64,000 nt of DNA from Hyphococcus luteus (GTDB lineage Bacteria > Pseudomonadota > Alphaproteobacteria > Caulobacterales > Parvularculaceae), in contig NZ_PJCH01000003.1 in the NCBI RefSeq assembly GCF_002943565.1, positions 132,001 to 196,000 of the forward strand, written 5' to 3'. Below the pieces are notes generated by a model. It had not been told where the DNA came from. It was given only the letters and a program-made list of their open reading frames with translations, and searched no databases. Position numbers and translations under genes: made by a program. This document shows, piece after piece, positions 1-64,000 of the stretch (its first letter is position 1; each line of letters opens with the position of its first letter).

Positions 1-184
1 GCCGCCATTCCAAGAGCCACTCCGGCTCCTCTTTTTTAGCGGAGATGAAGCGGACCGTGTCTTCATTAAGACCCTTCGGCGCCTTCACCGACTCGATGTC
101 GGTCGTGAAGCCGTATTTATAGGTCTCCAGCGCCTTCGCCGTGTCGACGGTTTCTTTCGAAATGGAGTCTTTGACTTCTGACAT
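1..184 (-). CDS. sufB: SufB, Fe-S cluster assembly scaffold (N-terminal part, cut by window edge)
   Basis: Partial gene running leftward off the window. The ATG at 184-182 lies directly beside the TAA of iscS (185-187), with no spacer, so the two are translationally coupled. About 61 residues are visible; the stretch after the start (KETVDTAKALETYKYGFTTD) and the later EEPEWLLEWR are typical of the SufB N-terminus. SufB is the core of the SufBCD scaffold, which assembles Fe-S clusters in the cytoplasm using sulfur mobilised by a cysteine desulfurase. The iscR-iscS-sufB order is the usual head of the alphaproteobacterial suf operon, so sufC, sufD and sufS are expected further left. Identity is well supported although only the N-terminus is seen. 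Confidence 0.9.
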   Translation of the reverse strand, partial: MSEVKDSISKETVDTAKALETYKYGFTTDIESVKAPKGLNEDTVRFISAKKEEPEWLLEWR

Positions 185-1324
185 TTAAGCAGCTTTCGCT
201 TTGATGCGGTCGTAAGCTTTCGGCCATTCGCGGATGAAGGCGTCGGCGTCGTCTTGCGTGGAGTTCCAGCCGAGCGATGCACGGATGGCGGAGGTCGCCT
301 CGTCTTCACCGGCGCCCATGGCGAGGAGCACATGGCTCGGTTTCGTCTTGCCCGAGGAACAGGCGGACCCGGCTGAAATCGCAATCCCCGACAGGTCCAT
401 ATTCATGAGCTGCGTCGCGCCCGGAAAGCCCGGCGCGGAGAGGCACAACGTGCCGGGCAGGCGCTCCGACTTCGCGCCCCAGATTTTCGCGCCCGCCTCG
501 ACGGCCGCCTTCTGCATCGCATCGCGCATCGCGGCGATGTCCTTGGCGCGGGCCAGGCTGTCCTTGGCGAGTTCGCAGGCTTTGCCGAGCCCGGCGACGC
601 CCGCAACATTATGGGTGCCGGCGCGGCGGTTGCTTTCATGGCCGCCGCCGCGCATTTGCGGCTCGAGCGGAAGGTTCGGCCCGGCGACAAGCGCGCCGAC
701 GCCGACCGGCCCGCCGAATTTGTGGCCGGTAAAGCTCATCATGTCGGCGCCCGACATGACGAAATTGACCGGAACCTTGCCGACCGCCTGGGCCGCGTCG
801 CAGAACAAAAGCCCGCCCGCTTCATGCGCAATCGCCGCCGCTTCATAGACGGGCTGGATGACGCCGGTCTCGTTATTGGCGAACATCAGGCAGACCATGA
901 AGCCGCCGTCACGCGCGGCGTCGTAATTTTTGAGGCGCTCTTTCAGCCAGTCGAGATCGACAATGCCCGAGGGGAGCGCCGGAATGGTTTCAATCTCGGC
1001 GCCCGTGGTTTCGGCGTTCGAGGGAACCGCCGTGTGTTCCAGCGCGCTCACGAAAAACCGCTTGATATTGTGCGGCTTCACCGCGCCGTGCAGCGCGTAA
1101 TGGATCGACTCCGTGCCGCCGCTCGTAAAGATGACGCCGTTCATGGGCGCGTTCACAAGGGCGCGCACCTGCTCGCGCGCATCTTCGAGAATCTTGTGGG
1201 CGCGCCGGCCTTCTTCATGCACCGACAACGCATTGCCGTCATGGCGCATCGTCTCTGCGACGATGTCGATCACTTCGGGCCGGATCGGCGCGGTCGCATT
1301 ATGGTCGAGATAATGACGGGTCAT
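185..1324 (-). CDS. iscS: Cysteine desulfurase, IscS/NifS type
   Basis: 379-residue PLP enzyme that removes sulfur from cysteine and passes it to Fe-S scaffolds. Fold-type I landmarks are visible: H97 in SALEHTAV stacks on the PLP ring, D176 in LLFCDAAQA binds the pyridine nitrogen, and K202 in SFTGHKFGG forms the Schiff base. The persulfide cysteine is C322 in SAGSACSSGK, a class I (IscS/NifS) loop rather than the RxGHHC loop of SufS. It lies between the Rrf2 regulator upstream and sufB immediately downstream, which assigns it to Fe-S assembly. Expression should follow the IscR-like operator near 2113-2129. The 126-bp gap to iscR holds a nested palindromic repeat. Confidence 0.93.
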   Translation of the reverse strand: MTRHYLDHNATAPIRPEVIDIVAETMRHDGNALSVHEEGRRAHKILEDAREQVRALVNAPMNGVIFTSGGTESIHYALHGAVKPHNIKRFFVSALEHTAVPSNAETTGAEIETIPALPSGIVDLDWLKERLKNYDAARDGGFMVCLMFANNETGVIQPVYEAAAIAHEAGGLLFCDAAQAVGKVPVNFVMSGADMMSFTGHKFGGPVGVGALVAGPNLPLEPQMRGGGHESNRRAGTHNVAGVAGLGKACELAKDSLARAKDIAAMRDAMQKAAVEAGAKIWGAKSERLPGTLCLSAPGFPGATQLMNMDLSGIAISAGSACSSGKTKPSHVLLAMGAGEDEATSAIRASLGWNSTQDDADAFIREWPKAYDRIKAKAA

Positions 1325-1339
1325 TTTCTCACCTCTGCC

Positions 1340-1430
1340 TTCATCCTGAGGAGCATTTTTCCTTCGTCCTTCGAGACGGACCTGCGGCCCTCCTCAGGAT
1401 GAAGGAAAAATGTCTCTCGAAGGACGAAGG
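1340..1430. repeat. Nested palindromic intergenic repeat between iscR and iscS
   Basis: Three interlocking inverted repeats are readable. Arm 1340-1353 (TTCATCCTGAGGAG) pairs with 1390-1403, 1356-1365 (TTTTTCCTTC) pairs with 1401-1410, and 1361-1376 (CCTTCGTCCTTCGAGA) pairs with 1415-1430. These pairings exclude one another, so a transcript through here could fold in alternative ways. The motif resembles the dispersed palindromes common between alphaproteobacterial genes; membership of such a family is inference. It sits in the leader between two genes of one operon and could affect the ratio of regulator to desulfurase. Confidence 0.75.
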
Positions 1431-1450
1431 CGTTGTTTGAAGTCAGCATA

Positions 1451-1972
1451 TTATTCCGCCGCTCCTGCAAACCGGGTCTCATGCGCAAGCTCTTTCACGT
1501 CCCCGTTTTCAGCTTGCGCACTCTCACGCAAAGGCGCGTTCACCGCCGCCATGCCGAGGACGCGCCGCTCGATAATGTCTTCGAGCGTCACGGCGTTGAG
1601 GAACACTTCGATCTGGCGGCCGAGCTCGTCCCAGAGATCGTGGGTGAGGCAGCGCGCGCTCGTGCCCTTGCAGCCGACGGTGGAGCCGGCGGCGCAGGCG
1701 GTGGTGCGGATTTCCTCATCCACCGCCGCAACAATGTCGGCGACGCGAATGTCGGCGGCGGGCGCCGTCAGCGCATAGCCGCCGGAAACGCCGCGCACGC
1801 TTTCCACCAGTCCCGCCCGGCGGAGCTTGGCGAAAAGCTGCTCCAGATAGGAAAGCGAGATTCCCTGTCTCAGCGCGATGTCCGACAGGGCGACAGGGCC
1901 CTGCTCGCCGCCGGTGGCGGCGATATCGGAGAGCGCCGAAACCGCATATCTGCCTTTGGTCGTCAGTTTCAC
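1451..1972 (-). CDS. iscR: Rrf2 family regulator, IscR-like
   Basis: 173-residue winged-helix regulator, probably an Fe-S cluster sensor controlling its own suf operon. I place the start at GTG 1972-1970, giving MKLTTKGRYAVSAL, the conserved Rrf2 N-terminus, with an AAGGAAGG ribosome site about 8 nt upstream. An upstream ATG (2059) would add 29 residues that do not look like the family. The helix-turn-helix is in the first ~60 residues (IALRQGISLSYLEQLF), followed by the RGVSGGY wing. Three cysteines and a histidine lie in ACAAGSTVGCKGTSARCLTH, the cluster-binding pattern of IscR. It is first in the operon iscR-iscS-sufB and has an IscR-like operator upstream. Confidence 0.92.
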   Translation of the reverse strand: MKLTTKGRYAVSALSDIAATGGEQGPVALSDIALRQGISLSYLEQLFAKLRRAGLVESVRGVSGGYALTAPAADIRVADIVAAVDEEIRTTACAAGSTVGCKGTSARCLTHDLWDELGRQIEVFLNAVTLEDIIERRVLGMAAVNAPLRESAQAENGDVKELAHETRFAGAAE

Positions 1973-2100
1973 GGGGGCCGCCTTCCTTATCAGCCGTTTC
2001 AATCGGGTCAGGCCTTTAAAACCGGGCTCAAAACCTGACTTCGGCTGGCGCCGCAGCAAAAACGTGCTATACGCGCCCGCCGACCTTCCGATGCGCAGCC

Positions 2101-2129
2101 GAGATAAGAAATCCGACCATTTTAGTCAA
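2101..2129 (-). promoter_or_regulatory. iscR promoter with IscR type 1-like operator
   Basis: On the minus strand, TTGACT (2129-2124) and TATCTC (2106-2101) are separated by 17 nt and form a plausible -35/-10 pair. Overlapping the -35 and spacer, TTGACTAAAATGGTCGG (2129-2113) matches the core of the enterobacterial IscR type 1 site (YYGACTRWWWYAGTCRR) at all but one position. This placement would block polymerase when IscR is bound, giving autoregulation. The predicted start of transcription is near 2094, leaving a leader of about 120 nt before the GTG. The consensus is known from E. coli; its use here is inference. Confidence 0.6.
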
Positions 2130-2269
2130 CATTAACGCCGCAGAAAAACGGCGAAAATCGGGGTTTTCAGGCCGTTTTCAGCGCACCCGGACAGGTCACC
2201 AAGTGAAATGCTGGGAATTCGCCTCCCGGCCCCGACAGTAATAAGCCGCAAGGATTGAAAAGGTAGACG

Positions 2270-2944
2270 ATGCCAGAAGTGATTTTCGCCGGTCCGGAAG
2301 GGCGCCTCGAAGGCCGTTATCAAAAAGGAAAAGGCGAGAATCCGCCGGTGGCGCTGGTGCTGCACCCGCACCCCCTGTTCGGCGGCACCATGAACAACCG
2401 CGCCACTTACGAGCTTTATCAGATGTTCGTGCGCCGCGGGTTTTCGACCATGCGCTTCAATTTCCGCGGAGTCGGCCGCAGCCAGGGCGAATACGACCAG
2501 GGCCAGGGCGAGCTCGCCGATGCGGCGACGGCCCTCGACTATATGCAGCAGATGAACCCGAACGCGCCGTTCAGCTGGGTCGCGGGCTTTTCCTTCGGCT
2601 CCTGGATCGCCATGCAGCTTTTGATGCGCCGCCCGGAGATCGTCGGCTTCATCGCCGGGTCGACGCCCGCCAATCTCTACGATTTTTCCTTCCTCGCGCC
2701 CTGCCCCTCTTCCGGCGTCGTCATCCATGGCGAGCTCGACAAGATCTGCGCGCCGGAAGAAACCCGCAGCATGGTCGAACGCACGCGCACCCAGAAGGGC
2801 CGCAAGATCGAGTTCAAAACCGTGCCCGGCGCGGACCATTTCTTCGAGACGCATATGGAGGCCTTCATCTCGACGGCCGAGGACTATCTCGACAACCGCC
2901 TCGCTCATGACACGCCGGAAGGCGAATTTCACGGCGACCAGTAA
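2270..2944 (+). CDS. Alpha/beta hydrolase (COG2945-like)
   Basis: 224-residue single-domain alpha/beta hydrolase of unknown substrate. The early motif LVLHPHPLFGGTMNN is characteristic of the COG2945 group. The nucleophile elbow is GFSFGS (GxSxG) near residue 105, and the catalytic histidine is likely in GADHFFETH near 190; an acidic residue in HGELDKIC may complete the triad. There is no signal peptide, so it should be cytoplasmic. The start is supported by AAAAGG about 6 nt upstream. It is divergent from iscR, sharing about 300 bp of intergenic sequence, and appears monocistronic. Reaction and physiological role are not determined by the sequence. Confidence 0.85.
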   Translation: MPEVIFAGPEGRLEGRYQKGKGENPPVALVLHPHPLFGGTMNNRATYELYQMFVRRGFSTMRFNFRGVGRSQGEYDQGQGELADAATALDYMQQMNPNAPFSWVAGFSFGSWIAMQLLMRRPEIVGFIAGSTPANLYDFSFLAPCPSSGVVIHGELDKICAPEETRSMVERTRTQKGRKIEFKTVPGADHFFETHMEAFISTAEDYLDNRLAHDTPEGEFHGDQ

Positions 2945-3048
2945 GGTTTCACTGCAACACGTCCCGAATTAGGACAGCAACGGCTTTTCCCGCGGCTTAA
3001 CTTTTGCGTTGCATTATTGTAATGCGAAAACGCTCTGTGGGGGACGTC

Positions 3049-3387
3049 ATGCTGCAATCGATATTACGGATGCTGCCGCCATTGCGCGGCGCGCTCGCCG
3101 TAAAACTGACGGGAGTCAGCGGGTTTACGGGGCACGGCTCCGTTCATTACGCCGCCATGGAACAGGGCGGCGTCCTGACCGTGTCATTGAGCGGCGTTGC
3201 GGGACGGCGGGCGGACATTTTCGCAGACGGCGAACGCGCCGCAAGCATCGCCATTACAAATGGCCGCGCAAGCGCAACTTTCTCCTCAACGAAAGGCGAT
3301 AAATTGCCCGCGCTTGCAGACGGCGCGCATATCGACATTCGCCAGAACGGCGACATCGTCTTGAGCGGCGTTCTGACGCGCGTGTGA
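3049..3387 (+). CDS. Hypothetical protein, about 112 residues
   Basis: No family recognised. I chose ATG 3049 because a GGGGG run sits about 5 nt upstream; in-frame upstream ATGs at 3004 and 3022 would add 15 or 9 basic residues. The N-terminus (MLQSILRMLPPLRGALAVKL) is hydrophobic and basic and could be a signal-like or amphipathic helix. The remainder is rich in Gly, Ala, Val and Thr with alternating hydrophobic residues (GVLTVSLSGVAG, GDIVLSGVLTRV), suggesting a small beta-sandwich or extracellular-type fold. It lies alone between the hydrolase and a tiny membrane protein. Coding is supported by GC-rich third positions; function is unknown. Confidence 0.55.
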   Translation: MLQSILRMLPPLRGALAVKLTGVSGFTGHGSVHYAAMEQGGVLTVSLSGVAGRRADIFADGERAASIAITNGRASATFSSTKGDKLPALADGAHIDIRQNGDIVLSGVLTRV

Positions 3388-3460
3388 ACCCGTCTGCCGC
3401 AAATTGCGCTGCGTTTTTCACACCCCATGTTATGATCGTAGTCGAAAGGGCGAGCGCGCA

Positions 3461-3598
3461 GTGGCGATCCATGAACCGGAAGAACAGGGCGACGACTTTC
3501 CCGTTCCCGAAACAAAGGAACGCAAGGCGCCGCTTGTCTGGATTCTGCTCGCCTGCGGGCTGATCGCCCTTATCGCGCTGCTGGCGCTGTCTTATTAA
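3461..3598 (+). CDS. Small single-pass membrane protein, 45 residues
   Basis: Reads from GTG 3461: MAIHEPEEQGDDFPVPETKE, then a lysine/arginine stretch, then one strongly hydrophobic helix (APLVWILLACGLIALIALLA) ending SY. The polar N-terminus followed by a C-terminal transmembrane helix is the layout of a tail-anchored or small bitopic inner-membrane protein. A GAAAGGG ribosome site is upstream at a rather long spacing of about 11 nt. An ATG 57 nt further upstream would add unlike residues. It converges on accA, with its stop only 3 nt from the accA stop. No function can be named. Confidence 0.5.
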   Translation: MAIHEPEEQGDDFPVPETKERKAPLVWILLACGLIALIALLALSY

Positions 3599-3601
3599 AG
3601 C

Positions 3602-4573
3602 TTACGCAAGGCCGGTGCGGCCGATCGCCAGGAACTTGTCCCGGCGCTGCTGTTTCAACTCATCGGGCGAAAGATGTTCAAGCTCGCGGATCGCGGACTC
3701 CACCGCGTCGCCGAGCCGCTCCACCGTCAGGCGCACGTCGCGATGCGCGCCGCCCACGGGCTCGGGGATGATGCTGTCGATCACGCCGAGCTCGAGAAGG
3801 TCCTGCGCGGAAATGCGCATGGCTTCGGCGGCGTCCTGGGCCTTGTTCTCGCCCTTGCCGGCGGCGTCCTTCCAGAGGATGGAGGCGCAGCCTTCCGGCG
3901 AGATCACCGAATAGACGGAATGTTCGAGCATCAACACCTTGTTGGCTGCGGCGAGCGCCACCGCGCCGCCTGACCCGCCCTCGCCGACAATGACCGAGAC
4001 GAGCGGCGCGTGAAGGCCGAGACATTTCTCCGTGCACGATGCAATCGCTTCGGCCTGGCCGCGCTCTTCGGCGCCGCGCCCCGGATAGGCGCCGGGCGTG
4101 TCGACCAGCGTCACCACCGGCATGTCGAACCGTTCGGCCATATCCATAAGCCGCATCGCCTTGCGGTAGCCTTCCGGGCGCGCCATGCCGAAATTGTGTT
4201 CGACGCGGCCCGCCGTGTCCGACCCTTTTTCATGGCCGATCAGCATGACCGAACGGCCGCGAAGGCGCGCCGGGCCGCCGAGGATCGCGGAGTCTTCGCC
4301 AAAGGCGCGGTCGCCGGCGAGCGGCGTGAAATCGTCTACGAGCTGCGAGACGTAATCGGCGAAATGCGGGCGCGAGGCGTGGCGCGCGACCTGCGCCTTC
4401 TGCCAGCGCGAGAGCTTCGAATAAGCGTCGGCGAGCAGGCTGTCGGCCTTGCCCTGCAGCTTTTCGATTTCCTCGGCGACATTGACGCCGGTTTCGCCGT
4501 CCATCTGGCGAAGATCGGCGATCCTGCCTTCGAGCTCGGCGATCGGTTTTTCAAAATCGAGATAAGTGCGCAT
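3602..4573 (-). CDS. accA: Acetyl-CoA carboxylase carboxyltransferase subunit alpha
   Basis: 323 residues, close to the 319 of E. coli AccA. The start [18 protein letters not shown] and the crotonase-fold motifs [20 protein letters not shown] and [20 protein letters not shown] are diagnostic. With AccD it transfers the carboxyl group from carboxybiotin to acetyl-CoA, giving malonyl-CoA, the first step of fatty-acid synthesis. Its partners accB and accC lie at 45.3-47.1 kb in this window; accD is not seen. It follows xerD on the same strand after about 100 bp, an arrangement common in alphaproteobacteria, and may have its own promoter in that gap. Confidence 0.97.
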
Positions 4574-4675
4574 GCGTGACGATCTAATGTTGAGAGGTTA
4601 GGGCCGGATTGATGATTGGCTGCAATTCCTAGTATTTCGGCAAGAGTCCGGCAACCCTCGCACGCCACCGCCCCC

Positions 4676-5623
4676 TCACCGCCCCTTTTTCGCCAGGGGA
4701 TGTTTGGTCATGACCAGCTCGCGCAGACGGTCCTGGGCCACATGGGTGTAAATCTGGGTCGTCGTGATGTCGGCGTGGCCGAGCATCTGCTGGACGCTGC
4801 GCAGATCCGCCCCGCCCTCTAGAAGGTGCGTCGCAAAAGCATGGCGCAGGACATGGGGCGAGACTTTCGCGGGCGGCACGCCCGCCTTAACGGCGAGATC
4901 TTTCAACATCTGGGCGAAGCGCGCGGCGGTGACGTGCCCGCTCTTGCCGCGGGACGGAAACAGCCAGGGCGAGGTTTTTCCCTCGCCGAGAAACCCCTCG
5001 CGCATTTCGATATAAGCGTCGACCGCATCGAGCGCGCGCCGGGTCAAAGGCGCGAGCCGCTCTTTGTCGCCCTTGCCGCGAACGATCAGAACGCGTTCGC
5101 CTTTTCTCAGCGCCGAAAGTTTCAATCCCACCAGCTCCGACACCCTGAGGCCCGCCGCATAAAGCACTTCGAGCATGGCGAGGAGGCGCGCGCCCTTTGG
5201 CCCTTGCATTTTCTCCGCCGCCTCGAAAAGCGCCGTCACCTCTTCCGGCGTCAGCACTTTCGGCAGCGGCCGTCTTGTTTTCGGCCGCTCGATCGCGGCG
5301 CTCGGATTGTCGGCGCGATAGCCTTCCGTATACAGAAATTGGTAGAACTGGCGCAGTGCGGATGTTTTGAGCGCCGCCGTCGACGCGGCGAGACCTTGCT
5401 GTTCAAGCGCGTCAAGCCAGGCGGCGATGTCGTCGGCGCCGGCGGTTTCAAGCGACTCGCCCCGCTTCGCGGCGAAGAGCGAAAACCGGCCTAGATCGCG
5501 GCCGTAATTTTTCAGCGTGTTGGCGGCGGCGGCGCGCTCCACCGCCATCATTTCGAGAAACGCTTCGATAAGGCGCGCATTGGTTTCGCGAAGTTGTTCA
5601 GCGGCGGCATTCGCCGGCATCAC
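4676..5623 (-). CDS. xerD: Site-specific tyrosine recombinase XerD
   Basis: 315-residue tyrosine recombinase that resolves chromosome dimers at dif together with XerC. The N-terminal SAM-like core-binding domain covers about residues 12-105 and the catalytic domain about 120-305. All catalytic residues are visible: R160 (AAGLRVSELVGL), K184 (VRGKGDKERL), H257 and R260 (HVLRHAFATHLL), H283 (LGHADITTTQ) and the nucleophile Y292 (IYTHV). The chromosomal position (between a conserved hypothetical gene and accA) argues for housekeeping XerD rather than a mobile integrase. The start lies 19 bp after the stop of the upstream gene, so the genes are likely co-transcribed. Confidence 0.93.
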   Translation of the reverse strand: MMPANAAAEQLRETNARLIEAFLEMMAVERAAAANTLKNYGRDLGRFSLFAAKRGESLETAGADDIAAWLDALEQQGLAASTAALKTSALRQFYQFLYTEGYRADNPSAAIERPKTRRPLPKVLTPEEVTALFEAAEKMQGPKGARLLAMLEVLYAAGLRVSELVGLKLSALRKGERVLIVRGKGDKERLAPLTRRALDAVDAYIEMREGFLGEGKTSPWLFPSRGKSGHVTAARFAQMLKDLAVKAGVPPAKVSPHVLRHAFATHLLEGGADLRSVQQMLGHADITTTQIYTHVAQDRLRELVMTKHPLAKKGR

Positions 5624-5642
5624 ATGGCCTTTCAGTCAGCCG

Positions 5643-7334
5643 TCAGCTTTTCTGCGGCTTCAGACGCGGGACGAACCCTCTTTCTTCCGGCGTCTGCGCC
5701 GTCTCTGCAGCGTCATCCGCAACCGGGGCCATGGTCGCGAAAGACGCCGCCCAGGCCCGTTCAAACGTATTGCGCCGGCGCAGTTCGGGCATGCCCGCCG
5801 CCCGCAGCCCCTCGCTCACGATAACCGACTCAACTTCCCCGGAGGCGCTCGAGCCGCCCGCCGACGCCGCAAGCGCGGCCAGGCCAGCCTGGCCGACCTT
5901 ATCGCCGTCGACCGCATCGAAAGCGGCTTCAAGGATGCGCGCCGTCACCGCCGGATCGCCATGGGCGGGAAGCGTCGCGCTCTGCGGGCCTTCCTCGGAC
6001 AACAGCGAGACGCCCGCGCTGCGCGCAATCCGCGCCGCCGTTTGCGGATCGAGCAGCGCCAGCAGATTGACCCGGTCGATAAAGGCCATGCCGAGGTCTT
6101 CCGGCAGCGCCGCGACGCTTTCATTCTCGCCGATCATCGCCGACAGCCAGCGGCCGGCGCCGACGCTGTCGCCTGTCGCCATCATAGCGAGCGCAAAAGC
6201 GCCCGCTTCTTCCGACGTCACCAGAACGCCTTCAAGCGCGTTGATGTCGTCGGCGTAAACCTGAGACAACGCATAAGCGCGGTGAAAACTGTCCGCCCGA
6301 GACAGCGCCAGCGCGATGCGCATCGCCTTGTCGCGAACGAATTCCGGCGCGTTCATCGCGGCGATCGATTGATAAAGCAGCGCATCGGTCATGGGATCGT
6401 TCGGCCGCGCGGCGGCGACGTCCGTCGCCGCGCCCATATCGGAGACCTCGAACTCTATTTCATTGAAAAGCCGCTTGAGGACGGCCGGCGCGAGGACGCC
6501 CATGGCGGCCGCCTGCTCCGCCGCTTCGATGCGCAGCGCCGGGCGGGCGGCGCTGTCGGCGGCAATCGCAGCAAGAACGCCGCCTTGCGCCTGCGACAGA
6601 TGTCCCGGCGCGATTTCAAGGCCCGCCTCCTTGAACGCCGCATATTGCAGCGCCGTCTCGATGGAGGGGATCGATTTGGGCGGGGTTTTCGAAAGCATCG
6701 AGAAGAACAGCGCCTCGTCGGCGCTTGCGAGCGCGCCGCGTTCGCGTAAGAGATTGACCGTCAGATCGAAGGCGTCGAGCTCGCCGGCCCGGGCATAGCA
6801 AAAGGCGCGCAGGCGCACCCAGAACAGCGCTTCGCGCCCGCCGTTGAGCGACGCGCCGCGGCGGCAGGCCGCGTCCGCATCACCGCCGAGCAGGCTCAGC
6901 GTCGCTTCGGCTTCCGCGACGTAAAGATCATTGCGTCCGACGGTCGCAAGGCTTGCAATGGTGCGCGCTTCATCGATGAAGCCGGCTTTTGCAAGCGCCA
7001 GCAGTTTCTTGCCGCCGAGCGAGGCGTCCGCGCCCTGAGGCTTTGCGCCCGGCGACAACAGGGTGCGGCGCATGGCGAGGCCAAGGCTCGGCGAGGCCGG
7101 CCGGGACGGCGCATGAGACAAAAGAAAATCGAGCGTCTGGGGATTGCTGCCCGACCAGAGCGCGCCCGGCAACGCGCCTTCGGACGGCTCGAGCGCGCCG
7201 ATGGAAAAGGCGTCAGTCGGCAGCTGGGCCGTTTCGACGGTTTCGGGGGGCGCCACCTGCGCGCCGGAAAGCGGAATGGAAAGGCTTGCAAGGGCGGCGA
7301 CCGCGCCGGCGAAAAGGAGTTTATTGCGCCGCAT
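5643..7334 (-). CDS. Secreted alpha-helical protein of unknown function, 563 residues
   Basis: I start at ATG 7334, giving MRRNKLLFAGAVAALASLSI, a clear signal peptide, probably cleaved after SGAQ. The mature part is almost entirely Ala/Leu-rich helices in short pairs (DEARTIASLATVGRNDLYVA, EALFWVRLRAFCYARAGELD) and looks like a TPR- or HEAT-like alpha-solenoid. No catalytic motif is seen. The start overlaps the stop of the 79-residue membrane protein upstream by 14 bp, and xerD follows after 19 bp, so this is the middle of a small operon. I regard it as a conserved alphaproteobacterial periplasmic protein; its role is unknown. Confidence 0.75.
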   Translation of the reverse strand: MRRNKLLFAGAVAALASLSIPLSGAQVAPPETVETAQLPTDAFSIGALEPSEGALPGALWSGSNPQTLDFLLSHAPSRPASPSLGLAMRRTLLSPGAKPQGADASLGGKKLLALAKAGFIDEARTIASLATVGRNDLYVAEAEATLSLLGGDADAACRRGASLNGGREALFWVRLRAFCYARAGELDAFDLTVNLLRERGALASADEALFFSMLSKTPPKSIPSIETALQYAAFKEAGLEIAPGHLSQAQGGVLAAIAADSAARPALRIEAAEQAAAMGVLAPAVLKRLFNEIEFEVSDMGAATDVAAARPNDPMTDALLYQSIAAMNAPEFVRDKAMRIALALSRADSFHRAYALSQVYADDINALEGVLVTSEEAGAFALAMMATGDSVGAGRWLSAMIGENESVAALPEDLGMAFIDRVNLLALLDPQTAARIARSAGVSLLSEEGPQSATLPAHGDPAVTARILEAAFDAVDGDKVGQAGLAALAASAGGSSASGEVESVIVSEGLRAAGMPELRRRNTFERAWAASFATMAPVADDAAETAQTPEERGFVPRLKPQKS

Positions 7335-7560
7335 GGTTCGCTTCCACCTCAATCTCGTGCAGATCCGGCTCCATCATCTGCCCGTAAACAAACAGGCCGA
7401 TCAGGCCCGCCAGAACCAAAAGCACAAGTATCGCTACAAATCGCACGCCGCCGCTCCTCCTCCGCCGCCGCTCTTCAGCGGCGGTGGGCCCCGTTTCGCC
7501 CGCCGCGCCAGCGCCCTGTCGCCTCGCAGTTCCCTGATAAAACAAGGTTTCGGCTAGCAT
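7321..7560 (-). CDS. Small bitopic membrane protein, 79 residues
   Basis: I place the start at ATG 7560; an upstream start at 7674 would run across the divergent aroK gene. The protein has a polar, Arg-rich N-terminal half (AAEERRRRRSGGVRF), one transmembrane helix (VAILVLLVLAGLIGLFVYGQ, about residues 46-65) and a short acidic C-terminus (EPDLHEIEVEANHAAQ). By the positive-inside rule the N-terminus is cytoplasmic and the tail periplasmic, where it could meet the secreted solenoid protein encoded next, which it overlaps by 14 bp. Only 31 bp separate this start from aroK. No family is recognised. Confidence 0.6.
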   Translation of the reverse strand: MLAETLFYQGTARRQGAGAAGETGPTAAEERRRRRSGGVRFVAILVLLVLAGLIGLFVYGQMMEPDLHEIEVEANHAAQ

Positions 7561-7591
7561 CGCGCTCAACGCTCCCCTACATCTAGCCGCC

Positions 7592-8170
7592 ATGGGGCAA
7601 TCTCGTAAACACCCTGAGCTGGAATGCGCCCGGTCCGTGGTCCTCGTCGGCATGATGGGCGCGGGAAAAACCACCGTGGGCCGCCGCCTTGCGCCGCGGC
7701 TGGGCCTGCCTTTTTACGATGCGGATCAAGAGATTGAGAAAGCCTCGGGGATGAGCGTTTCCGACCTGTTCGCCGCCCATGGCGAGAAAAGCTTCCGCGA
7801 GGGCGAGGCCCGGGTGATTCGCCGGCTTCTCGAAGGCCCTCCCCATGTGCTGGCCACCGGCGGCGGCGCGGTCACCCATCCCGAGACCCGGGAGCTGATC
7901 AAAAAGCGGGCGGTCTCCGTCTGGATCGAGGCCGATCTCGACACCATCGTCGCCCGGGCCACCAAGCGCAATACGCGTCCCCTGCTTCAGGCCGGCGATC
8001 CGCGGGAGACTCTGGAACGCCTGATCGAAGAACGCAGGCCTTATTACGAAGCGGCGGACATTCATGTGGAGAGCCAGTCCGGGCCCCATAGTCACACGGT
8101 GGATCTGATCATGAACGCCCTCGAAGCCCGGCCCGACCTGCTGACGGCGGTGGAGGAAAACGCCCAATGA
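7592..8170 (+). CDS. aroK: Shikimate kinase
   Basis: 192-residue P-loop kinase that phosphorylates shikimate at the 3-hydroxyl in aromatic amino acid synthesis. Walker A is GMMGAGKTT (residues 20-28); FYDADQEIE carries the magnesium/shikimate aspartates; the GGG substrate loop is ATGGGAVTHPE; the lid arginine is in KRNTRPLL. The C-terminal extension past residue 180 is short. The stop overlaps the aroB start by 4 bp (ATGA at 8167-8170), so the two pathway enzymes are translationally coupled. The start is only 31 bp from a divergent gene, so promoter elements must lie within or very near the neighbouring coding sequence. Confidence 0.95.
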   Translation: MGQSRKHPELECARSVVLVGMMGAGKTTVGRRLAPRLGLPFYDADQEIEKASGMSVSDLFAAHGEKSFREGEARVIRRLLEGPPHVLATGGGAVTHPETRELIKKRAVSVWIEADLDTIVARATKRNTRPLLQAGDPRETLERLIEERRPYYEAADIHVESQSGPHSHTVDLIMNALEARPDLLTAVEENAQ

Positions 8171-9276
8171 GCATGGAAACGGTCCGCGTGCCGCTTGGCG
8201 ACCGGTCATACGACATCAAAATCGGCGGCGGCCTTCTCGATCAGGCGGGCGCGCTGATCTCGCCGCTCCTGAAACGCCCGCGCGTCGCCGTCGTCACCGA
8301 CGCGCATGTCATGGCGGCGCAGGGCGAAAGGCTGAGACAAGGACTTCAGGCCGGCTGCGTCGAGGCGGACTTCATCACGCTGAAGCCCGGCGAAGCCACG
8401 AAGTCGTTCTCCGAGCTTGAAGCGCTGACCGGCCGCCTGCTCGATCTCGGGATCGAACGCGACGACATGGTGCTGGCCTTCGGCGGCGGCGTCATCGGCG
8501 ATCTCACAGGCTTCGCCTGCGCGATTCTCCGGCGCGGCTGCCGGTTCGCGCAAATCCCGACCACCCTCCTCGCCCAGGTCGACAGCGCCGTCGGCGGCAA
8601 GACGGCGATCAATGTCCCGCAAGGCAAGAACCTGATAGGCGCTTTTTACCAGCCCGCGCTTGTTCTCGCCGATATCGACGCCCTCGCAACATTGCCGGCG
8701 CGCGAACTCAGCGCGGGCTACGCCGAAGTCGTGAAATACGGCCTTATCGCGGACGCGGCCTTCTTTGAGTGGTGCGAGAAACACGGGAGCGCCCTCCTCG
8801 ATGGAGACGCCGGCGCCCGCACGCAGGCGGTGAAAGTCTCCTGCGAAGCCAAGGCGGCGATTGTCGGCGCCGACGAGCAGGAAAAAGGAAAGCGGGCGCT
8901 TCTCAATCTCGGCCATACGTTCGGCCACGCCTTCGAGGCGTATTTCGGCTATTCGGACAAGCTCCTCCATGGCGAAGGGGTGGCGCTCGGCATGGCGCTC
9001 GCTTTCGACTATTCGGCCCGCCTGGGGCTTTGTTCGGGGCAGGACGCCGGACGCGTGAAGGCCCATCTCGCCGCGACCGGCCTTCCCGCCGACATCGCCG
9101 ACTTGAAGGCCGGCATTCCCGCCGACGCGCTCGCGCGCTATATGATGCAGGATAAAAAAGTTGAGCAGGGCAAGCTGACCCTGATACTCGCCAGAGCCAT
9201 CGGCGACGCCTTCATTGCAAAAGACGCCAAAGTCGAGGACGTCGCCGCCTTCCTGAAGGAGAAGACCGGCCGCTAG
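8167..9276 (+). CDS. aroB: 3-dehydroquinate synthase
   Basis: 369 residues, the usual length of AroB. It converts DAHP to 3-dehydroquinate, the second step of the shikimate pathway. The NAD-binding and active-site region GGGVIGDLTGFACAILRRG, then AQVDSAVGGKTAIN and GKNLIGAFYQP, is diagnostic. Metal ligands are the Glu in AGYAEVVKYGLI and the two His in LNLGHTFGHAFEA and LLHGEGVALGM. The ATG overlaps the aroK stop by 4 bp. A CorC-type gene follows after 18 bp, so the operon probably runs aroK-aroB-corC and perhaps into the MFS gene. Confidence 0.97.
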   Translation: MSMETVRVPLGDRSYDIKIGGGLLDQAGALISPLLKRPRVAVVTDAHVMAAQGERLRQGLQAGCVEADFITLKPGEATKSFSELEALTGRLLDLGIERDDMVLAFGGGVIGDLTGFACAILRRGCRFAQIPTTLLAQVDSAVGGKTAINVPQGKNLIGAFYQPALVLADIDALATLPARELSAGYAEVVKYGLIADAAFFEWCEKHGSALLDGDAGARTQAVKVSCEAKAAIVGADEQEKGKRALLNLGHTFGHAFEAYFGYSDKLLHGEGVALGMALAFDYSARLGLCSGQDAGRVKAHLAATGLPADIADLKAGIPADALARYMMQDKKVEQGKLTLILARAIGDAFIAKDAKVEDVAAFLKEKTGR

Positions 9277-9294
9277 GCCGGCGGAACCAGCCCC

Positions 9295-10578
9295 ATGCCC
9301 GACACCTTCGATCCGTCTTTATTCCTGCCGATCGGGATCATCGTCTTTCTGCTTGTCATGTCCGCCTTCTTTTCAGGCTCGGAAACGGCGCTCACCGCCA
9401 CGTCGAAAGCGCGCATGCACCGGCTCGAAGGAGACGGCAATCTGAGCGCGCGCCGCGTCAATCTCCTGATCAAGGACCGCGAAAGGCTGATCGGCGCCAT
9501 TCTTCTCGGCAACAATCTCGTCAACATTCTCGCGACGTCCATCGCCACCAGCGTGTTCATCGCCCTGTTCGGCGAAGGCGGCCTCGCCAACGCGGTCGCG
9601 ACGGCCACCATGACGATCCTCGTTCTCGTCTTTGCGGAAGTCGCGCCCAAGACCGCGGCGATCTCGCGGCCTGACGGGTTCGCCATGGTCATCGCGCCGG
9701 TCATGCGCTGGGTGGTGTTCGTCTTCGCGCCAATCACCCGCGTCGTGCAGGTTGTCGTGCGCGCCATGCTGCATCTTTTCGGCCTCGATGTTTCAAAAGA
9801 CAGCGCCGTCTTTTCCGCCGAGGAGGAAATCCGCGGCGCCATCGACCTGCACCACTCGGAAGGCCGCGTCGACAAAGAGGCGCGCGACCTGATCCGCGGG
9901 GCGCTCGATCTCAACGAGATCCGCACCGAAGAAATCATGATCCACAGGAAGTCGATCGAGATGCTCGATATCGACATGGCGAACGACGCGATCATCCGCC
10001 AGGCGCTGAAAAGCGCCCATACCCGCCTGCCGCTTTACCGGGAGAATCCCGACAACATCATCGGCATCCTGCACGCCAAGGATCTCTTACGCGCGCTCTG
10101 GGACGCGGAAGGCGACGCCGACGCGATTAACTTCGAGGCGCTCGCCCGCGAGCCCTATTTCGCGCCGGAAACGACGACGCTGCAGGAGCAGCTCGACGCG
10201 TTCAAATTAAAGCAGGAGCATTTCGCCCTGATTGTCGACGAATATGGCGCGCTGATGGGCCTCGTCACCCTCGAAGACATTCTCGAAGAGATCGTCGGCG
10301 AGATCGAGGACGAATATGACAGCCCGGTCCAGGGCGTGAGGCCGCAAGGCGACGGCTCCGTCAATGTGGACGGCGACGTCACCATCCGCGATCTCAACCG
10401 CGCCAAGGACTGGAACCTGCCCGATGAAGAAGCTGTGACCGTTGCGGGGCTTGTCATTCACGAAGCGCAATGCATTCCTGAGGTCGGCCAGACATTTTCC
10501 TTCCACGGCTTCCGGTTCAAAATCCTGCGCCGGCGCCGCAACCAGATCACGGCGCTGAAAATCACGCCCATCACCTAA
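9295..10578 (+). CDS. CNNM/CorC-family membrane protein with CBS pair
   Basis: 427 residues in the HlyC/CorC layout. An N-terminal CNNM (DUF21) domain with three or four transmembrane helices covers about residues 8-185, including SAFFSGSETALTATSKARMH and the conserved VFAEVAPKT. A CBS-domain pair follows (about 205-330; REDN-like loop YRENPDNIIGILHAKDLL and FALIVDEYGALMGLVTLEDI), then a CorC_HlyC C-terminal domain with a final basic stretch. The family is linked to magnesium/cobalt efflux, although some names derive from haemolysin studies. The gene follows aroB closely, as in many alphaproteobacteria. The transported ion is not fixed by the sequence. Confidence 0.88.
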   Translation: MPDTFDPSLFLPIGIIVFLLVMSAFFSGSETALTATSKARMHRLEGDGNLSARRVNLLIKDRERLIGAILLGNNLVNILATSIATSVFIALFGEGGLANAVATATMTILVLVFAEVAPKTAAISRPDGFAMVIAPVMRWVVFVFAPITRVVQVVVRAMLHLFGLDVSKDSAVFSAEEEIRGAIDLHHSEGRVDKEARDLIRGALDLNEIRTEEIMIHRKSIEMLDIDMANDAIIRQALKSAHTRLPLYRENPDNIIGILHAKDLLRALWDAEGDADAINFEALAREPYFAPETTTLQEQLDAFKLKQEHFALIVDEYGALMGLVTLEDILEEIVGEIEDEYDSPVQGVRPQGDGSVNVDGDVTIRDLNRAKDWNLPDEEAVTVAGLVIHEAQCIPEVGQTFSFHGFRFKILRRRRNQITALKITPIT

Positions 10579-10593
10579 GAGAGAAGCCGACCC

Positions 10594-11919
10594 ATGGCGA
10601 GACCGGCAGGCAAAAGCGCGATCTTTTTCATCTTCATCACGATCCTGCTCAACATGATCGGGTTCGGCGTGATCATGCCGGTCATGCCGCAACTGATCAT
10701 GGAGGTGACCGGTGAAGGCGTCGCCCATGCGGCGAAATGGGGCGGTTATCTGTCGGTGGTCTACGCCATCATGCAGTTTTTCATGATGCCGGTGATTGGC
10801 GGGCTGTCCGACCGATTCGGGCGCCGTCCGGTGCTGTTGATTTCGCTCGCCGCCTATTCCTTCGACTTTCTCATCATGGCGATCGCGCCGACCATCGGCA
10901 TGATCCTCGTCGCGCGCATGCTCGCCGGCGCCTTCGCGGCGACGTTTTCGACCGCGAACGCCTATATCGCCGACGTCACGCCGCCGGAAAAACGCGCGAG
11001 CAATTTCGGCCTTATCGGCGCGGCTTTCGGCGTCGGTTTCATCATCGGTCCCGGCATCGGCGGCTTTCTCGGCGAGCATTTCGGACCCCGCGCGCCGTTT
11101 TATTTCGTCGCCGCCACAGGAGCGGTGAATTTCGTCTTCGGCTTTTTCGCCATGCCGGAAACGCTGAAACCCGAAAACCGGCGCGCTTTCGACTGGCGGC
11201 GCGCCAATGCGCTCGGGAATTTCAAGCAGTTCGCGCAATATCCGATCATGCTGCCGATTGCGGCGGTGCTGTTTTTCGCGCAACTCGCGCATTGGACCTA
11301 TCCCTCGATCTGGTCCTATTACGCGATCGAGAAATTCTCCTGGAGCGAGGCCATGATCGGCGCGTCGCTCATGTATATGGGCCTGACGGCCGGCCTCGTG
11401 CAGGGCGGGCTGACGCGCGTCGCGATCCCGAAGCTTGGCGAACGCAAGGCCGCCATCATCGGCATGAGCGCCACCGCCATCGGCTATCTGTGCTTCGCTC
11501 TCGCCAATCATGGCTGGATGATCTTTGCGATCCTCACCTTCACCGCCATTGGCGGGCTGGCGCAGCCGTCGCTGCAAGGGATCATGTCGCGCACCATCCC
11601 GCCCAATGCGCAAGGCGAATTGCAGGGCGCCATCGCGGCGCTCAACAGCCTCACCATGGTGTTCAGCCCGTGGATCATGACGCAGCTGTTTTCGGCGTTT
11701 TCATCGCCGGGAGAGCCCTTCACCCTGTTCTCCGTCACGATCCTGCCCGACGGGGCGCCGTTCTACTTCCCGGGCGCGCCCCTGGTCTTCGCCTTCATCC
11801 TCGAAATTCTCGCGCTCACGCTCCTATTCCAGGCGTTCAAACGCATTCAGCGCCCGCGCAAGGAAGAAGGAGAGGAAGAAGAAACGCCCCCCGCCGAACA
11901 GCCGGCGGCGCCGGTTTAG
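10594..11919 (+). CDS. MFS transporter, TetA/drug:proton antiporter type
   Basis: 441 residues with about 12 transmembrane helices. Motif A is [14 protein letters not shown] in the loop between helices 2 and 3, and [13 protein letters not shown] in helix 5 is the motif C antiporter signature, both typical of the TCR/Tet group. The charged C-terminus ([18 protein letters not shown]) is an unusually acidic cytoplasmic tail. It lies 15 bp after the CorC-like gene and is likely transcribed with it. Substrates cannot be predicted; many such genes in environmental bacteria are general exporters rather than tetracycline resistance genes. Confidence 0.82.
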
Positions 11920-11967
11920 ACCTAAGGTGTCGGGCGAAAAGTTCGCGTGACTTTTTAGTTTCCGCTC

Positions 11968-12025
11968 ATTCCGGCGAAGGCCGGAATCTTCTTCGTTTTG
12001 CACGAGACCCCGACCTTCGTCGGGG
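11968..12025. repeat. Pair of REP-like hairpins
   Basis: Two compact palindromes lie between the converging MFS and anmK genes. The first is ATTCCGGC-GAAG-GCCGGAAT (11968-11987). The second is CCCCGAC-CTTC-GTCGGGG (12008-12025). The tetraloops GAAG and CTTC are complementary, so the pair looks like two copies of a REP unit in opposite orientation. Such pairs may act as transcription terminators or RNA stabilisers at gene ends. No other gene or site is seen in 11920-12069. Confidence 0.75.
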
Positions 12026-12069
12026 TGAGCGGGATGGTGGTTTGTGGCGCGGACGTCTCGCCCGATGTT

Positions 12070-13203
12070 CTAAACCGGGGCGCGGTGAAACACGCCGCCG
12101 GTCATGGGCCGGGGAACGCGCGTCGTTTTCGGATAGCTGATGGGAAGCTTTTTGAGACTGCGGACCGCGAGATAGGCGAAGCATTCCGCCTCGAGATCGT
12201 CGCCGCGCCAGCCGGCGTCTTCAGCCGTCACGACCTCCGCCTCGAGGCGCTCGCGCAGCGCAGTCATCATCGCCGGATTATGCCGCCCGCCGCCGCAGAT
12301 GATGTAGCCGCCGGGCGGCTCCGGCAAATATTTCTCCGACTGCTGGATGCATTCGGCGGTGAACGCGGTCAGCGTCGCCGCGCCGTCTTCGGGCGACAGC
12401 TTTTTCACATGATCGAGCTTGAAGTCGTACCGGTCGAGGGATTTCGGCGGCCGCCGGCGCAAATAGGGCGTCAGCAGCATCATCCGCAGCGCCTCTTCGT
12501 TCACCGTGCCGGCGAGCGCCATGGCGCCGTCCGTATCCATATGTTCGCCGGTCTTCATCTCGATCCATTCGTCGATGAGGCCGTTGCTCGGACCGCAATC
12601 GAACGCCACGAGATCGATCGCCTTCGCGCCTTCGGGCACATAGGTGACATTCGAAACGCCGCCGAGATTGACGACGCCCACCGCACAGGGCGGCTGCTCC
12701 TCCATCGAAGCGACCAGCGCCCGGTGATAGACCGGCGCGAAAGGCGCGCCCTCCCCGCCCGACGCGACGTCGTTGGAGCGGAAATCATTGACCACGTCGA
12801 TGCGGGTCTCTTCGGCCAGCACCCGCCCGTCGCCGAGCTGCCAGGTGCGTCCCGCAATGCCCGGCTCTTTCGACGGGCGATGCAATATGGTCTGGCCGTG
12901 AAAACCGATAACGTCGACATCCTTGCGCCGAATCCCCGCCTGCTCGAGCAGTTCTTCCACCGCTTTCACATGAGCGTAGGTGACCTCGCCCGCGGCCTTG
13001 CCGATTTCCTCGGCCCCGTCGCGGCCCTCGAGCGCAGCCTTGATGGCCCGACGCACCCAGATCTTGAGGTCGCGGCTGTAGGGAATATGGATCGCGGGGC
13101 CCGCCGCGACCGCGTCCTCGCCATCCGTCGTCAGGATGGCGGCGTCGATGCCGTCCAGCGAGGTGCCGCTCATCAGGCCGATGGCTGTCAGTGTGTCGGA
13201 CAT
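12070..13203 (-). CDS. anmK: Anhydro-N-acetylmuramic acid kinase
   Basis: 377-residue ASKHA-fold kinase that opens and phosphorylates 1,6-anhydroMurNAc released from murein, feeding cell-wall recycling. The N-terminal nucleotide loop TAIGLMSGTSLDGIDAAI is the family hallmark. Further landmarks are VIGFHGQTILHRP, GVVNLGGVSNVTYVP, AFDCGPSNGLID and the C-terminal IICGGGRHNPAMM. Length agrees with the E. coli enzyme (369). It is divergent from tyrS, a common arrangement in alphaproteobacteria, sharing a 155-bp promoter region. In this window it can be linked to the lytic transglycosylase and M23 peptidase as part of cell-wall turnover. Confidence 0.95.
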   Translation of the reverse strand: MSDTLTAIGLMSGTSLDGIDAAILTTDGEDAVAAGPAIHIPYSRDLKIWVRRAIKAALEGRDGAEEIGKAAGEVTYAHVKAVEELLEQAGIRRKDVDVIGFHGQTILHRPSKEPGIAGRTWQLGDGRVLAEETRIDVVNDFRSNDVASGGEGAPFAPVYHRALVASMEEQPPCAVGVVNLGGVSNVTYVPEGAKAIDLVAFDCGPSNGLIDEWIEMKTGEHMDTDGAMALAGTVNEEALRMMLLTPYLRRRPPKSLDRYDFKLDHVKKLSPEDGAATLTAFTAECIQQSEKYLPEPPGGYIICGGGRHNPAMMTALRERLEAEVVTAEDAGWRGDDLEAECFAYLAVRSLKKLPISYPKTTRVPRPMTGGVFHRAPV

Positions 13204-13358
13204 GAAATTTTTCCGCTCGCACGCATGGGCCTTCCTATCAAGAGTCGCTTCAAAGCCTGAAACCTTTCTTAATCAGGAAAGCGCGGCGCGCCAATTCGTT
13301 GGATTTTCCGCGATACCATGCTACGGGACGCGCCTTTCCGGCAGGCAAAGACTTTAAG

Positions 13359-14624
13359 ATGAGCGGCCCCATGAGCGCCAAGGCGACCTACAAATCCGAT
13401 TTCCTGAACGTGCTCGACGAGCGCGGCTTCATCGCGCAAGGCACCAACCTCGAAGGGTTGGACGAAAAAGCGGCGGCGGGCCCGATCACCGGCTATATCG
13501 GCTATGACGCCACGGCGAAGTCGCTCCATGCCGGCCATCTCATCCAGATTGTCATGCTCTACTGGCTGCAGCAGACGGGGCACCGCCCGATTGCGCTGAT
13601 GGGCGGCGGCACGACCAAGGTCGGCGACCCCACCGGCAAGGACGAGCAGCGCAAACTCCTCACAGACGAAGAAATCGACGCCAACATCGCCTCGATCAAA
13701 ACCGCGTTCGACAAATATCTGACCTTCGGCGACGGGCCGACGGACGCGGTCATGGTCAATAATGACGACTGGCTTTCAAAACTCGGCTATGTGGAGTTCC
13801 TACGCGACTATGGCGTGCATTTCACCATCAACCGCATGCTGACTTTCGACTCGGTGAAATTGCGGCTCGAGCGCGAAAGCCCCATGACGTTCCTAGAATT
13901 CAACTACATGCTGATGCAGGCCTACGACTTCCACGAACTCTACAACCGTTATGGCTGCCTCCTGCAGCTCGGCGGCACGGATCAGTGGGGCAACATTGTC
14001 AACGGCGTCGAGCTTTGTCGCAGGAAAGACGGCGTTGAGGTCTTCGGCCTGACGACGCCGCTTTTGACCACGGCCTCCGGCAAAAAGATGGGCAAAACGG
14101 AATCGGGCGCCGTCTGGCTCAACGCCGACATGTTCTCGCCTTACGATTACTGGCAGTACTGGCGCAACGCGGAAGACGCGGATGTGGCGACGCTGCTGGC
14201 GCGGTTTACGACGCTGCCCATGGACGAGGTGCGCCGGCTTGCCGCGCTCGATGGCGCGGAAATCAACGAAGCCAAGAAAGTGCTGGCTACGGAAGCGACC
14301 GCTCTTCTCCATGGCCGCGAAGCCGCGGAAAGCGCCGCCGCCACCGCGCAAAAGACTTTCGAACAGGGCGGGCTCGGCGGCGATCTGCCGACCATCGATA
14401 TGACCGCAGGCGATCTCGACGGCGCCGCGCTCATCGATCAGTTCCTCGCCGCCGGCTTATGCGCTTCGAAAGGCGAAGCGCGCCGTCACATCAAGGCCGG
14501 CGCCCTCAAGGTGAATGACGCAGCCGTCCGCGAAGAACGCAACCTTTCGGCGGACGACATTCGCGGCGGCTCGGTAAAGCTTTCCATCGGCAAGAAAAAG
14601 CACGCGATCATTCGCGTGCAATAA
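13359..14624 (+). CDS. tyrS: Tyrosyl-tRNA synthetase
   Basis: Class I aminoacyl-tRNA synthetase charging tRNA-Tyr. I prefer ATG 13359 ([20 protein letters not shown], 421 residues) over an upstream ATG at 13299, whose extra residues do not resemble the family; ATG 13371 is also possible. The HIGH-type motif is HAGHLIQ, followed by [15 protein letters not shown]; the tyrosine-binding LMQAYDF and GGTDQWGNI come next, and the KMSKS-type loop is [12 protein letters not shown]-terminal S4 RNA-binding domain (about the last 65 residues) begins near [20 protein letters not shown]. Its stop is 11 bp from the stop of the converging AsmA-like gene. Confidence 0.96.
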
Positions 14625-14635
14625 TCATTGCGCTG

Positions 14636-17600
14636 TTATTGAGGCTGCGGCGCCGAGTCTTCGCCCGGTGTTTCGGCAGGCGCCGCTTCTTCTTCCGGCG
14701 CCGTCTCGCGCTGGGGCTGCATCAGCTGCCGGAAGATGCCGGGCGTCAGCGCCGACAGGGGATTGACGAAAACCGACGGATTGCCGGTCTCGCCGCTCAC
14801 CCGGTAGGAAAACGCCAAAATTCCCTCGCCTTTTTTCCCCACCAGAATGTCGCCGATGATCGGCGCATTGCCGAGGACGGAATTGATCGCATAGAGCGGC
14901 GCCACGGCGCCGTTGAGATCCGCCTGGCCGCCGGCGCCGACGCCGACGACGCCCTCGGCCGTGATCCCCACGGAAGAGCCGGTGGCGCGCATGTCGTCCA
15001 CGGAAACGACGCCGTCTGCATAATCGAACTTTCCGTAAGCGTAAGAAAAGTCGATGCCTTCGCCGTTCAGGAGATTGGCGAGACCGTCGAGCGAGCCGGC
15101 GGAGAAAATCCGCGCCAGCAAAGGCGCATTCACCACCTGCAGATTGCGCGCTTCAAGCTCTCCCTCAAAACCGGGCTTGCCCGTCTGGTGCAGGGCGATG
15201 CGCATGGAGCCCTCCCCGCCCGCAATGGAATCAAGACCGAAAATCCCTTTCATCAACTCGCCGATTGCGCTGGTGCGCGCTTCAATCGCCCGCTCCGGGC
15301 CGTCCTCGGCGCCGGTGAGCGCCATGGTCATGGTCAGCGGCTTGCCATCGGCGCTGAAGGCGGAAAAATCGAGCGCTTGAAGACGCTCCGCATCGCGGAA
15401 CAGATCGAGCGCGCCGTCGCGATAAAGAACGCCTTCGCGCAACGCAATCTGATCGATCCGTGCGCGGACATTGACGCCCTGCCCCCAGACGAGCCCGCTA
15501 TCGCTTTCCGGCGCGGCGGAGCCTTCCAGCGTGTCTTGAACCAACGGGCCGACATTCAGGAAATCGCCGACCGCCGTCAGATCGAGCGTCCCGGCGGCGT
15601 CGCGCTGGGCGGTCACAGCGAAGTCCGCCGCGTCGGCGAGATAAAAGCGCGGCAAGTCCGCTTTCTGCAAGGCGCCGTTTGCATCGAAGGAAAGCGCGCC
15701 GAAAATGTTGACGTTGTCGCCCTCCACCGACAGCCGCTTCACCGCGACGCCGTCCCGGTTGAAAGCCATCGCCAATTCGCCGGCCGCCGGCGCGCCGGTC
15801 GGCTTGCGCCAGCCCAGCGCATCCATCATCAGCGCGGCGTCCTTGAAATCGGTTTTGACGTCGAGCGTCTCGAAGGCCCCGAAATCGCCCAGGGCTTCGG
15901 CCTCGAACGCCACGGGGCCCCGGAGGAAACGGCGGGTGGACACGCCGAAAAGATCGCCGGTGGAGGAATTGAAGACGCCCGAAAGGCTCACTTTCGAGGG
16001 ACCGTCCTCTTTATAAAAATTCTGCCGCCAGGTCATTTCAATCGGCGCGTCCTCGGCGATTTCGGCTTTGCTCGAAACCGTCATGGAGCGCGTTTTAAGA
16101 TCGACCGTTCCCGAAGCGTTTGAAAGCTGGATGCCGCCGATCAGCTCCGCAATGGTCATGTTTTTAAATGTCGCCTCGCCTTCATAGCCATAATCTTCCG
16201 GCGGAACGTCGCGCTTGTTCGGCCGCATGATTTCAATCTCGGCGCGCGCCTCGCCGGAAAACTGGCTGGCGCTGAGATTGACTTTCGACAAAAGCGACAA
16301 CGGCGCTTCGTCAAGAACGGCGAGCATGTCTTCGGCGGCGCCGTCGGCGGTGAAACGATAATAAGTGGGCCGCCATTTCGGCCAGAAGACGGGAAAGGAA
16401 ACCTCGCCGCGCCGGATCGCGACATCGCCGATGCGGGCGCTGTCGACCGTGAGGAGGAATGAATTTCCGTGCAGGACGCCGCGGCCCGATCCGTTCCGCA
16501 TCGGCGTCATCCCTTGAATGTAATGCGCCTTGCCGTTGCGCGCGTCGAAAGTGAGCGTCAGGGCTTCATCGGGAAAACCGCCGTCTTCCGGAATGGCGCC
16601 CGGCACGAGGTTCATGCTGAAATCGATATTGTCGATGACGGCCGTTTCAAGCCGCGCCTCCACCCAGTCGCGCGCGCCTGTCGCAAGGCTCCTCGGCCAG
16701 ATCGCAAGCACCCCTTCCGGATCGAGCGACCCGTCTATATCGATATCGGCGATCACGCCGGGCGACGGATCCGGTCCGCCGTCAAATCCGCGCGGGCGCA
16801 AGAAAGTCAGCATGCCGCGGGCGGCCAGCCCGCCGAATTCCGCCTCGAGAGACGACAGGGCGAGCCGGCGGTCCGACACGAAATACTGGCCGTCGAGGCC
16901 AAGCGCGGAGAACGCCAGCGGCGCCGGCAATTCATCCGGCGCGGTGACGACGATTTCTTCAGACGCCAGTTCAAAGGAAATGCTTTCGGGCTGGCGGATA
17001 TCGTCGCCAAAAGAAATCGAGACCTCCCCCGTCGCCGTCCCCTTTGCACCTTCAAGATCGAACTCGAAGCGGTCTATGGAAAAGCGGTTCGTCAGCGGAT
17101 CGAAACCGGTCTCCCACTCGATATGCGATACGGCGCGGCGCGCGCCGCCGAGGCGCAAAAATCCTTCGCCGACCCGCGCATCGAATTTTGATGTGAGCAC
17201 GTCGCCTTCCGACGTGAACGCGATCACCGCACGGCCGCTGACCGGCGCATCGACGATGGCGGCCCTGTCGCCGTAAAACGTGCTGAGCAAATCGCCGACG
17301 GGAAAATTATCGCCGTCGACAACGACATTGATGACGTCCATTTCAATGTCGTAGTCGGCTTCGGCCTTGACGCCCGCCTTGGCGCCATCCCCGACGCCAC
17401 CCATGTCGATCTTGCCTTCAAGAAGCGCGGCGAGACCGTTTTCCGTGCGGCGCAGATGCACTTGCGTATGCGGCGCCGCCCAGGCGCGTCCTGACGCCAC
17501 ATCGAGAAACGTGATTCGCGCATCCGACAGTTCAGCGGATTCAAACGCGCTCTTCAAAAGTCTGCCGTCGAGCATCGCCGAGAGCTGGTCGCCGCGGCTT

Positions 17601-18043
17601 TTGGATGAGGGCCTTTTGACGATGGGAATATCGACATTGAGATCTTCACGGCGAATGATGCGGAAACTGGCGCCCTGCGCCGTGACGGTTTTCGGGCCGA
17701 TTTCGCCGGCGAGAAAATCGCCGAGATCGAACGTCATCAATATCTCCGGCGCGCTCGCGGCCTCTCGGCTCTCCTCGCTGACAAGCGTCAGGCCTTGAAG
17801 CTGCAGCCGGTATTCTCCGCGCGCCTCGGCGCTGTGAAGCTCCATGCTTTCGATCACCGCGTCGTAACCGGGCGGCAAGCGCCGTTCGATGGCGAATTCA
17901 ACGCTGGGCTTTAAAAGATCGAGCGCCACCGGCCCCTGGGCGAGGCGCCAGGACAGAAAGATTACGGCGGCGGCGGCGATTGCGATCACAAGCGCAAGCA
18001 CTTCGAACGCAAGGACCGCCGATCTCAACGCCCGCTTTTTCAT
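14636..18043 (-). CDS. AsmA-like/DUF3971 giant envelope protein (YhdP type)
   Basis: About 1135 residues from ATG 18043 (MKKRALRSAVLAFEVLALVI), which gives a basic end then one N-terminal transmembrane helix. The rest is predicted periplasmic and built of repeated beta-strands, with a C-terminal AsmA-like region (GIDFSYAYGKFDYADGVVSV, GVVGVGAGGQADLNGAVAPL, ILVGKKGEGILAFSYRVSGE) typical of AsmA_2/DUF3971 proteins. In E. coli this superfamily (TamB, YhdP, YdbH) forms long grooves that carry phospholipids from the inner to the outer membrane; the same job is inferred here. The tail is acidic and Pro-rich. An in-frame ATG at 18097 is judged too far upstream. Confidence 0.82.
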   Translation of the reverse strand: MKKRALRSAVLAFEVLALVIAIAAAAVIFLSWRLAQGPVALDLLKPSVEFAIERRLPPGYDAVIESMELHSAEARGEYRLQLQGLTLVSEESREAASAPEILMTFDLGDFLAGEIGPKTVTAQGASFRIIRREDLNVDIPIVKRPSSKSRGDQLSAMLDGRLLKSAFESAELSDARITFLDVASGRAWAAPHTQVHLRRTENGLAALLEGKIDMGGVGDGAKAGVKAEADYDIEMDVINVVVDGDNFPVGDLLSTFYGDRAAIVDAPVSGRAVIAFTSEGDVLTSKFDARVGEGFLRLGGARRAVSHIEWETGFDPLTNRFSIDRFEFDLEGAKGTATGEVSISFGDDIRQPESISFELASEEIVVTAPDELPAPLAFSALGLDGQYFVSDRRLALSSLEAEFGGLAARGMLTFLRPRGFDGGPDPSPGVIADIDIDGSLDPEGVLAIWPRSLATGARDWVEARLETAVIDNIDFSMNLVPGAIPEDGGFPDEALTLTFDARNGKAHYIQGMTPMRNGSGRGVLHGNSFLLTVDSARIGDVAIRRGEVSFPVFWPKWRPTYYRFTADGAAEDMLAVLDEAPLSLLSKVNLSASQFSGEARAEIEIMRPNKRDVPPEDYGYEGEATFKNMTIAELIGGIQLSNASGTVDLKTRSMTVSSKAEIAEDAPIEMTWRQNFYKEDGPSKVSLSGVFNSSTGDLFGVSTRRFLRGPVAFEAEALGDFGAFETLDVKTDFKDAALMMDALGWRKPTGAPAAGELAMAFNRDGVAVKRLSVEGDNVNIFGALSFDANGALQKADLPRFYLADAADFAVTAQRDAAGTLDLTAVGDFLNVGPLVQDTLEGSAAPESDSGLVWGQGVNVRARIDQIALREGVLYRDGALDLFRDAERLQALDFSAFSADGKPLTMTMALTGAEDGPERAIEARTSAIGELMKGIFGLDSIAGGEGSMRIALHQTGKPGFEGELEARNLQVVNAPLLARIFSAGSLDGLANLLNGEGIDFSYAYGKFDYADGVVSVDDMRATGSSVGITAEGVVGVGAGGQADLNGAVAPLYAINSVLGNAPIIGDILVGKKGEGILAFSYRVSGETGNPSVFVNPLSALTPGIFRQLMQPQRETAPEEEAAPAETPGEDSAPQPQ

Positions 18044-18262
18044 GCAGCCGCAAACCCCGCGACACTCTTTAAACTGCTGACGCGCGTCCGCCCCCACAAC
18101 TGACGCCGCAAAGCACTACCGGTACCGGTCATTCACGCCTGCGACAAGGGATGCGCGGGGATCGTCCGCAACCGGGGGGCGAGACACGAGCCCCCGTCTG
18201 GCCATTTTCGCGCACGCCGGTATGGTGCGCCGCCATAACCCGGACAACATCAGGAATCGATC

Positions 18263-18733
18263 ATGGCCAAAGCCCTCGCCGAAGGCTCGAAAGCCCCGGC
18301 CTTCACCCTCCCCCTCGATAATGGCGAAACCGTCAAGCTGAAGGACCTCGCCGGAAAAAAGGTGGTGCTTTATTTTTATCCCAAGGACGACACGTCGGGC
18401 TGCACCAAGGAGGCGATCGCCTTCACGGAAGCGGCGGCGAAGTTCAAGCGCGCCGGCGCGCATGTGATCGGCGTTTCCCGCGACAGCCTGGAAAAACACA
18501 AGAAATTCAAGGAAAAGCATGGCCTTAAAGTCGATCTCGGGGCCGACGAGACCGGCAAGGTCACGGAAAGCTACGGCGTCTGGGTCGAAAAAAGCATGTA
18601 TGGCCGCAAATTCATGGGGATCGAGCGCGCCACCTTCCTGATCGACGAAAAGGGCGTCATCCGGAAGATCTGGCGCAAGGTGAAGGTCGCCGGGCACGCC
18701 GAAGAGGTGCTGGCAGAGGTGAAAGCGCTTTGA
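18263..18733 (+). CDS. bcp: Peroxiredoxin of the BCP/PrxQ family, 1-Cys form
   Basis: 156-residue thioredoxin-fold peroxidase that reduces hydroperoxides. The peroxidatic cysteine is C47 in YPKDDTSGCTKEAI. The resolving cysteine found five residues later in E. coli BCP is isoleucine here, and C47 is the only cysteine in the protein, so it must work as a 1-Cys enzyme needing an external thiol. The remaining family features (GVSRDSLEKHKKF, GIERATFLIDEKG) are normal. The next gene starts with TTG overlapping the stop (TTGA), so the two are coupled. A 12-bp palindrome ACCGGTACCGGT (18118-18129) and a GGGGGC/GCCCCC hairpin (18175-18195) lie upstream. Confidence 0.93.
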   Translation: MAKALAEGSKAPAFTLPLDNGETVKLKDLAGKKVVLYFYPKDDTSGCTKEAIAFTEAAAKFKRAGAHVIGVSRDSLEKHKKFKEKHGLKVDLGADETGKVTESYGVWVEKSMYGRKFMGIERATFLIDEKGVIRKIWRKVKVAGHAEEVLAEVKAL

Positions 18734-19560
18734 GCGGCGCGGCGCCGTCCTTTCTCCTCGCTGCGGCTGTCGGCGTTCTCAGGGCCGCCGATCCGGCGGA
18801 AAAGACCGCCGCGGCGGACCGGGCAGAGGCTTTGCGCGCCGCCGGCGCGCCGCTCGGCGAGGCCCCGTCCCCGCCTGATTATCCGGCCCGGCCGTCGCGG
18901 CCGGCGCTGGTCCCGCCCGGCGAGGTTCCCCGCCGCAAGCTGGGCTCGCCGGAAGGGCGGGCCGCCCTCCTCCACGCCGTCGCCCATATCGAGTTCAACG
19001 CCATCGATCTCGCTTTCGACATGGCGGCGCGCTTCGCCCCGATGATCGCCGCCGAAGGGCTCGATTCGGCTGCATTTGCGCGCGACTGGGTCCGGATCGG
19101 CGGCGAGGAGGCGCGCCATTTCCGCATGATCGCGGACCGGATGGACGCCTTTGGCTGCGCTTATGGCGGCCTGGCGGCCCATAACGGCCTGTGGGAGGCG
19201 GCCGAGCAAACCCGCGAAGACGTGCTGGCGCGGCTAGCGATTGCGCCGCTCATTTTGGAAGCGAGAGGACTTGACGTGACGCCGGATATGATGGATCGGC
19301 TGCGCGCCGCCGGCGATCCTGACAGCGCCGCCGTGCTCGAGGTGATCTATCGCGAGGAGGTCGGCCATGTGGCCTGCGGCAAGCGCTGGTTCGACGCGGT
19401 CTGCGCCGCCCGGGGGCTTGAGCCGGTTGGCGCGTTTCATGCTCTGCGCGAAGAGTTCTTTGCAGGACGGCTGAAACCGCCCTTCAATCATGACGCCAGG
19501 GCCCAGGCCGGGCTTCCCCGGGCGTTTTATGAACCACTTGGCAAGGAAAACCGCGTTTAA
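18730..19560 (+). CDS. DUF455 ferritin-like protein (COG2833)
   Basis: 276 residues in the DUF455/COG2833 family. It uses TTG as start (18730-18732), overlapping the bcp stop by 4 bp; no better start is seen nearby. The helical bundle carries putative di-metal ligands in HIEFNAIDLAFDMA, IGGEEARHFRMIADRM and IYREEVGHVACGKRWF, i.e. paired Glu/His as in ferritin-like enzymes. The conserved block KLGSPEGRAALLHAVAHIE is typical. Biochemical function of the family is not established; the pairing with a peroxidase suggests oxidative or metal stress, which is inference from context only. Confidence 0.85.
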   Translation: MSGAAPSFLLAAAVGVLRAADPAEKTAAADRAEALRAAGAPLGEAPSPPDYPARPSRPALVPPGEVPRRKLGSPEGRAALLHAVAHIEFNAIDLAFDMAARFAPMIAAEGLDSAAFARDWVRIGGEEARHFRMIADRMDAFGCAYGGLAAHNGLWEAAEQTREDVLARLAIAPLILEARGLDVTPDMMDRLRAAGDPDSAAVLEVIYREEVGHVACGKRWFDAVCAARGLEPVGAFHALREEFFAGRLKPPFNHDARAQAGLPRAFYEPLGKENRV

Positions 19561-19708
19561 TGGGGTTAAGGTAAAGGCATTTGGTGAATACGGTGGAAAA
19601 TAGCGTTACACCATCACATAACTGTTGCGTCATGGGCGGTTTTGCGCTGCTATGCGACAAGGGTGGACAGTGTAGCGTGCGTAGGCGCGTGCAAAGGGCG
19701 TACGACCA

Positions 19709-21019
19709 ATGAGCCGTCGGTCCGGCAAACTCAGGCGCGTACTCAGCCGTACCTTTAAGGAACGGCAGATTTATCACCGAAGCGACGGCGTCGTTCACTT
19801 TATTTCGATGTCGTCCAAGACCCAGATCGCGCTCGCCGTGATTATCGGCGCAGCCCTGCTCTGGGTCGCCTACGCCTCGGTGAACGTCGTCTTCAAAGAG
19901 CAGATTATCGTCGCCAAGGACCGGGACAGCCGGATCATGGAGACGACCTACTCCAAACGGCTTCATGACGCCCAGCGCGCTTATGACGACGTCAGCGAAC
20001 TCAATCAGATCCTGAAACAGAATTTCGACGAGACGCTGACCGACATCTCCGCCCGCCACCAGCTTCTGCAGAACATGGTCGAGCGCAAGGCGGCGATCGA
20101 CCAGGGCCTCGACGCCCTCGCCGAAGGTTTGGCGGAAGCCGGCGGGCCGAACGGCCAGCGCCCGACCAACGGCAATCGCGTGATGATCGACGTCGCCCCA
20201 GGCGAACCGACGCCGCGCCAGTCGCGCATGTCCGCGGCCCGCAAGCTCGGCGCTGAGCAGGTTCACAACAGCACCGCGCCGCAGAACGGCGCCGCGTCGC
20301 AAGCCATCAAGCAAATGAACAAGGCGGCCGCCGATCTTTACACGGAGCAGATGATGCTCCTCGCCAAGCTCGAAGAGAAATCGAACGCCGAACGCGAAGA
20401 ACTGACCCTGCTCCTGGCGAGCGCCGGCGTGCCGGTGGAATCGCTCGTCACCCCCGCCAAGATTTCGAACACCATGCTGGCCCAGGGCGGCCCGTTCATC
20501 GACATCGCCGCCGGCGGCGAAGCGGCTTCGCATTTTTATCAGCACGCCAACCGCGCGGCGATGGCCGTCGACGAGCTGGCGGCGCTGAACAAGGCGCTGC
20601 AGAACGTGCCGCTCTCCTCGCCGCTGACCGTCACCCGCCGCTTCACCAGCGGCTTCGGCATCCGCCGCGATCCGATCAACGGCAAATATTCGCGCCATAA
20701 CGGGATGGACTTCGCCGCGCCATGGGCGTCGCCCGTCACGGCGACGGCGGACGGCGTCGTTCGTTTCGCCGGCACACGCAGCGGTTTTGGCCGCGTTGTT
20801 GAAATCAATCATGGAAACGGGTTCGTAACACGTTACGCGCATATGAGCCGGATCGTCGTGAAGCGCGGAGAAAAAGTATCGCTTCACACGAAAGTTGGGG
20901 AACTGGGGTCTAGCGGCCGCTCAACAGGACCGCACGTTCATTACGAAGTGCTGTACAAGGGCAAGCCGCTTAATCCTCGCCGTTTTATCGAGGCAGGTAG
21001 ATATGTTTTCGAAAGCTAA
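19709..21019 (+). CDS. Membrane-anchored M23 (LytM) peptidoglycan endopeptidase, LmdC-like
   Basis: 436 residues: short basic cytoplasmic segment, one transmembrane helix (about 38-57, IALAVIIGAALLWVAYASVN), a periplasmic coiled-coil stretch (about 65-260), and a C-terminal M23 domain (about 305-430). The zinc site is complete: HNGMDFA gives His and Asp, and GPHVHYEV gives the distal histidines, so it should be active. It overlaps the bactofilin gene by 17 bp. This gene pair matches the bacA-lmdC pair described in Hyphomonas neptunium, in which the bactofilin localises the hydrolase to the stalk/bud site; a role in localised wall remodelling is inferred. Confidence 0.88.
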   Translation: MSRRSGKLRRVLSRTFKERQIYHRSDGVVHFISMSSKTQIALAVIIGAALLWVAYASVNVVFKEQIIVAKDRDSRIMETTYSKRLHDAQRAYDDVSELNQILKQNFDETLTDISARHQLLQNMVERKAAIDQGLDALAEGLAEAGGPNGQRPTNGNRVMIDVAPGEPTPRQSRMSAARKLGAEQVHNSTAPQNGAASQAIKQMNKAAADLYTEQMMLLAKLEEKSNAEREELTLLLASAGVPVESLVTPAKISNTMLAQGGPFIDIAAGGEAASHFYQHANRAAMAVDELAALNKALQNVPLSSPLTVTRRFTSGFGIRRDPINGKYSRHNGMDFAAPWASPVTATADGVVRFAGTRSGFGRVVEINHGNGFVTRYAHMSRIVVKRGEKVSLHTKVGELGSSGRSTGPHVHYEVLYKGKPLNPRRFIEAGRYVFES

Positions 21020-21620
21020 ATCGGGCAAACAGCCTGACGCGAAGTCGATGAACAACGCGCCGCAGGAAGCGCCTGTTCAACCGCAAGCAAGCGTGCAAGC
21101 AGCGCCAAAAAAGGGGTCAGGCGTCATGAAATCCGCCGGCGTGCCATCCATCATCTCTTCCGACGTCGTCATGCACGGCAACATCAACTCCGCCGGCGAG
21201 ATCCAGTTCGACGGCTCGCTCGAGGGCGATCTTAAAGCGGGCTCGCTGATCATCGGCGAAAAAGCCTCGGTCAAAGGCGAGATCATCTGCGAGACCGTGA
21301 CCGTGCGCGGCCGCGTCGAAGGCGGCATTCGCGCCAAGTCGGTGTCCCTCGCCTCGACCTCCCACATTCAGGGCGACATCCTGCACAGCTCGCTTTCCGT
21401 TGAGACGGGCGCGCATTTCGAAGGCAATTGCCGTCATTCCGACGATCCGCTTTCGGAAACCTCCGCGAAGGATTTCCGCCGGTCCCGCCCGTCGGCCCCG
21501 GCTCCCGCGCCGGCGCCGCGGCCCGTGACCACCGACAGCGATGACGGGGAGACGGGCGAGCGCGCAGCGGCCAACGAAACGCCGTCCTTCCTCAGCGTCG
21601 GACGCTCGCCGCTGCGCTAA
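21003..21620 (+). CDS. Bactofilin (BacA/CcmA family)
   Basis: 205-residue cytoskeletal protein. I start at ATG 21003 (MFSKAKSGKQ), preceded by AGGCAGGTAG; longer upstream reading would enter the M23 coding sequence. The central bactofilin domain (about 45-145) shows the repeated short-strand beta-helix pattern (GEIQFDGSLEGDLKAGSLII, ASVKGEIICETVTVRGRVEG). Both ends are disordered: Pro/Gln-rich N-terminus and Ala/Pro-rich C-terminus, as in polymerising bactofilins. The N-terminal MFSK motif may bind the membrane. Coupled by overlap to the M23 peptidase, it probably scaffolds it. A strong terminator follows. Confidence 0.93.
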   Translation: MFSKAKSGKQPDAKSMNNAPQEAPVQPQASVQAAPKKGSGVMKSAGVPSIISSDVVMHGNINSAGEIQFDGSLEGDLKAGSLIIGEKASVKGEIICETVTVRGRVEGGIRAKSVSLASTSHIQGDILHSSLSVETGAHFEGNCRHSDDPLSETSAKDFRRSRPSAPAPAPAPRPVTTDSDDGETGERAAANETPSFLSVGRSPLR

Positions 21621-21640
21621 ACGCAAAAGACATTCCTCAT

Positions 21641-21673
21641 AAAAAAAAGCCGCCTTGTTGAGGCGGCTTTTTT
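21641..21673. terminator. Bidirectional Rho-independent terminator
   Basis: Hairpin AAGCCGCCT / AGGCGGCTT (21648-21655 pairing with 21661-21668, loop TGTTG) with an A-run before it and a T-run after it. It therefore terminates both the bactofilin transcript rightward and the membrane protein gene (21695-22174) leftward. Position is right between two converging genes. Confidence 0.93.
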
Positions 21674-21694
21674 ATTGGGTTGAGTATCGTCCGG

Positions 21695-22174
21695 TCATCG
21701 CCCGCGCATGCCGGAAAGCCCCGAAATGACCGTCAGAAGCGCAAGACCGGCGGTCAGATAAGCCCCCCACTGCACCGCGCCGAGGCCGGGTTCGGCCCCG
21801 ATCATCGTCGTCATGAACAATCCGAGCGAGCCCAGCATGGCGACGCCCGAAACCACCGTCACAATGCTGGTCATGCGTCCGATATAGGGCAGCAGGCCGG
21901 GCACGCCGAGCACCGCCGCAACCGCGGCGAGCAGCGCCGACCAGGAAAGCGCGTCGCCCACCAAGGTCGAGTCATTCAACTCGCCCGTCGATTCGCATTC
22001 TTCGCCCACGGGAAGTTTCATATCCCGCACGCACTCAACCATATCGCCGATGAAATGTTCGCCGGTGACGATCGATACGGTCTTGCCGCTCAATTGCCCC
22101 TTGGTTTCCTCGGAAAACATCGGCCCGAAGAAAAGCGCCGCGATCATCGCCAGCGGCAGTAAAATTCGGATCAT
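21695..22174 (-). CDS. Polytopic membrane protein of unknown function, 159 residues
   Basis: N-terminal hydrophobic helix (MIRILLPLAMIAALFF, signal or anchor), then a polar segment of about 50 residues with two cysteines (MVECVRDMKLPVGEECESTG) that could form a periplasmic disulfide, then three transmembrane helices (ALSWSALLAAVAAVLGVPGL, SIVTVVSGVAMLGSLGLFMT, WGAYLTAGLALLTVISGLSG). No family recognised. It follows fliO on the same strand after 117 bp that include an imperfect hairpin (22227-22261), so co-transcription is uncertain. Confidence 0.7.
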   Translation of the reverse strand: MIRILLPLAMIAALFFGPMFSEETKGQLSGKTVSIVTGEHFIGDMVECVRDMKLPVGEECESTGELNDSTLVGDALSWSALLAAVAAVLGVPGLLPYIGRMTSIVTVVSGVAMLGSLGLFMTTMIGAEPGLGAVQWGAYLTAGLALLTVISGLSGMRGR

Positions 22175-22291
22175 CTCGCATCCCCTTGCCCTTAACCACG
22201 AAAGCGGACCTTACCGTCTTCACAGAAACAAGCCAAGCAGCGCCTGAAGGCGCGTCTTGTTGCACTGCACGCTAACTCGGCATAGCGGACT

Positions 22292-22672
22292 TTAGGCGGC
22301 GTCTTTGTTTTCCTGCGCCAGTCCCGCCTGACGGAACTTTTCAGCGAAAGACCCAAAGCCGGCGAAAGGATTGGCCGGCTGTTGCGCGGGCGACGCGTCT
22401 TCGCGCGGCGGCGCTTCCAGCCCGCCGGCGACGAGCGTCTCCCCGGAAGGGCCCAGAATGACGAGATATTCCGCATCGTCGCAACGCACGAGCGCAAGGC
22501 GCCGGCGCGCATCGAGGGGCAGCGTTTCGGAAACCGCAAGACGGCGCTTCTTGCCCGAAGCCCCCGGCAGCGACGCGAACCCCGCCTTGCGCGCGGCGTA
22601 GGCGCAAGCGCCGATCATGCCGATGACGGCGATGAAACCGAAAACAATCCGTAGGATTTCCGACGCTGGCAT
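22292..22672 (-). CDS. fliO: FliO-family flagellar biosynthesis protein
   Basis: 126 residues. One N-terminal transmembrane helix (about 6-27, ILRIVFGFIAVIGMIGACAY) followed by the FliO domain: LAVSETLPLDARRRLALVRC, then EYLVILGPSGETLVAGGL, and a disordered Pro/Ala-rich tail. FliO helps assemble the FliP/Q/R export gate of the flagellar type III system. Usually it lies with fliN or fliP; here no other flagellar gene is present, so it is an orphan. A perfect TTAA-N7-TTAA box lies 56-70 bp upstream of its start, consistent with CtrA control of flagellar genes. Low sequence conservation of FliO keeps confidence moderate. Confidence 0.72.
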   Translation of the reverse strand: MPASEILRIVFGFIAVIGMIGACAYAARKAGFASLPGASGKKRRLAVSETLPLDARRRLALVRCDDAEYLVILGPSGETLVAGGLEAPPREDASPAQQPANPFAGFGSFAEKFRQAGLAQENKDAA

Positions 22673-22727
22673 GGCTTCCCCGCTCCTCGCGGCTTTTCTC
22701 TCGGCGTCTAAAATACCGGTCTTTTGA

Positions 22728-22742
22728 TTAATGAGCTGTTAA
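22728..22742 (-). promoter_or_regulatory. CtrA-type box upstream of fliO
   Basis: Reads TTAA-N7-TTAA (TTAATGAGCTGTTAA on the plus strand), an exact match to the full CtrA consensus. It overlaps the stop codon of the glycosyltransferase-deacetylase gene and lies 56 bp from the fliO start, the normal place for a -35-overlapping activator site; TATTTT a further 12 nt downstream could be the -10. CtrA is known to activate flagellar genes in Caulobacter and relatives; binding here is inferred. Confidence 0.55.
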
Positions 22743-24910
22743 GCCTGCTCCCCCGCGCCGTCATAAAGCGCGCGAAGGTCTTTAAAAGACACGATTTCGC
22801 CGCCCAGCGTTTCCCGGAACCAGGAGAGATAAGCGGCGGTTGTCGCGAGGATTTCATCCGCACCCGTCTCATCGCGCGCATAGGGGCTGGCGCCCGGCGT
22901 CAGCGACGTCGAATGCAGCGTGTAGGTTAAAACCGGCGCGCCGCCATCGATCACGGCTCTTGTCAGCGCCTGCAGATCTTCAAGACGTCCGCCTTCCGGA
23001 GACAGGCGCATGGGAATTTTGAAGACCGAAAACGGATCTTTTTTGTATGGCGCAAAGCCCGCGTCGCGCTTTTCCTGAGACAGAAAATAGCTTGTGCCGC
23101 GCAGCGCCCTGGCGCCCGTGACCGGCGTTGCAACAAGGCGCCGCCCGTCCGCTTCTGCAATAAACGGTTTGTTCGACATCGTTGAAAAATCGGGCCCGCC
23201 GCGCGATGAAAAATCGAAGGCGGCGCTGGGGCTGAAATCATAGCAAAGCCCAAACTCAGCCAGCAATTCGTAATCGCCGCTGCCGATCCCGTAACGCCCG
23301 GCCCGATGGGCGAGCGGTTTTTCGCTGAAGACATCTTCAAAAAGCCCCGCGAGGCTTTTCAGTTTTTCACGATAAGCCTGGCGCGGCAGGTTTTTCTGAA
23401 AGGAAAAATATTCGCCCGTAAAATTTCCCGGCGGCGTCGTCCATTGATGCAGATGCAGACCGAAATCGGCCACGCCCGCGCCGGCCATGCTTTGAAAACA
23501 GGGCGCGGCTCGTTCATCTTTCAAAATCGGCCAGGTGAGAAAATAAAGCGGCGCGGCGCCTTCCTCGCGGCAAAGGGCCTGGAAACGCTCGACGCCGTCC
23601 ATGGGACTGACCCGATAGTCGTCCCCGTCGAAACGGCGCCAGTCGAATTCCTCTTCCGTGTCCACCGTAACGATGAGACGCGGGCGCTTGTTATCTTCAT
23701 CAAGAACAACCGGCGACGTTTTGAGCGCCGAGGCGGCGCGCGATCTCTCTTCAAGCGCGCAGAAGATCGCCTGCATGCCGTCGGCGGTTTCCTCCCATGA
23801 CTGTTTTTCCGCGTAAGCGCGCGCCGCCTTGCGCCCTGACGGAGACGCAAGCAGATCCTTCACCGCTCCGGCGATGGCGCGCGGCGTTCTTTCCTTCGCC
23901 AGACGGCCCGCCTCCGGCGCGGCGATCACTTCGCTTGTTCCCCAGACATCGCTTGCAACGCAAGGGGTTCCGCAGGCCATGGCTTCGAGCAGCACATTCG
24001 GCCAGCCTTCCCGCGAAGACGCCAGCACCAGAATGTCAGCGGCGGAATAGATGCGCCTCAGATCGTCATGGTCCGCCTGCCCCAGAAACCGCACGCGCTC
24101 GGCGACGCCCGCCAGTCTTGCGCGCGCCTCCAGCATCTTGCGTTCCGGTCCCTCGCCGACGATCAACAGCGTCGCCGACGGCAAATCTTTCAGGGCGTCG
24201 ATAACGATCCCATGGCCTTTGCGTTCGATAAGCTGTCCGACGCTCGCCAGCACCAGCCCGTCGAGCCCCAGGACGCGGCGCTCCGCCTCCCGGTCGGCGG
24301 GCGAAAACTTTTCGAGATCGACGCCGTTGCGCAGAACGGTGATGTTTTCGGCGGGCGCGCCGAGCCTTGCGAGCTCCTGCTTCAAGGCGTCGGCGACCGT
24401 CATCACCGCATCGGCGCGCCAGGCGGCGTCGAGGATTTTCTTTCGCGGCCCTTCATAGTGAGGCAGGAGATTGACATCCGTGCCGCGCGCCGTGACAGCG
24501 AAAGGCTTTTCCAATTCGCGCGCGACGTCAGCCGCCGCGACGCCATCGGGATAAAAATAATGCGCGTCGATGAAGTCGAAATCCCAGCCCTCGGCGATCA
24601 GCCGCTTCGCCTCTTTGCGCAGGCAGCGCGCAAGCGCGACGGGCGCGGCCTGCATGCCGAGCTTTGGCGGAATGAAAAACCGCGGGTGAAAGACGTCAAC
24701 GCCGTGACGGGTTTCCCGGCGCGGCGCCCGGGCGTAAGCGCCGTAACGCCCGAAAAGCGGATGGGAAAACGGAAACCACGGGACCGGCGCGACGACTTTC
24801 ACCTCCGCGTCGTATTTCTTTCGATAGGCGCTGAGGCGATTTTCAACGAAGATCCCATGCGCAGGCGCGGCTGCGTTCGGAAAGAGCGTTGAAAAGAGAA
24901 GAATGCGCAT
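22739..24910 (-). CDS. Fusion: GT4 glycosyltransferase + WalW-like polysaccharide deacetylase
   Basis: 723 residues with two domains. Residues about 1-395 are a GT-B glycosyltransferase of family 4: N-terminal FSTLFPNAAAPAHGIFVENR, TARGTDVN, SVGQLIERKGHGIVIDAL, and the nucleotide-sugar binding PNVLLEAMACGTPCVASDV. After a short linker, residues about 408-715 form a NodB-like domain of the WalW type, opening with the metal site LIVTVDTEEEFDW and containing GLHLHQWTTPPG and AHRAGRYGIGSGDYELLAEF. It is divergent from the sugar transferase at 25193. The two activities usually sit on separate proteins; fusion suggests coupled sugar addition and deacetylation of the same polymer. There is no signal peptide, so it acts in the cytoplasm. 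Confidence 0.88.
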   Translation of the reverse strand: MRILLFSTLFPNAAAPAHGIFVENRLSAYRKKYDAEVKVVAPVPWFPFSHPLFGRYGAYARAPRRETRHGVDVFHPRFFIPPKLGMQAAPVALARCLRKEAKRLIAEGWDFDFIDAHYFYPDGVAAADVARELEKPFAVTARGTDVNLLPHYEGPRKKILDAAWRADAVMTVADALKQELARLGAPAENITVLRNGVDLEKFSPADREAERRVLGLDGLVLASVGQLIERKGHGIVIDALKDLPSATLLIVGEGPERKMLEARARLAGVAERVRFLGQADHDDLRRIYSAADILVLASSREGWPNVLLEAMACGTPCVASDVWGTSEVIAAPEAGRLAKERTPRAIAGAVKDLLASPSGRKAARAYAEKQSWEETADGMQAIFCALEERSRAASALKTSPVVLDEDNKRPRLIVTVDTEEEFDWRRFDGDDYRVSPMDGVERFQALCREEGAAPLYFLTWPILKDERAAPCFQSMAGAGVADFGLHLHQWTTPPGNFTGEYFSFQKNLPRQAYREKLKSLAGLFEDVFSEKPLAHRAGRYGIGSGDYELLAEFGLCYDFSPSAAFDFSSRGGPDFSTMSNKPFIAEADGRRLVATPVTGARALRGTSYFLSQEKRDAGFAPYKKDPFSVFKIPMRLSPEGGRLEDLQALTRAVIDGGAPVLTYTLHSTSLTPGASPYARDETGADEILATTAAYLSWFRETLGGEIVSFKDLRALYDGAGEQA

Positions 24911-25192
24911 GGCGGCGGCACCTTATCCTGCGAGGCTTTAAAAACCGCTTTAGCCCGAGCGGCTCTTCTGCGTTTCGTCCCGGCCAATCCCGAAACGGCA
25001 CAATCTTGAAAATAAGGCGCGCATTCACCGCTTGCCCTGCAACCCCAGGCGGAAACCCGCTCCATGGAGTCCCTTAACTTTTCGTTAGGCATGCATTGTG
25101 CGGGAAAGCCCCGTGAACGTCGCATTCCGGGACGGTCACGGCCCAGTTCGCAATAAAGGCCGCGCCTCCCGGCGGAATTTAAGGCACGGGAG
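24911..25192. other. Divergent intergenic region, polysaccharide locus
   Basis: 282 bp without a gene, holding promoters for the leftward glycosyltransferase-deacetylase and the rightward sugar transferase. The only motif I can read is TTAACTTTTCGTTAG (25074-25088), a one-mismatch CtrA-type box (TTAA-N7-TTAG) about 105 bp upstream of the sugar transferase. No RNA gene or strong hairpin is seen. Confidence 0.4.
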
Positions 25193-26020
25193 ATGTTTGC
25201 TCACTTCGCTTTTGCGCTTGGTCTGGCCGCCATACTGGCTGCTGGCGGCGCGCTCGCCTCCTCCCGGCTGGTTTTCCATCCGAAACCCCGCAAGGCCGGC
25301 GACCATCAGTTTTATCGCGACAGCGTCGGCCTGCTTGAACGGCCCGTGCCCACCGGCCCCCTCGAGGGCGCGGTCGATCTCGGGCGCGTCAGTCCCCGCG
25401 ACTATGAAACCGCAGCCCGAAAGATCACGGCGCCCGCCTCAAGCCGTCTCAAAAGATGTCTCGATATCGCTTTGAGTTTCGGTCTTGTTTTCTGTCTTTC
25501 GCCGCTGCTGGTCATGACCGTTCTGGCGATCAGGCTCGACAGTCCCGGCCCCGTTCTCTACCGCCAGCGCCGGGTCGGCTATGGCGGACGCGAATTCGAG
25601 GTCATTAAATTCCGCTCGATGTTCGTCGGATCGGAGCCGCACGGGCCGCAATACGCCGCCAGGAAAGATCCGCGGATCACCCGCGTGGGGCGCTTCATCC
25701 GGAAGTTCAGGATCGATGAAATTCCGCAAGCGATCAATGTGTTGCGCGGCGACATGAGCTTTGTGGGTCCGCGGCCGGAGCGCCCGGAATTCGTGGCGGC
25801 GCTGGAGCGCGAAATCCCCAATTATCACTGCCGGCATCTGGTCAAACCGGGGATCACCGGCTGGGCCCAGGTGAAATACGAATACGCCGCTTCCGTCGAA
25901 GGCGCGCGCACCAAGCTGCGCTACGATCTTTACTATATCCGCCATTTTTCCCCAGCTCTCGACCTTCTGATCGTCCTGATGACCGTGAGAGTGGCGCTTT
26001 TCGGGCTTGGCGGGCGCTAA
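25193..26020 (+). CDS. Undecaprenyl-phosphate sugar phosphotransferase (monotopic PGT)
   Basis: 275 residues. It starts the lipid-linked repeat unit by moving a sugar-1-phosphate to undecaprenyl phosphate at the inner membrane. The catalytic domain (about 84-270) opens with the re-entrant helix [20 protein letters not shown], then VIKFRSMFV, the catalytic dyad D175-E176 in [20 protein letters not shown] and [11 protein letters not shown] single N-terminal hydrophobic segment (2-22) replaces the four- or five-helix module found in the EpsB/WbaP group, so it is a shortened version. The start has AAGG about 9 nt upstream. It precedes the export-chain length operon by about 215 bp with its own promoter. 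Confidence 0.92.
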
Positions 26021-26113
26021 ACGCAGCCCTTAATCGCGACTCCGGTTTTGTCAGGAATCAGCCGACAGGAGCGGAAGCGAATTTCCGCGGGAAATCTTGT
26101 TGTTACGCGGGTT

Positions 26114-26131
26114 TGCACTTTGCGCAGTGCA
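26114..26131 (+). promoter_or_regulatory. Inverted repeat upstream of the sigma-54-type promoter
   Basis: TGCACT-TTGCGC-AGTGCA, six-base arms around six bases, ending 10 bp before the -24 element. It looks like a dimer binding site for a regulator. Enhancer-binding proteins usually bind farther upstream, so it could also be a repressor or co-regulator site; no partner gene is seen in the window. Confidence 0.4.
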
Positions 26132-26141
26132 GGGGGAGGCA

Positions 26142-26156
26142 TGGCAAAGATTTTGC
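26142..26156 (+). promoter_or_regulatory. Sigma-54 (-24/-12) promoter of the polysaccharide operon
   Basis: TGGCAAAGATTTTGC has GG and GC at the exact spacing of the sigma-54 consensus (TGGCACGNNNNTTGC), differing only at two weakly constrained positions after TGGCA. Transcription would begin near 26167, about 70 nt before the export-protein start. XrtA/PEP-CTERM polysaccharide loci are known to be tied to the PrsK-PrsR two-component pair, in which PrsR is a sigma-54 activator, so the site fits its context. Binding is inferred. Confidence 0.65.
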
Positions 26157-26235
26157 GTTGCCTTTAGACTGACATGGGATTTTGGGGGCCGTCGCGCCGG
26201 CCCGACGCTCACTTGGACGCCACAGGGATATGACC

Positions 26236-26880
26236 ATGATTAAGATTAACGACACGATCCGCGCCGCTGCGGCGCTCGCCGCCGCTTTGACGCTCGCCGC
26301 ATGCAACACGCTGGGGCTTGGCGGCGAGCAGCTTCAGGCTGCGCCGTCGACTGCTTCCGACGCCGCCCAGACGGCGCCGGATTATCTTATCGGACCGCTC
26401 GACCAGCTTGAAATTTTCGTCTGGCGCGCGCCGGAGCTTTCCACCAATGTCACCGTCCGCCCGGACGGACGGATCTCGACGCCGCTCGTCGAAGACATGG
26501 TCGCCGCCGGCAAAACGCCGTCGGCGCTTGCAAACGATCTTGAAGGCGTATTGCGCGAATATGTCCGCACGCCGGAAGTGACTGTCATCGTCAGCAACTT
26601 CTCATCGACCTATGACCAGCAAGTGCGTGTCCTCGGCGAGGCGCAAAAGCCGATCGCCCTGCCTTATCAGGCCGGCATGACGGTGCTTGACGTGATGGTC
26701 TCCGTCGGCGGGCTCACCGAATTCGCCGCCGGCAACCGCGCGGTGCTGATCCGCGGCCAGGGCGAGGACCGCCAGTCCTACCGCCTGCGTCTCAACGATC
26801 TCCTGCGCAAGGGCAACATCTCGGCGAATGTGCCGGTCCTGCCGGGCGATGTGATTTTGATCCCTGAAAGCGCGCTCTAA
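26236..26880 (+). CDS. Polysaccharide export lipoprotein, Wza/XrtA-system type
   Basis: 214 residues from ATG 26236, chosen because AGGG lies 8 nt upstream; ATG 26230 is two codons earlier. The signal ends in a lipobox (TLAAC, lipidated C23). The mature protein has the polysaccharide export N-terminal domain (DYLIGPLDQLEIFVWRAPEL, VRPDGRISTPLVEDMVAAGK) and one SLBB-type domain (VRVLGEAQKPIALPYQAGMT, VLPGDVILIPESAL). It should form the periplasmic/outer-membrane export channel. Short length without the long C-terminal helix agrees with the XrtA-associated export family. First gene of the run behind the sigma-54 site. Confidence 0.9.
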   Translation: MIKINDTIRAAAALAAALTLAACNTLGLGGEQLQAAPSTASDAAQTAPDYLIGPLDQLEIFVWRAPELSTNVTVRPDGRISTPLVEDMVAAGKTPSALANDLEGVLREYVRTPEVTVIVSNFSSTYDQQVRVLGEAQKPIALPYQAGMTVLDVMVSVGGLTEFAAGNRAVLIRGQGEDRQSYRLRLNDLLRKGNISANVPVLPGDVILIPESAL

Positions 26881-26914
26881 CGGGCGGCGCCTTCGGGTTC
26901 CGGGGGAAAGCGTA

Positions 26915-28456
26915 GTGTTCAAGTTCTCCGATCTGCCACAACCGGTTCTGCGCGGCCTTAACGGGCTCTGGCGCCGGCGCTGGCTTGTGATCTCCGTCGC
27001 ATGGGCTGCAGCGCTCGCCGGATGGCTGGCGGTGTGGCTCATCCCCGACAAATACGAGTCGCGCGCGCAGGTTTTCGTGCAGACGGAGACGATCCTCGAA
27101 CCCGTGCTCAACGGCTTTACGGCGCGCCCGGATTATTCCCGGCGCGTCGAAGTCATGCGCCTGCAGCTTCTGACCCGGCCGAATGTGGAGGAGATCATCC
27201 GCCGCGCCGGCCTCGACAAGACCATCGACGCGAAAAGCCCCATGGAGCGGCGCGTGAAGATGCAGAACATGGTCGACTGGGTGGCGGGACAGATCCAGAT
27301 CGAAAGCCCGCGGGAGATGTATTTCATCATCTCCTACAAAAACAGCGATCCGCAAATCGCCCGCGCCGTCGTCGACGCCGTGCTCAACATGCTGATCGAA
27401 CAGGATCTCGGCGCCAGCCTTTCCGAAAGCGAGGCCGCGCGCCGCCGGCTCGATCTGCAGGTCGAGCAATATGAAGAAAAACTCACCGCCAATGAAAACG
27501 CGGTCGCCGCCTTCCGGGCCGAACACGCCCGGGAACTGACGGCGAGCCAGGGTGCGCAGCGCCAGCGTGAGATGAAGGAAAACGAACTGGTGCGCGTCAG
27601 CGACGAGCTTGAGCGCACCAAGGGGCGCGTGCTGACGCTTCAAAACCTGATGTCGGCGACGCCGCGCCACGCTTCGGGCGGCGAGCTTGACCGCCTGAAA
27701 GTGGAGCTCGCGTCGCTGCGCAGCCAGTATGAAGAAAACCATCCGGACATCCGCGGCGTCAAAGCGCGCATCGAGGAACTCGAAAAAGCGGACGCCGCGC
27801 TTTCCGCCAATCCGGAATATGTGCGCCTCTCCTCCGAGCTGCGGGTCGCCCAGGATTCGGTGACGGCGCTCGAAGCGCGAGAGCAACGCCTGAAAGAAGA
27901 ACTCGACACGCTCGACTTCGCGGCGGGTCAGGCCCCGGCCGTAGAGGCGCAGCTGCGCCAGATCGAGCGCGAATACGAACAGACGCAAAAAACTTACGAA
28001 GAGCTGCTGGCGCGCCGCGACCGGCTGGACCTGACGCGCAATCTCGGCGCGGCGGGACGCGGCGTCGAATATCAGGTGTTCGAATGGCCGTCGGTGTCGC
28101 TGGCGCCCAGCGATCCGCCGCGCCTGCTGCTCATCCTCGGCGTCGCCCTTCTCGCCGCCGGCGCCGGCGCCGGCGTCGCCGTCGTCCTGACGCTGCTCGA
28201 CAAGAGCTACACCCAGGCCAGCGAACTGCAGACCGCATTCGGCCTGCCGGTGCTTGGCGCCATCAGCGAAACCCCGTCGGAAAGCGTTTTCGCCCTTCGC
28301 CGGCGCGATCACATGCGTCTCGCCATGGCCTCCGCCGGCTTTGTCGCCGTCGCCGTCCTTTACACCTATCTGACCGTATACCGCCTGCCCTCGGCGACGC
28401 CGGCGCCGGCGGAAAAATCGGCGCAGCTTTCCATTTCATATGAGGCGTCGTCATGA
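26915..28456 (+). CDS. Polysaccharide chain-length determinant (Wzz/XrtA-system type)
   Basis: 513 residues from GTG 26915, preceded by GGGGGAAAG. The N-terminal Wzz domain has a first transmembrane helix near 22-43 (WLVISVAWAAALAGWLAVWL); a long periplasmic coiled coil covers about 165-385 (EQYEEKLTANENAVAAFRAE, EYEQTQKTYEELLARRDRLD); a second helix is near 403-425 (LLLILGVALLAAGAGAGVAV) and an extra C-terminal hydrophobic helix near 470-490. It controls polymer length and couples with the tyrosine kinase encoded next, whose ATG overlaps its stop (ATGA). Layout matches the XrtA-system chain-length family rather than short Wzz. Confidence 0.9.
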   Translation: MFKFSDLPQPVLRGLNGLWRRRWLVISVAWAAALAGWLAVWLIPDKYESRAQVFVQTETILEPVLNGFTARPDYSRRVEVMRLQLLTRPNVEEIIRRAGLDKTIDAKSPMERRVKMQNMVDWVAGQIQIESPREMYFIISYKNSDPQIARAVVDAVLNMLIEQDLGASLSESEAARRRLDLQVEQYEEKLTANENAVAAFRAEHARELTASQGAQRQREMKENELVRVSDELERTKGRVLTLQNLMSATPRHASGGELDRLKVELASLRSQYEENHPDIRGVKARIEELEKADAALSANPEYVRLSSELRVAQDSVTALEAREQRLKEELDTLDFAAGQAPAVEAQLRQIEREYEQTQKTYEELLARRDRLDLTRNLGAAGRGVEYQVFEWPSVSLAPSDPPRLLLILGVALLAAGAGAGVAVVLTLLDKSYTQASELQTAFGLPVLGAISETPSESVFALRRRDHMRLAMASAGFVAVAVLYTYLTVYRLPSATPAPAEKSAQLSISYEASS

Positions 28457-29397
28457 GTTTGATCGAAAAAGCCGGCGCCACGGTCCTCAAAGGCTCCTTC
28501 GACAAGAAGGACGCGCCCAAAACCAAAAATAAGAAAAAGCCCGTCGCACTTGCAGCAGCCGCCGAAGCCGAAGCGCCTGCGCCGCCCGAACGCGAACCGT
28601 TCGATCTCGATTTCGCTGCGCTGTCGAAAGAAGGAATTTACAGTCCGGAAGACCGCTCGAGCCAGCTCGCGCTCGAATTGCGGGCGGTGAAGCGCCGCCT
28701 CCTGCGCCGCATCGGCTATCTGCGCGCATCGGCCGAACGCCAGGCGTTCCGCACGCCCGGCAAGCAGCGCAATCTCATTCTCGTCACCTCGACGCGGGCC
28801 GGCGAAGGCAAAACGTTCACCGCGATCAATCTCGCCCTCAGCCTTGCTTTCGAGGACCAGATCGAAACGCTCCTCGTCGACGCCGATCTTGCGCGCCCGA
28901 AAGTGCGCGAAAGGCTCGCCCTGCCCGCCGCGCCCGGCCTCGCCGACCGCCTTCTCGATCCCAGGCGCGATGTCGAAGCCATGGGCTGGCGGTCGAACGC
29001 CGCGCCGCTTAGCGTCCTGCCCGAAGGCGACCGGTTCGACCGTCCGGCGGACATCTTCGCGTCGCAAAAAGCGCAAGAGATGTGGACCGACATCGCCCGG
29101 GCCAACCCGAACCGTCTCGTCATCATCGATGCGCCGCCGGTGCTCGCCGCCACGGACGCCGTCATTCTCGCCAAATACGCCGACGAAATCGTCTTCGTCG
29201 TCGAAGCGAATTCGACGCCCGAAGCGGCGGTCGCAGCCGCCGTCGACGAGCTGATCGACATCAATCCGAATATCAGCCTGATGCTGAACCGCTGCCAGAT
29301 CGGCGCAGGCGGGGCGCATTACGGCTCTTACGAATATTATGACCGCAGCGAGGCCGCGCCAGCGTCCGCCGCAGCCACCCCCTCAAGCGAAGGATAA
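28453..29397 (+). CDS. Polysaccharide tyrosine autokinase (CpsD/XrtA-system type)
   Basis: 314-residue cytoplasmic BY-kinase. Walker A is STRAGEGKT (113-121), Walker A' is LLVDADLARP (140-149), Walker B is VIIDAPP (223-229). The C-terminal tyrosine cluster HYGSYEYYDRS (Y290, 293, 295, 296) is the autophosphorylation site. The N-terminal 60 residues are Lys/Ala/Pro-rich and disordered. It cycles between phosphorylated and bare forms to control polymerisation through the chain-length protein, whose gene it overlaps by 4 bp. The tyrosine cluster is shorter than in Wzc-type kinases. Confidence 0.92.
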   Translation: MSLIEKAGATVLKGSFDKKDAPKTKNKKKPVALAAAAEAEAPAPPEREPFDLDFAALSKEGIYSPEDRSSQLALELRAVKRRLLRRIGYLRASAERQAFRTPGKQRNLILVTSTRAGEGKTFTAINLALSLAFEDQIETLLVDADLARPKVRERLALPAAPGLADRLLDPRRDVEAMGWRSNAAPLSVLPEGDRFDRPADIFASQKAQEMWTDIARANPNRLVIIDAPPVLAATDAVILAKYADEIVFVVEANSTPEAAVAAAVDELIDINPNISLMLNRCQIGAGGAHYGSYEYYDRSEAAPASAAATPSSEG

Positions 29398-29401
29398 TCC
29401 C

Positions 29402-31093
29402 ATGGGGCAGCAACGCAAAAAGCCGAACAAGATGTCGCGCGTAAAGAAAACCTTGCTCGCTTCCGCCGCCACGGCCGGCTTCGCCGGCGCGGCGCTCGCG
29501 CAGGTGACCAATCCCACGGCGCCGCTGAAAATGCAGACCGATTATTTCGGCTATTCCGCCGGGGTTTCCGCGCGCGCCGGTTATTCGGACAATATCAATC
29601 TGCAACGCGGCGCGCTGAAAAAAGACGAGTTTTTCCTGTCAACGCTGTTTACCGGCGGCGCCATCGTTTCGACGCCGCGCGTGACGGGTCTTATCCTCGG
29701 CGATCTCGATTTTTCCTATCTCCTCAATCAGGGCGATTTTCGGGTCAGCCAGAATATCGCCGCCACGAGCACGTTTACGGCTGTCGACAACTGGCTCTAT
29801 TTCGATCTTTCCGGCTCTACAACGCGTCAGCTGGTCGGCGACAATGCGCGGTTCTCCGGCAATATCAACGCCGCCCGCAATCAGCAGGCCAATGTCCACA
29901 CCTATTCCGCCAGCCCCTATATCTTCCGTCAGAATTCCGATGAATCGACGACCGAACTGCGTTATCGCTATTCCCAGGTTTTCGTCGACGACCAAAAATC
30001 GCTCTCCTCGCTGCTTTTCGGCAGCTCCATTCAAGACTCCGTCACCCATGAAGCGCTGGCGCAATACGACACCGGGCGTAAATTCGACCAGCTGCACATT
30101 CGGCTGACCGCCTACGGCTCCGACACGACGGAAGACGGCGTGGCGCCGTTCCCCGATTTCGGCTACCGTCAGGGCTCATTGTCCGCGTCCGCGCAATATG
30201 CGCTGTCGAGCCGTTTCGCGCTTTCAGGCGGCGTCGGATATGACGAAATTGAAAACCAGGGCGCCTCCGCTTTGTTTTTCAGCGACAGCGACCTTTCGGG
30301 ATTCTTCTGGCGCGCGGGATTTTCCGCCCAGCCCGGCGCGCGATCCTCTATCCGTCTCGAATACGGCCAGCGTTACGGCGATGACTTCATCGATGCGGAT
30401 GCGCGCTACCAGATTTCCCGGCGCTTTCTTTTCACGGCTTCCGCAAGCCGTTCTTTCCGCACGCGCGCGCAATTCGCCACATCGAGATTCCGCTCGACCC
30501 AACGCGGCGCGCTCGAATTCGCCGACCGCCTTCGCGCCGGCGATGAGCTTGACGCACGCAGCGTCATCGAGGCGGCGAACTGGTACGCCAGGGGGCAATC
30601 GTCCGGCCTGTCGCAGACCAACGGCGTCACCGTTTCCAATAACGCTTCCGCCGGCCTTGTCGGCAGTTTCGACCGCACCGAGCTTTCCTTCAGAGGCTAT
30701 TATTCGGACGACGATTTCGGGTATCGCCAGGTCGAATCAATTGGCGGCGGCCTTGATCTGCGCCGCCGCGTCACCCGCAAGCTCACCGGCTATGGCTCGG
30801 TCACCTATCGCCGCATCGATACGGTTTTCGACCCCGCCACCTGCGAGGCGAACCCGCTTGTTTTCGGTTTCGACCCGACCGATCCGGCGTTCGACGCCAT
30901 GACAGACTGTGCGGATCTCGCCGCGAATAACGGCGTCACCAACACTGTCGTGGGCCGTCTCGGCGCGTCTTACCGGCTTTACGAAAACGCGTCCGTATTC
31001 GTCGAAGGCTCGCATACGGAACGTTTCGCGCCGAACCCCGATCTTGAATATGCGGAAAACAGCATCCTGGCCGGGATCACTCTGGATTTCTGA
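29402..31093 (+). CDS. Outer-membrane beta-barrel protein of the XrtA/PEP-CTERM polysaccharide system
   Basis: 563 residues from ATG 29402 (4 nt after the kinase stop). A basic start then a signal peptide (TLLASAATAGFAGAALAQ). The mature protein has amphipathic strands with aromatic girdles (GVSARAGYSDNINLQRGALK, LSFRGYYSDDDFGYRQVESI) and ends in a hydrophobic strand with C-terminal Phe (ENSILAGITLDF), the classic BAM signal. Fits the TIGR03016-type barrel found only beside XrtA-system genes. It is probably the outer-membrane port or anchor for the polymer. Two cysteines near residues 481 and 500 (CEANP, MTDCADL) could form an external disulfide. Confidence 0.85.
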   Translation: MGQQRKKPNKMSRVKKTLLASAATAGFAGAALAQVTNPTAPLKMQTDYFGYSAGVSARAGYSDNINLQRGALKKDEFFLSTLFTGGAIVSTPRVTGLILGDLDFSYLLNQGDFRVSQNIAATSTFTAVDNWLYFDLSGSTTRQLVGDNARFSGNINAARNQQANVHTYSASPYIFRQNSDESTTELRYRYSQVFVDDQKSLSSLLFGSSIQDSVTHEALAQYDTGRKFDQLHIRLTAYGSDTTEDGVAPFPDFGYRQGSLSASAQYALSSRFALSGGVGYDEIENQGASALFFSDSDLSGFFWRAGFSAQPGARSSIRLEYGQRYGDDFIDADARYQISRRFLFTASASRSFRTRAQFATSRFRSTQRGALEFADRLRAGDELDARSVIEAANWYARGQSSGLSQTNGVTVSNNASAGLVGSFDRTELSFRGYYSDDDFGYRQVESIGGGLDLRRRVTRKLTGYGSVTYRRIDTVFDPATCEANPLVFGFDPTDPAFDAMTDCADLAANNGVTNTVVGRLGASYRLYENASVFVEGSHTERFAPNPDLEYAENSILAGITLDF

Positions 31094-31094
31094 C

Positions 31095-32504
31095 ATGTAT
31101 GAAGAGTATTTCCGGCTGACTGACGCGCCGTTCCGGCTCAATCCGGACCCGCGCTTCTTTTACGGCAGCCGGAGCCACAACAAGGCGATGGCCTATCTTC
31201 ATTACGGATTGAAGCAGGCCGAAGGCTTTATCGTGATCACCGGGCCGGTCGGCGCCGGCAAATCGATGGTGATCGGCCATCTCCTCGACCAGCTCAACGC
31301 TTCGAATGTCGTCGCGGCGAATCTCCTGACGTCCAATATCGAACCGCAAGATCTTGTGAGCCAGATCCTGTCCGCCTTCCGCATCGAGCCGGAGGGCGAA
31401 GGCCGCGCCGGCGAAATCGAAGCGTTCGAGGATTATCTCTTCGACCAGCTCAATCGCGGGCGGCGCGTTCTCCTGATCATCGACGAAGCGCAGAACCTGC
31501 CCTTCAAGACGCTCGAAGAGCTGCGGATGCTGTCGAATATCGACTATGAAGGAACGCCGCTGTTTCAGGTTTTTCTGGTGGGCCAGCCGGAATTCCGCGC
31601 GATCATGGAAGCGCCGAATATGGAGCAGCTGCGCCAGCGCGTCATCGCTTCCTATCACCTCGAGCCGCTCACCGAAGAGGAGACCCGCGACTATATTCTT
31701 CACCGGCTCGCCGTCGCCGGCTGGCGCGAAGACCCGGCCTTCACCAAGGGCGCCTTCAAAGCGATCCATGAGCAGACGCACGGCCTGCCGCGCCGCATCA
31801 ACACGCTGTGCAACCGGTTGATGCTTTATTGCTCGCTGGAAGAAGCCCATGAAGTGACGGCCAAGGTCGTGGAAACGGTGAGCGCCGAGTTGCGGGACGA
31901 AAAGCTCGAAGCCCGCAAACCGGCCGACGCCATGCCGGCCGTCCCGCAGGTTCACAATGACGACGAGCCGGCTGCAAAAGCGCCGGCAAAGGAAGAAAAA
32001 GCGCCAGCGGCGGAAGAAGCCCCGGCCCACACGAAGCTCGCGGACGTGAAAGACGCCGTCGTCCTGTCGCTGGACGAAGCCCGGGAAAAGACGGGGGCAG
32101 AAGAACAAACGGCGCCGGAAGACGCTGCGGACGAAAAACCGAGGAGCGGCGTGGCGCTTTCCTCTTCTTTGAGCGTTCTCGACCGGCTGCGCTCAAAAAA
32201 GCCGGAAGACGAGCGCCAGGAAGCAACGCTCACCGACGTCGCCAGCGCGATCGCCGCCGCTTCCGCCGCGAACGAGACCGCCGAAGCCTCTTCGGACGCT
32301 GTCGAAGTCCCGCGAACGCCGCCCAAACGCAAGGGCCTGCGCGGCGCGCTTGATGAAGCCCGGGACGAGTTGAAACAGGCGAACGGCAATGTCGCGCGCC
32401 TTCTCGGCGCCGCGGAAAAAGCCCGCGCGCGCCGCGCGGAAATCGCGCAAAGCCTTTCCCGCGCGGAAAGCCTTCTGAACGAACTGCGCCGGGCGCAGGC
32501 CTGA
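31095..32504 (+). CDS. XrtA-system-associated AAA ATPase (ExeA/GspA-like) with long C-terminal tail
   Basis: 469 residues from ATG 31095, one nucleotide after the preceding stop. N-terminal MYEEYFRLTDAPFRLNPDPR is the ExeA-type opening. Walker A is GPVGAGKS (50-57), Walker B LLIIDEAQ (126-133), sensor region VGQPEFRAIM and GLPRRINTLCNRLML. The ATPase core ends near 285. About 180 further residues are Ala/Glu/Lys-rich and disordered, then a predicted coiled coil at the end (RARRAEIAQSLSRAESLLNE). The core matches TIGR03015-type proteins, which are normally shorter, so the tail is an addition. A role in assembling the export machinery is inferred. Confidence 0.88.
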   Translation: MYEEYFRLTDAPFRLNPDPRFFYGSRSHNKAMAYLHYGLKQAEGFIVITGPVGAGKSMVIGHLLDQLNASNVVAANLLTSNIEPQDLVSQILSAFRIEPEGEGRAGEIEAFEDYLFDQLNRGRRVLLIIDEAQNLPFKTLEELRMLSNIDYEGTPLFQVFLVGQPEFRAIMEAPNMEQLRQRVIASYHLEPLTEEETRDYILHRLAVAGWREDPAFTKGAFKAIHEQTHGLPRRINTLCNRLMLYCSLEEAHEVTAKVVETVSAELRDEKLEARKPADAMPAVPQVHNDDEPAAKAPAKEEKAPAAEEAPAHTKLADVKDAVVLSLDEAREKTGAEEQTAPEDAADEKPRSGVALSSSLSVLDRLRSKKPEDERQEATLTDVASAIAAASAANETAEASSDAVEVPRTPPKRKGLRGALDEARDELKQANGNVARLLGAAEKARARRAEIAQSLSRAESLLNELRRAQA

Positions 32505-32517
32505 TGCGCAAACGCCG

Positions 32518-33387
32518 ATGTGTGCGCAAAACGACATATCCCCCGCTGAAAACGGGCGCCGTTTCACCCTCTCGGTGGATGTAGAGGACTATTTTCAGGT
32601 CTGGGCGTTCTCCGATGTCGTTTCGCGGAACTCCTGGGACGGCTTTGCGCTGCGCGTCGGCGACAATACCCGCCGCTGTCTCGATCTTTTCGACGCACAT
32701 GACGCAAAGGCGACGTTCTTCACCCTCGGCTGGGTCGCAGAGCGCGATCCCGACCTCATCAAAGCCATCGTTTCACGGGGCCATGAGCTCGCGAGCCACG
32801 GCTATGACCACACGAAAGTCACGGCGCAGACGCGCGGCGAATTCCACGCCGACGTGATGAAAACCAAAAAGCTGCTCGAAGATATTGGCGGCGCAGACGT
32901 CAAGGGCTATCGCGCCGCCGGATTTTCCATCGGGCGCGACACGCCCTGGGCCCATGAGGCGCTGGCCGAGGCCGGCTATCTTTATTCCTCAAGCACGCAT
33001 CCGATCGCGCACGACCATTATGGCGACGCAAGCGCGCCGCAATCGCCTTATGAAACCGCGGGACTTATCGAGGCGCCGGTGGCGACGGCGAATCTCTTCG
33101 GCCGGCGCGTCAGCGCCGCCGGCGGCGGCTGGTTTCGCGCCGCGCCTTATGGATTTTCGAAAATGCTTCTGGAGAAAGCGTCGAAGACGTTGCAGGGGCC
33201 GGCCATTTTCTACTTCCACCCATGGGAAATCGACCCGGACCAGCCGCGCCTTAATCGCGCGGGGCTGAAATCGAAAGTCCGGCATTATCTCAATCTTTCG
33301 ACCATGGAGCGAAAGCTCTCGCGCCTTTTGTCGGACTTTTCCTGGGGGCGCATCGACGAGGCCTTGCAGCCGGGAGCCGCGTCATGA
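32518..33387 (+). CDS. XrtA-system polysaccharide deacetylase (NodB fold, DUF3473)
   Basis: 289 residues. The NodB catalytic core has D21 and D24 in LSVDVEDYFQVWAF and metal-binding H94 and H98 in HELASHGYDHTK. The motif VDVEDYFQ and the C-terminal IFYFHPWEIDPDQPRL with KVRHYLNLSTME identify the DUF3473/TIGR03006 subfamily linked to exosortase loci. It lacks a signal peptide, so it likely acts on lipid-linked intermediates in the cytoplasm. It should remove acetyl groups from N-acetylated sugars. The stop overlaps the FemAB start by 4 bp. Confidence 0.92.
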   Translation: MCAQNDISPAENGRRFTLSVDVEDYFQVWAFSDVVSRNSWDGFALRVGDNTRRCLDLFDAHDAKATFFTLGWVAERDPDLIKAIVSRGHELASHGYDHTKVTAQTRGEFHADVMKTKKLLEDIGGADVKGYRAAGFSIGRDTPWAHEALAEAGYLYSSSTHPIAHDHYGDASAPQSPYETAGLIEAPVATANLFGRRVSAAGGGWFRAAPYGFSKMLLEKASKTLQGPAIFYFHPWEIDPDQPRLNRAGLKSKVRHYLNLSTMERKLSRLLSDFSWGRIDEALQPGAAS

Positions 33388-34451
33388 CCGCCGCCCCCGC
33401 GCTCCGGTTTCCCTCTATCGAGGTCACGCACAACACATCTTGCGACCGCGCGCGCTGGGACGCGTATGTCCGCGCGCATCATGAAGGAACTTTCTTCCAT
33501 CTCATAGGCTGGGGGGAAGCGGCGAAACGCGCTTACGGCTATGACGCGCATTACCTCGCCGCCAAACGCGATGGCGGGCTCGCCGGCGTTTTGATGCTCA
33601 CCGAAGCGCGCACGCCGCTTCTCGGCGCCTCGCTTGTCGCAACGGCGTTTTCCGTCGGCGGCGGCCCTCTCGCAGATGACGAAGAGGCGCGCGATGCGCT
33701 TCTCGCCGCCGCCGCAGCGCTCGGCGCAGAAAAGCGCGTCAATTATGTCGAATGCCGCTCCGGCTTCGATGCGCCGGGCTGGGAAACGAAAACCGGCCTT
33801 CACGCCAGTTTCGAGGCGCCGCTCATCGCCGATGAACAGGAAGCCCTCGCCGCCATACCGAGGAAACGCCGCGCGGAAATCAGAAAGGCTGTAAAAACGG
33901 CGCAGAAAGGCGCGCTTTCGATCCGTCATGACGGCGGCGCAGATCTTTTTTACCGGCTTTATGCGCAGTCCCTGCATCGGCTCGGCACGCCGGTCTTTCC
34001 GAAACGCTTTCTCGATGCGCTGCTCGCCGAATTTCCGCAGGAAACAGAAATCTCGGTTGTCGAAGACAAAGGAAAGCCTGTCGCCGCGCTTCTCAGCTTT
34101 TATTTCAAGGATGCGGTCCTGCCCTATTATGTGGGCGCGGGCGATGACGCGCGGGCCTCCCGCGCTTTCGATTATCTTTACTGGTCGGTCATGCGCCGCG
34201 CCGCCGGCAAAGGCTTTACGCGTTTCGACTTCGGCCGCAGCAAGACCGGCAGCGGCGCTTATCTTTACAAAAAACTCTGGGGCTTCGAGCCGCGCCCGCT
34301 TTCCTATCAGGTGAAGCTGATCGGCGCGGACGAATTGCCGGATGTGAATGCGACGAACCCGAAATTCGCGCTCTTCTCAAAACTCTGGCCGCATCTGCCG
34401 CTCGGCGTTGCAAACCGGCTCGGCCCCGCGCTGGCGCCGAACTTCCCATGA
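33384..34451 (+). CDS. FemAB-like GNAT protein of the XrtA system
   Basis: 355 residues with two GNAT halves. Conserved features are GTFFHLIGWGEAAKRAYGYD near the N-terminus, IPRKRRAEIRKAVKTAQKGA, LHRLGTPVFPKRFLDALLAE and the C-terminal GFTRFDFGRSKTGSGAYLYK with KKLWGFEPRPLSYQ, which match TIGR03019-type FemAB relatives found in exosortase-linked loci. FemAB enzymes transfer amino acids from aminoacyl-tRNA; here the acceptor may be a sugar, which is inference. The gene is locked by 4-bp overlaps to the deacetylase before it and the glycosyltransferase after it. Confidence 0.88.
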   Translation: MTAAPALRFPSIEVTHNTSCDRARWDAYVRAHHEGTFFHLIGWGEAAKRAYGYDAHYLAAKRDGGLAGVLMLTEARTPLLGASLVATAFSVGGGPLADDEEARDALLAAAAALGAEKRVNYVECRSGFDAPGWETKTGLHASFEAPLIADEQEALAAIPRKRRAEIRKAVKTAQKGALSIRHDGGADLFYRLYAQSLHRLGTPVFPKRFLDALLAEFPQETEISVVEDKGKPVAALLSFYFKDAVLPYYVGAGDDARASRAFDYLYWSVMRRAAGKGFTRFDFGRSKTGSGAYLYKKLWGFEPRPLSYQVKLIGADELPDVNATNPKFALFSKLWPHLPLGVANRLGPALAPNFP

Positions 34452-35644
34452 AACCGGAAATTCTTTTTCTGGCGCATCGCATCCCCTATCCGCCGGACAA
34501 GGGAGACAAGATCCGATCATGGCGCATGCTGAAATTCCTGACCGAACGGTTCCGCGTGCATCTCGCCTGTTTCGCCGATGACAAGCGCGACCTCGTTCAC
34601 CGGGAATTTCTCGAAGGTCTTTGCGAAAGCGTAACGATCGTTCCGCTCGCCCCGAAGGCCGCGCGCCTGCGCAGCGCCAAAGGCTTTCTCACCGGCGAGC
34701 CCTTGAGCTTTCAGTATTTTCGCGACGCCCGGATGGCCAGGGCGGCGCGCAAGATCAGGCAAAAACCGTTGGCGGCGGAAATCGTCTTTTCCTCCTCCAT
34801 GGCGCCTTACATCGAAACCTCAGTGGAAGGCCGCAAACGCATTGTCGATTTCTGCGACGCCGACGCCGAAAAATGGCGCAGCTATGCGCAAGAGGCGAAA
34901 GGCCCGCTGGCGCTCCTCTATGCCCGCGAGGCGAAAACACTGGCGCGCAAGGAAACCGAGATCGCCAATTGGGCGGACGCCAGTTTTGCGATTACGGCTG
35001 ACGAAGCCGCGATCTTCAATGCGCGGCAAGGCATGACCAAAACCGTCGACTGGTTTTCAAACGGCGTCGATACGGATTTCCTCGACCCGCAGAGCGTCGC
35101 CCCATCCTCCGCGCCAGACTATGACTGCGTCTTTGTCGGCGCCATGGATTACCGCGCCAATGTGGAAGGCGTTCTTTGGTTCGTGAAAGAGGTCTGGCCG
35201 CTTGTGCGGTTTCAAAACCCGCAGGCAAGCTTCGCCATTGTCGGCGCCAATCCGGCGCCGGCTGTTCTCGCGCTTGACGACGAGAACGGCGTGACGGTGA
35301 CCGGCCGCGTCGGGGATGTGCGCCCCTGGCTCGCCGGGGCCAAACTCGCCGTCGCGCCCTTGCACGTCGCGCGCGGCATGCAGAACAAGGTGCTGGAAGC
35401 CATGGCCATGGGAAAAGCCGTCATCGCCTCGCCCGAAGCCATGACCGGCGTCGGCGCGCCGGAAGACGCGGCGGTAACCGCTGCGGCGCCCGAAGACATG
35501 GCGGCGGCAATTGACGGCCTGTTGAAGAATGAAGACAGACGCCGCGCGCTCGGCGATGCGGCGCGGCGTCATGTGCTCGAACATTATCAATGGGATGCGG
35601 CGTTCGATCGCTTCGAAAAAGCATTGAAAGCGCTTGGCCTTTAG
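34448..35644 (+). CDS. XrtA-system glycosyltransferase (TIGR03087/stp1 type)
   Basis: 398-residue GT-B glycosyltransferase. The opening EILFLAHRIPYPPDKGDKIR is the signature of the TIGR03087 family. Other landmarks: VDFCDADAEKWRSYA, TVDWFSNGVDTDFLDP, DCVFVGAMDYRANVEGVLWF and the C-terminal sugar-nucleotide site MQNKVLEAMAMGKAVIASPE. It is the last gene of the operon, 4 bp overlapped with FemAB. In typical XrtA loci the next gene is the exosortase, followed by an amidotransferase and a second glycosyltransferase; here a palindromic repeat and the converging clpB operon come next instead. Confidence 0.92.
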   Translation: MKPEILFLAHRIPYPPDKGDKIRSWRMLKFLTERFRVHLACFADDKRDLVHREFLEGLCESVTIVPLAPKAARLRSAKGFLTGEPLSFQYFRDARMARAARKIRQKPLAAEIVFSSSMAPYIETSVEGRKRIVDFCDADAEKWRSYAQEAKGPLALLYAREAKTLARKETEIANWADASFAITADEAAIFNARQGMTKTVDWFSNGVDTDFLDPQSVAPSSAPDYDCVFVGAMDYRANVEGVLWFVKEVWPLVRFQNPQASFAIVGANPAPAVLALDDENGVTVTGRVGDVRPWLAGAKLAVAPLHVARGMQNKVLEAMAMGKAVIASPEAMTGVGAPEDAAVTAAAPEDMAAAIDGLLKNEDRRRALGDAARRHVLEHYQWDAAFDRFEKALKALGL

Positions 35645-35675
35645 AGCACCGGCTTTAGAAGCCTTCCACCCGGTC

Positions 35676-35732
35676 TTCCCCGCGAAAGCGGGAATCCAGA
35701 ACCACAATCCGGGATCCCGGCTTTCGCCGGGA
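35676..35732. repeat. Pair of REP-like hairpins
   Basis: Two inverted palindromes between converging genes: TTCCCCGC-GAAA-GCGGGAA (35676-35694, one unpaired C) and TCCCGGC-TTTC-GCCGGGA (35715-35732), which overlaps a perfect CCGGGATCCCGG (35709-35720). The loops GAAA and TTTC are complementary, so this is a head-to-head pair like the one near 12 kb, but with a different stem sequence. Nothing else is seen in 35645-35773. Confidence 0.75.
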
Positions 35733-35773
35733 TGAACGGCAACAAGGACCGCAATGATTGCGGGCAGACCGCT

Positions 35774-35977
35774 CTATTTTTTCCGCTCTTCCGCGAGCAC
35801 TTTTTTCACATAGGCGTCGATATCGACATCGCCCTTAACGCGGCCCTTAATCTGCTCGCGCAGTTTCGAGGGCAGTTGCGCGGGATCGGCCGATCCCGCG
35901 CTTTTGATGGTGGCGCGAATGAGGTCTTTTAAATCCTCATCGTCATCCGGTTTCCATGTCGGCTTTTTGTCCGTCAT
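35774..35977 (-). CDS. Small charged protein, 67 residues
   Basis: MTDKKPTWKPDDDEDLKDLI, then a helical, lysine-rich body (KLREQIKGRVKGDVDIDAYV) ending AEERKK. Acidic N-terminus, basic C-terminus, no hydrophobic helix; probably a soluble cytoplasmic helix bundle. It starts 10 bp after the clpB stop and is likely co-transcribed with it, so it may belong to the heat-shock response. No family recognised with confidence. Confidence 0.6.
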   Translation of the reverse strand: MTDKKPTWKPDDDEDLKDLIRATIKSAGSADPAQLPSKLREQIKGRVKGDVDIDAYVKKVLAEERKK

Positions 35978-35987
35978 GGGCCATCCT

Positions 35988-38654
<2,667 letters not shown>

Positions 38655-38722
38655 CTCGACCTCGGTTTGAGCGTCAAAAGGATAATAGCGTCCCGTTCGC
38701 GGCGACGCCTTGTTCTAGGTCA

Positions 38723-38751
38723 AGATGGGGGCCGAAAACCGCCATCTCAAG
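38723..38751 (-). promoter_or_regulatory. Sigma-32 heat-shock promoter of clpB
   Basis: On the minus strand CTTGAG (38751-38746) and CCCCATCT (38730-38723) are separated by 15 nt. These are the classic sigma-32 -35 and -10 elements (CTTGAA ... CCCCATNT). The predicted start is near 38715, leaving a leader of about 60 nt before the clpB ATG. Heat-shock control of clpB is general in proteobacteria. Confidence 0.85.
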
Positions 38752-38775
38752 GGGCGGAAAGAGGGTTTTTTCGTC

Positions 38776-38804
38776 AAAAACCCGGCGGATAGCGGTCCGC
38801 CGGG
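38776..38804 (-). terminator. Rho-independent terminator of the EF-hand gene
   Basis: On the minus strand CCCGGCGGA-CCGCTA-TCCGCCGGG followed by TTTTT. It follows the EF-hand gene stop (38835) by about 30 bp and separates it from the clpB promoter just beyond. Confidence 0.92.
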
Positions 38805-38834
38805 CCGGGTCTTCTTCAAGAGCTGGAACGGGGC

Positions 38835-39245
38835 TTATTCCTCATCGGAATCATCGTCCTGCATCATCGGGCCCATTTTGCCATGCGGCCCTGAGCCGTC
38901 GCAATTCGGCCCCATGCCCATTCCGGGGCCCATCCCGGAACCCATGCCCTTCCCGCCTTTCATCATGGCGCCGTGATGGGCCTTGGCCTCCTCCAGCGAA
39001 ACGACGCCGTCGTCGCCCGCCTCAGAAGAAAACCATTGCCAGCGTTGCTCGTTCATTTTCGCCTGAAAAGCGATGAACTCGTCATGGTCCACATTGCCGT
39101 CGCCATTGGCGTCCATTTGCTCGAAATGGGCGGACATTCTGGTTTCCCAGTCGCCGCCCTTCGTGTCGCGGTAATTGGCGTAAGCGCTGGCGGCGACGGC
39201 CAGCGCGCTGGCGCCGGCGATAAGCACAAGCATTGTCTTATTCAT
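38835..39245 (-). CDS. Secreted EF-hand protein with Gly/Met-rich tail
   Basis: 136 residues from ATG 39245, with GGGAG 9 nt upstream. Signal peptide MNKTMLVLIAGASALAVAAS. One canonical EF-hand loop at 45-56 (DANGDGNVDHDE: D1, N3, D5, N7, D9, E12) should bind calcium; a second loop, EAGDDGVVSLEE, lacks the initial Asp and is degenerate. The tail is Met/Gly-rich (MMKGGKGMGSGMGPGMGMGP), ending acidic (DDDSDEE). Likely periplasmic; Met-rich tails can bind copper, but that is speculation here. Monocistronic, with its own terminator. Confidence 0.8.
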   Translation of the reverse strand: MNKTMLVLIAGASALAVAASAYANYRDTKGGDWETRMSAHFEQMDANGDGNVDHDEFIAFQAKMNEQRWQWFSSEAGDDGVVSLEEAKAHHGAMMKGGKGMGSGMGPGMGMGPNCDGSGPHGKMGPMMQDDDSDEE

Positions 39246-39453
39246 AATGTTTCTCCCTTTTCGCATTCTGCGCCCAGTCCTTGTTTTAAATATAACACGG
39301 TCGCGCGGCGGCGCATCTTAACTTCGATTAAGCACGCGCCTTGAAATATGGCCGGCGCAACGCTGTCGGGCGCAATGGCGGCATTTACAAACGCCGGAAA
39401 AGTCTCGACAAACGGTCACCTCTCATCGCCGAGACGCTAAAAAGGATAAGCGC

Positions 39454-40581
39454 ATGCCCGCCTTACGCTCCGACGTCGATCCCGACGGCCTGCTTGAATA
39501 TTCCGTCGTTTATACGGACCGCTCCTTGAACCACATGTCGGCGGCTTTTCAGAAGGTGATGCGCACGCTAAGCGCCGAACTGAAGGGCGTTTACAACGCC
39601 GACGCAGCGGCGCTCGTGCCCGGCGGCGGCACCTACGCCATGGAGGCGGTCGCGCGACAAATCGCAACGGACAAGAAAGTGCTGGTCGTCAGGAACGGCT
39701 GGTTCTCTTTCCGCTGGACGCAGATATTGGACGCCGGGAAGATCGCCGACGAGACCATCGTGATGAAGGCGCGGCGGATGGCGAACGCCCCGGACGCGCC
39801 CTTCGCGCCCGCGCCCATCGACGACGTTGTCGCGCGCATCGCCGCCGAAAAACCCGATGTCGTTTTCGCCCCGCATGTGGAGACATCCTCGGGCATGATC
39901 CTGCCAGATGATTATCTGAAAAAGCTTGGCGAAGCGGCGCATGAGGCGGGCGCGGTGTTCGTCCTCGACTGCATCGCGTCGGGCTGCGTCTGGGCCGATA
40001 TGAAAGACGCCGGCGTCGACTTCCTGATCAGCGCGCCGCAGAAGGGATGGAGCGCGTCGCCTTGCGCCGGGATCGTGATGATGAGCGACCGCGGCCGCGA
40101 AAGAGTGAAGGCGTCGACATCGACGAGCTTCGCATGCGATCTCGGCAAATGGCTCGAGATCATGGAGGCTTACGAAAAAGGCGGCCACGCCTATCACGCC
40201 ACCATGCCCACCGACGCCCTGCGCGGCTTTTTGAATGCGGTTCTTGAAACCAAGGAAAACGGTTACGAGGCGATGCGCGAGGCGCAATGGGAGCTGGGCC
40301 GGAAAACGCGCGCGCTCTTAACCTCGCGCGGCTTTCCATCCGTCGCGGCGGAAGGCTTCGAGGCGCCGGGCGTCGTCGTTTCCTATACGAGCGACCCCGA
40401 GATCAAAAACGGGTTGAAATTCGCCGCACAAGGCCTGCAGATCGCCGCCGGCGTGCCGCTGCAATGCGACGAACCGGAAAGCTTTTCGACCTTTCGCATC
40501 GGCCTTTTCGGCCTCGACAAGCTGACGGATGTGGATGGCGCTGTAGCGCGGCTCGAAGCCGCGCTGGACAAGATTGTCTAG
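39454..40581 (+). CDS. Class V aminotransferase (alanine-glyoxylate/serine-pyruvate type)
   Basis: 375-residue PLP-dependent enzyme. The PLP lysine is in LISAPQKGWSASPCAGIVMM; the glycine loop is LVPGGGTYAMEAVARQI, and VFVLDCIASGCVWADMKDAG holds the PLP aspartate. The closest families are class V aminotransferases acting on alanine, serine or 2-aminoethylphosphonate with glyoxylate or pyruvate as acceptor; the precise substrate cannot be told. The start has AAGGATAAGCGC upstream. It converges on the alpha-glucuronidase gene with a 36-bp gap and has a 208-bp promoter region shared with the EF-hand gene. Confidence 0.83.
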   Translation: MPALRSDVDPDGLLEYSVVYTDRSLNHMSAAFQKVMRTLSAELKGVYNADAAALVPGGGTYAMEAVARQIATDKKVLVVRNGWFSFRWTQILDAGKIADETIVMKARRMANAPDAPFAPAPIDDVVARIAAEKPDVVFAPHVETSSGMILPDDYLKKLGEAAHEAGAVFVLDCIASGCVWADMKDAGVDFLISAPQKGWSASPCAGIVMMSDRGRERVKASTSTSFACDLGKWLEIMEAYEKGGHAYHATMPTDALRGFLNAVLETKENGYEAMREAQWELGRKTRALLTSRGFPSVAAEGFEAPGVVVSYTSDPEIKNGLKFAAQGLQIAAGVPLQCDEPESFSTFRIGLFGLDKLTDVDGAVARLEAALDKIV

Positions 40582-40617
40582 CAAGACGCGCCTGTGCGCC
40601 GCGAGCGACGCACGTCT

Positions 40618-42771
40618 CTAATGTCCCGGCGCGTAGGGGTGCGAAATCGCCTTGTAATAGTCAAGATCGTGCGGCGGCGGCGCAACGCCGTCCGGCAGCG
40701 GCCGTCCGGAAACGGACTGAAAATAAGCGATCGAGGCGTCGCGCCACCACTGCGCTTCCTTTTCCTGTATCTTGAGAAATGCGACAATCTGATCGTAGCG
40801 CTCCTGGTCGATATAGCCCTCAAGGCCTTCCCATGTCTCCCGCATCTCATGGACCTCGGCCACGCCTTCCGTGTACCGCATAACCAGCTCGTCCCAAAGC
40901 GTGCGGCCTGACTTCATCTCGTAATCCCACGGCAGATGATGGAACCATAAAAGAAGGTTTTCAGGCGTCGTCTCCACATCGCCGTAAATCTCCGCAAGCG
41001 GCGCTTCATATTGCGCGACGGCGTTGGAGCCGCTCGCGGTGCGGTCGAAACCGATCCCCTCTTCATCCGCTTTGTGATAATAGCAGGGGTTCCATTCAGG
41101 CCGCGCGAGATCGCAGACCCATGGGCCCGGCCCGTAATGATGCCCCGTCGCCATGAGGTGCGTTAAGCCCAAAGGCGTCATGTAGTCCACGACCGCTTCA
41201 CGGCTCTCCATCATCATCGCGACGACCGGCCGGACAAAGGCGTCGTCATTGGCGAACGTCATGCGCGCCCAGTCTTCCGCGATATCTTTGCTGTCCGCAT
41301 CCAGGTCCCAGGCGAGGCGCCCGAAGGCGTACCAGTTGGCCTGATCGAAATGAGAGCCCGACCAGTTGCGGTCCGATCCGGCATTGCCGACGCCCGCGAC
41401 GCCGGTAAGCTCGATATCCTGCAGACTGCCGTCGACGATCTTCGCGACCGTCGAGCCCTCGCCTTGCGCATAAGTATCTGCGCTCAGCACCTCTTCGTAA
41501 TAGGCGCCGAGATAGACGAGATGCGTCGCGAAGCCGAGATATTCCTTGGTGATCTGGAACTCCATCATCAGCGGCGTTTTGGGCATCGCGCCGAACATCG
41601 GGTGGAACGGCTCGCGCGGCTGAAAGTCGATGGGGCCATTCTTGACCTGAACCAGCACATTGTCCCTGAACTTGCCGTCGAGCGGAACGAATTGCGCATA
41701 GGCCTGCTTGGCGCGGTCTTCGGGGTTGTGTTCGGAATAAACGAAGGCGCGCCACATCACGATCCCGCCATGGGGCGCGAGCGCATCGGCCAGCATATTG
41801 GCGCCGTCGGCGTGATTGCGGCCGTAATCCTGCGGGCCCGGCTGGCCTTCGGAATTGGCTTTGACGAGAAAACCGCCGAAATCGGGGATCAACTCATAAA
41901 TCTCGTCAGCTTTCGCTTTCCACCAGGCGCGCACCTCTGGGTCCAGCGGGTCGGCCGTATCGAGGCCGCCGATCTCCATGGGCGCGGAGAAACGGGCGGT
42001 CTGGTAAATCTTGACGCCGTAAGGCCGGAAGACGCCGGCGAGCGCCGCCGCTTTTTCAAGATAGGCCGGCGTCAACGCCATGGCGTCGGCGTTCACATTG
42101 GTGAGCGACACGCCATTGATCCCGATCGACGCCAGCGCGCGGGCGTAATCTTCGTAACGCGGATCGAGATAATCGGGCAGCTTATGCCAATCCCAGATAG
42201 ACGCGCCGGAATAACCGCGCTCCACCGTGCGGTCGAGATTGTCCCAGTGATTGATGATGCGGACGTCTACGGATGGAATTTCGGTGATGTCGAGGCCCGT
42301 CACGTTTTCGCGGGTCTGCATCAGACGAAGGAAATGAAACGCGCCGTATAAAACGCCGATATCGGAATTGGCGGCGATCACCGTTCCGCCATCGACGCTG
42401 CGAATGGCGTAGCCTTCAGGTCCGAGCGCAGCCATGTCGATTCCGGCGCCCTGCGGCAGCGCGGCGTCGCCCGATACGAGCCACAGATTGCCGCCGCGTT
42501 TGGCGTCGCTCGCAACCGACGGCGCCGCGTCCAGCATGCCGGCAAGCCCGCGCTCAAGTTCCCTGACCGCAAGCTCAAGCGTTTCGCTTTGCGCGGCCGG
42601 AACGACGATCCGCTTTGCCGCAGCTTTATACTGGCGCGCTTCGCCGCGCTCCATCGCCGGATAGCGCAGCCAAAGATCGTAACCGTCTTCCGCGCGGGAC
42701 GCGCCGCACATAAAAGGCAAACAAACAATCGCAAGAATAAGAATGCGAAACGCACTGAGATTATCGAACAT
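40618..42771 (-). CDS. aguA: GH67 alpha-glucuronidase
   Basis: 717 residues, a full-length family 67 glycosidase with a signal peptide (ILILAIVCLPFMCGASRA), so periplasmic or exported. It removes 4-O-methyl-glucuronic acid from xylo-oligosaccharides. N-terminal domain about 30-160, catalytic barrel about 165-480 with RIINHWDNLDRTVERGYSG, the catalytic Glu in VKANSEGQPGPQDYGRNHAD (E308), and the pair D382 (NGPIDFQPREP) and E410 (EFQITKEYLGF), placed by the family spacing; C-terminal helical domain to the end. No xylanase, xylosidase or uronate gene is near, so the gene is solitary. Identity is clear. Confidence 0.93.
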   Translation of the reverse strand: MFDNLSAFRILILAIVCLPFMCGASRAEDGYDLWLRYPAMERGEARQYKAAAKRIVVPAAQSETLELAVRELERGLAGMLDAAPSVASDAKRGGNLWLVSGDAALPQGAGIDMAALGPEGYAIRSVDGGTVIAANSDIGVLYGAFHFLRLMQTRENVTGLDITEIPSVDVRIINHWDNLDRTVERGYSGASIWDWHKLPDYLDPRYEDYARALASIGINGVSLTNVNADAMALTPAYLEKAAALAGVFRPYGVKIYQTARFSAPMEIGGLDTADPLDPEVRAWWKAKADEIYELIPDFGGFLVKANSEGQPGPQDYGRNHADGANMLADALAPHGGIVMWRAFVYSEHNPEDRAKQAYAQFVPLDGKFRDNVLVQVKNGPIDFQPREPFHPMFGAMPKTPLMMEFQITKEYLGFATHLVYLGAYYEEVLSADTYAQGEGSTVAKIVDGSLQDIELTGVAGVGNAGSDRNWSGSHFDQANWYAFGRLAWDLDADSKDIAEDWARMTFANDDAFVRPVVAMMMESREAVVDYMTPLGLTHLMATGHHYGPGPWVCDLARPEWNPCYYHKADEEGIGFDRTASGSNAVAQYEAPLAEIYGDVETTPENLLLWFHHLPWDYEMKSGRTLWDELVMRYTEGVAEVHEMRETWEGLEGYIDQERYDQIVAFLKIQEKEAQWWRDASIAYFQSVSGRPLPDGVAPPPHDLDYYKAISHPYAPGH

Positions 42772-42795
42772 TAGCGCGGCGCCCGTCCCTGGTCA

Positions 42796-42832
42796 GGCTG
42801 AAACCGTCGCGGACGGCCTCAGCCGGTTTTTT
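42796..42832 (+). terminator. Plus-strand intrinsic terminator with no gene before it
   Basis: GGCTGA-AA-CCGTC-GCG-GACGG-CC-TCAGCC, then GG and TTTTTT. The poly-T is on the plus strand, yet all genes within several kilobases to the left on this strand end by 40581. It lies just upstream of the minus-strand aguA start. It would stop transcripts running antisense through aguA, or an unseen short RNA; alternatively the hairpin serves as a leader element of aguA. Confidence 0.65.
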
Positions 42833-42926
42833 GTTCTATCGTGTCTTATAGCATAAATGACAGGCGGACGCCGCGTCTTAAGCCAAAAAGCCGAAGCTGA
42901 TTGAGCCCCGCCAGACCGCCGAAACT

Positions 42927-43646
42927 TTAAGCGTCGGCCGCACGCCATTTTTGCGTGTCGACGCCCCGGATCAACAGCCAGAGCATCAGCACGCCCTCGC
43001 CGATAAGCGCGGGCAGGATGACGATGAAGAGCCCTGCATTGGGAATGCCGGCGTAATCGAAGCCGAGAATCTCGCTGAAGCCGTCAATGACATAACCGGC
43101 GCCGGCGATCATCACCAGAACGCCGATCAGCGACGGCAGGAAAGAAGACCTGACAATCAGATAGCCGAGAAGCGCGAGATGGACGCCGAAAAAGATCAGC
43201 GTCAGCGTGAACCCGGCGTTATGTTCGGCGAGAAAGAAATACGGCCACGGCTCCTGCGCCAGCGCGCCAAAGGATCCGGCTGCATCGGCGATACGCAATG
43301 CGCTGACGAGATTGAGAACGACCCCGATCTGCGCAACCGTATAAGTGAGACGAAACAGCGCCGCGAGCAGGGAGAGATGCGGGTCGACTTTCTTCAACAA
43401 AAGATAAAGCGCCCAGGCGATGAACACATCGCAAATGAGAACGACGAAAAAACAAGCGATAGCGATCCGGAAGAGGTCTTCCTGAGCGGCAATGTTGGCC
43501 GCCGTCGCCGCCGGGTCGCCGCTGACGATTAGCTTGGAGAGAACGAAAAAATTCGCGAAAATCGCGAGGACGAAAATCAGCAGGTAATTAAAACCGGCGA
43601 ACCGCGCATAAGCCGCAGGCCTGAAAACCTCATCCGTAGACGCCAC
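42927..43646 (-). CDS. DUF4386 family integral membrane protein
   Basis: 239 residues with six or seven transmembrane helices: AGFNYLLIFVLAIFANFFVL, FRIAIACFFVVLICDVFIAW, AALFRLTYTVAQIGVVLNLV, HNAGFTLTLIFFGVHLALLG, LPSLIGVLVMIAGAGYVIDG, GLFIVILPALIGEGVLMLWL. The N-terminal RFAGFNYL and the central RLTYTVAQ are DUF4386 hallmarks. Function of the family is unknown. The gene lies between aguA and thiG on the same strand but with gaps that suggest an independent unit. Confidence 0.8.
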   Translation of the reverse strand: MASTDEVFRPAAYARFAGFNYLLIFVLAIFANFFVLSKLIVSGDPAATAANIAAQEDLFRIAIACFFVVLICDVFIAWALYLLLKKVDPHLSLLAALFRLTYTVAQIGVVLNLVSALRIADAAGSFGALAQEPWPYFFLAEHNAGFTLTLIFFGVHLALLGYLIVRSSFLPSLIGVLVMIAGAGYVIDGFSEILGFDYAGIPNAGLFIVILPALIGEGVLMLWLLIRGVDTQKWRAADA

Positions 43647-43682
43647 GCCTTCTCCCTCCCCGCTTCCTGAATCGGCCTGATC

Positions 43683-44453
43683 TTATATCAAACCGGCAAG
43701 AGGGGAAGACGGATCGGCATAGCGCTTCTTCGGCATGCGGCCGGCGAGATAAGCCTCGCGCCCTGCAATGACGGCGTGCTTCATGGCGCTCGCCATCAGG
43801 ATCGGGTCCTTGGCTTCCGCAATCGCCGTGTTCATCAAAACACCGTCGCAGCCGAGCTCCATCGCGGACGCCGCGTCCGAGGCCGTGCCGACGCCTGCGT
43901 CGACAATGACGGGCACGGAGGACTGTTCGACTATGAGGCGGATGTTCACCGGGTTCATGATCCCGAGCCCCGAGCCGATGAGCGAGCCCAGAGGCATGAT
44001 CGCGCAGCAGCCCGCATCTTCGAGCTTCCTCGCATAGACCGGATCGTCGGAGCAGTAGACCATGACGTCGAAGCCCTCCTTGATGAGCAGCTTCGCGGCG
44101 CGCAGCGTCTCCTCCATGTCGGGATAAAGCGTCTTCTGGTCGGAAAGGACTTCGAGCTTCACGAGCTCCCAGCCGCCCGCCTCGCGCGCCAGCCGCAAGG
44201 TGCGGATCGCGTCCTCGGCGGTGAAGCAGCCGGCGGTGTTCGGCAGATAGAGATATTTCTCCGGGTCGAGATAATCGACCAGCAAGGGCTTGTCCTTGTC
44301 GGTAAGATTCACCCGGCGCACCGCGACCGTCACCATCTCCGCGCCGGCGGCCTCGGCCGCCTTGGCGTTCTGTTCATAGGTCTCGTATTTGCCGGTGCCG
44401 ATGATGAGGCGGGAATTCAGCTTGCGTCCCGCCACTTCCAGTATGTCAGACAT
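43683..44453 (-). CDS. thiG: Thiazole synthase
   Basis: 256-residue TIM-barrel enzyme that makes the thiazole of thiamine from 1-deoxyxylulose phosphate, dehydroglycine and ThiS thiocarboxylate. Landmarks: [20 protein letters not shown], the Schiff-base lysine K99 in [29 protein letters not shown] and [20 protein letters not shown]. It starts 17 bp after thiS on the same strand, forming a thiS-thiG operon. The glycine oxidase thiO, which supplies the imine, is 17 kb away at 61.3-62.4 kb. No TPP riboswitch is seen upstream of thiS. Confidence 0.97.
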
Positions 44454-44470
44454 TGATCAACCTTCCGCCC

Positions 44471-44671
44471 TTATCCGCCGCCGACGAACTGGACGATTTC
44501 GATGCGGTCGCCGTCGGCGAGCGCGGTTTGCGTAAAGAGCGATTTCGGCACGATCTCGAGATTGCGCTCCACGGCGATTTTCCGGGGCGCCAGCTCGAGC
44601 GCGTCGAGAAGCCCGGCCACCGTTAACGGGGCCTCAAACCTCTTTTCTTCGCCATTCACGGTAATATCCAT
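44471..44671 (-). CDS. thiS: Sulfur carrier protein ThiS
   Basis: 66-residue ubiquitin-fold protein. MDITVNGEEKRFEAPLTVAG, with VERNLEIVPKSLF in the middle and the C-terminal FVGGG; the final Gly-Gly is the site of adenylation and thiocarboxylation. It donates sulfur to the thiazole synthase encoded directly downstream. Short and clean match to the family. Confidence 0.95.
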   Translation of the reverse strand: MDITVNGEEKRFEAPLTVAGLLDALELAPRKIAVERNLEIVPKSLFTQTALADGDRIEIVQFVGGG

Positions 44672-44810
44672 GAAAATTCAATCTCTTCGGTCTATTGCCT
44701 GGGCGCGGGCCCGGGACTAAACCCGGAGCCTTCGCGCCTTGACGGGCGCAGATGTAGAAAGGCGCGCGCGGCCCCGCAAGGAAGAACAGAGGGAAAACGG
44801 CGGAAAACCC

Positions 44811-45266
44811 ATGGCTTCGAAGACCATCTATGTCCTCAACGGGCCGAATCTCAACCTTCTGGGCGCCCGTGAGCCCGAAATCTACGGGAAAACGACCCTC
44901 GCCGACATCGAAACGGCGACCAAGGCGAGAGGCCGGGAACTGGGCTTTTCGGTGGAATTCCGCCAGTCCAATGCGGAGGGCGCCCTGATCGACTGGGTTC
45001 AGGAGGCCGCCGCCAAGGGGGCGGGCCTGATCATCAACCCGGGGGCCTACACCCACACATCGGTCGCCCTGTTCGACGCCCTCTCGGCGGCGAAGCTTCC
45101 GAAGATCGAGCTGCACCTGTCCAATATTCACGCCCGCGAAGCCTTTCGGCGGCAATCCATGACGGCGCCGGCTGTCGACGGCGTGATGATGGGCTTTGGC
45201 GCGGCGGGCTATCGTTTCGCCCTCGAAGCCCTTAAAAGCCTAATCGAAAGCCGCGCGGGCTCTTGA
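44811..45266 (+). CDS. aroQ: Type II 3-dehydroquinate dehydratase
   Basis: 151 residues from ATG 44811; an in-frame ATG 72 nt upstream gives residues unlike the family. It dehydrates 3-dehydroquinate to 3-dehydroshikimate, third step of the shikimate pathway. Signature regions are YVLNGPNLNLLGAREPEIYG (catalytic Arg and Tyr), IINPGAYTHTSVALFDAL, and ELHLSNIHAREAFRRQS with the catalytic His. It precedes accB by 56 bp, a gene order conserved across alphaproteobacteria. Its pathway partners aroK and aroB are at 7.6-9.3 kb. Confidence 0.96.
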   Translation: MASKTIYVLNGPNLNLLGAREPEIYGKTTLADIETATKARGRELGFSVEFRQSNAEGALIDWVQEAAAKGAGLIINPGAYTHTSVALFDALSAAKLPKIELHLSNIHAREAFRRQSMTAPAVDGVMMGFGAAGYRFALEALKSLIESRAGS

Positions 45267-45322
45267 AGACCGCCCCTCAGGGATTTGGCGCGGCGCGTTG
45301 CATTTGAAGAAGCGGGAACTCA

Positions 45323-45784
45323 ATGTCCGATAAAAAAGACCAGAAGGATCATGGCGCGGAGGCCGCGTGGATTCGCGAGCTCGCGGGGATCCTCGAAGAA
45401 ACCGGCCTTACTGAAATCGAAATCGAGAAAGACGACACGCGTCTGCGCGTCTCGCGCCAGGGCGGCGCCGCGGCTTTCGCCGCCCCCCCGCCGGCGCCCG
45501 CGCCGCAAGCAACGGCTCAGCCCGCCGCGCCTGCTGCGGCCGAGTCTCATCCGAATGCAGTGAAATCGCCCATGGTGGGCACGGCCTATCTTTCCCCTTC
45601 GCCCGGCGCCGACCCGTTCGTGCGCGAAGGCGCGCAAGTAACGGAAGGCCAGACGGTGATGATCGTCGAGGCGATGAAGACCATGAACCCCATCGCCGCG
45701 CCGCATGCCGGCAAGGTTGTGAAGGTTCTCGTTTCCGACGCGCAGCCGGTCGAATTCGACGAACCGCTCATCATCATCGAATAA
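45323..45784 (+). CDS. accB: Biotin carboxyl carrier protein of acetyl-CoA carboxylase
   Basis: 153 residues. The N-terminal part ([20 protein letters not shown]) precedes an Ala/Pro linker (about 47-77), then the biotinyl domain. The biotin is attached to K119 in [11 protein letters not shown]. It carries carboxybiotin between the AccC carboxylase and the AccA/AccD transferase. accC follows after 19 bp, and accA is at 3.6-4.6 kb in the same window. Confidence 0.97.
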
Positions 45785-45803
45785 GCGGAATAGACGGATA
45801 GAA

Positions 45804-47144
45804 ATGTTCAACAAGGTCCTGATCGCCAATCGCGGTGAAATCGCCCTTCGCATTCACCGGGCGTGCAAGGAGCTCGGCATTTCCACTGTTGCGGTGCATT
45901 CGACCGCCGATGAAAACGCCATGCATGTGCGCCTTGCCGATGAAAGCGTGTGCATCGGCCCGCCGGCGCCGAAGGACAGCTATCTGAACATTCCGGCGAT
46001 CATTTCCGCCGCGGAAATCACCGAAGCCGACGCCATCCACCCGGGCTACGGTTTTCTTTCCGAAAATGCGCGCTTCGCCGAGATTGTAAAAGCGCACAAT
46101 ATCACGTTTATCGGTCCGGATGCGGAGCATATCCGCGTCATGGGCGACAAGATCGCCGCCAAGGAAGCGGTCGGCCAGGCGGGCATCCCGCTGGTGCCGG
46201 GCTCCGAAGGCGCCCTACTTTCCTACGAACAGGCGCAGGAAGCCGCCGAGGAAATCGGCTATCCGGTGCTGGTGAAAGCCGCCGCCGGCGGCGGCGGGCG
46301 CGGCATGAAGCTCGCAAAAACGCCCGCCGACCTCGCCGAGGCGCTTTCCACCGCCAAGACCGAAGCCAAGGCCGCCTTCGGCGACGACGCGGTCTATCTC
46401 GAAAAATATCTCGAATTTCCCCGCCATATCGAACTGCAGATCATCGCCGACAGCCATGGCAATGTGGTCCAGCTCGGCGAGCGCGACTGCTCCTTGCAGC
46501 GCCGGAACCAGAAAGTGCTGGAGGAGGCCCTGTCGCCGGCGCTCGACGACAAAGAGCGGGCCAAAATCGGCGAGACGGTCAGGAAGGCGATTGAAAAGAT
46601 CGGCTATCTCGGCGCCGGCACCATCGAGTTCCTGTATGAGAACGGCGAGTTCTATTTCATCGAAATGAACACCCGCCTGCAGGTCGAACATCCGATCACC
46701 GAACAGGTGACCCGCACCGATCTCGTGCGCGAACAGATCCTTGTCGCCGCCGGGAACAAGCTCAGCATGAAACAGGAAGACGTGGTCTTCAAAGGCCACG
46801 CCATCGAATGCCGCGTGAATGCGGAAAATCCCAAGACCTTCCGCCCCTCGCCCGGCGAGATCACGCAGTTCCACGCCGCAGGCGGGCCCGGCGTGCGTTT
46901 CGATTCGGCTGTCTATACGGGCTACAAGATCCCGCCTTATTACGACTCCATGATCGGCAAGCTGATCGTTTACGGCGACGACCGCGCGCATTGCATTGCG
47001 CGTCTTCGCCGGGCGCTCTCGGAGATGGTCTTCGTCGGCGTCGAAACCACCGTGCCGCTCTTCATGGATCTCGTCGACGACCCGGATTTCCAGAAGGGCG
47101 ATTACCACATTCACTGGCTGGAAGAGTGGCTGGCGAAGTCCTGA
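45804..47144 (+). CDS. accC: Biotin carboxylase of acetyl-CoA carboxylase
   Basis: 446-residue ATP-grasp enzyme that carboxylates biotin on AccB. The N-terminal domain [23 protein letters not shown] loop [14 protein letters not shown], catalytic region [20 protein letters not shown] and C-terminal [19 protein letters not shown] are textbook. Length equals that of E. coli AccC (449). It ends 22 bp before the TPR-sulfotransferase start; in many relatives aat follows instead, so the neighbourhood is interrupted here. Confidence 0.98.
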
Positions 47145-47166
47145 GTCTTCCAGCCGCGAAAGAGAC

Positions 47167-49158
47167 ATGACCGAAAACACGCTCGCACAGACGATTGACG
47201 CCGCCGCCGCCGCCCACCAGGCGGGGCGTTTCGAAGACGCGCTGAAAGGCTACCGCGCCGCCCTCGAGGCCGCGCCGGAAGACGCCGAGGTCAACAGCCT
47301 TGTAGGCCTCGCCCTTACGCATTTGCACCGCTTCGACGAAGCCGGGCCCTATCTCGAAAAAGCGGTTAAGGCCGAGCCGAAGGAAGCCGGGTTTCGCCTC
47401 AACCGGCTCGAATGGCTGGAGCAGACGGGGCAGACAGACCCGGCGCTGGAAGAGATCGAGGCGCTGCTCGAACTCGATCCCGAATTGCCCCGCATCTGGG
47501 AAAAGCTCGGCGATCTTTGCGTCCGCAAAGGCAAGCCCGGCGCCGCAACCGACGCCTATCTCGAAGCGTTGCGGCGGGCGCCCGGCTCTTATCCCCTGAT
47601 GATGAAATTCGCCCGCGCCCATGCGGGCTACCGCAATTTCAAGGCAGCGCGCCAGGTTCTGGAAGAAGCGGCGCAATACGGGCCGCGCGACGAAAACTAT
47701 CTCGAACTTTACAGCTTCGTTCTCGGCGCGCTCGGCGACATCGAAACGCTCGCCGCCCTGTCGCGCGAATGGACGGAGCGCGCGCCGCAAAGCGCCCCAG
47801 CCTGGCGGGCGCTGTCGCAGGCCGCCTATGAGCGGGGGCGATACCGGGAAGCCGTCGCCGCCTTCCGCAAGGCGATGGACCTGTCTGGGCGCGACGCCGA
47901 CAGGCTCGCCGCTTATGGGCGGATCTGCCTTTCTGCGCTGGAGTTCGATGAAGCCCGCGCCGCGCTTGGCGAAGCGGAATCGCTCGACGCCAATCACGCC
48001 GAGATGCTGGCGGCGAAGGGCTTGCTCCTCACTTATGAAGGCCGCTTCGAGGACGCCGAAACCTATTGCCGGCGCTGTCTTGCGGCGAACCCGTCCTTCG
48101 CCGGCGCCTATACGCAACTCAGCCGCCTCACCGGCGGGCGCATGAGCGAGGCCGAAAAGAAAACCTTAAGCGAGCTCGCCTGGGACAAAGCGCAGCATGC
48201 AGAGGACCGGGCGGCCGCCGCCTACGCTCTCGGCCATGCGCTCGACGCTGAAGGCGACAGGGCGCACGCCTTCAAAATATACCAGCACGCCAATGACATC
48301 GCCCTCTCCCAGAGCGAAGATTCCGGCATCCGCTATCGCCGCGACGCCGTTACGGCGCGCGAGGAAACGCTGAAAAAATTGTTTTCCGGCCCGGTGGAAC
48401 ACAGAGCCGATGAAGACCGCCGGCCGCGGCCGATCTTCATTGTCGGCATGCCGCGCTCGGGCACGACGCTGATCGAAAGCCTTCTGTCGGCGCACCGGGA
48501 CGTTTTCGCCGGCGGCGAACGTCCTGACATGCAGCACCTGCTCAACAACTATCTTTCGCGCGCGGAAGGAAAAGACGTCGCCGCGACAGGGCCGGTCAAT
48601 CCTAAATGGATCGAAAGCTATTATGCGGAGCTGCCCGATCCTGAAGGGGCTGGCTGGCTCACCGACAAGAACCCGCTCAATTTCGAGGCAGTCGGCCTCA
48701 TCGACCGGCTGTTCCCCGGCGCGCCGATCATTCACATCCGGCGCAACCCGCTCGAAACCGGCCTGTCGATCTTTCGGCACGAGTTTTCAAAGTTCTGGCC
48801 TTTCGCGAACCGGCTGGAAGATATCGGCCATTTCTACGGCTATTACGCGCGGCTGATGGATCACTGGGACAAGGCCTATCCGGGCCGCGTCGTCACCGTG
48901 CAGTATGAGGACTTCGCCGGCGATTTCGAAAACGCGGCCCCCGCGCTCGCCGAGCGTATCGGTCTTCCCTGGAGCCAGGCGATGGCCGATTTCCAGAAAG
49001 CCGAACGCCCGGTCGCGACGTTTTCGGCGGTGCAGGCGCGCGAGGCCGTTTCGGTCAGACGCGGCAAGGCGGAGGCTTATGCGGACTATCTGCGCCCCCT
49101 CGCCGACGCGCTCGAAAAGGCCGGCGTCGACCCGGAAACGGGCGCGCTCAAAGCCTGA
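47167..49158 (+). CDS. TPR-repeat sulfotransferase
   Basis: 663 residues from ATG 47167 (AAAGAGA just upstream). The N-terminal ~400 residues are TPR-like helix pairs (AHQAGRFEDALKGYRAALEA, KLGDLCVRKGKPGAATDAYL, ALSQAAYERGRYREAVAAFR). The C-terminal ~250 residues are a sulfotransferase domain with the PAPS 5'-phosphosulfate loop PIFIVGMPRSGTTLIESLLS and the 3'-phosphate site IIHIRRNPLETGLSIFRHEF. It should sulfate a protein or polysaccharide using PAPS. No signal peptide is seen. Following accC by 22 bp it may be read from the acc promoter, but its function is unrelated. Confidence 0.87.
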   Translation: MTENTLAQTIDAAAAAHQAGRFEDALKGYRAALEAAPEDAEVNSLVGLALTHLHRFDEAGPYLEKAVKAEPKEAGFRLNRLEWLEQTGQTDPALEEIEALLELDPELPRIWEKLGDLCVRKGKPGAATDAYLEALRRAPGSYPLMMKFARAHAGYRNFKAARQVLEEAAQYGPRDENYLELYSFVLGALGDIETLAALSREWTERAPQSAPAWRALSQAAYERGRYREAVAAFRKAMDLSGRDADRLAAYGRICLSALEFDEARAALGEAESLDANHAEMLAAKGLLLTYEGRFEDAETYCRRCLAANPSFAGAYTQLSRLTGGRMSEAEKKTLSELAWDKAQHAEDRAAAAYALGHALDAEGDRAHAFKIYQHANDIALSQSEDSGIRYRRDAVTAREETLKKLFSGPVEHRADEDRRPRPIFIVGMPRSGTTLIESLLSAHRDVFAGGERPDMQHLLNNYLSRAEGKDVAATGPVNPKWIESYYAELPDPEGAGWLTDKNPLNFEAVGLIDRLFPGAPIIHIRRNPLETGLSIFRHEFSKFWPFANRLEDIGHFYGYYARLMDHWDKAYPGRVVTVQYEDFAGDFENAAPALAERIGLPWSQAMADFQKAERPVATFSAVQAREAVSVRRGKAEAYADYLRPLADALEKAGVDPETGALKA

Positions 49159-49177
49159 ACCTTCTCTTGATGCAGAC

Positions 49178-50305
49178 TTAATCGAGCGTGCGCTGAAAGC
49201 GCAGAAGCGCAATCCCCGCAAGCACAAATAAAATCAGAAGAAGCGGCCCGAGATCGCCCTGAATGTCGGCGAAACTCGCCCCTTTCAACATGATCTCCCT
49301 GACCATGCGCAGGAAATGCGTGTTCGGGAGCGCTTCGCCGATGGCGCGCGCCCAGGCGGGCATGGCGCGAAACGGAAACATGAAACCGGATAAGAGGATC
49401 GAGGGCAGAAAGACGAAAAACGTCATTTGCATGGCCTGCATCTGCGTCCGAGCCACGGTGGAGATCAGATAACCGAGCATCAGATTGGTGAAAATGAATA
49501 TCGACAGGACCAGAACGAACGCCGCCATGTTTCCCGTAAACGGGATGTCGAAGACATAGCGCGCGGCGAGAAGAATGATCCCCGTCTGGATCGCGCCCAC
49601 AAGAATATAAGGCGTCGTCTTGCCGACCATGATTTCGAGCGGCCTGACCGGCGACGACAGCAGCGCTTCATAGGTGCCGCGCTCGCGCTCGCGGGTAAGC
49701 GCAATCGACGTGATCATCGTCATGGTCATGGTCAAAATGACGCCGAGAAGGCCGGGCACGATGTTGAAGGCGGTCACGCCTTCCGGATTATATTGGCGGT
49801 GAACGACGACGTTATAAGGCGGCGCGCCGCCGCGAAGCTTTGACGGCAGACGGTCGAGCTCCGGCGCGAAAGCGCGCCGGGCGATTTCGCCCACCGCGCC
49901 GATGACGCCGGACGCCGCGACAGGGTCGGAAGCGTCGGCGGCGACGAGAATTTCCGGCCGTTCGCCGCGCACGAAGTCGCTTTCGAAATTTTCCGGAATG
50001 ACAATGAGAAAATTCACCTTGCCGGATCGCAAGAGCTCCTCGCCTTGCGCCTCGCCGTGAACGATGTCGGTGATTTCGACATAGGTCGACTGTTTGAGGG
50101 AAGCGAGAAAGCTGCGCGTCAGGGGGCCTTCGTCGCGCAGCTCCACCGCCGCGGGCAAATGGCGCGGATCGGTGTTGATGGCGAAGCCGAAAAGCGCCAG
50201 CTGCATCACCGGCACCATGATCATGATCGCGAAAGTCGGCCGGTCCCGGCGCATCTGCACCAATTCCTTGATGAACACGGCGGCGATGCGCGAAAAAGAG
50301 ATCAT
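49178..50305 (-). CDS. ABC-2 type transporter permease (YbhR/YbhS-like)
   Basis: 375 residues: one N-terminal transmembrane helix (MIMVPVMQLALFGFAINTD), a periplasmic domain of about 140 residues, then five helices (GLLGVILTMTMTMITSIALT, GAIQTGIILLAARYVF, FVLVLSIFIFTNLMLGYLIS, TFFVFLPSILLSGFMFPFRA, LLLILFVLAGIALLRFQ). RERERGTYEALLSSPVRPLE is the family coupling loop. It overlaps the ATPase gene by 4 bp. E. coli has two such permeases (YbhS, YbhR); here one gene must form a homodimer. Last gene of the exporter operon. Confidence 0.9.
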   Translation of the reverse strand: MISFSRIAAVFIKELVQMRRDRPTFAIMIMVPVMQLALFGFAINTDPRHLPAAVELRDEGPLTRSFLASLKQSTYVEITDIVHGEAQGEELLRSGKVNFLIVIPENFESDFVRGERPEILVAADASDPVAASGVIGAVGEIARRAFAPELDRLPSKLRGGAPPYNVVVHRQYNPEGVTAFNIVPGLLGVILTMTMTMITSIALTRERERGTYEALLSSPVRPLEIMVGKTTPYILVGAIQTGIILLAARYVFDIPFTGNMAAFVLVLSIFIFTNLMLGYLISTVARTQMQAMQMTFFVFLPSILLSGFMFPFRAMPAWARAIGEALPNTHFLRMVREIMLKGASFADIQGDLGPLLLILFVLAGIALLRFQRTLD

Positions 50306-51243
50306 GCGGCGTCTTCCGCACTGAAATTATCGTCGCTCTCGGCCATCAGATAGATGAAGGCCTCTTCGAGGCCCGCCTCGATTTCTTTGATCCGTACGCC
50401 TTCCATGTCCCGCACCCGGTCGACGGCGGCGGCGAGTTTGTCGCGATCTTTGCCGCAGACATGAATCGAGGCGCCGAAGCGCGCGAGAATGTCGACCCCC
50501 GGCGCGCCTTTCAGGATCGACGACAATTTGTCGAGATCGCCATTGTCGAGCTTGAAGGCGTGCAGCCCGAGCCGGCCCGGAATTTCCGCCGTGGGCGCGT
50601 CGAGCAGTTTTTTGCCGTAAGCGATATAGGCGATGCGATCGCACTGCACCGCCTCGTCCATGTAGTGGGTCGACACCAGCGTCGTCACGCCCTGGCTCGC
50701 GTAAAGCCGGATCGTGTCCCAGAAGTCGCGCCGCGCTTTCGGATCGACGCCGGCGGTCGGCTCATCCAGCAGCAGGAGTTTCGGATTGTGGATCATGCAG
50801 ACGGCGAGCGCGAGACGCTGCTTCCAGCCGCCGGAAAGCTCGCCCGCAAGCTGACCGGCGCGCCCTTTAAGGCCCAGCGATTCAATCGATTCATTGACGC
50901 GCCGGCGCAGATTGTCGAGCCCGTAAAGCCGGGAGAAGAATTCGAGATTTTCGCGGATGCTCAAATCTTCATAAAGCGAAAAGCGCTGGGTCATGTAGCC
51001 GACCTTGCTCTTGATCTTCACGCTCTCATGAAGAACGTCATGGCCAAGACAAGTCCCCTCGCCTTCATCGGGCTTTAAAAGCCCGCACACCATGCGGATG
51101 GTCGTGGTCTTGCCGGAGCCATTGGGCCCCAGAAACCCGTAGATCGAGCCGCGCGGCACTTTCAAATCGAAATGATCGACAACCGTCTTGTCTCCGAACC
51201 TTTTGGTCAGGCCGCGCACATCGATGACGGGTTCGCCGTTCAC
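50302..51243 (-). CDS. ABC transporter ATP-binding protein (YbhF-like, single domain)
   Basis: 313 residues. Walker A GPNGSGKTT, Q-loop VGYMTQRFSLYEDLS, signature LSGGWKQRL, Walker B LLLLDEPTAGVD, H-loop STHYMDEAVQCD. The C-terminal ~80 residues form the extension seen in ABC-2 exporter ATPases. Unlike E. coli YbhF it has only one nucleotide-binding domain. It powers the permease encoded downstream; both ends overlap neighbours by 4 bp. Confidence 0.95.
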   Translation of the reverse strand: MNGEPVIDVRGLTKRFGDKTVVDHFDLKVPRGSIYGFLGPNGSGKTTTIRMVCGLLKPDEGEGTCLGHDVLHESVKIKSKVGYMTQRFSLYEDLSIRENLEFFSRLYGLDNLRRRVNESIESLGLKGRAGQLAGELSGGWKQRLALAVCMIHNPKLLLLDEPTAGVDPKARRDFWDTIRLYASQGVTTLVSTHYMDEAVQCDRIAYIAYGKKLLDAPTAEIPGRLGLHAFKLDNGDLDKLSSILKGAPGVDILARFGASIHVCGKDRDKLAAAVDRVRDMEGVRIKEIEAGLEEAFIYLMAESDDNFSAEDAA

Positions 51244-52115
51244 GGCGTTGCGATATCGACCGGCAGGCCCGGCCGAAGCCCTTCCGGATTGAGCGGCCGC
51301 GCCTCGATGAGAAAGACAAGCTTGTCGCGCTCCTCAAGACTATAGATCACCGGCGGGGTGAATTGCGGCTCGCTCGCCACATAGGTGATGCGCGCCCGTC
51401 CAGCTTCAGCGCAGCCGTCGCAATTGAAACTGATTTCCTGGCCCGGCTGGAAAGCCGAAAGCATGGCCTCCGGCGCGTAAAAACGCAGCTTCACATTGTC
51501 CGGCGGCAGGAGCGCCGCAACCGGGTCGCCCGCAGCGGCGACTTCGCCTTCGCGCCGGTAAATCCGTTCAATGGTTCCGGCTTTCGGCGCGGTCACAGCG
51601 AGATCGTTTAGGCGCTGTTTGGCGAGACCGGCCTGCGCCTCGACCGACTGATAATCCTCTCGCGCCGCATCGCGTTCGGCGCGGGCGCGTTCGAGCCGGG
51701 CTTCCGCCGCCGTCAGCGCCGCGTATTCATTGTCGAGTTTCACCTTGGCGACAAAACCTTCCTTGTAGAGTTTTTGCGTGCGGGCGAAGTCGAGGGCGAC
51801 GCGGTCGAGATCGGCTTTCGCTTCATTCACCGCTTTCGCAAGGGCGCCCGTCTCATCGACGCGCTTTTTCGCCGATTTCGCCGCCGCGGACGCCTGTTCG
51901 ACCTGATAGGAAACCCTGTCTGCCTTCATCCGGAAGAGGACATCGCCCTTGCTGACCTGATCGCCTTCCTTGACGAGAATCCCGCCGATGACGCCCGCTT
52001 CCTGCGGCGCCATGTAAAGCGTTTCCGCTTCAATATAACCGCTGAGACGGTCGGCGGATTGATCGGAACAGCCCGCCGCCATAAGAACGGCGCATATGAA
52101 AGCGATGGTTCTCAT
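51240..52115 (-). CDS. HlyD-family membrane fusion protein (YbhG-like), probable lipoprotein
   Basis: 291 residues. The N-terminus MRTIAFICAVLMAAGCSDQS has a lipobox-like AAGC, so it may be lipidated at C16. Biotinyl-lipoyl halves flank an alpha-helical hairpin (about 75-165, AAAKSAKKRVDETGALAKAV, ERARAERDAAREDYQSVEAQ), followed by a beta-barrel (GTIERIYRREGEVAAAGDPV). It bridges the inner-membrane ABC pump toward the outer membrane. Overlaps of 4 bp on both sides place it second in the TetR-HlyD-ATPase-permease operon. Confidence 0.9.
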   Translation of the reverse strand: MRTIAFICAVLMAAGCSDQSADRLSGYIEAETLYMAPQEAGVIGGILVKEGDQVSKGDVLFRMKADRVSYQVEQASAAAKSAKKRVDETGALAKAVNEAKADLDRVALDFARTQKLYKEGFVAKVKLDNEYAALTAAEARLERARAERDAAREDYQSVEAQAGLAKQRLNDLAVTAPKAGTIERIYRREGEVAAAGDPVAALLPPDNVKLRFYAPEAMLSAFQPGQEISFNCDGCAEAGRARITYVASEPQFTPPVIYSLEERDKLVFLIEARPLNPEGLRPGLPVDIATP

Positions 52116-52750
52116 TGCGGCGCCATCAATCCGTTCAGTAAAATATCCGTATGCGCCTCAACGCGCTCTGCGGCCCCTAGGGGGCCCGGATCACCATGCA
52201 GAAAATGGGTGTAAAACCCGTGAATGAAGATCGGCCCGAGAAGCGCGCGCGCGGCGGCGCCCGGGTCGCAGGGGCGAAAGACGCCTTGCTCCATCCCCGC
52301 CGCCACAAGCCCTTTCACGGCGCCGAGCCCCTGCTCCACCACATTTTCACGATAATAAACGGCAAGGTCCGGATACCGGCTCGCCACAGACAAAACGAGA
52401 CGCGGCACGGCGAATTTGCGCTTGTCGCCTGCGAGTTCGGTGAAGCCGGCGACGATCATGCGTAAGGAGGCCACAGGGTCTTCGACGCCGGCTTCGGCCA
52501 TGGCGCGAAAATTACGCGCAACCGGCGCCACCTCGCGCTCGATGAGGCCGCGCAGGATCGCATCCTTGGTCTCGAAATAAAGATAAACGCCGGCTTTCGA
52601 GAGATTGGCCGCCTTGGCGATGTCTTCGACCCGCGCGGCGTCAAATCCGTCCCGCTCGAAAATAGTGAGCGCCGCATCGAGAATCTCGTCCGGCCGGCTC
52701 TCGGCGCGGCGGCGCCATTTCGGCTTTTGCTGGCGGGCGGGTTCGCTCAT
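52112..52750 (-). CDS. TetR-family regulator (CecR-like)
   Basis: 212 residues. The N-terminal helix-turn-helix (about 20-65) reads LDAALTIFERDGFDAARVED followed by IAKAANLSKAGVYLYFETKD, typical of TetR. The C-terminal ligand domain has a TetR_C fold (IVAGFTELAGDKRKFAVPRL). It heads the exporter operon by a 4-bp overlap with the HlyD gene, so it probably represses its own operon and is released by an exported compound, as CecR does in E. coli. An inverted repeat lies 13 bp upstream of its start. Confidence 0.9.
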   Translation of the reverse strand: MSEPARQQKPKWRRRAESRPDEILDAALTIFERDGFDAARVEDIAKAANLSKAGVYLYFETKDAILRGLIEREVAPVARNFRAMAEAGVEDPVASLRMIVAGFTELAGDKRKFAVPRLVLSVASRYPDLAVYYRENVVEQGLGAVKGLVAAGMEQGVFRPCDPGAAARALLGPIFIHGFYTHFLHGDPGPLGAAERVEAHTDILLNGLMAPQ

Positions 52751-52762
52751 CGGGACGCTGCA

Positions 52763-52780
52763 ACTAACTTACCAGTTAGT
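52763..52780. promoter_or_regulatory. TetR-type operator palindrome
   Basis: ACTAAC-TTACCA-GTTAGT, six-base arms around six bases, 13 bp from the TetR start and about 90 bp from aat. The sequence TAACTTACCAGTTA is a form often met before TetR genes. It would cover the promoter of the exporter operon. It may also influence aat on the other strand. Confidence 0.6.
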
Positions 52781-52867
52781 CATATATTCAGCGCCGTAAA
52801 GAAATCAATAAGTTTGGCGCTTTTTCCACAGATGACGGCCTGCGGCGGCATGTCGTAGACTGGCCCC

Positions 52868-53533
52868 ATGCCCCGCGATTCGGCGACAGCGATCCCCACC
52901 GAGGACCTCCTGAAGGCCTATACCCTCGGCTATTTCCCGATGGCGCGCGCCCGGGACGACGCGCACGCCGTCTGGGTCCTGCCCGACGAGCGCGGCGTCA
53001 TTCCTCTCGACCAGCCGCATGTGCCGAAAAGGCTGGCGCGGTTTCTCAAAACCGAGCCCTTCGAGATCCGCATCAACGCCGCCTTCGCGCAGGTTATCGC
53101 CGCCTGCGCCGAGGCGACCAACGCCCGTCCCGAAACCTGGATCAACGACGCCATCATCGAGGCCTATACCGAGCTTCATTTTCAGGGACGCGCGCATTCG
53201 GTCGAATGTTGGAAAGACGGCCGGCTTGCAGGCGGGCTTTACGGCGTCGTCATGGGCGCGGCCTTTTGCGGCGAGAGCATGTTTTCGCGGGAAACGGACG
53301 CCAGCAAAATCGCCATGCTGCATCTGATGGCGCGCTTAAAGATCGGCGGCTTCCACTTTATCGACGCCCAGTTCTACAACGAGCATCTGGTGCAGTTCGG
53401 GCTGATCGGCGTGCCTGACGCCGATTATCAGATCATGCTGGCGAAAGCGCTTCAGGCGGAAGCCGATTTCTTCGCCGCGCCCGATCAGCTGTCGGCGTCC
53501 TTGGTTTTGCAGTCAATCACCCAGACGTCATAG
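52868..53533 (+). CDS. aat: Leucyl/phenylalanyl-tRNA--protein transferase
   Basis: 221 residues. It adds Leu or Phe to proteins with N-terminal Arg or Lys, marking them for ClpS/ClpAP (N-end rule). Motifs: LLKAYTLGYFPMA, WVLPDERGVIPLDQPHVPKR, SVECWKDGRLAGGLYGVVMG, FCGESMFSRETDASKIAMLH and IDAQFYNEHLVQFGLIGVPD. Its last 49 bp overlap the converging DUF2155 gene. In related genomes it follows accC; here about 5.7 kb lie between. Confidence 0.96.
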   Translation: MPRDSATAIPTEDLLKAYTLGYFPMARARDDAHAVWVLPDERGVIPLDQPHVPKRLARFLKTEPFEIRINAAFAQVIAACAEATNARPETWINDAIIEAYTELHFQGRAHSVECWKDGRLAGGLYGVVMGAAFCGESMFSRETDASKIAMLHLMARLKIGGFHFIDAQFYNEHLVQFGLIGVPDADYQIMLAKALQAEADFFAAPDQLSASLVLQSITQTS

Positions 53534-54150
53534 ACAGGATGCTCAAGCGCATTGAGCGCCGGGCTCGAGGCGAACATCCAGCCGCGGAAAATATTGACGC
53601 CGTCGGCTTGCGGCCCTTCAAGCACTTCCGGCGCGGGCGCCGGCTTTTCCGCAGCGTCGGCTTCGCGCAGCGGCACGGCCTCGCCGATGGGCTCGCCCGG
53701 CAGAACCTCAAGTTCTTGCGTCTCGATCTCGTCTTCGAGAATCTCCGGCTCCTGAATTTTCAGATCGCTCTGCCGGTTTTCATATTCAAGATCGTAAATT
53801 TCGAGAAAGGCCGTGGTTTCCGGAAACTCTTCCGGCGGACGCTTGTCGCAGGTGCGCGGCAGGATTTCGAGCGACCCGAAGCGGGCGATTTCATTCATGC
53901 CGATTTCAAGATCGGTGTAGCGCGCGGTGATCTTGTTGAGCGCGCGCAAGGTCACCGAAACCGGCTCGCGCTCGTCCTTTTCCGAAGCGCCGGCGAAAGG
54001 ATCGTCTTCGGAGCGGGAAAGCGCGTCGAGCTCGCTTAAGGGTTCATCAGCAGCTTCGTCATCAGCGGGCGCCTGCGCCGCCAAGGGCGCCGACATCGCC
54101 AAGGCCATCGCCAGAACACAAACGCCGAGACCTGAAATAGGGCGCATCAA
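53485..54150 (-). CDS. DUF2155 secreted protein
   Basis: 221 residues with a signal peptide (VCVLAMALAMSAPLAAQA). The DUF2155 domain is split by an acidic, Glu/Pro-rich insert (about residues 125-180, EPEILEDEIETQELEVLPGE). Conserved parts are LRALNKITARYTDLEIGMNE, FGSLEILPRTCDKRPPEEFP and IFRGWMFASSPALNALEHPV, with DVWVIDC near the end. The family is restricted to alphaproteobacteria and of unknown function; the two conserved cysteines may pair. The gene overlaps mlaD by 4 bp and converges into aat with a 49-bp overlap. Confidence 0.9.
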   Translation of the reverse strand: MMRPISGLGVCVLAMALAMSAPLAAQAPADDEAADEPLSELDALSRSEDDPFAGASEKDEREPVSVTLRALNKITARYTDLEIGMNEIARFGSLEILPRTCDKRPPEEFPETTAFLEIYDLEYENRQSDLKIQEPEILEDEIETQELEVLPGEPIGEAVPLREADAAEKPAPAPEVLEGPQADGVNIFRGWMFASSPALNALEHPVYDVWVIDCKTKDADS

Positions 54151-54650
54151 AACTCTCCCAGCGGGTCGGCGTTTGCATTATCGCCGGCTTTGTCCCCGTC
54201 GCTGGCGGCCTGGTTGGTGAAGGCCTGAACCGCAAGCCCTAAGAGATCGACCGAGCCTTGCGTGATGGTGATCTTGTCGCCCGCGCGCAGCATTTCTTCC
54301 GAAGCGCCCGGTTCAATCGCGATATGCGCGCCGCCAAGCAGGCCGTCGGAAACGACTTTCGCAATGGAGTCCTCGGGAATCTCGACATTGCCGTCGATCG
54401 CAAACTCCACATTCGCTTCATAGGTGCGCGAATCGAGACTGTTGGCGGAAACGGCGCCGACCTTGACGCCGGCGATCCGGACTTCCGACCCGACCGTCAC
54501 CCCGTCGACGCGGCCGAAGACGGCGGCGATCCGGTACTGGTCGCGGCCGATGCCTTTGCCGCTGACCCCGTAAGCATAAGCGAGGAACGCCGCAGCGATG
54601 GCGATCACGACGGCTCCGACAATGGTTTCGAAAAATCCGGCGCGGCTCAT
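54147..54650 (-). CDS. mlaD: MlaD-family lipid transport protein
   Basis: 167 residues: N-terminal transmembrane helix (IVGAVVIAIAAAFLAYAYGV) and an MCE/MlaD domain (YRIAAVFGRVDGVTVGSEVR, IAGVKVGAVSANSLDSRTYE, SDGLLGGAHIAIEPG). It binds phospholipid in the periplasm for the Mla system that keeps outer-membrane asymmetry. The mlaE, mlaF and mlaC partners are not in the window, so the gene is separated from the rest of the system, as is common in alphaproteobacteria. Overlaps DUF2155 by 4 bp. Confidence 0.92.
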   Translation of the reverse strand: MSRAGFFETIVGAVVIAIAAAFLAYAYGVSGKGIGRDQYRIAAVFGRVDGVTVGSEVRIAGVKVGAVSANSLDSRTYEANVEFAIDGNVEIPEDSIAKVVSDGLLGGAHIAIEPGASEEMLRAGDKITITQGSVDLLGLAVQAFTNQAASDGDKAGDNANADPLGEF

Positions 54651-54675
54651 GGGTTCGCCTCCCCTGTTTCAGCCT

Positions 54676-55086
54676 TTAGGCGTTGTCCGGCGTCCAGGCT
54701 TCGTAATCGTCGTTCACATCAGCCGGGCCGCCCGGGCGCGACAGGCTGCCCTTGGGATGATAGGCGAGCGGCGTGCCGGTCATGTTCGGCAGATGATCCT
54801 GCTCGAAGGCGCGGCGCGTCAAGGGCGCGACCGTCGGCGCTTCCTCAAAAGTGTGATGCAGCCAGCCATGCCAGTCCGAGGGCACGCGCGAGGCTTCGGC
54901 GACGCCATGGTAAACCACCCAGCGGCGCCGGCGCTTGCCGTCGCTGCCCGGCAGACTTCCATCCCGCTCCTCGTAATAGCGGTTGCCCTGCTCATCGGTC
55001 CCGACCAGGCGGGCCCCCCTGCGCCAGAGGGTGAAGGAGGTGCCGAAGGTGGTCGAATTCCACCAGGTGAAAAGCTGTGAAAACAT
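54676..55086 (-). CDS. NDUFA12-family complex I assembly/accessory subunit
   Basis: 136 residues from ATG 55086 ([20 protein letters not shown]); an upstream ATG at 55164 adds residues unlike the family. Hallmarks: [53 protein letters not shown] and YEAWTPDN. This small protein of alphaproteobacteria and mitochondria is an accessory part of NADH:ubiquinone oxidoreductase. It lies upstream of mlaD on the same strand and is divergent from nrdJ. Confidence 0.93.
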
Positions 55087-55251
55087 GCGGGGTCCCGAAC
55101 TCCTGAGGGCCTTTATGGCCCCGATAAGCGGCGCGAATATGGCGCCCGTCGCCAGGCCCCGCAAGAGAGGCCGCCAAGCCGGGCCTGGAGGGCGCTTTTC
55201 CCTTGAATTGCAAAGAAAACGGGTGGAGCCAAGAGGGCCGGATGACTATAT

Positions 55252-55280
55252 TTGGGGCTGGAGGCAAAGCTCCGCCCCAA
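55252..55280 (+). promoter_or_regulatory. Stable hairpin in the nrdJ leader
   Basis: TTGGGGC, an unpaired T, GGAG, loop GCAAAG, CTCC, GCCCCAA: about 11 base pairs, ending 11 nt before the nrdJ start and beside the GAGAAGG ribosome site. It could affect translation of the reductase. No T-run follows, so it is not a terminator. No cobalamin-riboswitch boxes are seen in 55087-55291, which holds no gene. Confidence 0.5.
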
Positions 55281-55291
55281 GAGAAGGTTCT

Positions 55292-58200
55292 ATGCGCATC
55301 GAACGCCGCTTTTCGGAGGAAAAAGGCGCGCCTTATGGCGGCGTCGTCTTCCGGCGCGCGGATTCGGAGATCCGGAGCCTTTCCGGCGAGATCATCTTCG
55401 AGATGCGCGACATCGAGGTCCCCAAGGCCTGGAGCCAGACCGCGGTCGACATTCTCGCCCAGAAATATCTGAGGAAGGCCGGCGTTCCCGCCAAAACCAA
55501 GCGCGTGAAGGAAAAGGGCGTGCCTGTGTTCCTGCAGCGCTCCATGCCGGACATCGCGGCGCTCGCCAAAATGCCCGCCGGCGAACGCTACGGGCCTGAG
55601 ACCTCCGCCCGAGAGGTGTTCGACCGCATGGCCGGCGCCTGGACCTATTGGGGCTGGAAAGGCGGCTATTTCGACGATGAGGAAGCGGCTCTCGCTTACA
55701 TGGACGAGATGCGCGCCATGCTGGCCCTGCAGGCCGGCGCGCCGAACTCGCCGCAATGGTTCAATACCGGCCTGCACTGGGCCTATGGCATCGACGCCGC
55801 CGGACAGGGCCATTTCTATGTGGACCATGCGACCGGCGCCCTGACCGAGTCCGACAGCGCCTATGAACGCCCGCAGCCGCATGCCTGTTTCATTCAGTCG
55901 GTGGACGACAGTTTGACCGGCGACGGCGGCGTCATGGATCTGTGGAAGCGCGAGGCGCTCCTGTTCAAATACGGCTCCGGCTCCGGCACAAACTTTTCAA
56001 ACATCCGCGGCGCGGACGAACCGCTTTCAAGCGGCGGCAAAAGCTCCGGCCTTTTGAGTTTCCTGAAAGTCGGCGACGCGGCGGCGGGCGCGGTCAAATC
56101 CGGCGGCACCACCCGGCGCGCGGCGAAAATGGTGGTCGTTGATATCGACCATCCCGACATCGAAGACTTCGTTTCCTGGAAGACCCGCGAAGAGGAAAAA
56201 GTCGCGGCGCTCGTGTCCGGGTCGCGCCTGCTCGCCAAACACCTCCCCCGCGTGCTCGACGCCTGCTGGCAGGGCGAAGGCAAGGTCGGCGATGCTCAGG
56301 ACGCGCGGTTCGACCCGAAACAGAACGAAGCGCTGAAAACCGCCGTCAAGGAGGCGCGCCAGGCCTTCGTTCCCGACGCGTCGATCCGGCGGGTCATCGA
56401 TTTCGCGCGTCAGGGCTATCGCCGCATCGATGTGGAGACATTCGATCTCGACTGGGATTCGGAAGGCTACCGCACGGTCTCCGGCCAGAACGCCAACAAC
56501 TCCGTGCGCGTCACCGACGCATTTCTGTCCGCCGTGAATGACGACGCGACATGGTCGCTGACGCGGCGCACGGACGGCGAAACCACCAAGACCATTCGCG
56601 CGCGGGCGCTATGGAGCAATATCTGCTCGGCCGCATGGACCTGCGCCGATCCGGGGCTGCAATTCCACGACACCATCAACGCCTGGCACACCTGCCCCGC
56701 GGGCGGCGAGATCCGCGCCTCCAATCCGTGCTCGGAATATATGTTCCTCGACGACACGGCCTGCAATCTCGCTTCGCTCAATCTTTTGAAGTTCAAAACC
56801 GAAGACGGCTTCGACGCCGACCTCTTCGAACACGCCTGCCGCTTATGGACGCTGACGCTCGAAATCTCCGTCCTCATGGCGCAATATCCAGCCGCCGAAA
56901 TTGCGCGCCGGTCTTACGATTACAGGACGCTGGGCCTCGGTTTCGCCAATCTCGGCGGTCTGCTGATGTCTTCCGGCGTTGCGTATGACAGCGAGGAAGG
57001 GCGCGCCGTTGCGGCGGGCGTATCCGCGCTGATGACCGGCGCCGCCTATCGCGCCTCGGCCGAAATCGCGTCCGCCGTCGGGCCCTTCCCGCAATTCGCC
57101 GATAATCGCGACGCCATGCTGCGGGTCCTGCGCAATCACCGCCGCGCCTGCGCCGGCACGGCGATCGGCGGCGCCTTTGAAGGCCTCGCCGTCGAGCCCA
57201 TGCTGTTCGACGCCGACGCCTGCCCCTGGGGCGAGTTGACCGAGGCGGCGCGCCGGGTCTGGAACGAAGCTTACGAACTCGGGACCATCAACGGCTTCCG
57301 CAATGCGCAGGTTTCCGTTGTCGCCCCCACCGGCACCATCGGCCTCGTCATGGATTGCGACACGACGGGCATCGAACCGGACTTCGCGCTCGTCAAATTC
57401 AAAAAGCTCGCCGGCGGCGGCATGCTGAAGATCGTCAACCGCGCCGTGCCCGCCGCCCTGCAATCGCTCGGCTATTCGCAAGCGGAGATCGAGGACATCG
57501 GCTATTACGCGGCGGGACGCGGCACGCTCGAAGGCGCGCCGGGCGTCTCGCTTGTCGATCTGCGCGGCGAAGGGTTCGAAGACCGTCACATCAAGGCGCT
57601 CGAAGACCGGCTCAAAACGGCGTTCGATCTGACCTACGCTTTCACGCCGCAGGCGCTGGGCGAGGATTTCTGCATGCATGTCCTCGGCATGCGCGAAAGC
57701 GAGCTCAACCTCACCGGTTACGAAGTCCTGCGCTTCCTCGGCTTTACCGACGAGGAAATCCACCAGGCCAATCTTTATTGCTGCGGGGCGATGACCGTCG
57801 AAGGCGCGCCGCATCTGAAACAAGAGCATTATCCGGTCTTCGATTGCGCAACGCCCTGCGGGCGCATCGGCACCCGCGCGCTTCCCGTCGAGGCGCATCT
57901 GAAAATGATGGCCGCGGCGCAGCCCTTCATTTCCGGTGCGATTTCGAAGACCGTCAACCTGCCGAATTACGCCAGCATCGGCGATTGCGCGAAAGCCTAT
58001 ATGCTCGCCTGGCGGATGGGGCTGAAATCCATCGCGCTTTACCGCGACGGCTCGAAACTGTCGCAGCCGCTCGCCGCCGCCCTCCTCGCTCCGGAAAGCT
58101 TGGAGCAAGAAGAAGAAGACTTTGAAGCCGAGATCGCAGACGCGCCCGCGGCGGAGAAATCGAAAATCGTCGCCGAACGCATTGTCGAGCGCATCATCGA

Positions 58201-59050
58201 ACGAACGCCGGGCCGCCGGCGCCTCCCCGACCGACGCAAGGGCTATATCCAGAAAGCCATTGTCGGCGGCCACAAGGTTTATCTTCACACCGGCGAATTC
58301 GACGACGGCGAGCTCGGCGAAGTCTTCATCGACATGCACAAGGAAGGCGCGGCCTTCCGCTCGCTGATGAACAATTTCGCCATCGCGGTCTCGCTCGGCC
58401 TGCAATATGGCGTGCCGCTCGAAGAGTTTGTCGACGCTTACGTCTTCACGCGTTTCGAGCCGGCGGGCCCCGTTCAGGGCAACGACCAGATCAAGAACGC
58501 AACCTCGATCCTCGACTATATTTTCCGCGAGCTGGCGATCTCCTATCTCGGGCGCGCCGATCTCGCCCATGTGCACCCGGAAGAGACCGCCATCGATTCC
58601 ATCGGCCGCGGCGTCGATGAAGAAAAGACCCAGGCCGATGCGACGAAGCTGATCTCGAAAGGCTTCTCGCGCTCCACCGTCACCGACAATCTCGTCATCT
58701 TGCGCGGCGGCGATTTCGACCGGCTGCGCCATTCGGCGAATGAAGCCGGCAAGCCCCAAAACCAAGAGCAGGACGAAGAAGAAGACATCGAGGTCGAAAT
58801 CGAGGATGTCGACGAGGAGGCCCGCGCCGAAAGCGCGCCGGAAATCGAGGCGCAGATCGCCAAGCTCGCCGACGCCGTGAACCAGAAGGCGCCGCGCGGG
58901 GTCCTCGCCACGCCGGGGGGCGCGCGATCCGAAGCGCGCATCAAGGGCTATGAAGGCGACGCCTGCGCCGAATGCGGCCAGTTCACGCTGGTCAGGAACG
59001 GCGCCTGCCTTCGCTGCGACAGTTGCGGCGCTTCCACGGGATGTTCGTAA
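55292..59050 (+). CDS. nrdJ: Vitamin B12-dependent ribonucleotide reductase (class II)
   Basis: 1252 residues from ATG 55292 (GAGAAGG upstream). It reduces ribonucleotides to deoxyribonucleotides using adenosylcobalamin and needs no oxygen. Redox Cys C199 is in [11 protein letters not shown]; the radical-site cluster is NPCSEYMFL (N478, C480, E482). [15 protein letters not shown] and [20 protein letters not shown] regions follow. The C-terminal third contains a KxxGY-rich segment, an acidic stretch ([20 protein letters not shown]) and a terminal zinc-ribbon-like tail ([17 protein letters not shown]) that likely shuttles disulfides. Long C-terminus matches the large alphaproteobacterial NrdJ. 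No class I genes are seen. Confidence 0.95.
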
Positions 59051-59162
59051 GGCCTCGTTAACTTTTTAGCGCCGGACGACAAATTCGAAATTCATCCTTA
59101 ATCGAACATTGACCCGCTCGGGCCTAGCTTGGCAATCGAACAAAACCGGGGAGTCTGCCGCG

Positions 59163-60023
59163 ATGAAGTTGATCGCGCTTATTATTGTTTTGATGATCGC
59201 CGTCCTTTCGGTCGTGACAACGGTCACGCCCGGCTCGAGGAACTATAAAAAGAAAAACCCCGTCGTCGAAGTCGCCGAGATCGGCAAGGAATTCGCCAAG
59301 CCGCTCGCCCAGGTCGACCAGATCGGACCGGAGCTCGAAAAAGTGCTCGACGGCGCCGGAGTCAAACTGCCGGCCATCGCCGTCGGCAAGCTGGACAAGG
59401 AAGAAGACCTCAAACACGCGGTTCAGGATTTCAACGGCTCCGTCTTCTCCAATCTGGACCTGCCGAAGACAAATTTCGCCAGCTCTTACGTATCCAACGC
59501 GCAATTCGACCAGGCCCTGCTCGACGGCGCCAGCCTTGAAGGCGCGACCGGTGATATGGTGAATTTCAACGGCGCGCGCATGGCCAAGGCCAATCTCAAC
59601 GCATCGATGTTCCGGAATTCGGACTTCTCCGGCGCCGAGCTGCGCGAGGCGAAAGCCCGCGCCGGCGATTTCACGGACTCGCAGTTCATTGACGCCGATC
59701 TTTCCTTTTCAAGTTTCGCCGGCGCGAAACTCGCCAAGACGGACTTCCGCGCCGCCTATGGCGCGGGGGCGTCCTTCATCGGCGCTGACATGACGGGCGC
59801 GCATTTCGAAGGCGCCGACTTTACCGGCGTGCGCTTCAGCGCTGCGACACTCGACAAGGCTATTTTCACCGGCGCCAATCTGAAAGCCGCGACCTTTGAC
59901 GGTGCAAGACTTCACGGCGCGGATCTTTCCGCTGCGGTCAATCTCTCGACGGAGCAACTGGCGAAAGCCTGCATCTCCGCCGACACGAAACTGCCCGAAG
60001 GCGTAACGGCCCCGCGCTGCTAG
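59163..60023 (+). CDS. Pentapeptide-repeat protein with N-terminal membrane anchor
   Basis: 286 residues from ATG 59163. N-terminal hydrophobic helix (KLIALIIVLMIAVLSVVTTV) as signal-anchor; a polar stretch of about 75 residues; then about 25 pentapeptide repeats (A[DN]LXX-like: NLDLPKTNFASSYVSNAQFD, GADMTGAHFEGADFTGVRFS, ANLKAATFDGARLHGADLSA) forming a right-handed beta-helix. Two C-terminal cysteines (ACISADTK, APRC) could link. The part after the anchor is likely periplasmic. Role not known; no link to gyrase protection is claimed. Confidence 0.88.
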   Translation: MKLIALIIVLMIAVLSVVTTVTPGSRNYKKKNPVVEVAEIGKEFAKPLAQVDQIGPELEKVLDGAGVKLPAIAVGKLDKEEDLKHAVQDFNGSVFSNLDLPKTNFASSYVSNAQFDQALLDGASLEGATGDMVNFNGARMAKANLNASMFRNSDFSGAELREAKARAGDFTDSQFIDADLSFSSFAGAKLAKTDFRAAYGAGASFIGADMTGAHFEGADFTGVRFSAATLDKAIFTGANLKAATFDGARLHGADLSAAVNLSTEQLAKACISADTKLPEGVTAPRC

Positions 60024-60051
60024 AAAACCGCTAGCTGCAACAGGAAATGTT

Positions 60052-60357
60052 ATGTGCGAATTTTTGGCCGGCATTATTGGTGCTGTTGTGGGCGGCGCTA
60101 TTGCCATTGCTGGCCAATGGTTAAAGCATCAGTGGGAAACACAGGAGATGCGCAACCGTGACGAAAAGCGCAAAAAACTATTGAAGCAGATGTTGGATAA
60201 GCCTGGACCCAATGGTTGGCGAAAAATGGAAACTTTATCCGGTGTAATCGGAGCCAACCGCGATGAAACAGCCCGACTGTTAACTGAAATTGATGCGCGA
60301 TCATCGGAAACAGAGGGTGACGTATGGGTCTTTATCAAAGATAAGCCGTTACCGTAA
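60052..60357 (+). CDS. Small membrane-anchored protein of lower GC, 101 residues
   Basis: An N-terminal Gly-rich hydrophobic helix (FLAGIIGAVVGGAIAIAG), a basic linker (MRNRDEKRKKLLKQMLDKPG) and a small C-terminal winged-helix-like module (METLSGVIGANRDETARLLT, then VWVFIKDKPLP). AGGAAA lies 6 nt upstream of the ATG. Three 60-bp rows counted by eye average about 47% G+C, against about 63% in the gene before; TTA and CTA codons are frequent. It thus looks recently acquired. No named function. Confidence 0.7.
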   Translation: MCEFLAGIIGAVVGGAIAIAGQWLKHQWETQEMRNRDEKRKKLLKQMLDKPGPNGWRKMETLSGVIGANRDETARLLTEIDARSSETEGDVWVFIKDKPLP

Positions 60358-60420
60358 ACGGCAAGCCACAATTATACTACTCATCCTTAGCGCTAAACTG
60401 ATCCCAAGCAGCGGTTTACC

Positions 60421-61248
60421 TCAAGAAGTAAGGCCAGACTCTTCTTCGTCGCCTTCTTCGCGCATTAACGTCGCATCGAGCGCGTCGAGAACGGCGAGCG
60501 CCGTGGCGCTCATGCCTGTGGAGGCCGGCTTCGTCGCTGGCGCTGAAAAGGCGTCCACGATCTGATGCATGTAATTCCCGACCGGCGAGACGCTGCGCGC
60601 CGGTTGCGCCTGCGCGAAACCAGCGTCCGGCGCGGCCTCGCCCATCATGGACTGCGCGATAGAGGCGACGACTTCACCGACGCTTTTGGCACGCGCGCCG
60701 TCGTAAAACACAGGCCGGTTCGCCGCCGCCGCCTGCGGCAGCAAATCGGCCGCTTTCACATTGGACGCGGCGGACAGAAGCTTCACCGCGCCCGACGGCC
60801 CGAGAAAATGCGCCGTATAAAGATCGGCGCTCGACGCCGCCCGGCCGAGCCGGCTTTCAAGCATAGTCTTGTTTTCGTTTGCGAGCTCGCCCGCCATGGC
60901 GGAGGCCGCCTCGGCGTTGAAGCGCAGATTCAAAATCTTTTCGCGCGCCGCCGGGTCCGCGACTTCATAGCGGCCATTGGCGTTCTGCGTGATGGCGTTC
61001 GCCGCCGCGCCGAGCCCGTGGTCGCCGCCATATTGTTTCACCGTCGAGAGCCAGGTCTGTTCGATGAATTGAAACAGTCCCGCCGCACTCGAGGTTTTGG
61101 CCTGCGCGTTCGGATCGAAGCCGCTTTCGCGGGCCGCCATCTTCATCAGAAAATCAAAGCCTGCGCCGGTGGAGGCGCTGGCGCGCTTGACCGCGCCCGT
61201 CACGAGCACAGTCCCGGTCGTGCCGGCGGCGGCGATTTCCGTCGTCAT
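60421..61248 (-). CDS. Lytic transglycosylase-like protein (SLT fold)
   Basis: 275 residues. The SLT-like core is at the N-terminus: LMKMAARESGFDPNAQAKTS with catalytic E41, then AAGLFQFIEQTWLSTVKQYG and ADLYTAHFLGPSGAVKLLSA. The C-terminal part is Ala-rich and disordered, ending acidic (REEGDEEESGL). No signal peptide is obvious, so secretion would need another route or a holin. It cleaves murein between MurNAc and GlcNAc if active. It is separated by thiO from the 3-TM holin gene on the same strand. GAGAGGGG lies upstream of the start. Confidence 0.82.
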   Translation of the reverse strand: MTTEIAAAGTTGTVLVTGAVKRASASTGAGFDFLMKMAARESGFDPNAQAKTSSAAGLFQFIEQTWLSTVKQYGGDHGLGAAANAITQNANGRYEVADPAAREKILNLRFNAEAASAMAGELANENKTMLESRLGRAASSADLYTAHFLGPSGAVKLLSAASNVKAADLLPQAAAANRPVFYDGARAKSVGEVVASIAQSMMGEAAPDAGFAQAQPARSVSPVGNYMHQIVDAFSAPATKPASTGMSATALAVLDALDATLMREEGDEEESGLTS

Positions 61249-61308
61249 CTGCAGCCCCTCTCATGGCGCAACAACCCGTTAATCTGGCGGCCAATCGTCA
61301 ATAAAGCG

Positions 61309-62442
61309 CTAACCATGTTGCGCCGGTCCGAACCGCCCCAGCCCGAACGGGGCGATGTCGACCGGCGCTTCGCGCCCCAGAATAAGCGCCGCCATGGCTT
61401 CGGCCGCCGCCGGCGCGTGGAGAATGCCGTTGCGGTAATGGCCAAGCGCGAGAAACCGCCCCTCGCCGTCCTGCCCCAGGATCGGCGCGCCGTCGGGTGT
61501 GCCGGGCCGAAGGCCCGCCCAGCGCTCGATCTCGGGCGCGCCGGCGAGCGCCGGAACCGCTTTCACCCCATTGGTCCGCAGGCCAGTCACCGCCGCCGGC
61601 TCCACTTCGAGATCGTCGCGGCCGATCTCCTCGGTGGCGCCGATGACAAGCCGGCCATCCGCCTTGGGGCAAAGATAAGCGCCGGGCGCGCGCACCACCC
61701 GGCTCAAAAGACCGTCTTTCACCGCGATCGCGACCGCCGCGCCCTTCACCGGATAAACGAGCCCCATGGGAACAAGACCGCTGACGGCGCCGGCGGCGAG
61801 GACCACCTTGTCCGCTTCGAAACGCTCGCCATTGGCGCCGACGAGTTCGTAACCGGCGTCCTTTCGGTCGACGCGCGCTAAGCGCACCGCAAAAGAAGGC
61901 GTCTTTTTTTCCGCCAGCGACGCTTTCAGCGCTTTCACCAGACGCCGGGGGTCGACCTGCGCGTCTTGCGGCGCATGCAGCGCCGCAATCACGGCCTCCG
62001 ACAGCGCCGGCTCCAGGACCCGCGCCTCGTCGCCGGAAATCATCTTTGCCGCGCCGCCAAGCGCCGAGACCATGGACGCCTGCACTTCGAGCGGCGCGCT
62101 GTCGTTTTCGCCATAGGCGACGGCGAGCATGCCGTCCGGGCGATAATCGATGAAAAGGCCGGTCTCTTCTTCGAGGGCGGCGGCGTATTCGCGCCAGAGC
62201 GCGAGCCCGCGCGCGCCGAAACGATAAAGCGCCTGGCTCAAAGCCGCGGGCAGCTCGCCATATTCGAATGACGGCGCCAGCATGCCCGCCGCGGCGTGGC
62301 TTGCGGACGGGATCGCCCCGCCGCCCGCTTCCGCGGCGTCGAAGACGGCGACGCGCGCGCCTTCCCTGACGAGCGTCCGGGCGAGCGCCAGGCCAATAAC
62401 GCCGCCGCCGACAATCGCAATGTCAAATCCTTTAACGCTCAT
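61309..62442 (-). CDS. thiO: Glycine oxidase ThiO
   Basis: 377-residue FAD oxidoreductase of the DAO family. FAD-binding IAIVGGGVIGLALARTLV at the N-terminus; SHAAAGMLAPSFEY follows; substrate region YLCPKADGRLVIGATEEIGR and RWAGLRPGTPDGAPILG, with the terminal FAD contact LGHYRNGILHAPAAA. It oxidises glycine to the imine used by ThiG. It is isolated from thiS-thiG (43.7-44.7 kb), which is unusual since these genes usually sit together, and is flanked by a transglycosylase and a holin. Confidence 0.9.
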   Translation of the reverse strand: MSVKGFDIAIVGGGVIGLALARTLVREGARVAVFDAAEAGGGAIPSASHAAAGMLAPSFEYGELPAALSQALYRFGARGLALWREYAAALEEETGLFIDYRPDGMLAVAYGENDSAPLEVQASMVSALGGAAKMISGDEARVLEPALSEAVIAALHAPQDAQVDPRRLVKALKASLAEKKTPSFAVRLARVDRKDAGYELVGANGERFEADKVVLAAGAVSGLVPMGLVYPVKGAAVAIAVKDGLLSRVVRAPGAYLCPKADGRLVIGATEEIGRDDLEVEPAAVTGLRTNGVKAVPALAGAPEIERWAGLRPGTPDGAPILGQDGEGRFLALGHYRNGILHAPAAAEAMAALILGREAPVDIAPFGLGRFGPAQHG

Positions 62443-62549
62443 CCTGCCCTTTTGGCCGCTGGCGCCGGTTTTGTCATCTCATGCATGCTGCCGCCTTTTG
62501 TCATGCCGGTGTTGAGCGCCGCCATCCGCCGCGCTCGCTGACGCAATCG

Positions 62550-63128
62550 TTACGCGCCGCCTTCTTTCTTTTCGTCTTCCGGAACCGGCCAGGCGATGAG
62601 CCGCGTCTTTTCGCGCGAGCCGACGGAAGAGCCGAAAAAATAATTGACCACCGCCGCCGTCATCGTGGCCAGCGCGCCGAGCATGATCGAAAACTCCGTC
62701 TCGGCGCCGGCGGGCAGCTTTTTCGCCACCATAACGCCGAGCACAAGAAAGAAGCCGAGAATGACAAGCGCGCCCAGAACCGACGGCGTCCAGTCGTCCA
62801 TCTTAACCTGGCGCGCGCGCGCATTGGCGCGGTCGCCCGCATCGATACGCATTTCCTCGACACGCGCCTGACGCAACGCGAGCTGGAACTCCTGTTCGGC
62901 TTTTTTGATCGCAAGAAGGTGTTCGGGCCCCGCGCGCTCCAGCGCATCGGCGAGCGTGTCTTCGCTTGCCGCATCATCGCCGAAAACCGCGCGCGACAAT
63001 TGCCCGACCGCCGCGCCGGCGAGCGGCCCGCCCAGCGCATGAGCCAGACCCGGCGCGATGCGCGCAATCGCGCGCTTTATTCTGCCGCGGCTCTTCGTTT
63101 CTTTTTCGAAGTCCGGCGAAGCGTCCAT
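62550..63128 (-). CDS. 3-TM holin of the phage/gene-transfer-agent type
   Basis: 192 residues; GAGAGG upstream of the ATG. Layout: basic N-terminus, Gly/Ala-rich amphipathic stretch (PGLAHALGGPLAGAAVGQLS), a charged helix (AIKKAEQEFQLALRQARVEE with DRANARARQVKMDDWTPSVL), two strong transmembrane helices (VLGALVILGFFLVLGVMVAK; FSIMLGALATMTAAVVNYFF) and the signature GSSVGSREKTRLI. This fits the Holin_3TMs family used by gene transfer agents for cell lysis. The nearby transglycosylase could be its partner lysin. No other GTA or phage gene is visible. Confidence 0.8.
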   Translation of the reverse strand: MDASPDFEKETKSRGRIKRAIARIAPGLAHALGGPLAGAAVGQLSRAVFGDDAASEDTLADALERAGPEHLLAIKKAEQEFQLALRQARVEEMRIDAGDRANARARQVKMDDWTPSVLGALVILGFFLVLGVMVAKKLPAGAETEFSIMLGALATMTAAVVNYFFGSSVGSREKTRLIAWPVPEDEKKEGGA

Positions 63129-63183
63129 AACAACCTCTCACACAACAAAGTTCGCCGCAGATCATAGAGCCGAAAAAAAACCC

Positions 63184-63199
63184 GTGGATATCTATCCAC
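63184..63199. promoter_or_regulatory. Palindrome GTGGATA-TC-TATCCAC between divergent genes
   Basis: Seven-base arms around TC, flanked by A-runs (AAAAAAAACCC before, AAAAAAA after). The two-base centre is too small for an RNA hairpin, so a protein-binding operator is more likely. It is 56 bp from the holin start and about 180 bp from the antiporter-like start. Confidence 0.5.
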
Positions 63200-63331
63200 C
63201 AAAAAAATTTCCGTGATAGAATGGTGCATCCGCAGTCCGTCCGGGCCCGGAATATAGGGCTAAACGGGCTAATTCTATCGAAAATTCAATTTGCAATTGC
63301 GCGCGGATCAATCCAAAGTTGCGGTTAATGA

Positions 63332-63356
63332 TTCGGCGCGCGGCAATAGCGCCGAA
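63332..63356 (+). promoter_or_regulatory. Inverted repeat in the leader of the antiporter-like gene
   Basis: TTCGGCGC-GCGGCAATA-GCGCCGAA, eight-base arms with a nine-base loop, about 27 nt before the ATG at 63383. It may be an RNA hairpin in the leader. No other feature is seen in 63129-63382 apart from the palindrome at 63184. Confidence 0.45.
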
Positions 63357-63382
63357 CGGCAACGGCGGACAAAAAACTCCCA

Positions 63383-64000
63383 ATGGCTTTCGCTATCGCA
63401 GCGGCCTTACTGGCCGCACTGTTTTTGATTCTGGGTCGCGGCAAGGTCTTCAGCCTGAAGGCGGTTGACGCGGCGGCGCGCGCGCCGGCCGCGATGCTGG
63501 CCTTGGGCGCAGGCGCCTCGCTTGTCTGGCGAGTCGCCGGCGCGCCATTCGCGCCTTCGGAGTGGACCGCCGCCGGGGCCGACGCCCTTCTCGCCCTCAT
63601 CGCCTTTACCGCAGCTGCACAATTTCGAATCACCAAGCTTGCGAGCGTCTGCCCCGCCTCCTTCCGGCTGACCATTGGCGGGGCGCCGATCTTCCTCGTC
63701 GTCTGCGGGCTCGCAGCCTTCATTCTGGTGCCGCAGCTTTCCTTGAGCGCGGCCTTCCTCCTCGCCGGGGCGCTCACCCTCAACGGCGCCGCCTTCGACC
63801 GCCGGGCGGTCACCGGCGCGCCGGCCCCCTCAACGTTAAAAGCCGCGGTGCGGCTTGAAAGCGCGGCGATCCTCGCGCTCGGCATTCCCGTCGCCGTCAT
63901 GCTCGAAGCGGTCGCCACCGCCGCGCCGCAGGACATGCCGCTGGCGACGCCGCTCTTCGAGGCCTCGCGCGGTTTCCTTATCGCCTTTGCGCTTGGCGGC
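63383..64000 (+). CDS. Cation:proton antiporter-like membrane protein (5' part, cut by window edge)
   Basis: Open reading frame from ATG 63383 to the window end (206 codons, no stop). Starts MAFAIAAALLAALFLILGRG; at least six hydrophobic segments follow, including ADALLALIAFTAAAQFRITK and IFLVVCGLAAFILVPQLSLS. The segment ALTLNGAAFDRRAVTGAP then VRLESAAILALGIPVAVMLE resembles the helix 5-6 region of CPA1 sodium/proton antiporters, but the usual TDP and ND/DD motifs are replaced. It may be a divergent or non-exchanging relative. The minus-strand reading of the same region is rejected as a shadow. Confidence 0.55.
   Translation, partial: MAFAIAAALLAALFLILGRGKVFSLKAVDAAARAPAAMLALGAGASLVWRVAGAPFAPSEWTAAGADALLALIAFTAAAQFRITKLASVCPASFRLTIGGAPIFLVVCGLAAFILVPQLSLSAAFLLAGALTLNGAAFDRRAVTGAPAPSTLKAAVRLESAAILALGIPVAVMLEAVATAAPQDMPLATPLFEASRGFLIAFALGG

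Follow-up and report, generated by a model that had tools for sequence, protein, structure and literature searches.

The separation of xrtA from the polysaccharide genes beside which it usually lies in other Proteobacteria is a lineage-wide trait of the Parvularculaceae, and the probable cargo gene that accompanies XrtA in this family carries a conserved frame break between its N-terminal half and its PEP-CTERM tail. Both features are very likely best explained by a scattered XrtA system with a frameshift-made cargo. Its parts lie in three places, namely the polymer set in the window (the whole stretch of 64,000 nt analysed here, G000:C10:132001-196000), XrtA and an amidotransferase on contig C9, and the probable main cargo gene on contig C1 of the same genome. 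Moreover, a -1 frameshift likely decides whether the main, and perhaps only, XrtA cargo of the Parvularculaceae gains its PEP-CTERM tail, with the rate of the shift setting the share of the protein that reaches the surface.

The polymer locus and its distant exosortase

Eight accessory families of XrtA-type polysaccharide loci (TIGR03027, 03007, 03018, 03016, 03015, 03006, 03019, and 03087) follow one another in this order at 26182-35644 of the window (Table 1), where the original prediction had named them. Six of the eight genes score above the curated NCBIfam cut-offs, while those assigned to TIGR03018 and TIGR03016 fall below them yet match these families best, and the scores of the set are far beyond chance. 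The range first given for the locus, 22739-35644, holds this accessory set and also takes in a minus-strand glycosyltransferase and a sugar-phosphate transferase. Where the left flank is long enough, most Parvularculaceae loci have the former in the same position, and no NCBIfam or Pfam model matched its residues beyond about 386. In addition, the true start of the ATPase probably lies further in than that of its reading frame, since the TIGR03015 match begins at residue 63. At the other end, the palindromic repeat and the converging clpB noted earlier were both recovered after the last gene.

Table 1. Features of the polymer locus (window positions) and of the other parts of the system (contig positions).
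Feature	Position	Strand	Evidence and remarks
GT4 glycosyltransferase, 723 aa	22739..24910	-	NCBIfam and Pfam; divergent, left edge of locus
Polyprenyl glycosylphosphotransferase (first sugar transfer; sugar-phosphate transferase)	25193..26020	+	TIGR03025, 300 bits (cut-off 295.55); PF02397
Polysaccharide export protein	26182..26880	+	TIGR03027, 229.5 bits (cut-off 180)
Chain-length determinant	26915..28456	+	TIGR03007, 328.4 bits (cut-off 278.85)
Tyrosine autokinase	28453..29397	+	Best family TIGR03018, 171.9 bits (below cut-off 230.65)
Outer-membrane barrel	29339..31093	+	TIGR03016, 89.5 bits (just below cut-off 90.85)
System ATPase	30909..32504	+	TIGR03015, 340.6 bits (cut-off 324.5)
Polysaccharide deacetylase with DUF3473	32518..33387	+	TIGR03006, 378 bits (cut-off 276.2); NCBIfam and Pfam
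FemAB-like protein	33384..34451	+	TIGR03019, 346.7 bits (cut-off 260.35)
Glycosyltransferase, last gene of set	34448..35644	+	TIGR03087, 479.2 bits (cut-off 316.65)
Imperfect inverted repeat, 28-nt arms, 82%	35670-35697/35712-35739	.	3' of last gene
Perfect 12+12 palindrome followed by TTTT	35878..35901	+	Terminator-like; 3' of last gene
ClpB	35988..38654	-	TIGR03346, 1410.9 bits (cut-off 1232.1); convergent neighbour closing the locus, not part of the system
XrtA	G000:C9:431498-432250		TIGR03109 and EpsI domain
Cargo gene	Contig C1, 204224-204813		Probable main XrtA cargo; N-terminally anchored, proline-rich, about 196 residues with PEP-CTERM tail if frames are joined

No exosortase gene lies just after the TIGR03087 gene, where other Proteobacteria have xrtA, and profile searches of the window returned neither an exosortase nor, at E ≤ 1, a PEP-CTERM match, in line with the original prediction. 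Its description of the locus as being without its exosortase fails for the genome as a whole, and one of the two options that it offered, an exosortase located elsewhere, proved correct: the genome-wide profile search found xrtA on contig C9 and candidate tails in other parts of the genome, which makes this a split locus. The window set is the displaced half of an XrtA system rather than a standard XrtA locus: its genes are familiar, and their arrangement is a relocated one.

The C9 protein clears the TIGR03109 cut-off of 208 by a narrow margin (213.4 bits in the genome search, 211.3 bits for the protein), and its EpsI domain scores 68.9 bits with TIGR02914 (cut-off 42.8). It has the Cys219, Arg264, and His285 that are identical in all 75 aligned exosortases, and its gene adjoins an amidotransferase gene, for which the best family is TIGR03108 at 726 bits, below the cut-off of 816.9. 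In a tree of XrtA and XrtD-like rows only (in the alignment as in the tree, rows from L153-L194, taken as duplicates, and matches below 61 bits were omitted), the 26 XrtA rows of the Parvularculaceae make up a single group (97/92), which is nested among XrtA genes that stand beside a polymer set, and XrtA is separate from XrtD (100/98). By score, by Cys/Arg/His, and by tree, the C9 gene is XrtA, an enzyme that would cut a PEP-CTERM protein. XrtD-type (contig C16) and XrtE-type exosortases are also encoded, elsewhere in the genome.

The comparison with relatives extends the split to the whole family. An exosortase was found near the set in none of 28 Parvularculaceae loci (25 with at least 2 kb and 20 with at least 4 kb of sequence beyond the set), compared with 37 of the 42 loci from other Proteobacteria that have 2 kb or more of room. 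In the one-contig genome G004, about 662 kb of the circle separates the polymer set from xrtA. Among 30 other XrtA-bearing Alphaproteobacteria of the class sample, xrtA lies within 8 kb of the deacetylase gene in 25 and on another contig in four, the remaining genome having no deacetylase match. According to passages of PMC1569441, epsH almost always occurs in the company of exopolysaccharide genes; the Parvularculaceae correct the general expectation that xrtA neighbours its polysaccharide genes. From the window alone, neither the family-wide split nor the frameshift apparently needed by the likely XrtA substrate can be seen.

The probable cargo gene and its frame break

The window's genome has 25 candidate tails, 24 of which lack Pro-Glu-Pro and are mostly of the VPLPA-like type, after which XrtD is named. 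As XrtA cargo, these many tails were rejected on reading (23 and L018, all without Pro-Glu-Pro). The 25th (L026), the sole candidate tail with Pro-Glu-Pro, belongs to the cargo gene on contig C1, whose product is the probable main XrtA cargo. Its tail, which has Pro-Glu-Pro, a hydrophobic stretch, and a basic end, scores marginally against TIGR02595 in its own genome (15.2 bits, or 16 with neighbours, for a cut-off of 16; 11.9 bits in a scan of a 176-aa ORF), and the tails of relatives reach 16 to 21.9 bits. Pro-Glu-Pro occurs in 28 of the 29 cargo tails read to the stop; the exception, L199, has Ala-Glu-Pro. The readings of the candidate and cargo tails cover all but the tails L165 and L177 of G456. 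A PEP-CTERM protein needs an N-terminal membrane segment. The N-terminus of the first cargo frame has a hydrophobic segment (by eye), and a shift of frame is required to place it in one chain with the tail. Pipelines annotate either the first or the second half of the gene, and they probably overlook the cargo because neither half has the look of a sorted protein by itself.

The cargo gene accompanies XrtA closely. Among the 23 family genomes that are at least 90% complete, 19 have both genes, four have neither, and none is discordant, while among 13 less complete ones four are discordant, with XrtA and no cargo gene in G019 and G034 and the reverse in G005 and G015. A search for the cargo gene outside the family, across 387 genomes of the class with at most 15 candidates per genome scored, found it in one genome, the window's own. 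Furthermore, G022 has an additional Pro-Glu-Pro tail near an XrtE-like gene. The cargo relative of G030 (L225) is a single-frame protein of 380 aa with no PEP tail, in which only the first third is family-like (32.6 bits); it is a hint, not proof, of an in-frame form of the cargo.

All 30 cargo loci have CTTTTT followed by a stop (TAG, TGA, or TAA) at the junction, after which coding resumes in the -1 frame; in the window's genome, the first frame has 74 codons and ends in UCU UUU UAG. Differences by codon position, taken from pairs at least 75% identical, amount to 0.125/0.107/0.382 in frame 0 before the junction and 0.104/0.076/0.28 in frame -1 after it. Both fixed T's are unusual, because elsewhere in 29 frames (counted without L217) NCT makes up 47 of 445 NCN codons and TTT 23 of 45 Phe codons. 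Moreover, 122 of 123 N-terminal proteins in the database end in Phe, the exception being P0069, which ends in FQ.

Upstream of the junction, an SD-like site of -7 kcal/mol or better is present in 28 of the 30 loci, 27 of these with it at 10-14 nt, and the spacer is 13 nt in 24 of the 30. The site is weak in L201 (-4.4) and L218 (-5.9), and the best site of L222 is 21 nt away. A stem begins 6 nt downstream, with 94.8% of cells paired and four pairs showing changes on both sides, and none of 500 shuffles scored as high. This count covers 22 loci, after L204, L206, L209, L214, L215, L216, L217, and L221 were judged by eye to be near-copies and set aside (L209 does diverge upstream, where its SD-like site is 3 nt nearer), and the alignment of all 30 gives the same outer stem. 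The outer four pairs are invariant and thus uninformative, and the region is also coding; an Rfam search of the cargo region returned nothing near the gathering score. With a slippery run in every locus, an SD-like stimulator at 9-14 nt, and a downstream structure, the junction appears from its sequence to be a programmed -1 frameshift signal.

Alternative readings

The second option of the original prediction, polymer machinery that works without protein sorting after loss of the exosortase, accords with the window, and it is very improbable for the window's genome, where it is refuted by XrtA, XrtD-, and XrtE-type exosortases and 25 candidate tails. It apparently applies in Aquisalinus luteolus NH6-79, which has the full polymer set (loci L058 and L145) and gave no match to TIGR03109, to TIGR04178 at E ≤ 0.1, to PEP-CTERM at E ≤ 0.2, or to the cargo gene. 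The machinery seems to do without sorting in this species, which would make it a natural example of the polymer set in the absence of sorting. That the window's set works with XrtD on contig C16 instead of XrtA might be read from the predominance of VPLPA-like tails without Pro-Glu-Pro (24 of 25); it is unlikely, as XrtD has separate homologues of the chain-length protein, kinase, and ATPase beside it, the window genes match XrtA-system models best, and G016, G021, and G023 each showed a single exosortase, XrtA, together with the ATPase of the set.

Regarding the frame break, it is improbable that the cargo halves are separate genes, with the PEP-CTERM half started independently or by re-initiation past the first stop. 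In 17 of the 30 loci, the 40 codons upstream do include an ATG, GTG, or TTG in the -1 frame, four database proteins (P0121-P0124) are such calls, and with a TGA stop the junction codon TTG could act as a start. However, 13 loci lack any such start in the upstream part of the open frame, and in eight of these (L195, L199, L202, L210, L219, L220, L222, and L223) the junction codon is TTA and the 20 codons that follow contain no start either. Conserved -1-frame coding begins at the junction, no membrane segment is visible by eye at the N-terminus of the second half, and re-initiation accounts for neither the fixed T run nor the covarying stem. Slippage of RNA polymerase on the T run, instead of the ribosome, would give the same protein through one inserted U and would fit the fixation of the run in 30 of 30 loci, but it is decidedly improbable, as five T are short for polymerase slippage. 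It would also give no role to the downstream stem or to the SD-like site, which stands at the -1 spacing stated in passages of PMC5009743. Finally, a decayed or mis-sequenced gene, which the annotation of one half or the other might suggest, is hardly credible, given that all 30 assemblies have the break at the identical base and that conservation is protein-like both before and after it, in different frames.

Proposed mechanism and known systems

We infer ribosomal slippage at the junction at some rate, cutting of the cargo by XrtA, and a link to the polymer. The ribosome would read the 74-codon frame to UCU UUU UAG, where the SD-like site (13 nt upstream) and the stem-loop (6 nt downstream) would cause some ribosomes to slip back one base on U_UUU and to continue in the -1 frame through a proline-rich region into the PEP-CTERM tail. 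The unshifted product would be a short peptide, anchored in the membrane and beyond sorting by XrtA, while the shifted product would be sortable, and XrtA would cut its tail and release the cargo protein to the surface, presumably together with the polymer.

If real, this frameshift would be a new use of recoding, a choice of whether one protein is made in its unsorted or its sorted form, in which the frameshift rate would set the share of cargo delivered to the surface. XrtA would also gain a small, defined, family-specific cargo, so that the action of exosortase A on its substrate, a long-standing question, and its relation to the polymer could be tested with one gene in harmless cultured bacteria such as Hyphococcus flavus. 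Within the collection of papers searched, none pairs PEP-CTERM with a frameshift, exosortase with programmed frameshift, or Parvularcula with exosortase; PEP-CTERM with recoding gave nothing relevant, its sole match being unrelated by its listing, and a term search of the main text of PMC3711429 found no mention of Parvularcula or exosortase.

The XrtA (EpsH)/PEP-CTERM loci of Proteobacteria have the same accessory set and order, an XrtA with an EpsI domain, and the same amidotransferase type, whereas in the Parvularculaceae xrtA and the amidotransferase gene lie away from the set. The XrtD/VPLPA-CTERM system on C16 of the same genome likewise combines an exosortase with an EpsI domain and chain-length, kinase, and ATPase homologues, but its exosortase gene is separate in the tree and its tails lack Pro-Glu-Pro. 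A U_UUU with a stop as the next codon lies outside the best-studied bacterial shift sites. The cargo junction shares a slippery run, an SD-like site, and a downstream stem with the bacterial -1 frameshifting of dnaX, cdd, and IS elements, for which passages of PMC5009743 give an SD-like site 9-14 nt upstream, and passages of PMC4066793 place U_UU.U with the tetramers that are more prone to shifting in E. coli. Unlike in these cases, the cargo slip codon directly abuts the stop, and what is gained is a protein-sorting tail. In prfB (release factor 2), too, the frame shifts at a stop codon and an SD-like sequence inside the gene acts as stimulator, as described in passages of PMC5009743. Nevertheless, the prfB shift is in the +1 direction, with an SD spacing of 3 nt and a CUU UGA site, whereas the stop of the cargo varies between TAG, TGA, and TAA.

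The polysaccharide set and the exosortases of the genome

The XrtA-type polysaccharide set proposed for the window is real, six of its eight named genes scoring above the NCBIfam cut-offs, while the kinase and the barrel matched their expected families clearly and just under the cut-off, respectively. Inverted repeats and then a convergent ClpB gene follow the last gene, as originally described, and genome-wide searches placed neither an exosortase nor a PEP-CTERM match in the window, which also agrees with the original observation. The idea of a set without its exosortase thus holds for the window but not for the genome (G000; 16 contigs, 99.17% complete), since XrtA is encoded on contig C9. 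This protein reached 213.4 bits in the genome search against the TIGR03109 cut-off of 208, is fused to an EpsI domain and adjoins a protein whose best match is the XrtA-system amidotransferase model TIGR03108 (726 bits, under the cut-off of 816.9). The contig ends imply a distance of at least about 220 kb between xrtA and the set. The genome also encodes XrtD on C16 (493.5 bits, cut-off 400) and an XrtE-type protein on C12 (270.9 bits, cut-off 150); Cys, Arg and His are identical across 75 aligned exosortases.

Coordinates of the features discussed
Feature	Location	Remarks
Two-frame PEP-CTERM gene of the probable cargo, with putative frameshift signal	G000:C1:204224-204813 = L226:6225-6814	Outside the window
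XrtD locus (L004)	G000:C16:68000-87999	XrtD with separate homologues of the chain-length protein, kinase and ATPase beside it
XrtE-type exosortase/protease fusion	L006:9242-10987 (G000:C12)	TIGR04162, 270.9 bits
Glycosyltransferase, minus strand	window 22739-24910	More than 300 residues past the GT4 match without any NCBIfam or Pfam model
380 aa protein between mgtE and the lysozyme-family gene	L225:1641-2783 (G030)	Weak likeness to the cargo's first half; proline-rich, single frame, no PEP tail; genome without XrtA

Sorting tails and the company of the probable cargo gene

Candidate PEP-CTERM tails in this genome number 25 at E<=1, and 24 of them lack P-E-P and are mostly VPLPA-like, the type that gave XrtD its name. 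The XrtD of L004 is probably the partner of the many VPLPA-like tails. The single P-E-P tail (L026) is carried by a small proline-rich protein of contig C1, the probable cargo of XrtA. In three relatives where only one exosortase was seen, XrtA in each case (G016, G021 and G023), the tail search gave 1, 1 and 0 matches; both matches are the cargo gene, which is also present in G023 with its tail under the threshold. Further P-E-P tails are L181 in G022, with an XrtE-like gene at about 4 kb, and L186 (G015) and L188 (G456), both in genomes with other exosortases; L186 shares its contig with an exosortase at a distance of about 6 kb.

A profile of the cargo's first frame matched 31 of 60 relatives, the match in G030 being weak, and only one of 387 class genomes, namely the present one. 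Each of the 31 loci inspected, among them L225, has a Phage_lysozyme-family gene nearby, and mgtE was found in 22 of 31 short loci. For co-occurrence, XrtA was counted if over the cut-off (27 of 36 family genomes, this one included) or near it and supported by the tree or the score (G022, 205.3; G029, 184.0; G035, 202.0), and G030 was counted as lacking the cargo gene because its match is weak, in-frame and tail-less. Both genes are present in 28 of the 36 genomes and neither in four (G002, G028, G030 and G033); XrtA alone was found in G019 and G034 and the cargo gene alone in G005 and G015, these four discordant genomes being 76-89% complete. Among the 23 genomes at least 90% complete, 19 have both and 4 neither. 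Shared ancestry inflates agreement of this kind, yet the four negatives fall in four genera.

The frame junction of the probable cargo gene

The first frame, of about 70-85 codons, is conserved, has a hydrophobic N-terminus and an invariant GDIRNDIV..NCGCCG core, and closes at a stop; the proline-rich PEP-CTERM part lies in the -1 frame. Codon-position patterns are those of protein-coding sequence in frame 0 before the junction and in frame -1 after it. In all 30 retrieved loci the first frame ends in CTTTTT followed by TAG, TGA or TAA, and P-E-P occurs in 28 of the 29 -1 frames that could be followed to a stop codon (A-E-P in L199; the frame of L207 runs off its contig and is not among the 29). 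C-terminal Phe was found in 122 of 123 first-frame proteins, at least 116 of which came from the best 120 of 283 matches in a 5.8-billion-protein database. A read-through query of that database found seven proteins, of which four correspond to the second half and three to the first, and no fusion of the two. In the complete genome of Hyphococcus flavus, the annotation has the first half alone, listed as hypothetical protein P0016.

The slip site U_UUU with its stop is fixed across the 30 loci; elsewhere in the first frames NCT makes up 47 of 445 NCN codons and TTT 23 of 45 Phe codons, neither being the rule. A Shine-Dalgarno-like site of -7 kcal/mol or better is present upstream in 28 of 30 loci, against 0.8% of background 7-mers, with a spacer of 13 nt in 24 of 30; it is weak in L201 and L218, and the best site of L222 is at 21 nt. 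A review gives a spacing of 9-14 nt for -1 shifts (PMC5009743), and U_UU.U is one of the tetramers that shift more readily in E. coli (PMC4066793). In the 22 of 30 loci analysed for structure, a stem starts 6 nt past U_UUU with 94.8% of cells paired and four pairs changed on both sides, a value that none of 500 shuffles equalled, and slid versions are at most 58.8% paired. Folding of bases +4 to +64 gave a mean z of -3.26 (40 simple shuffles per sequence), with weaker values in other spans (-1.15 for 0 to 60; -1.26 for -30 to 60). In 13 of 30 loci the open -1 frame lacks ATG, GTG and TTG over the 40 codons upstream, and in eight of these such a start is also absent from the junction and from the 20 codons after it. 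The junction thus looks like a -1 frameshift signal, and that the cargo is made by frameshifting, which is the new point here, seems likely.

In the working that we propose, the set in the window would make the polymer. By analogy with the known model of the family, the cargo would probably be made in a short form by default and in a long form by slippage, XrtA would cut the tail of the long form at the membrane, and the cut protein would then reach the surface, either together with the polymer or next to it.

Separation of xrtA from the set across the lineage

The set can seemingly exist without an exosortase, and Aquisalinus luteolus NH6-79 (L058/L145; G033/G464; completeness 100) is a natural case with none detectable: every gene of the set is present, and searches gave no match of TIGR03109, of the broad TIGR04178 at E<=0.1, of PEP-CTERM at E<=0.2 or of the cargo gene. 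G030/G468 (L063) and G466 (L061) keep the last genes of the set, and their sole exosortase match is distant (109.5 and 106.8 bits). Of the 38 class-sample genomes whose deacetylase exceeds the cut-off, four (G170, G178, G253 and G323) gave no TIGR03109 match at E<=1e-20. G002 lacks XrtA, and the 20 kb around its ATPase (L146) contain no match for the deacetylase, FemAB or TIGR03087.

From a deacetylase scan of named genome contigs the best 80 loci were taken, 28 of them as Parvularculaceae by name, similarity and shared XrtA group, some being named only as Alphaproteobacteria. None of these 28 contains an exosortase, the sequence reaching at least 2 kb beyond the set in 25 and at least 4 kb in 20. 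Among the 52 other loci 40 contain one; where these offer at least 2 kb of room (n=42), it lies within 3 kb in 37 and further off in 1, and none is seen in L069, L103, L108 and L110. In L108 (Sphingomonas sp. SRS2) the amidotransferase comes after a TIGR03087-type gene and no exosortase separates the two, the sole TIGR03109 match (131.8 bits) being elsewhere in the genome; in L069 (gammaproteobacterium BB36) XrtA is seemingly on the set's contig, about 40 kb off. In G004, a single contig, xrtA lies about 662 kb round the circle from the set's ATPase. In the 30 other XrtA-bearing genomes of the class sample of 387, the deacetylase is within 8 kb in 25, on another contig in 4 and without a match at E<=1e-40 in 1.

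The XrtA rows of the family form a single group (97/92) nested among set-linked XrtA rows in the tree. The linkage is thus probably older than the split, the genes having probably separated in an ancestor of Parvularculaceae. The finding is a split locus, ordinary in its parts and notable as family-wide. According to Haft et al. (PMC1569441), epsH lies nearly always among exopolysaccharide genes, a rule to which Parvularculaceae are a clear, family-wide exception.
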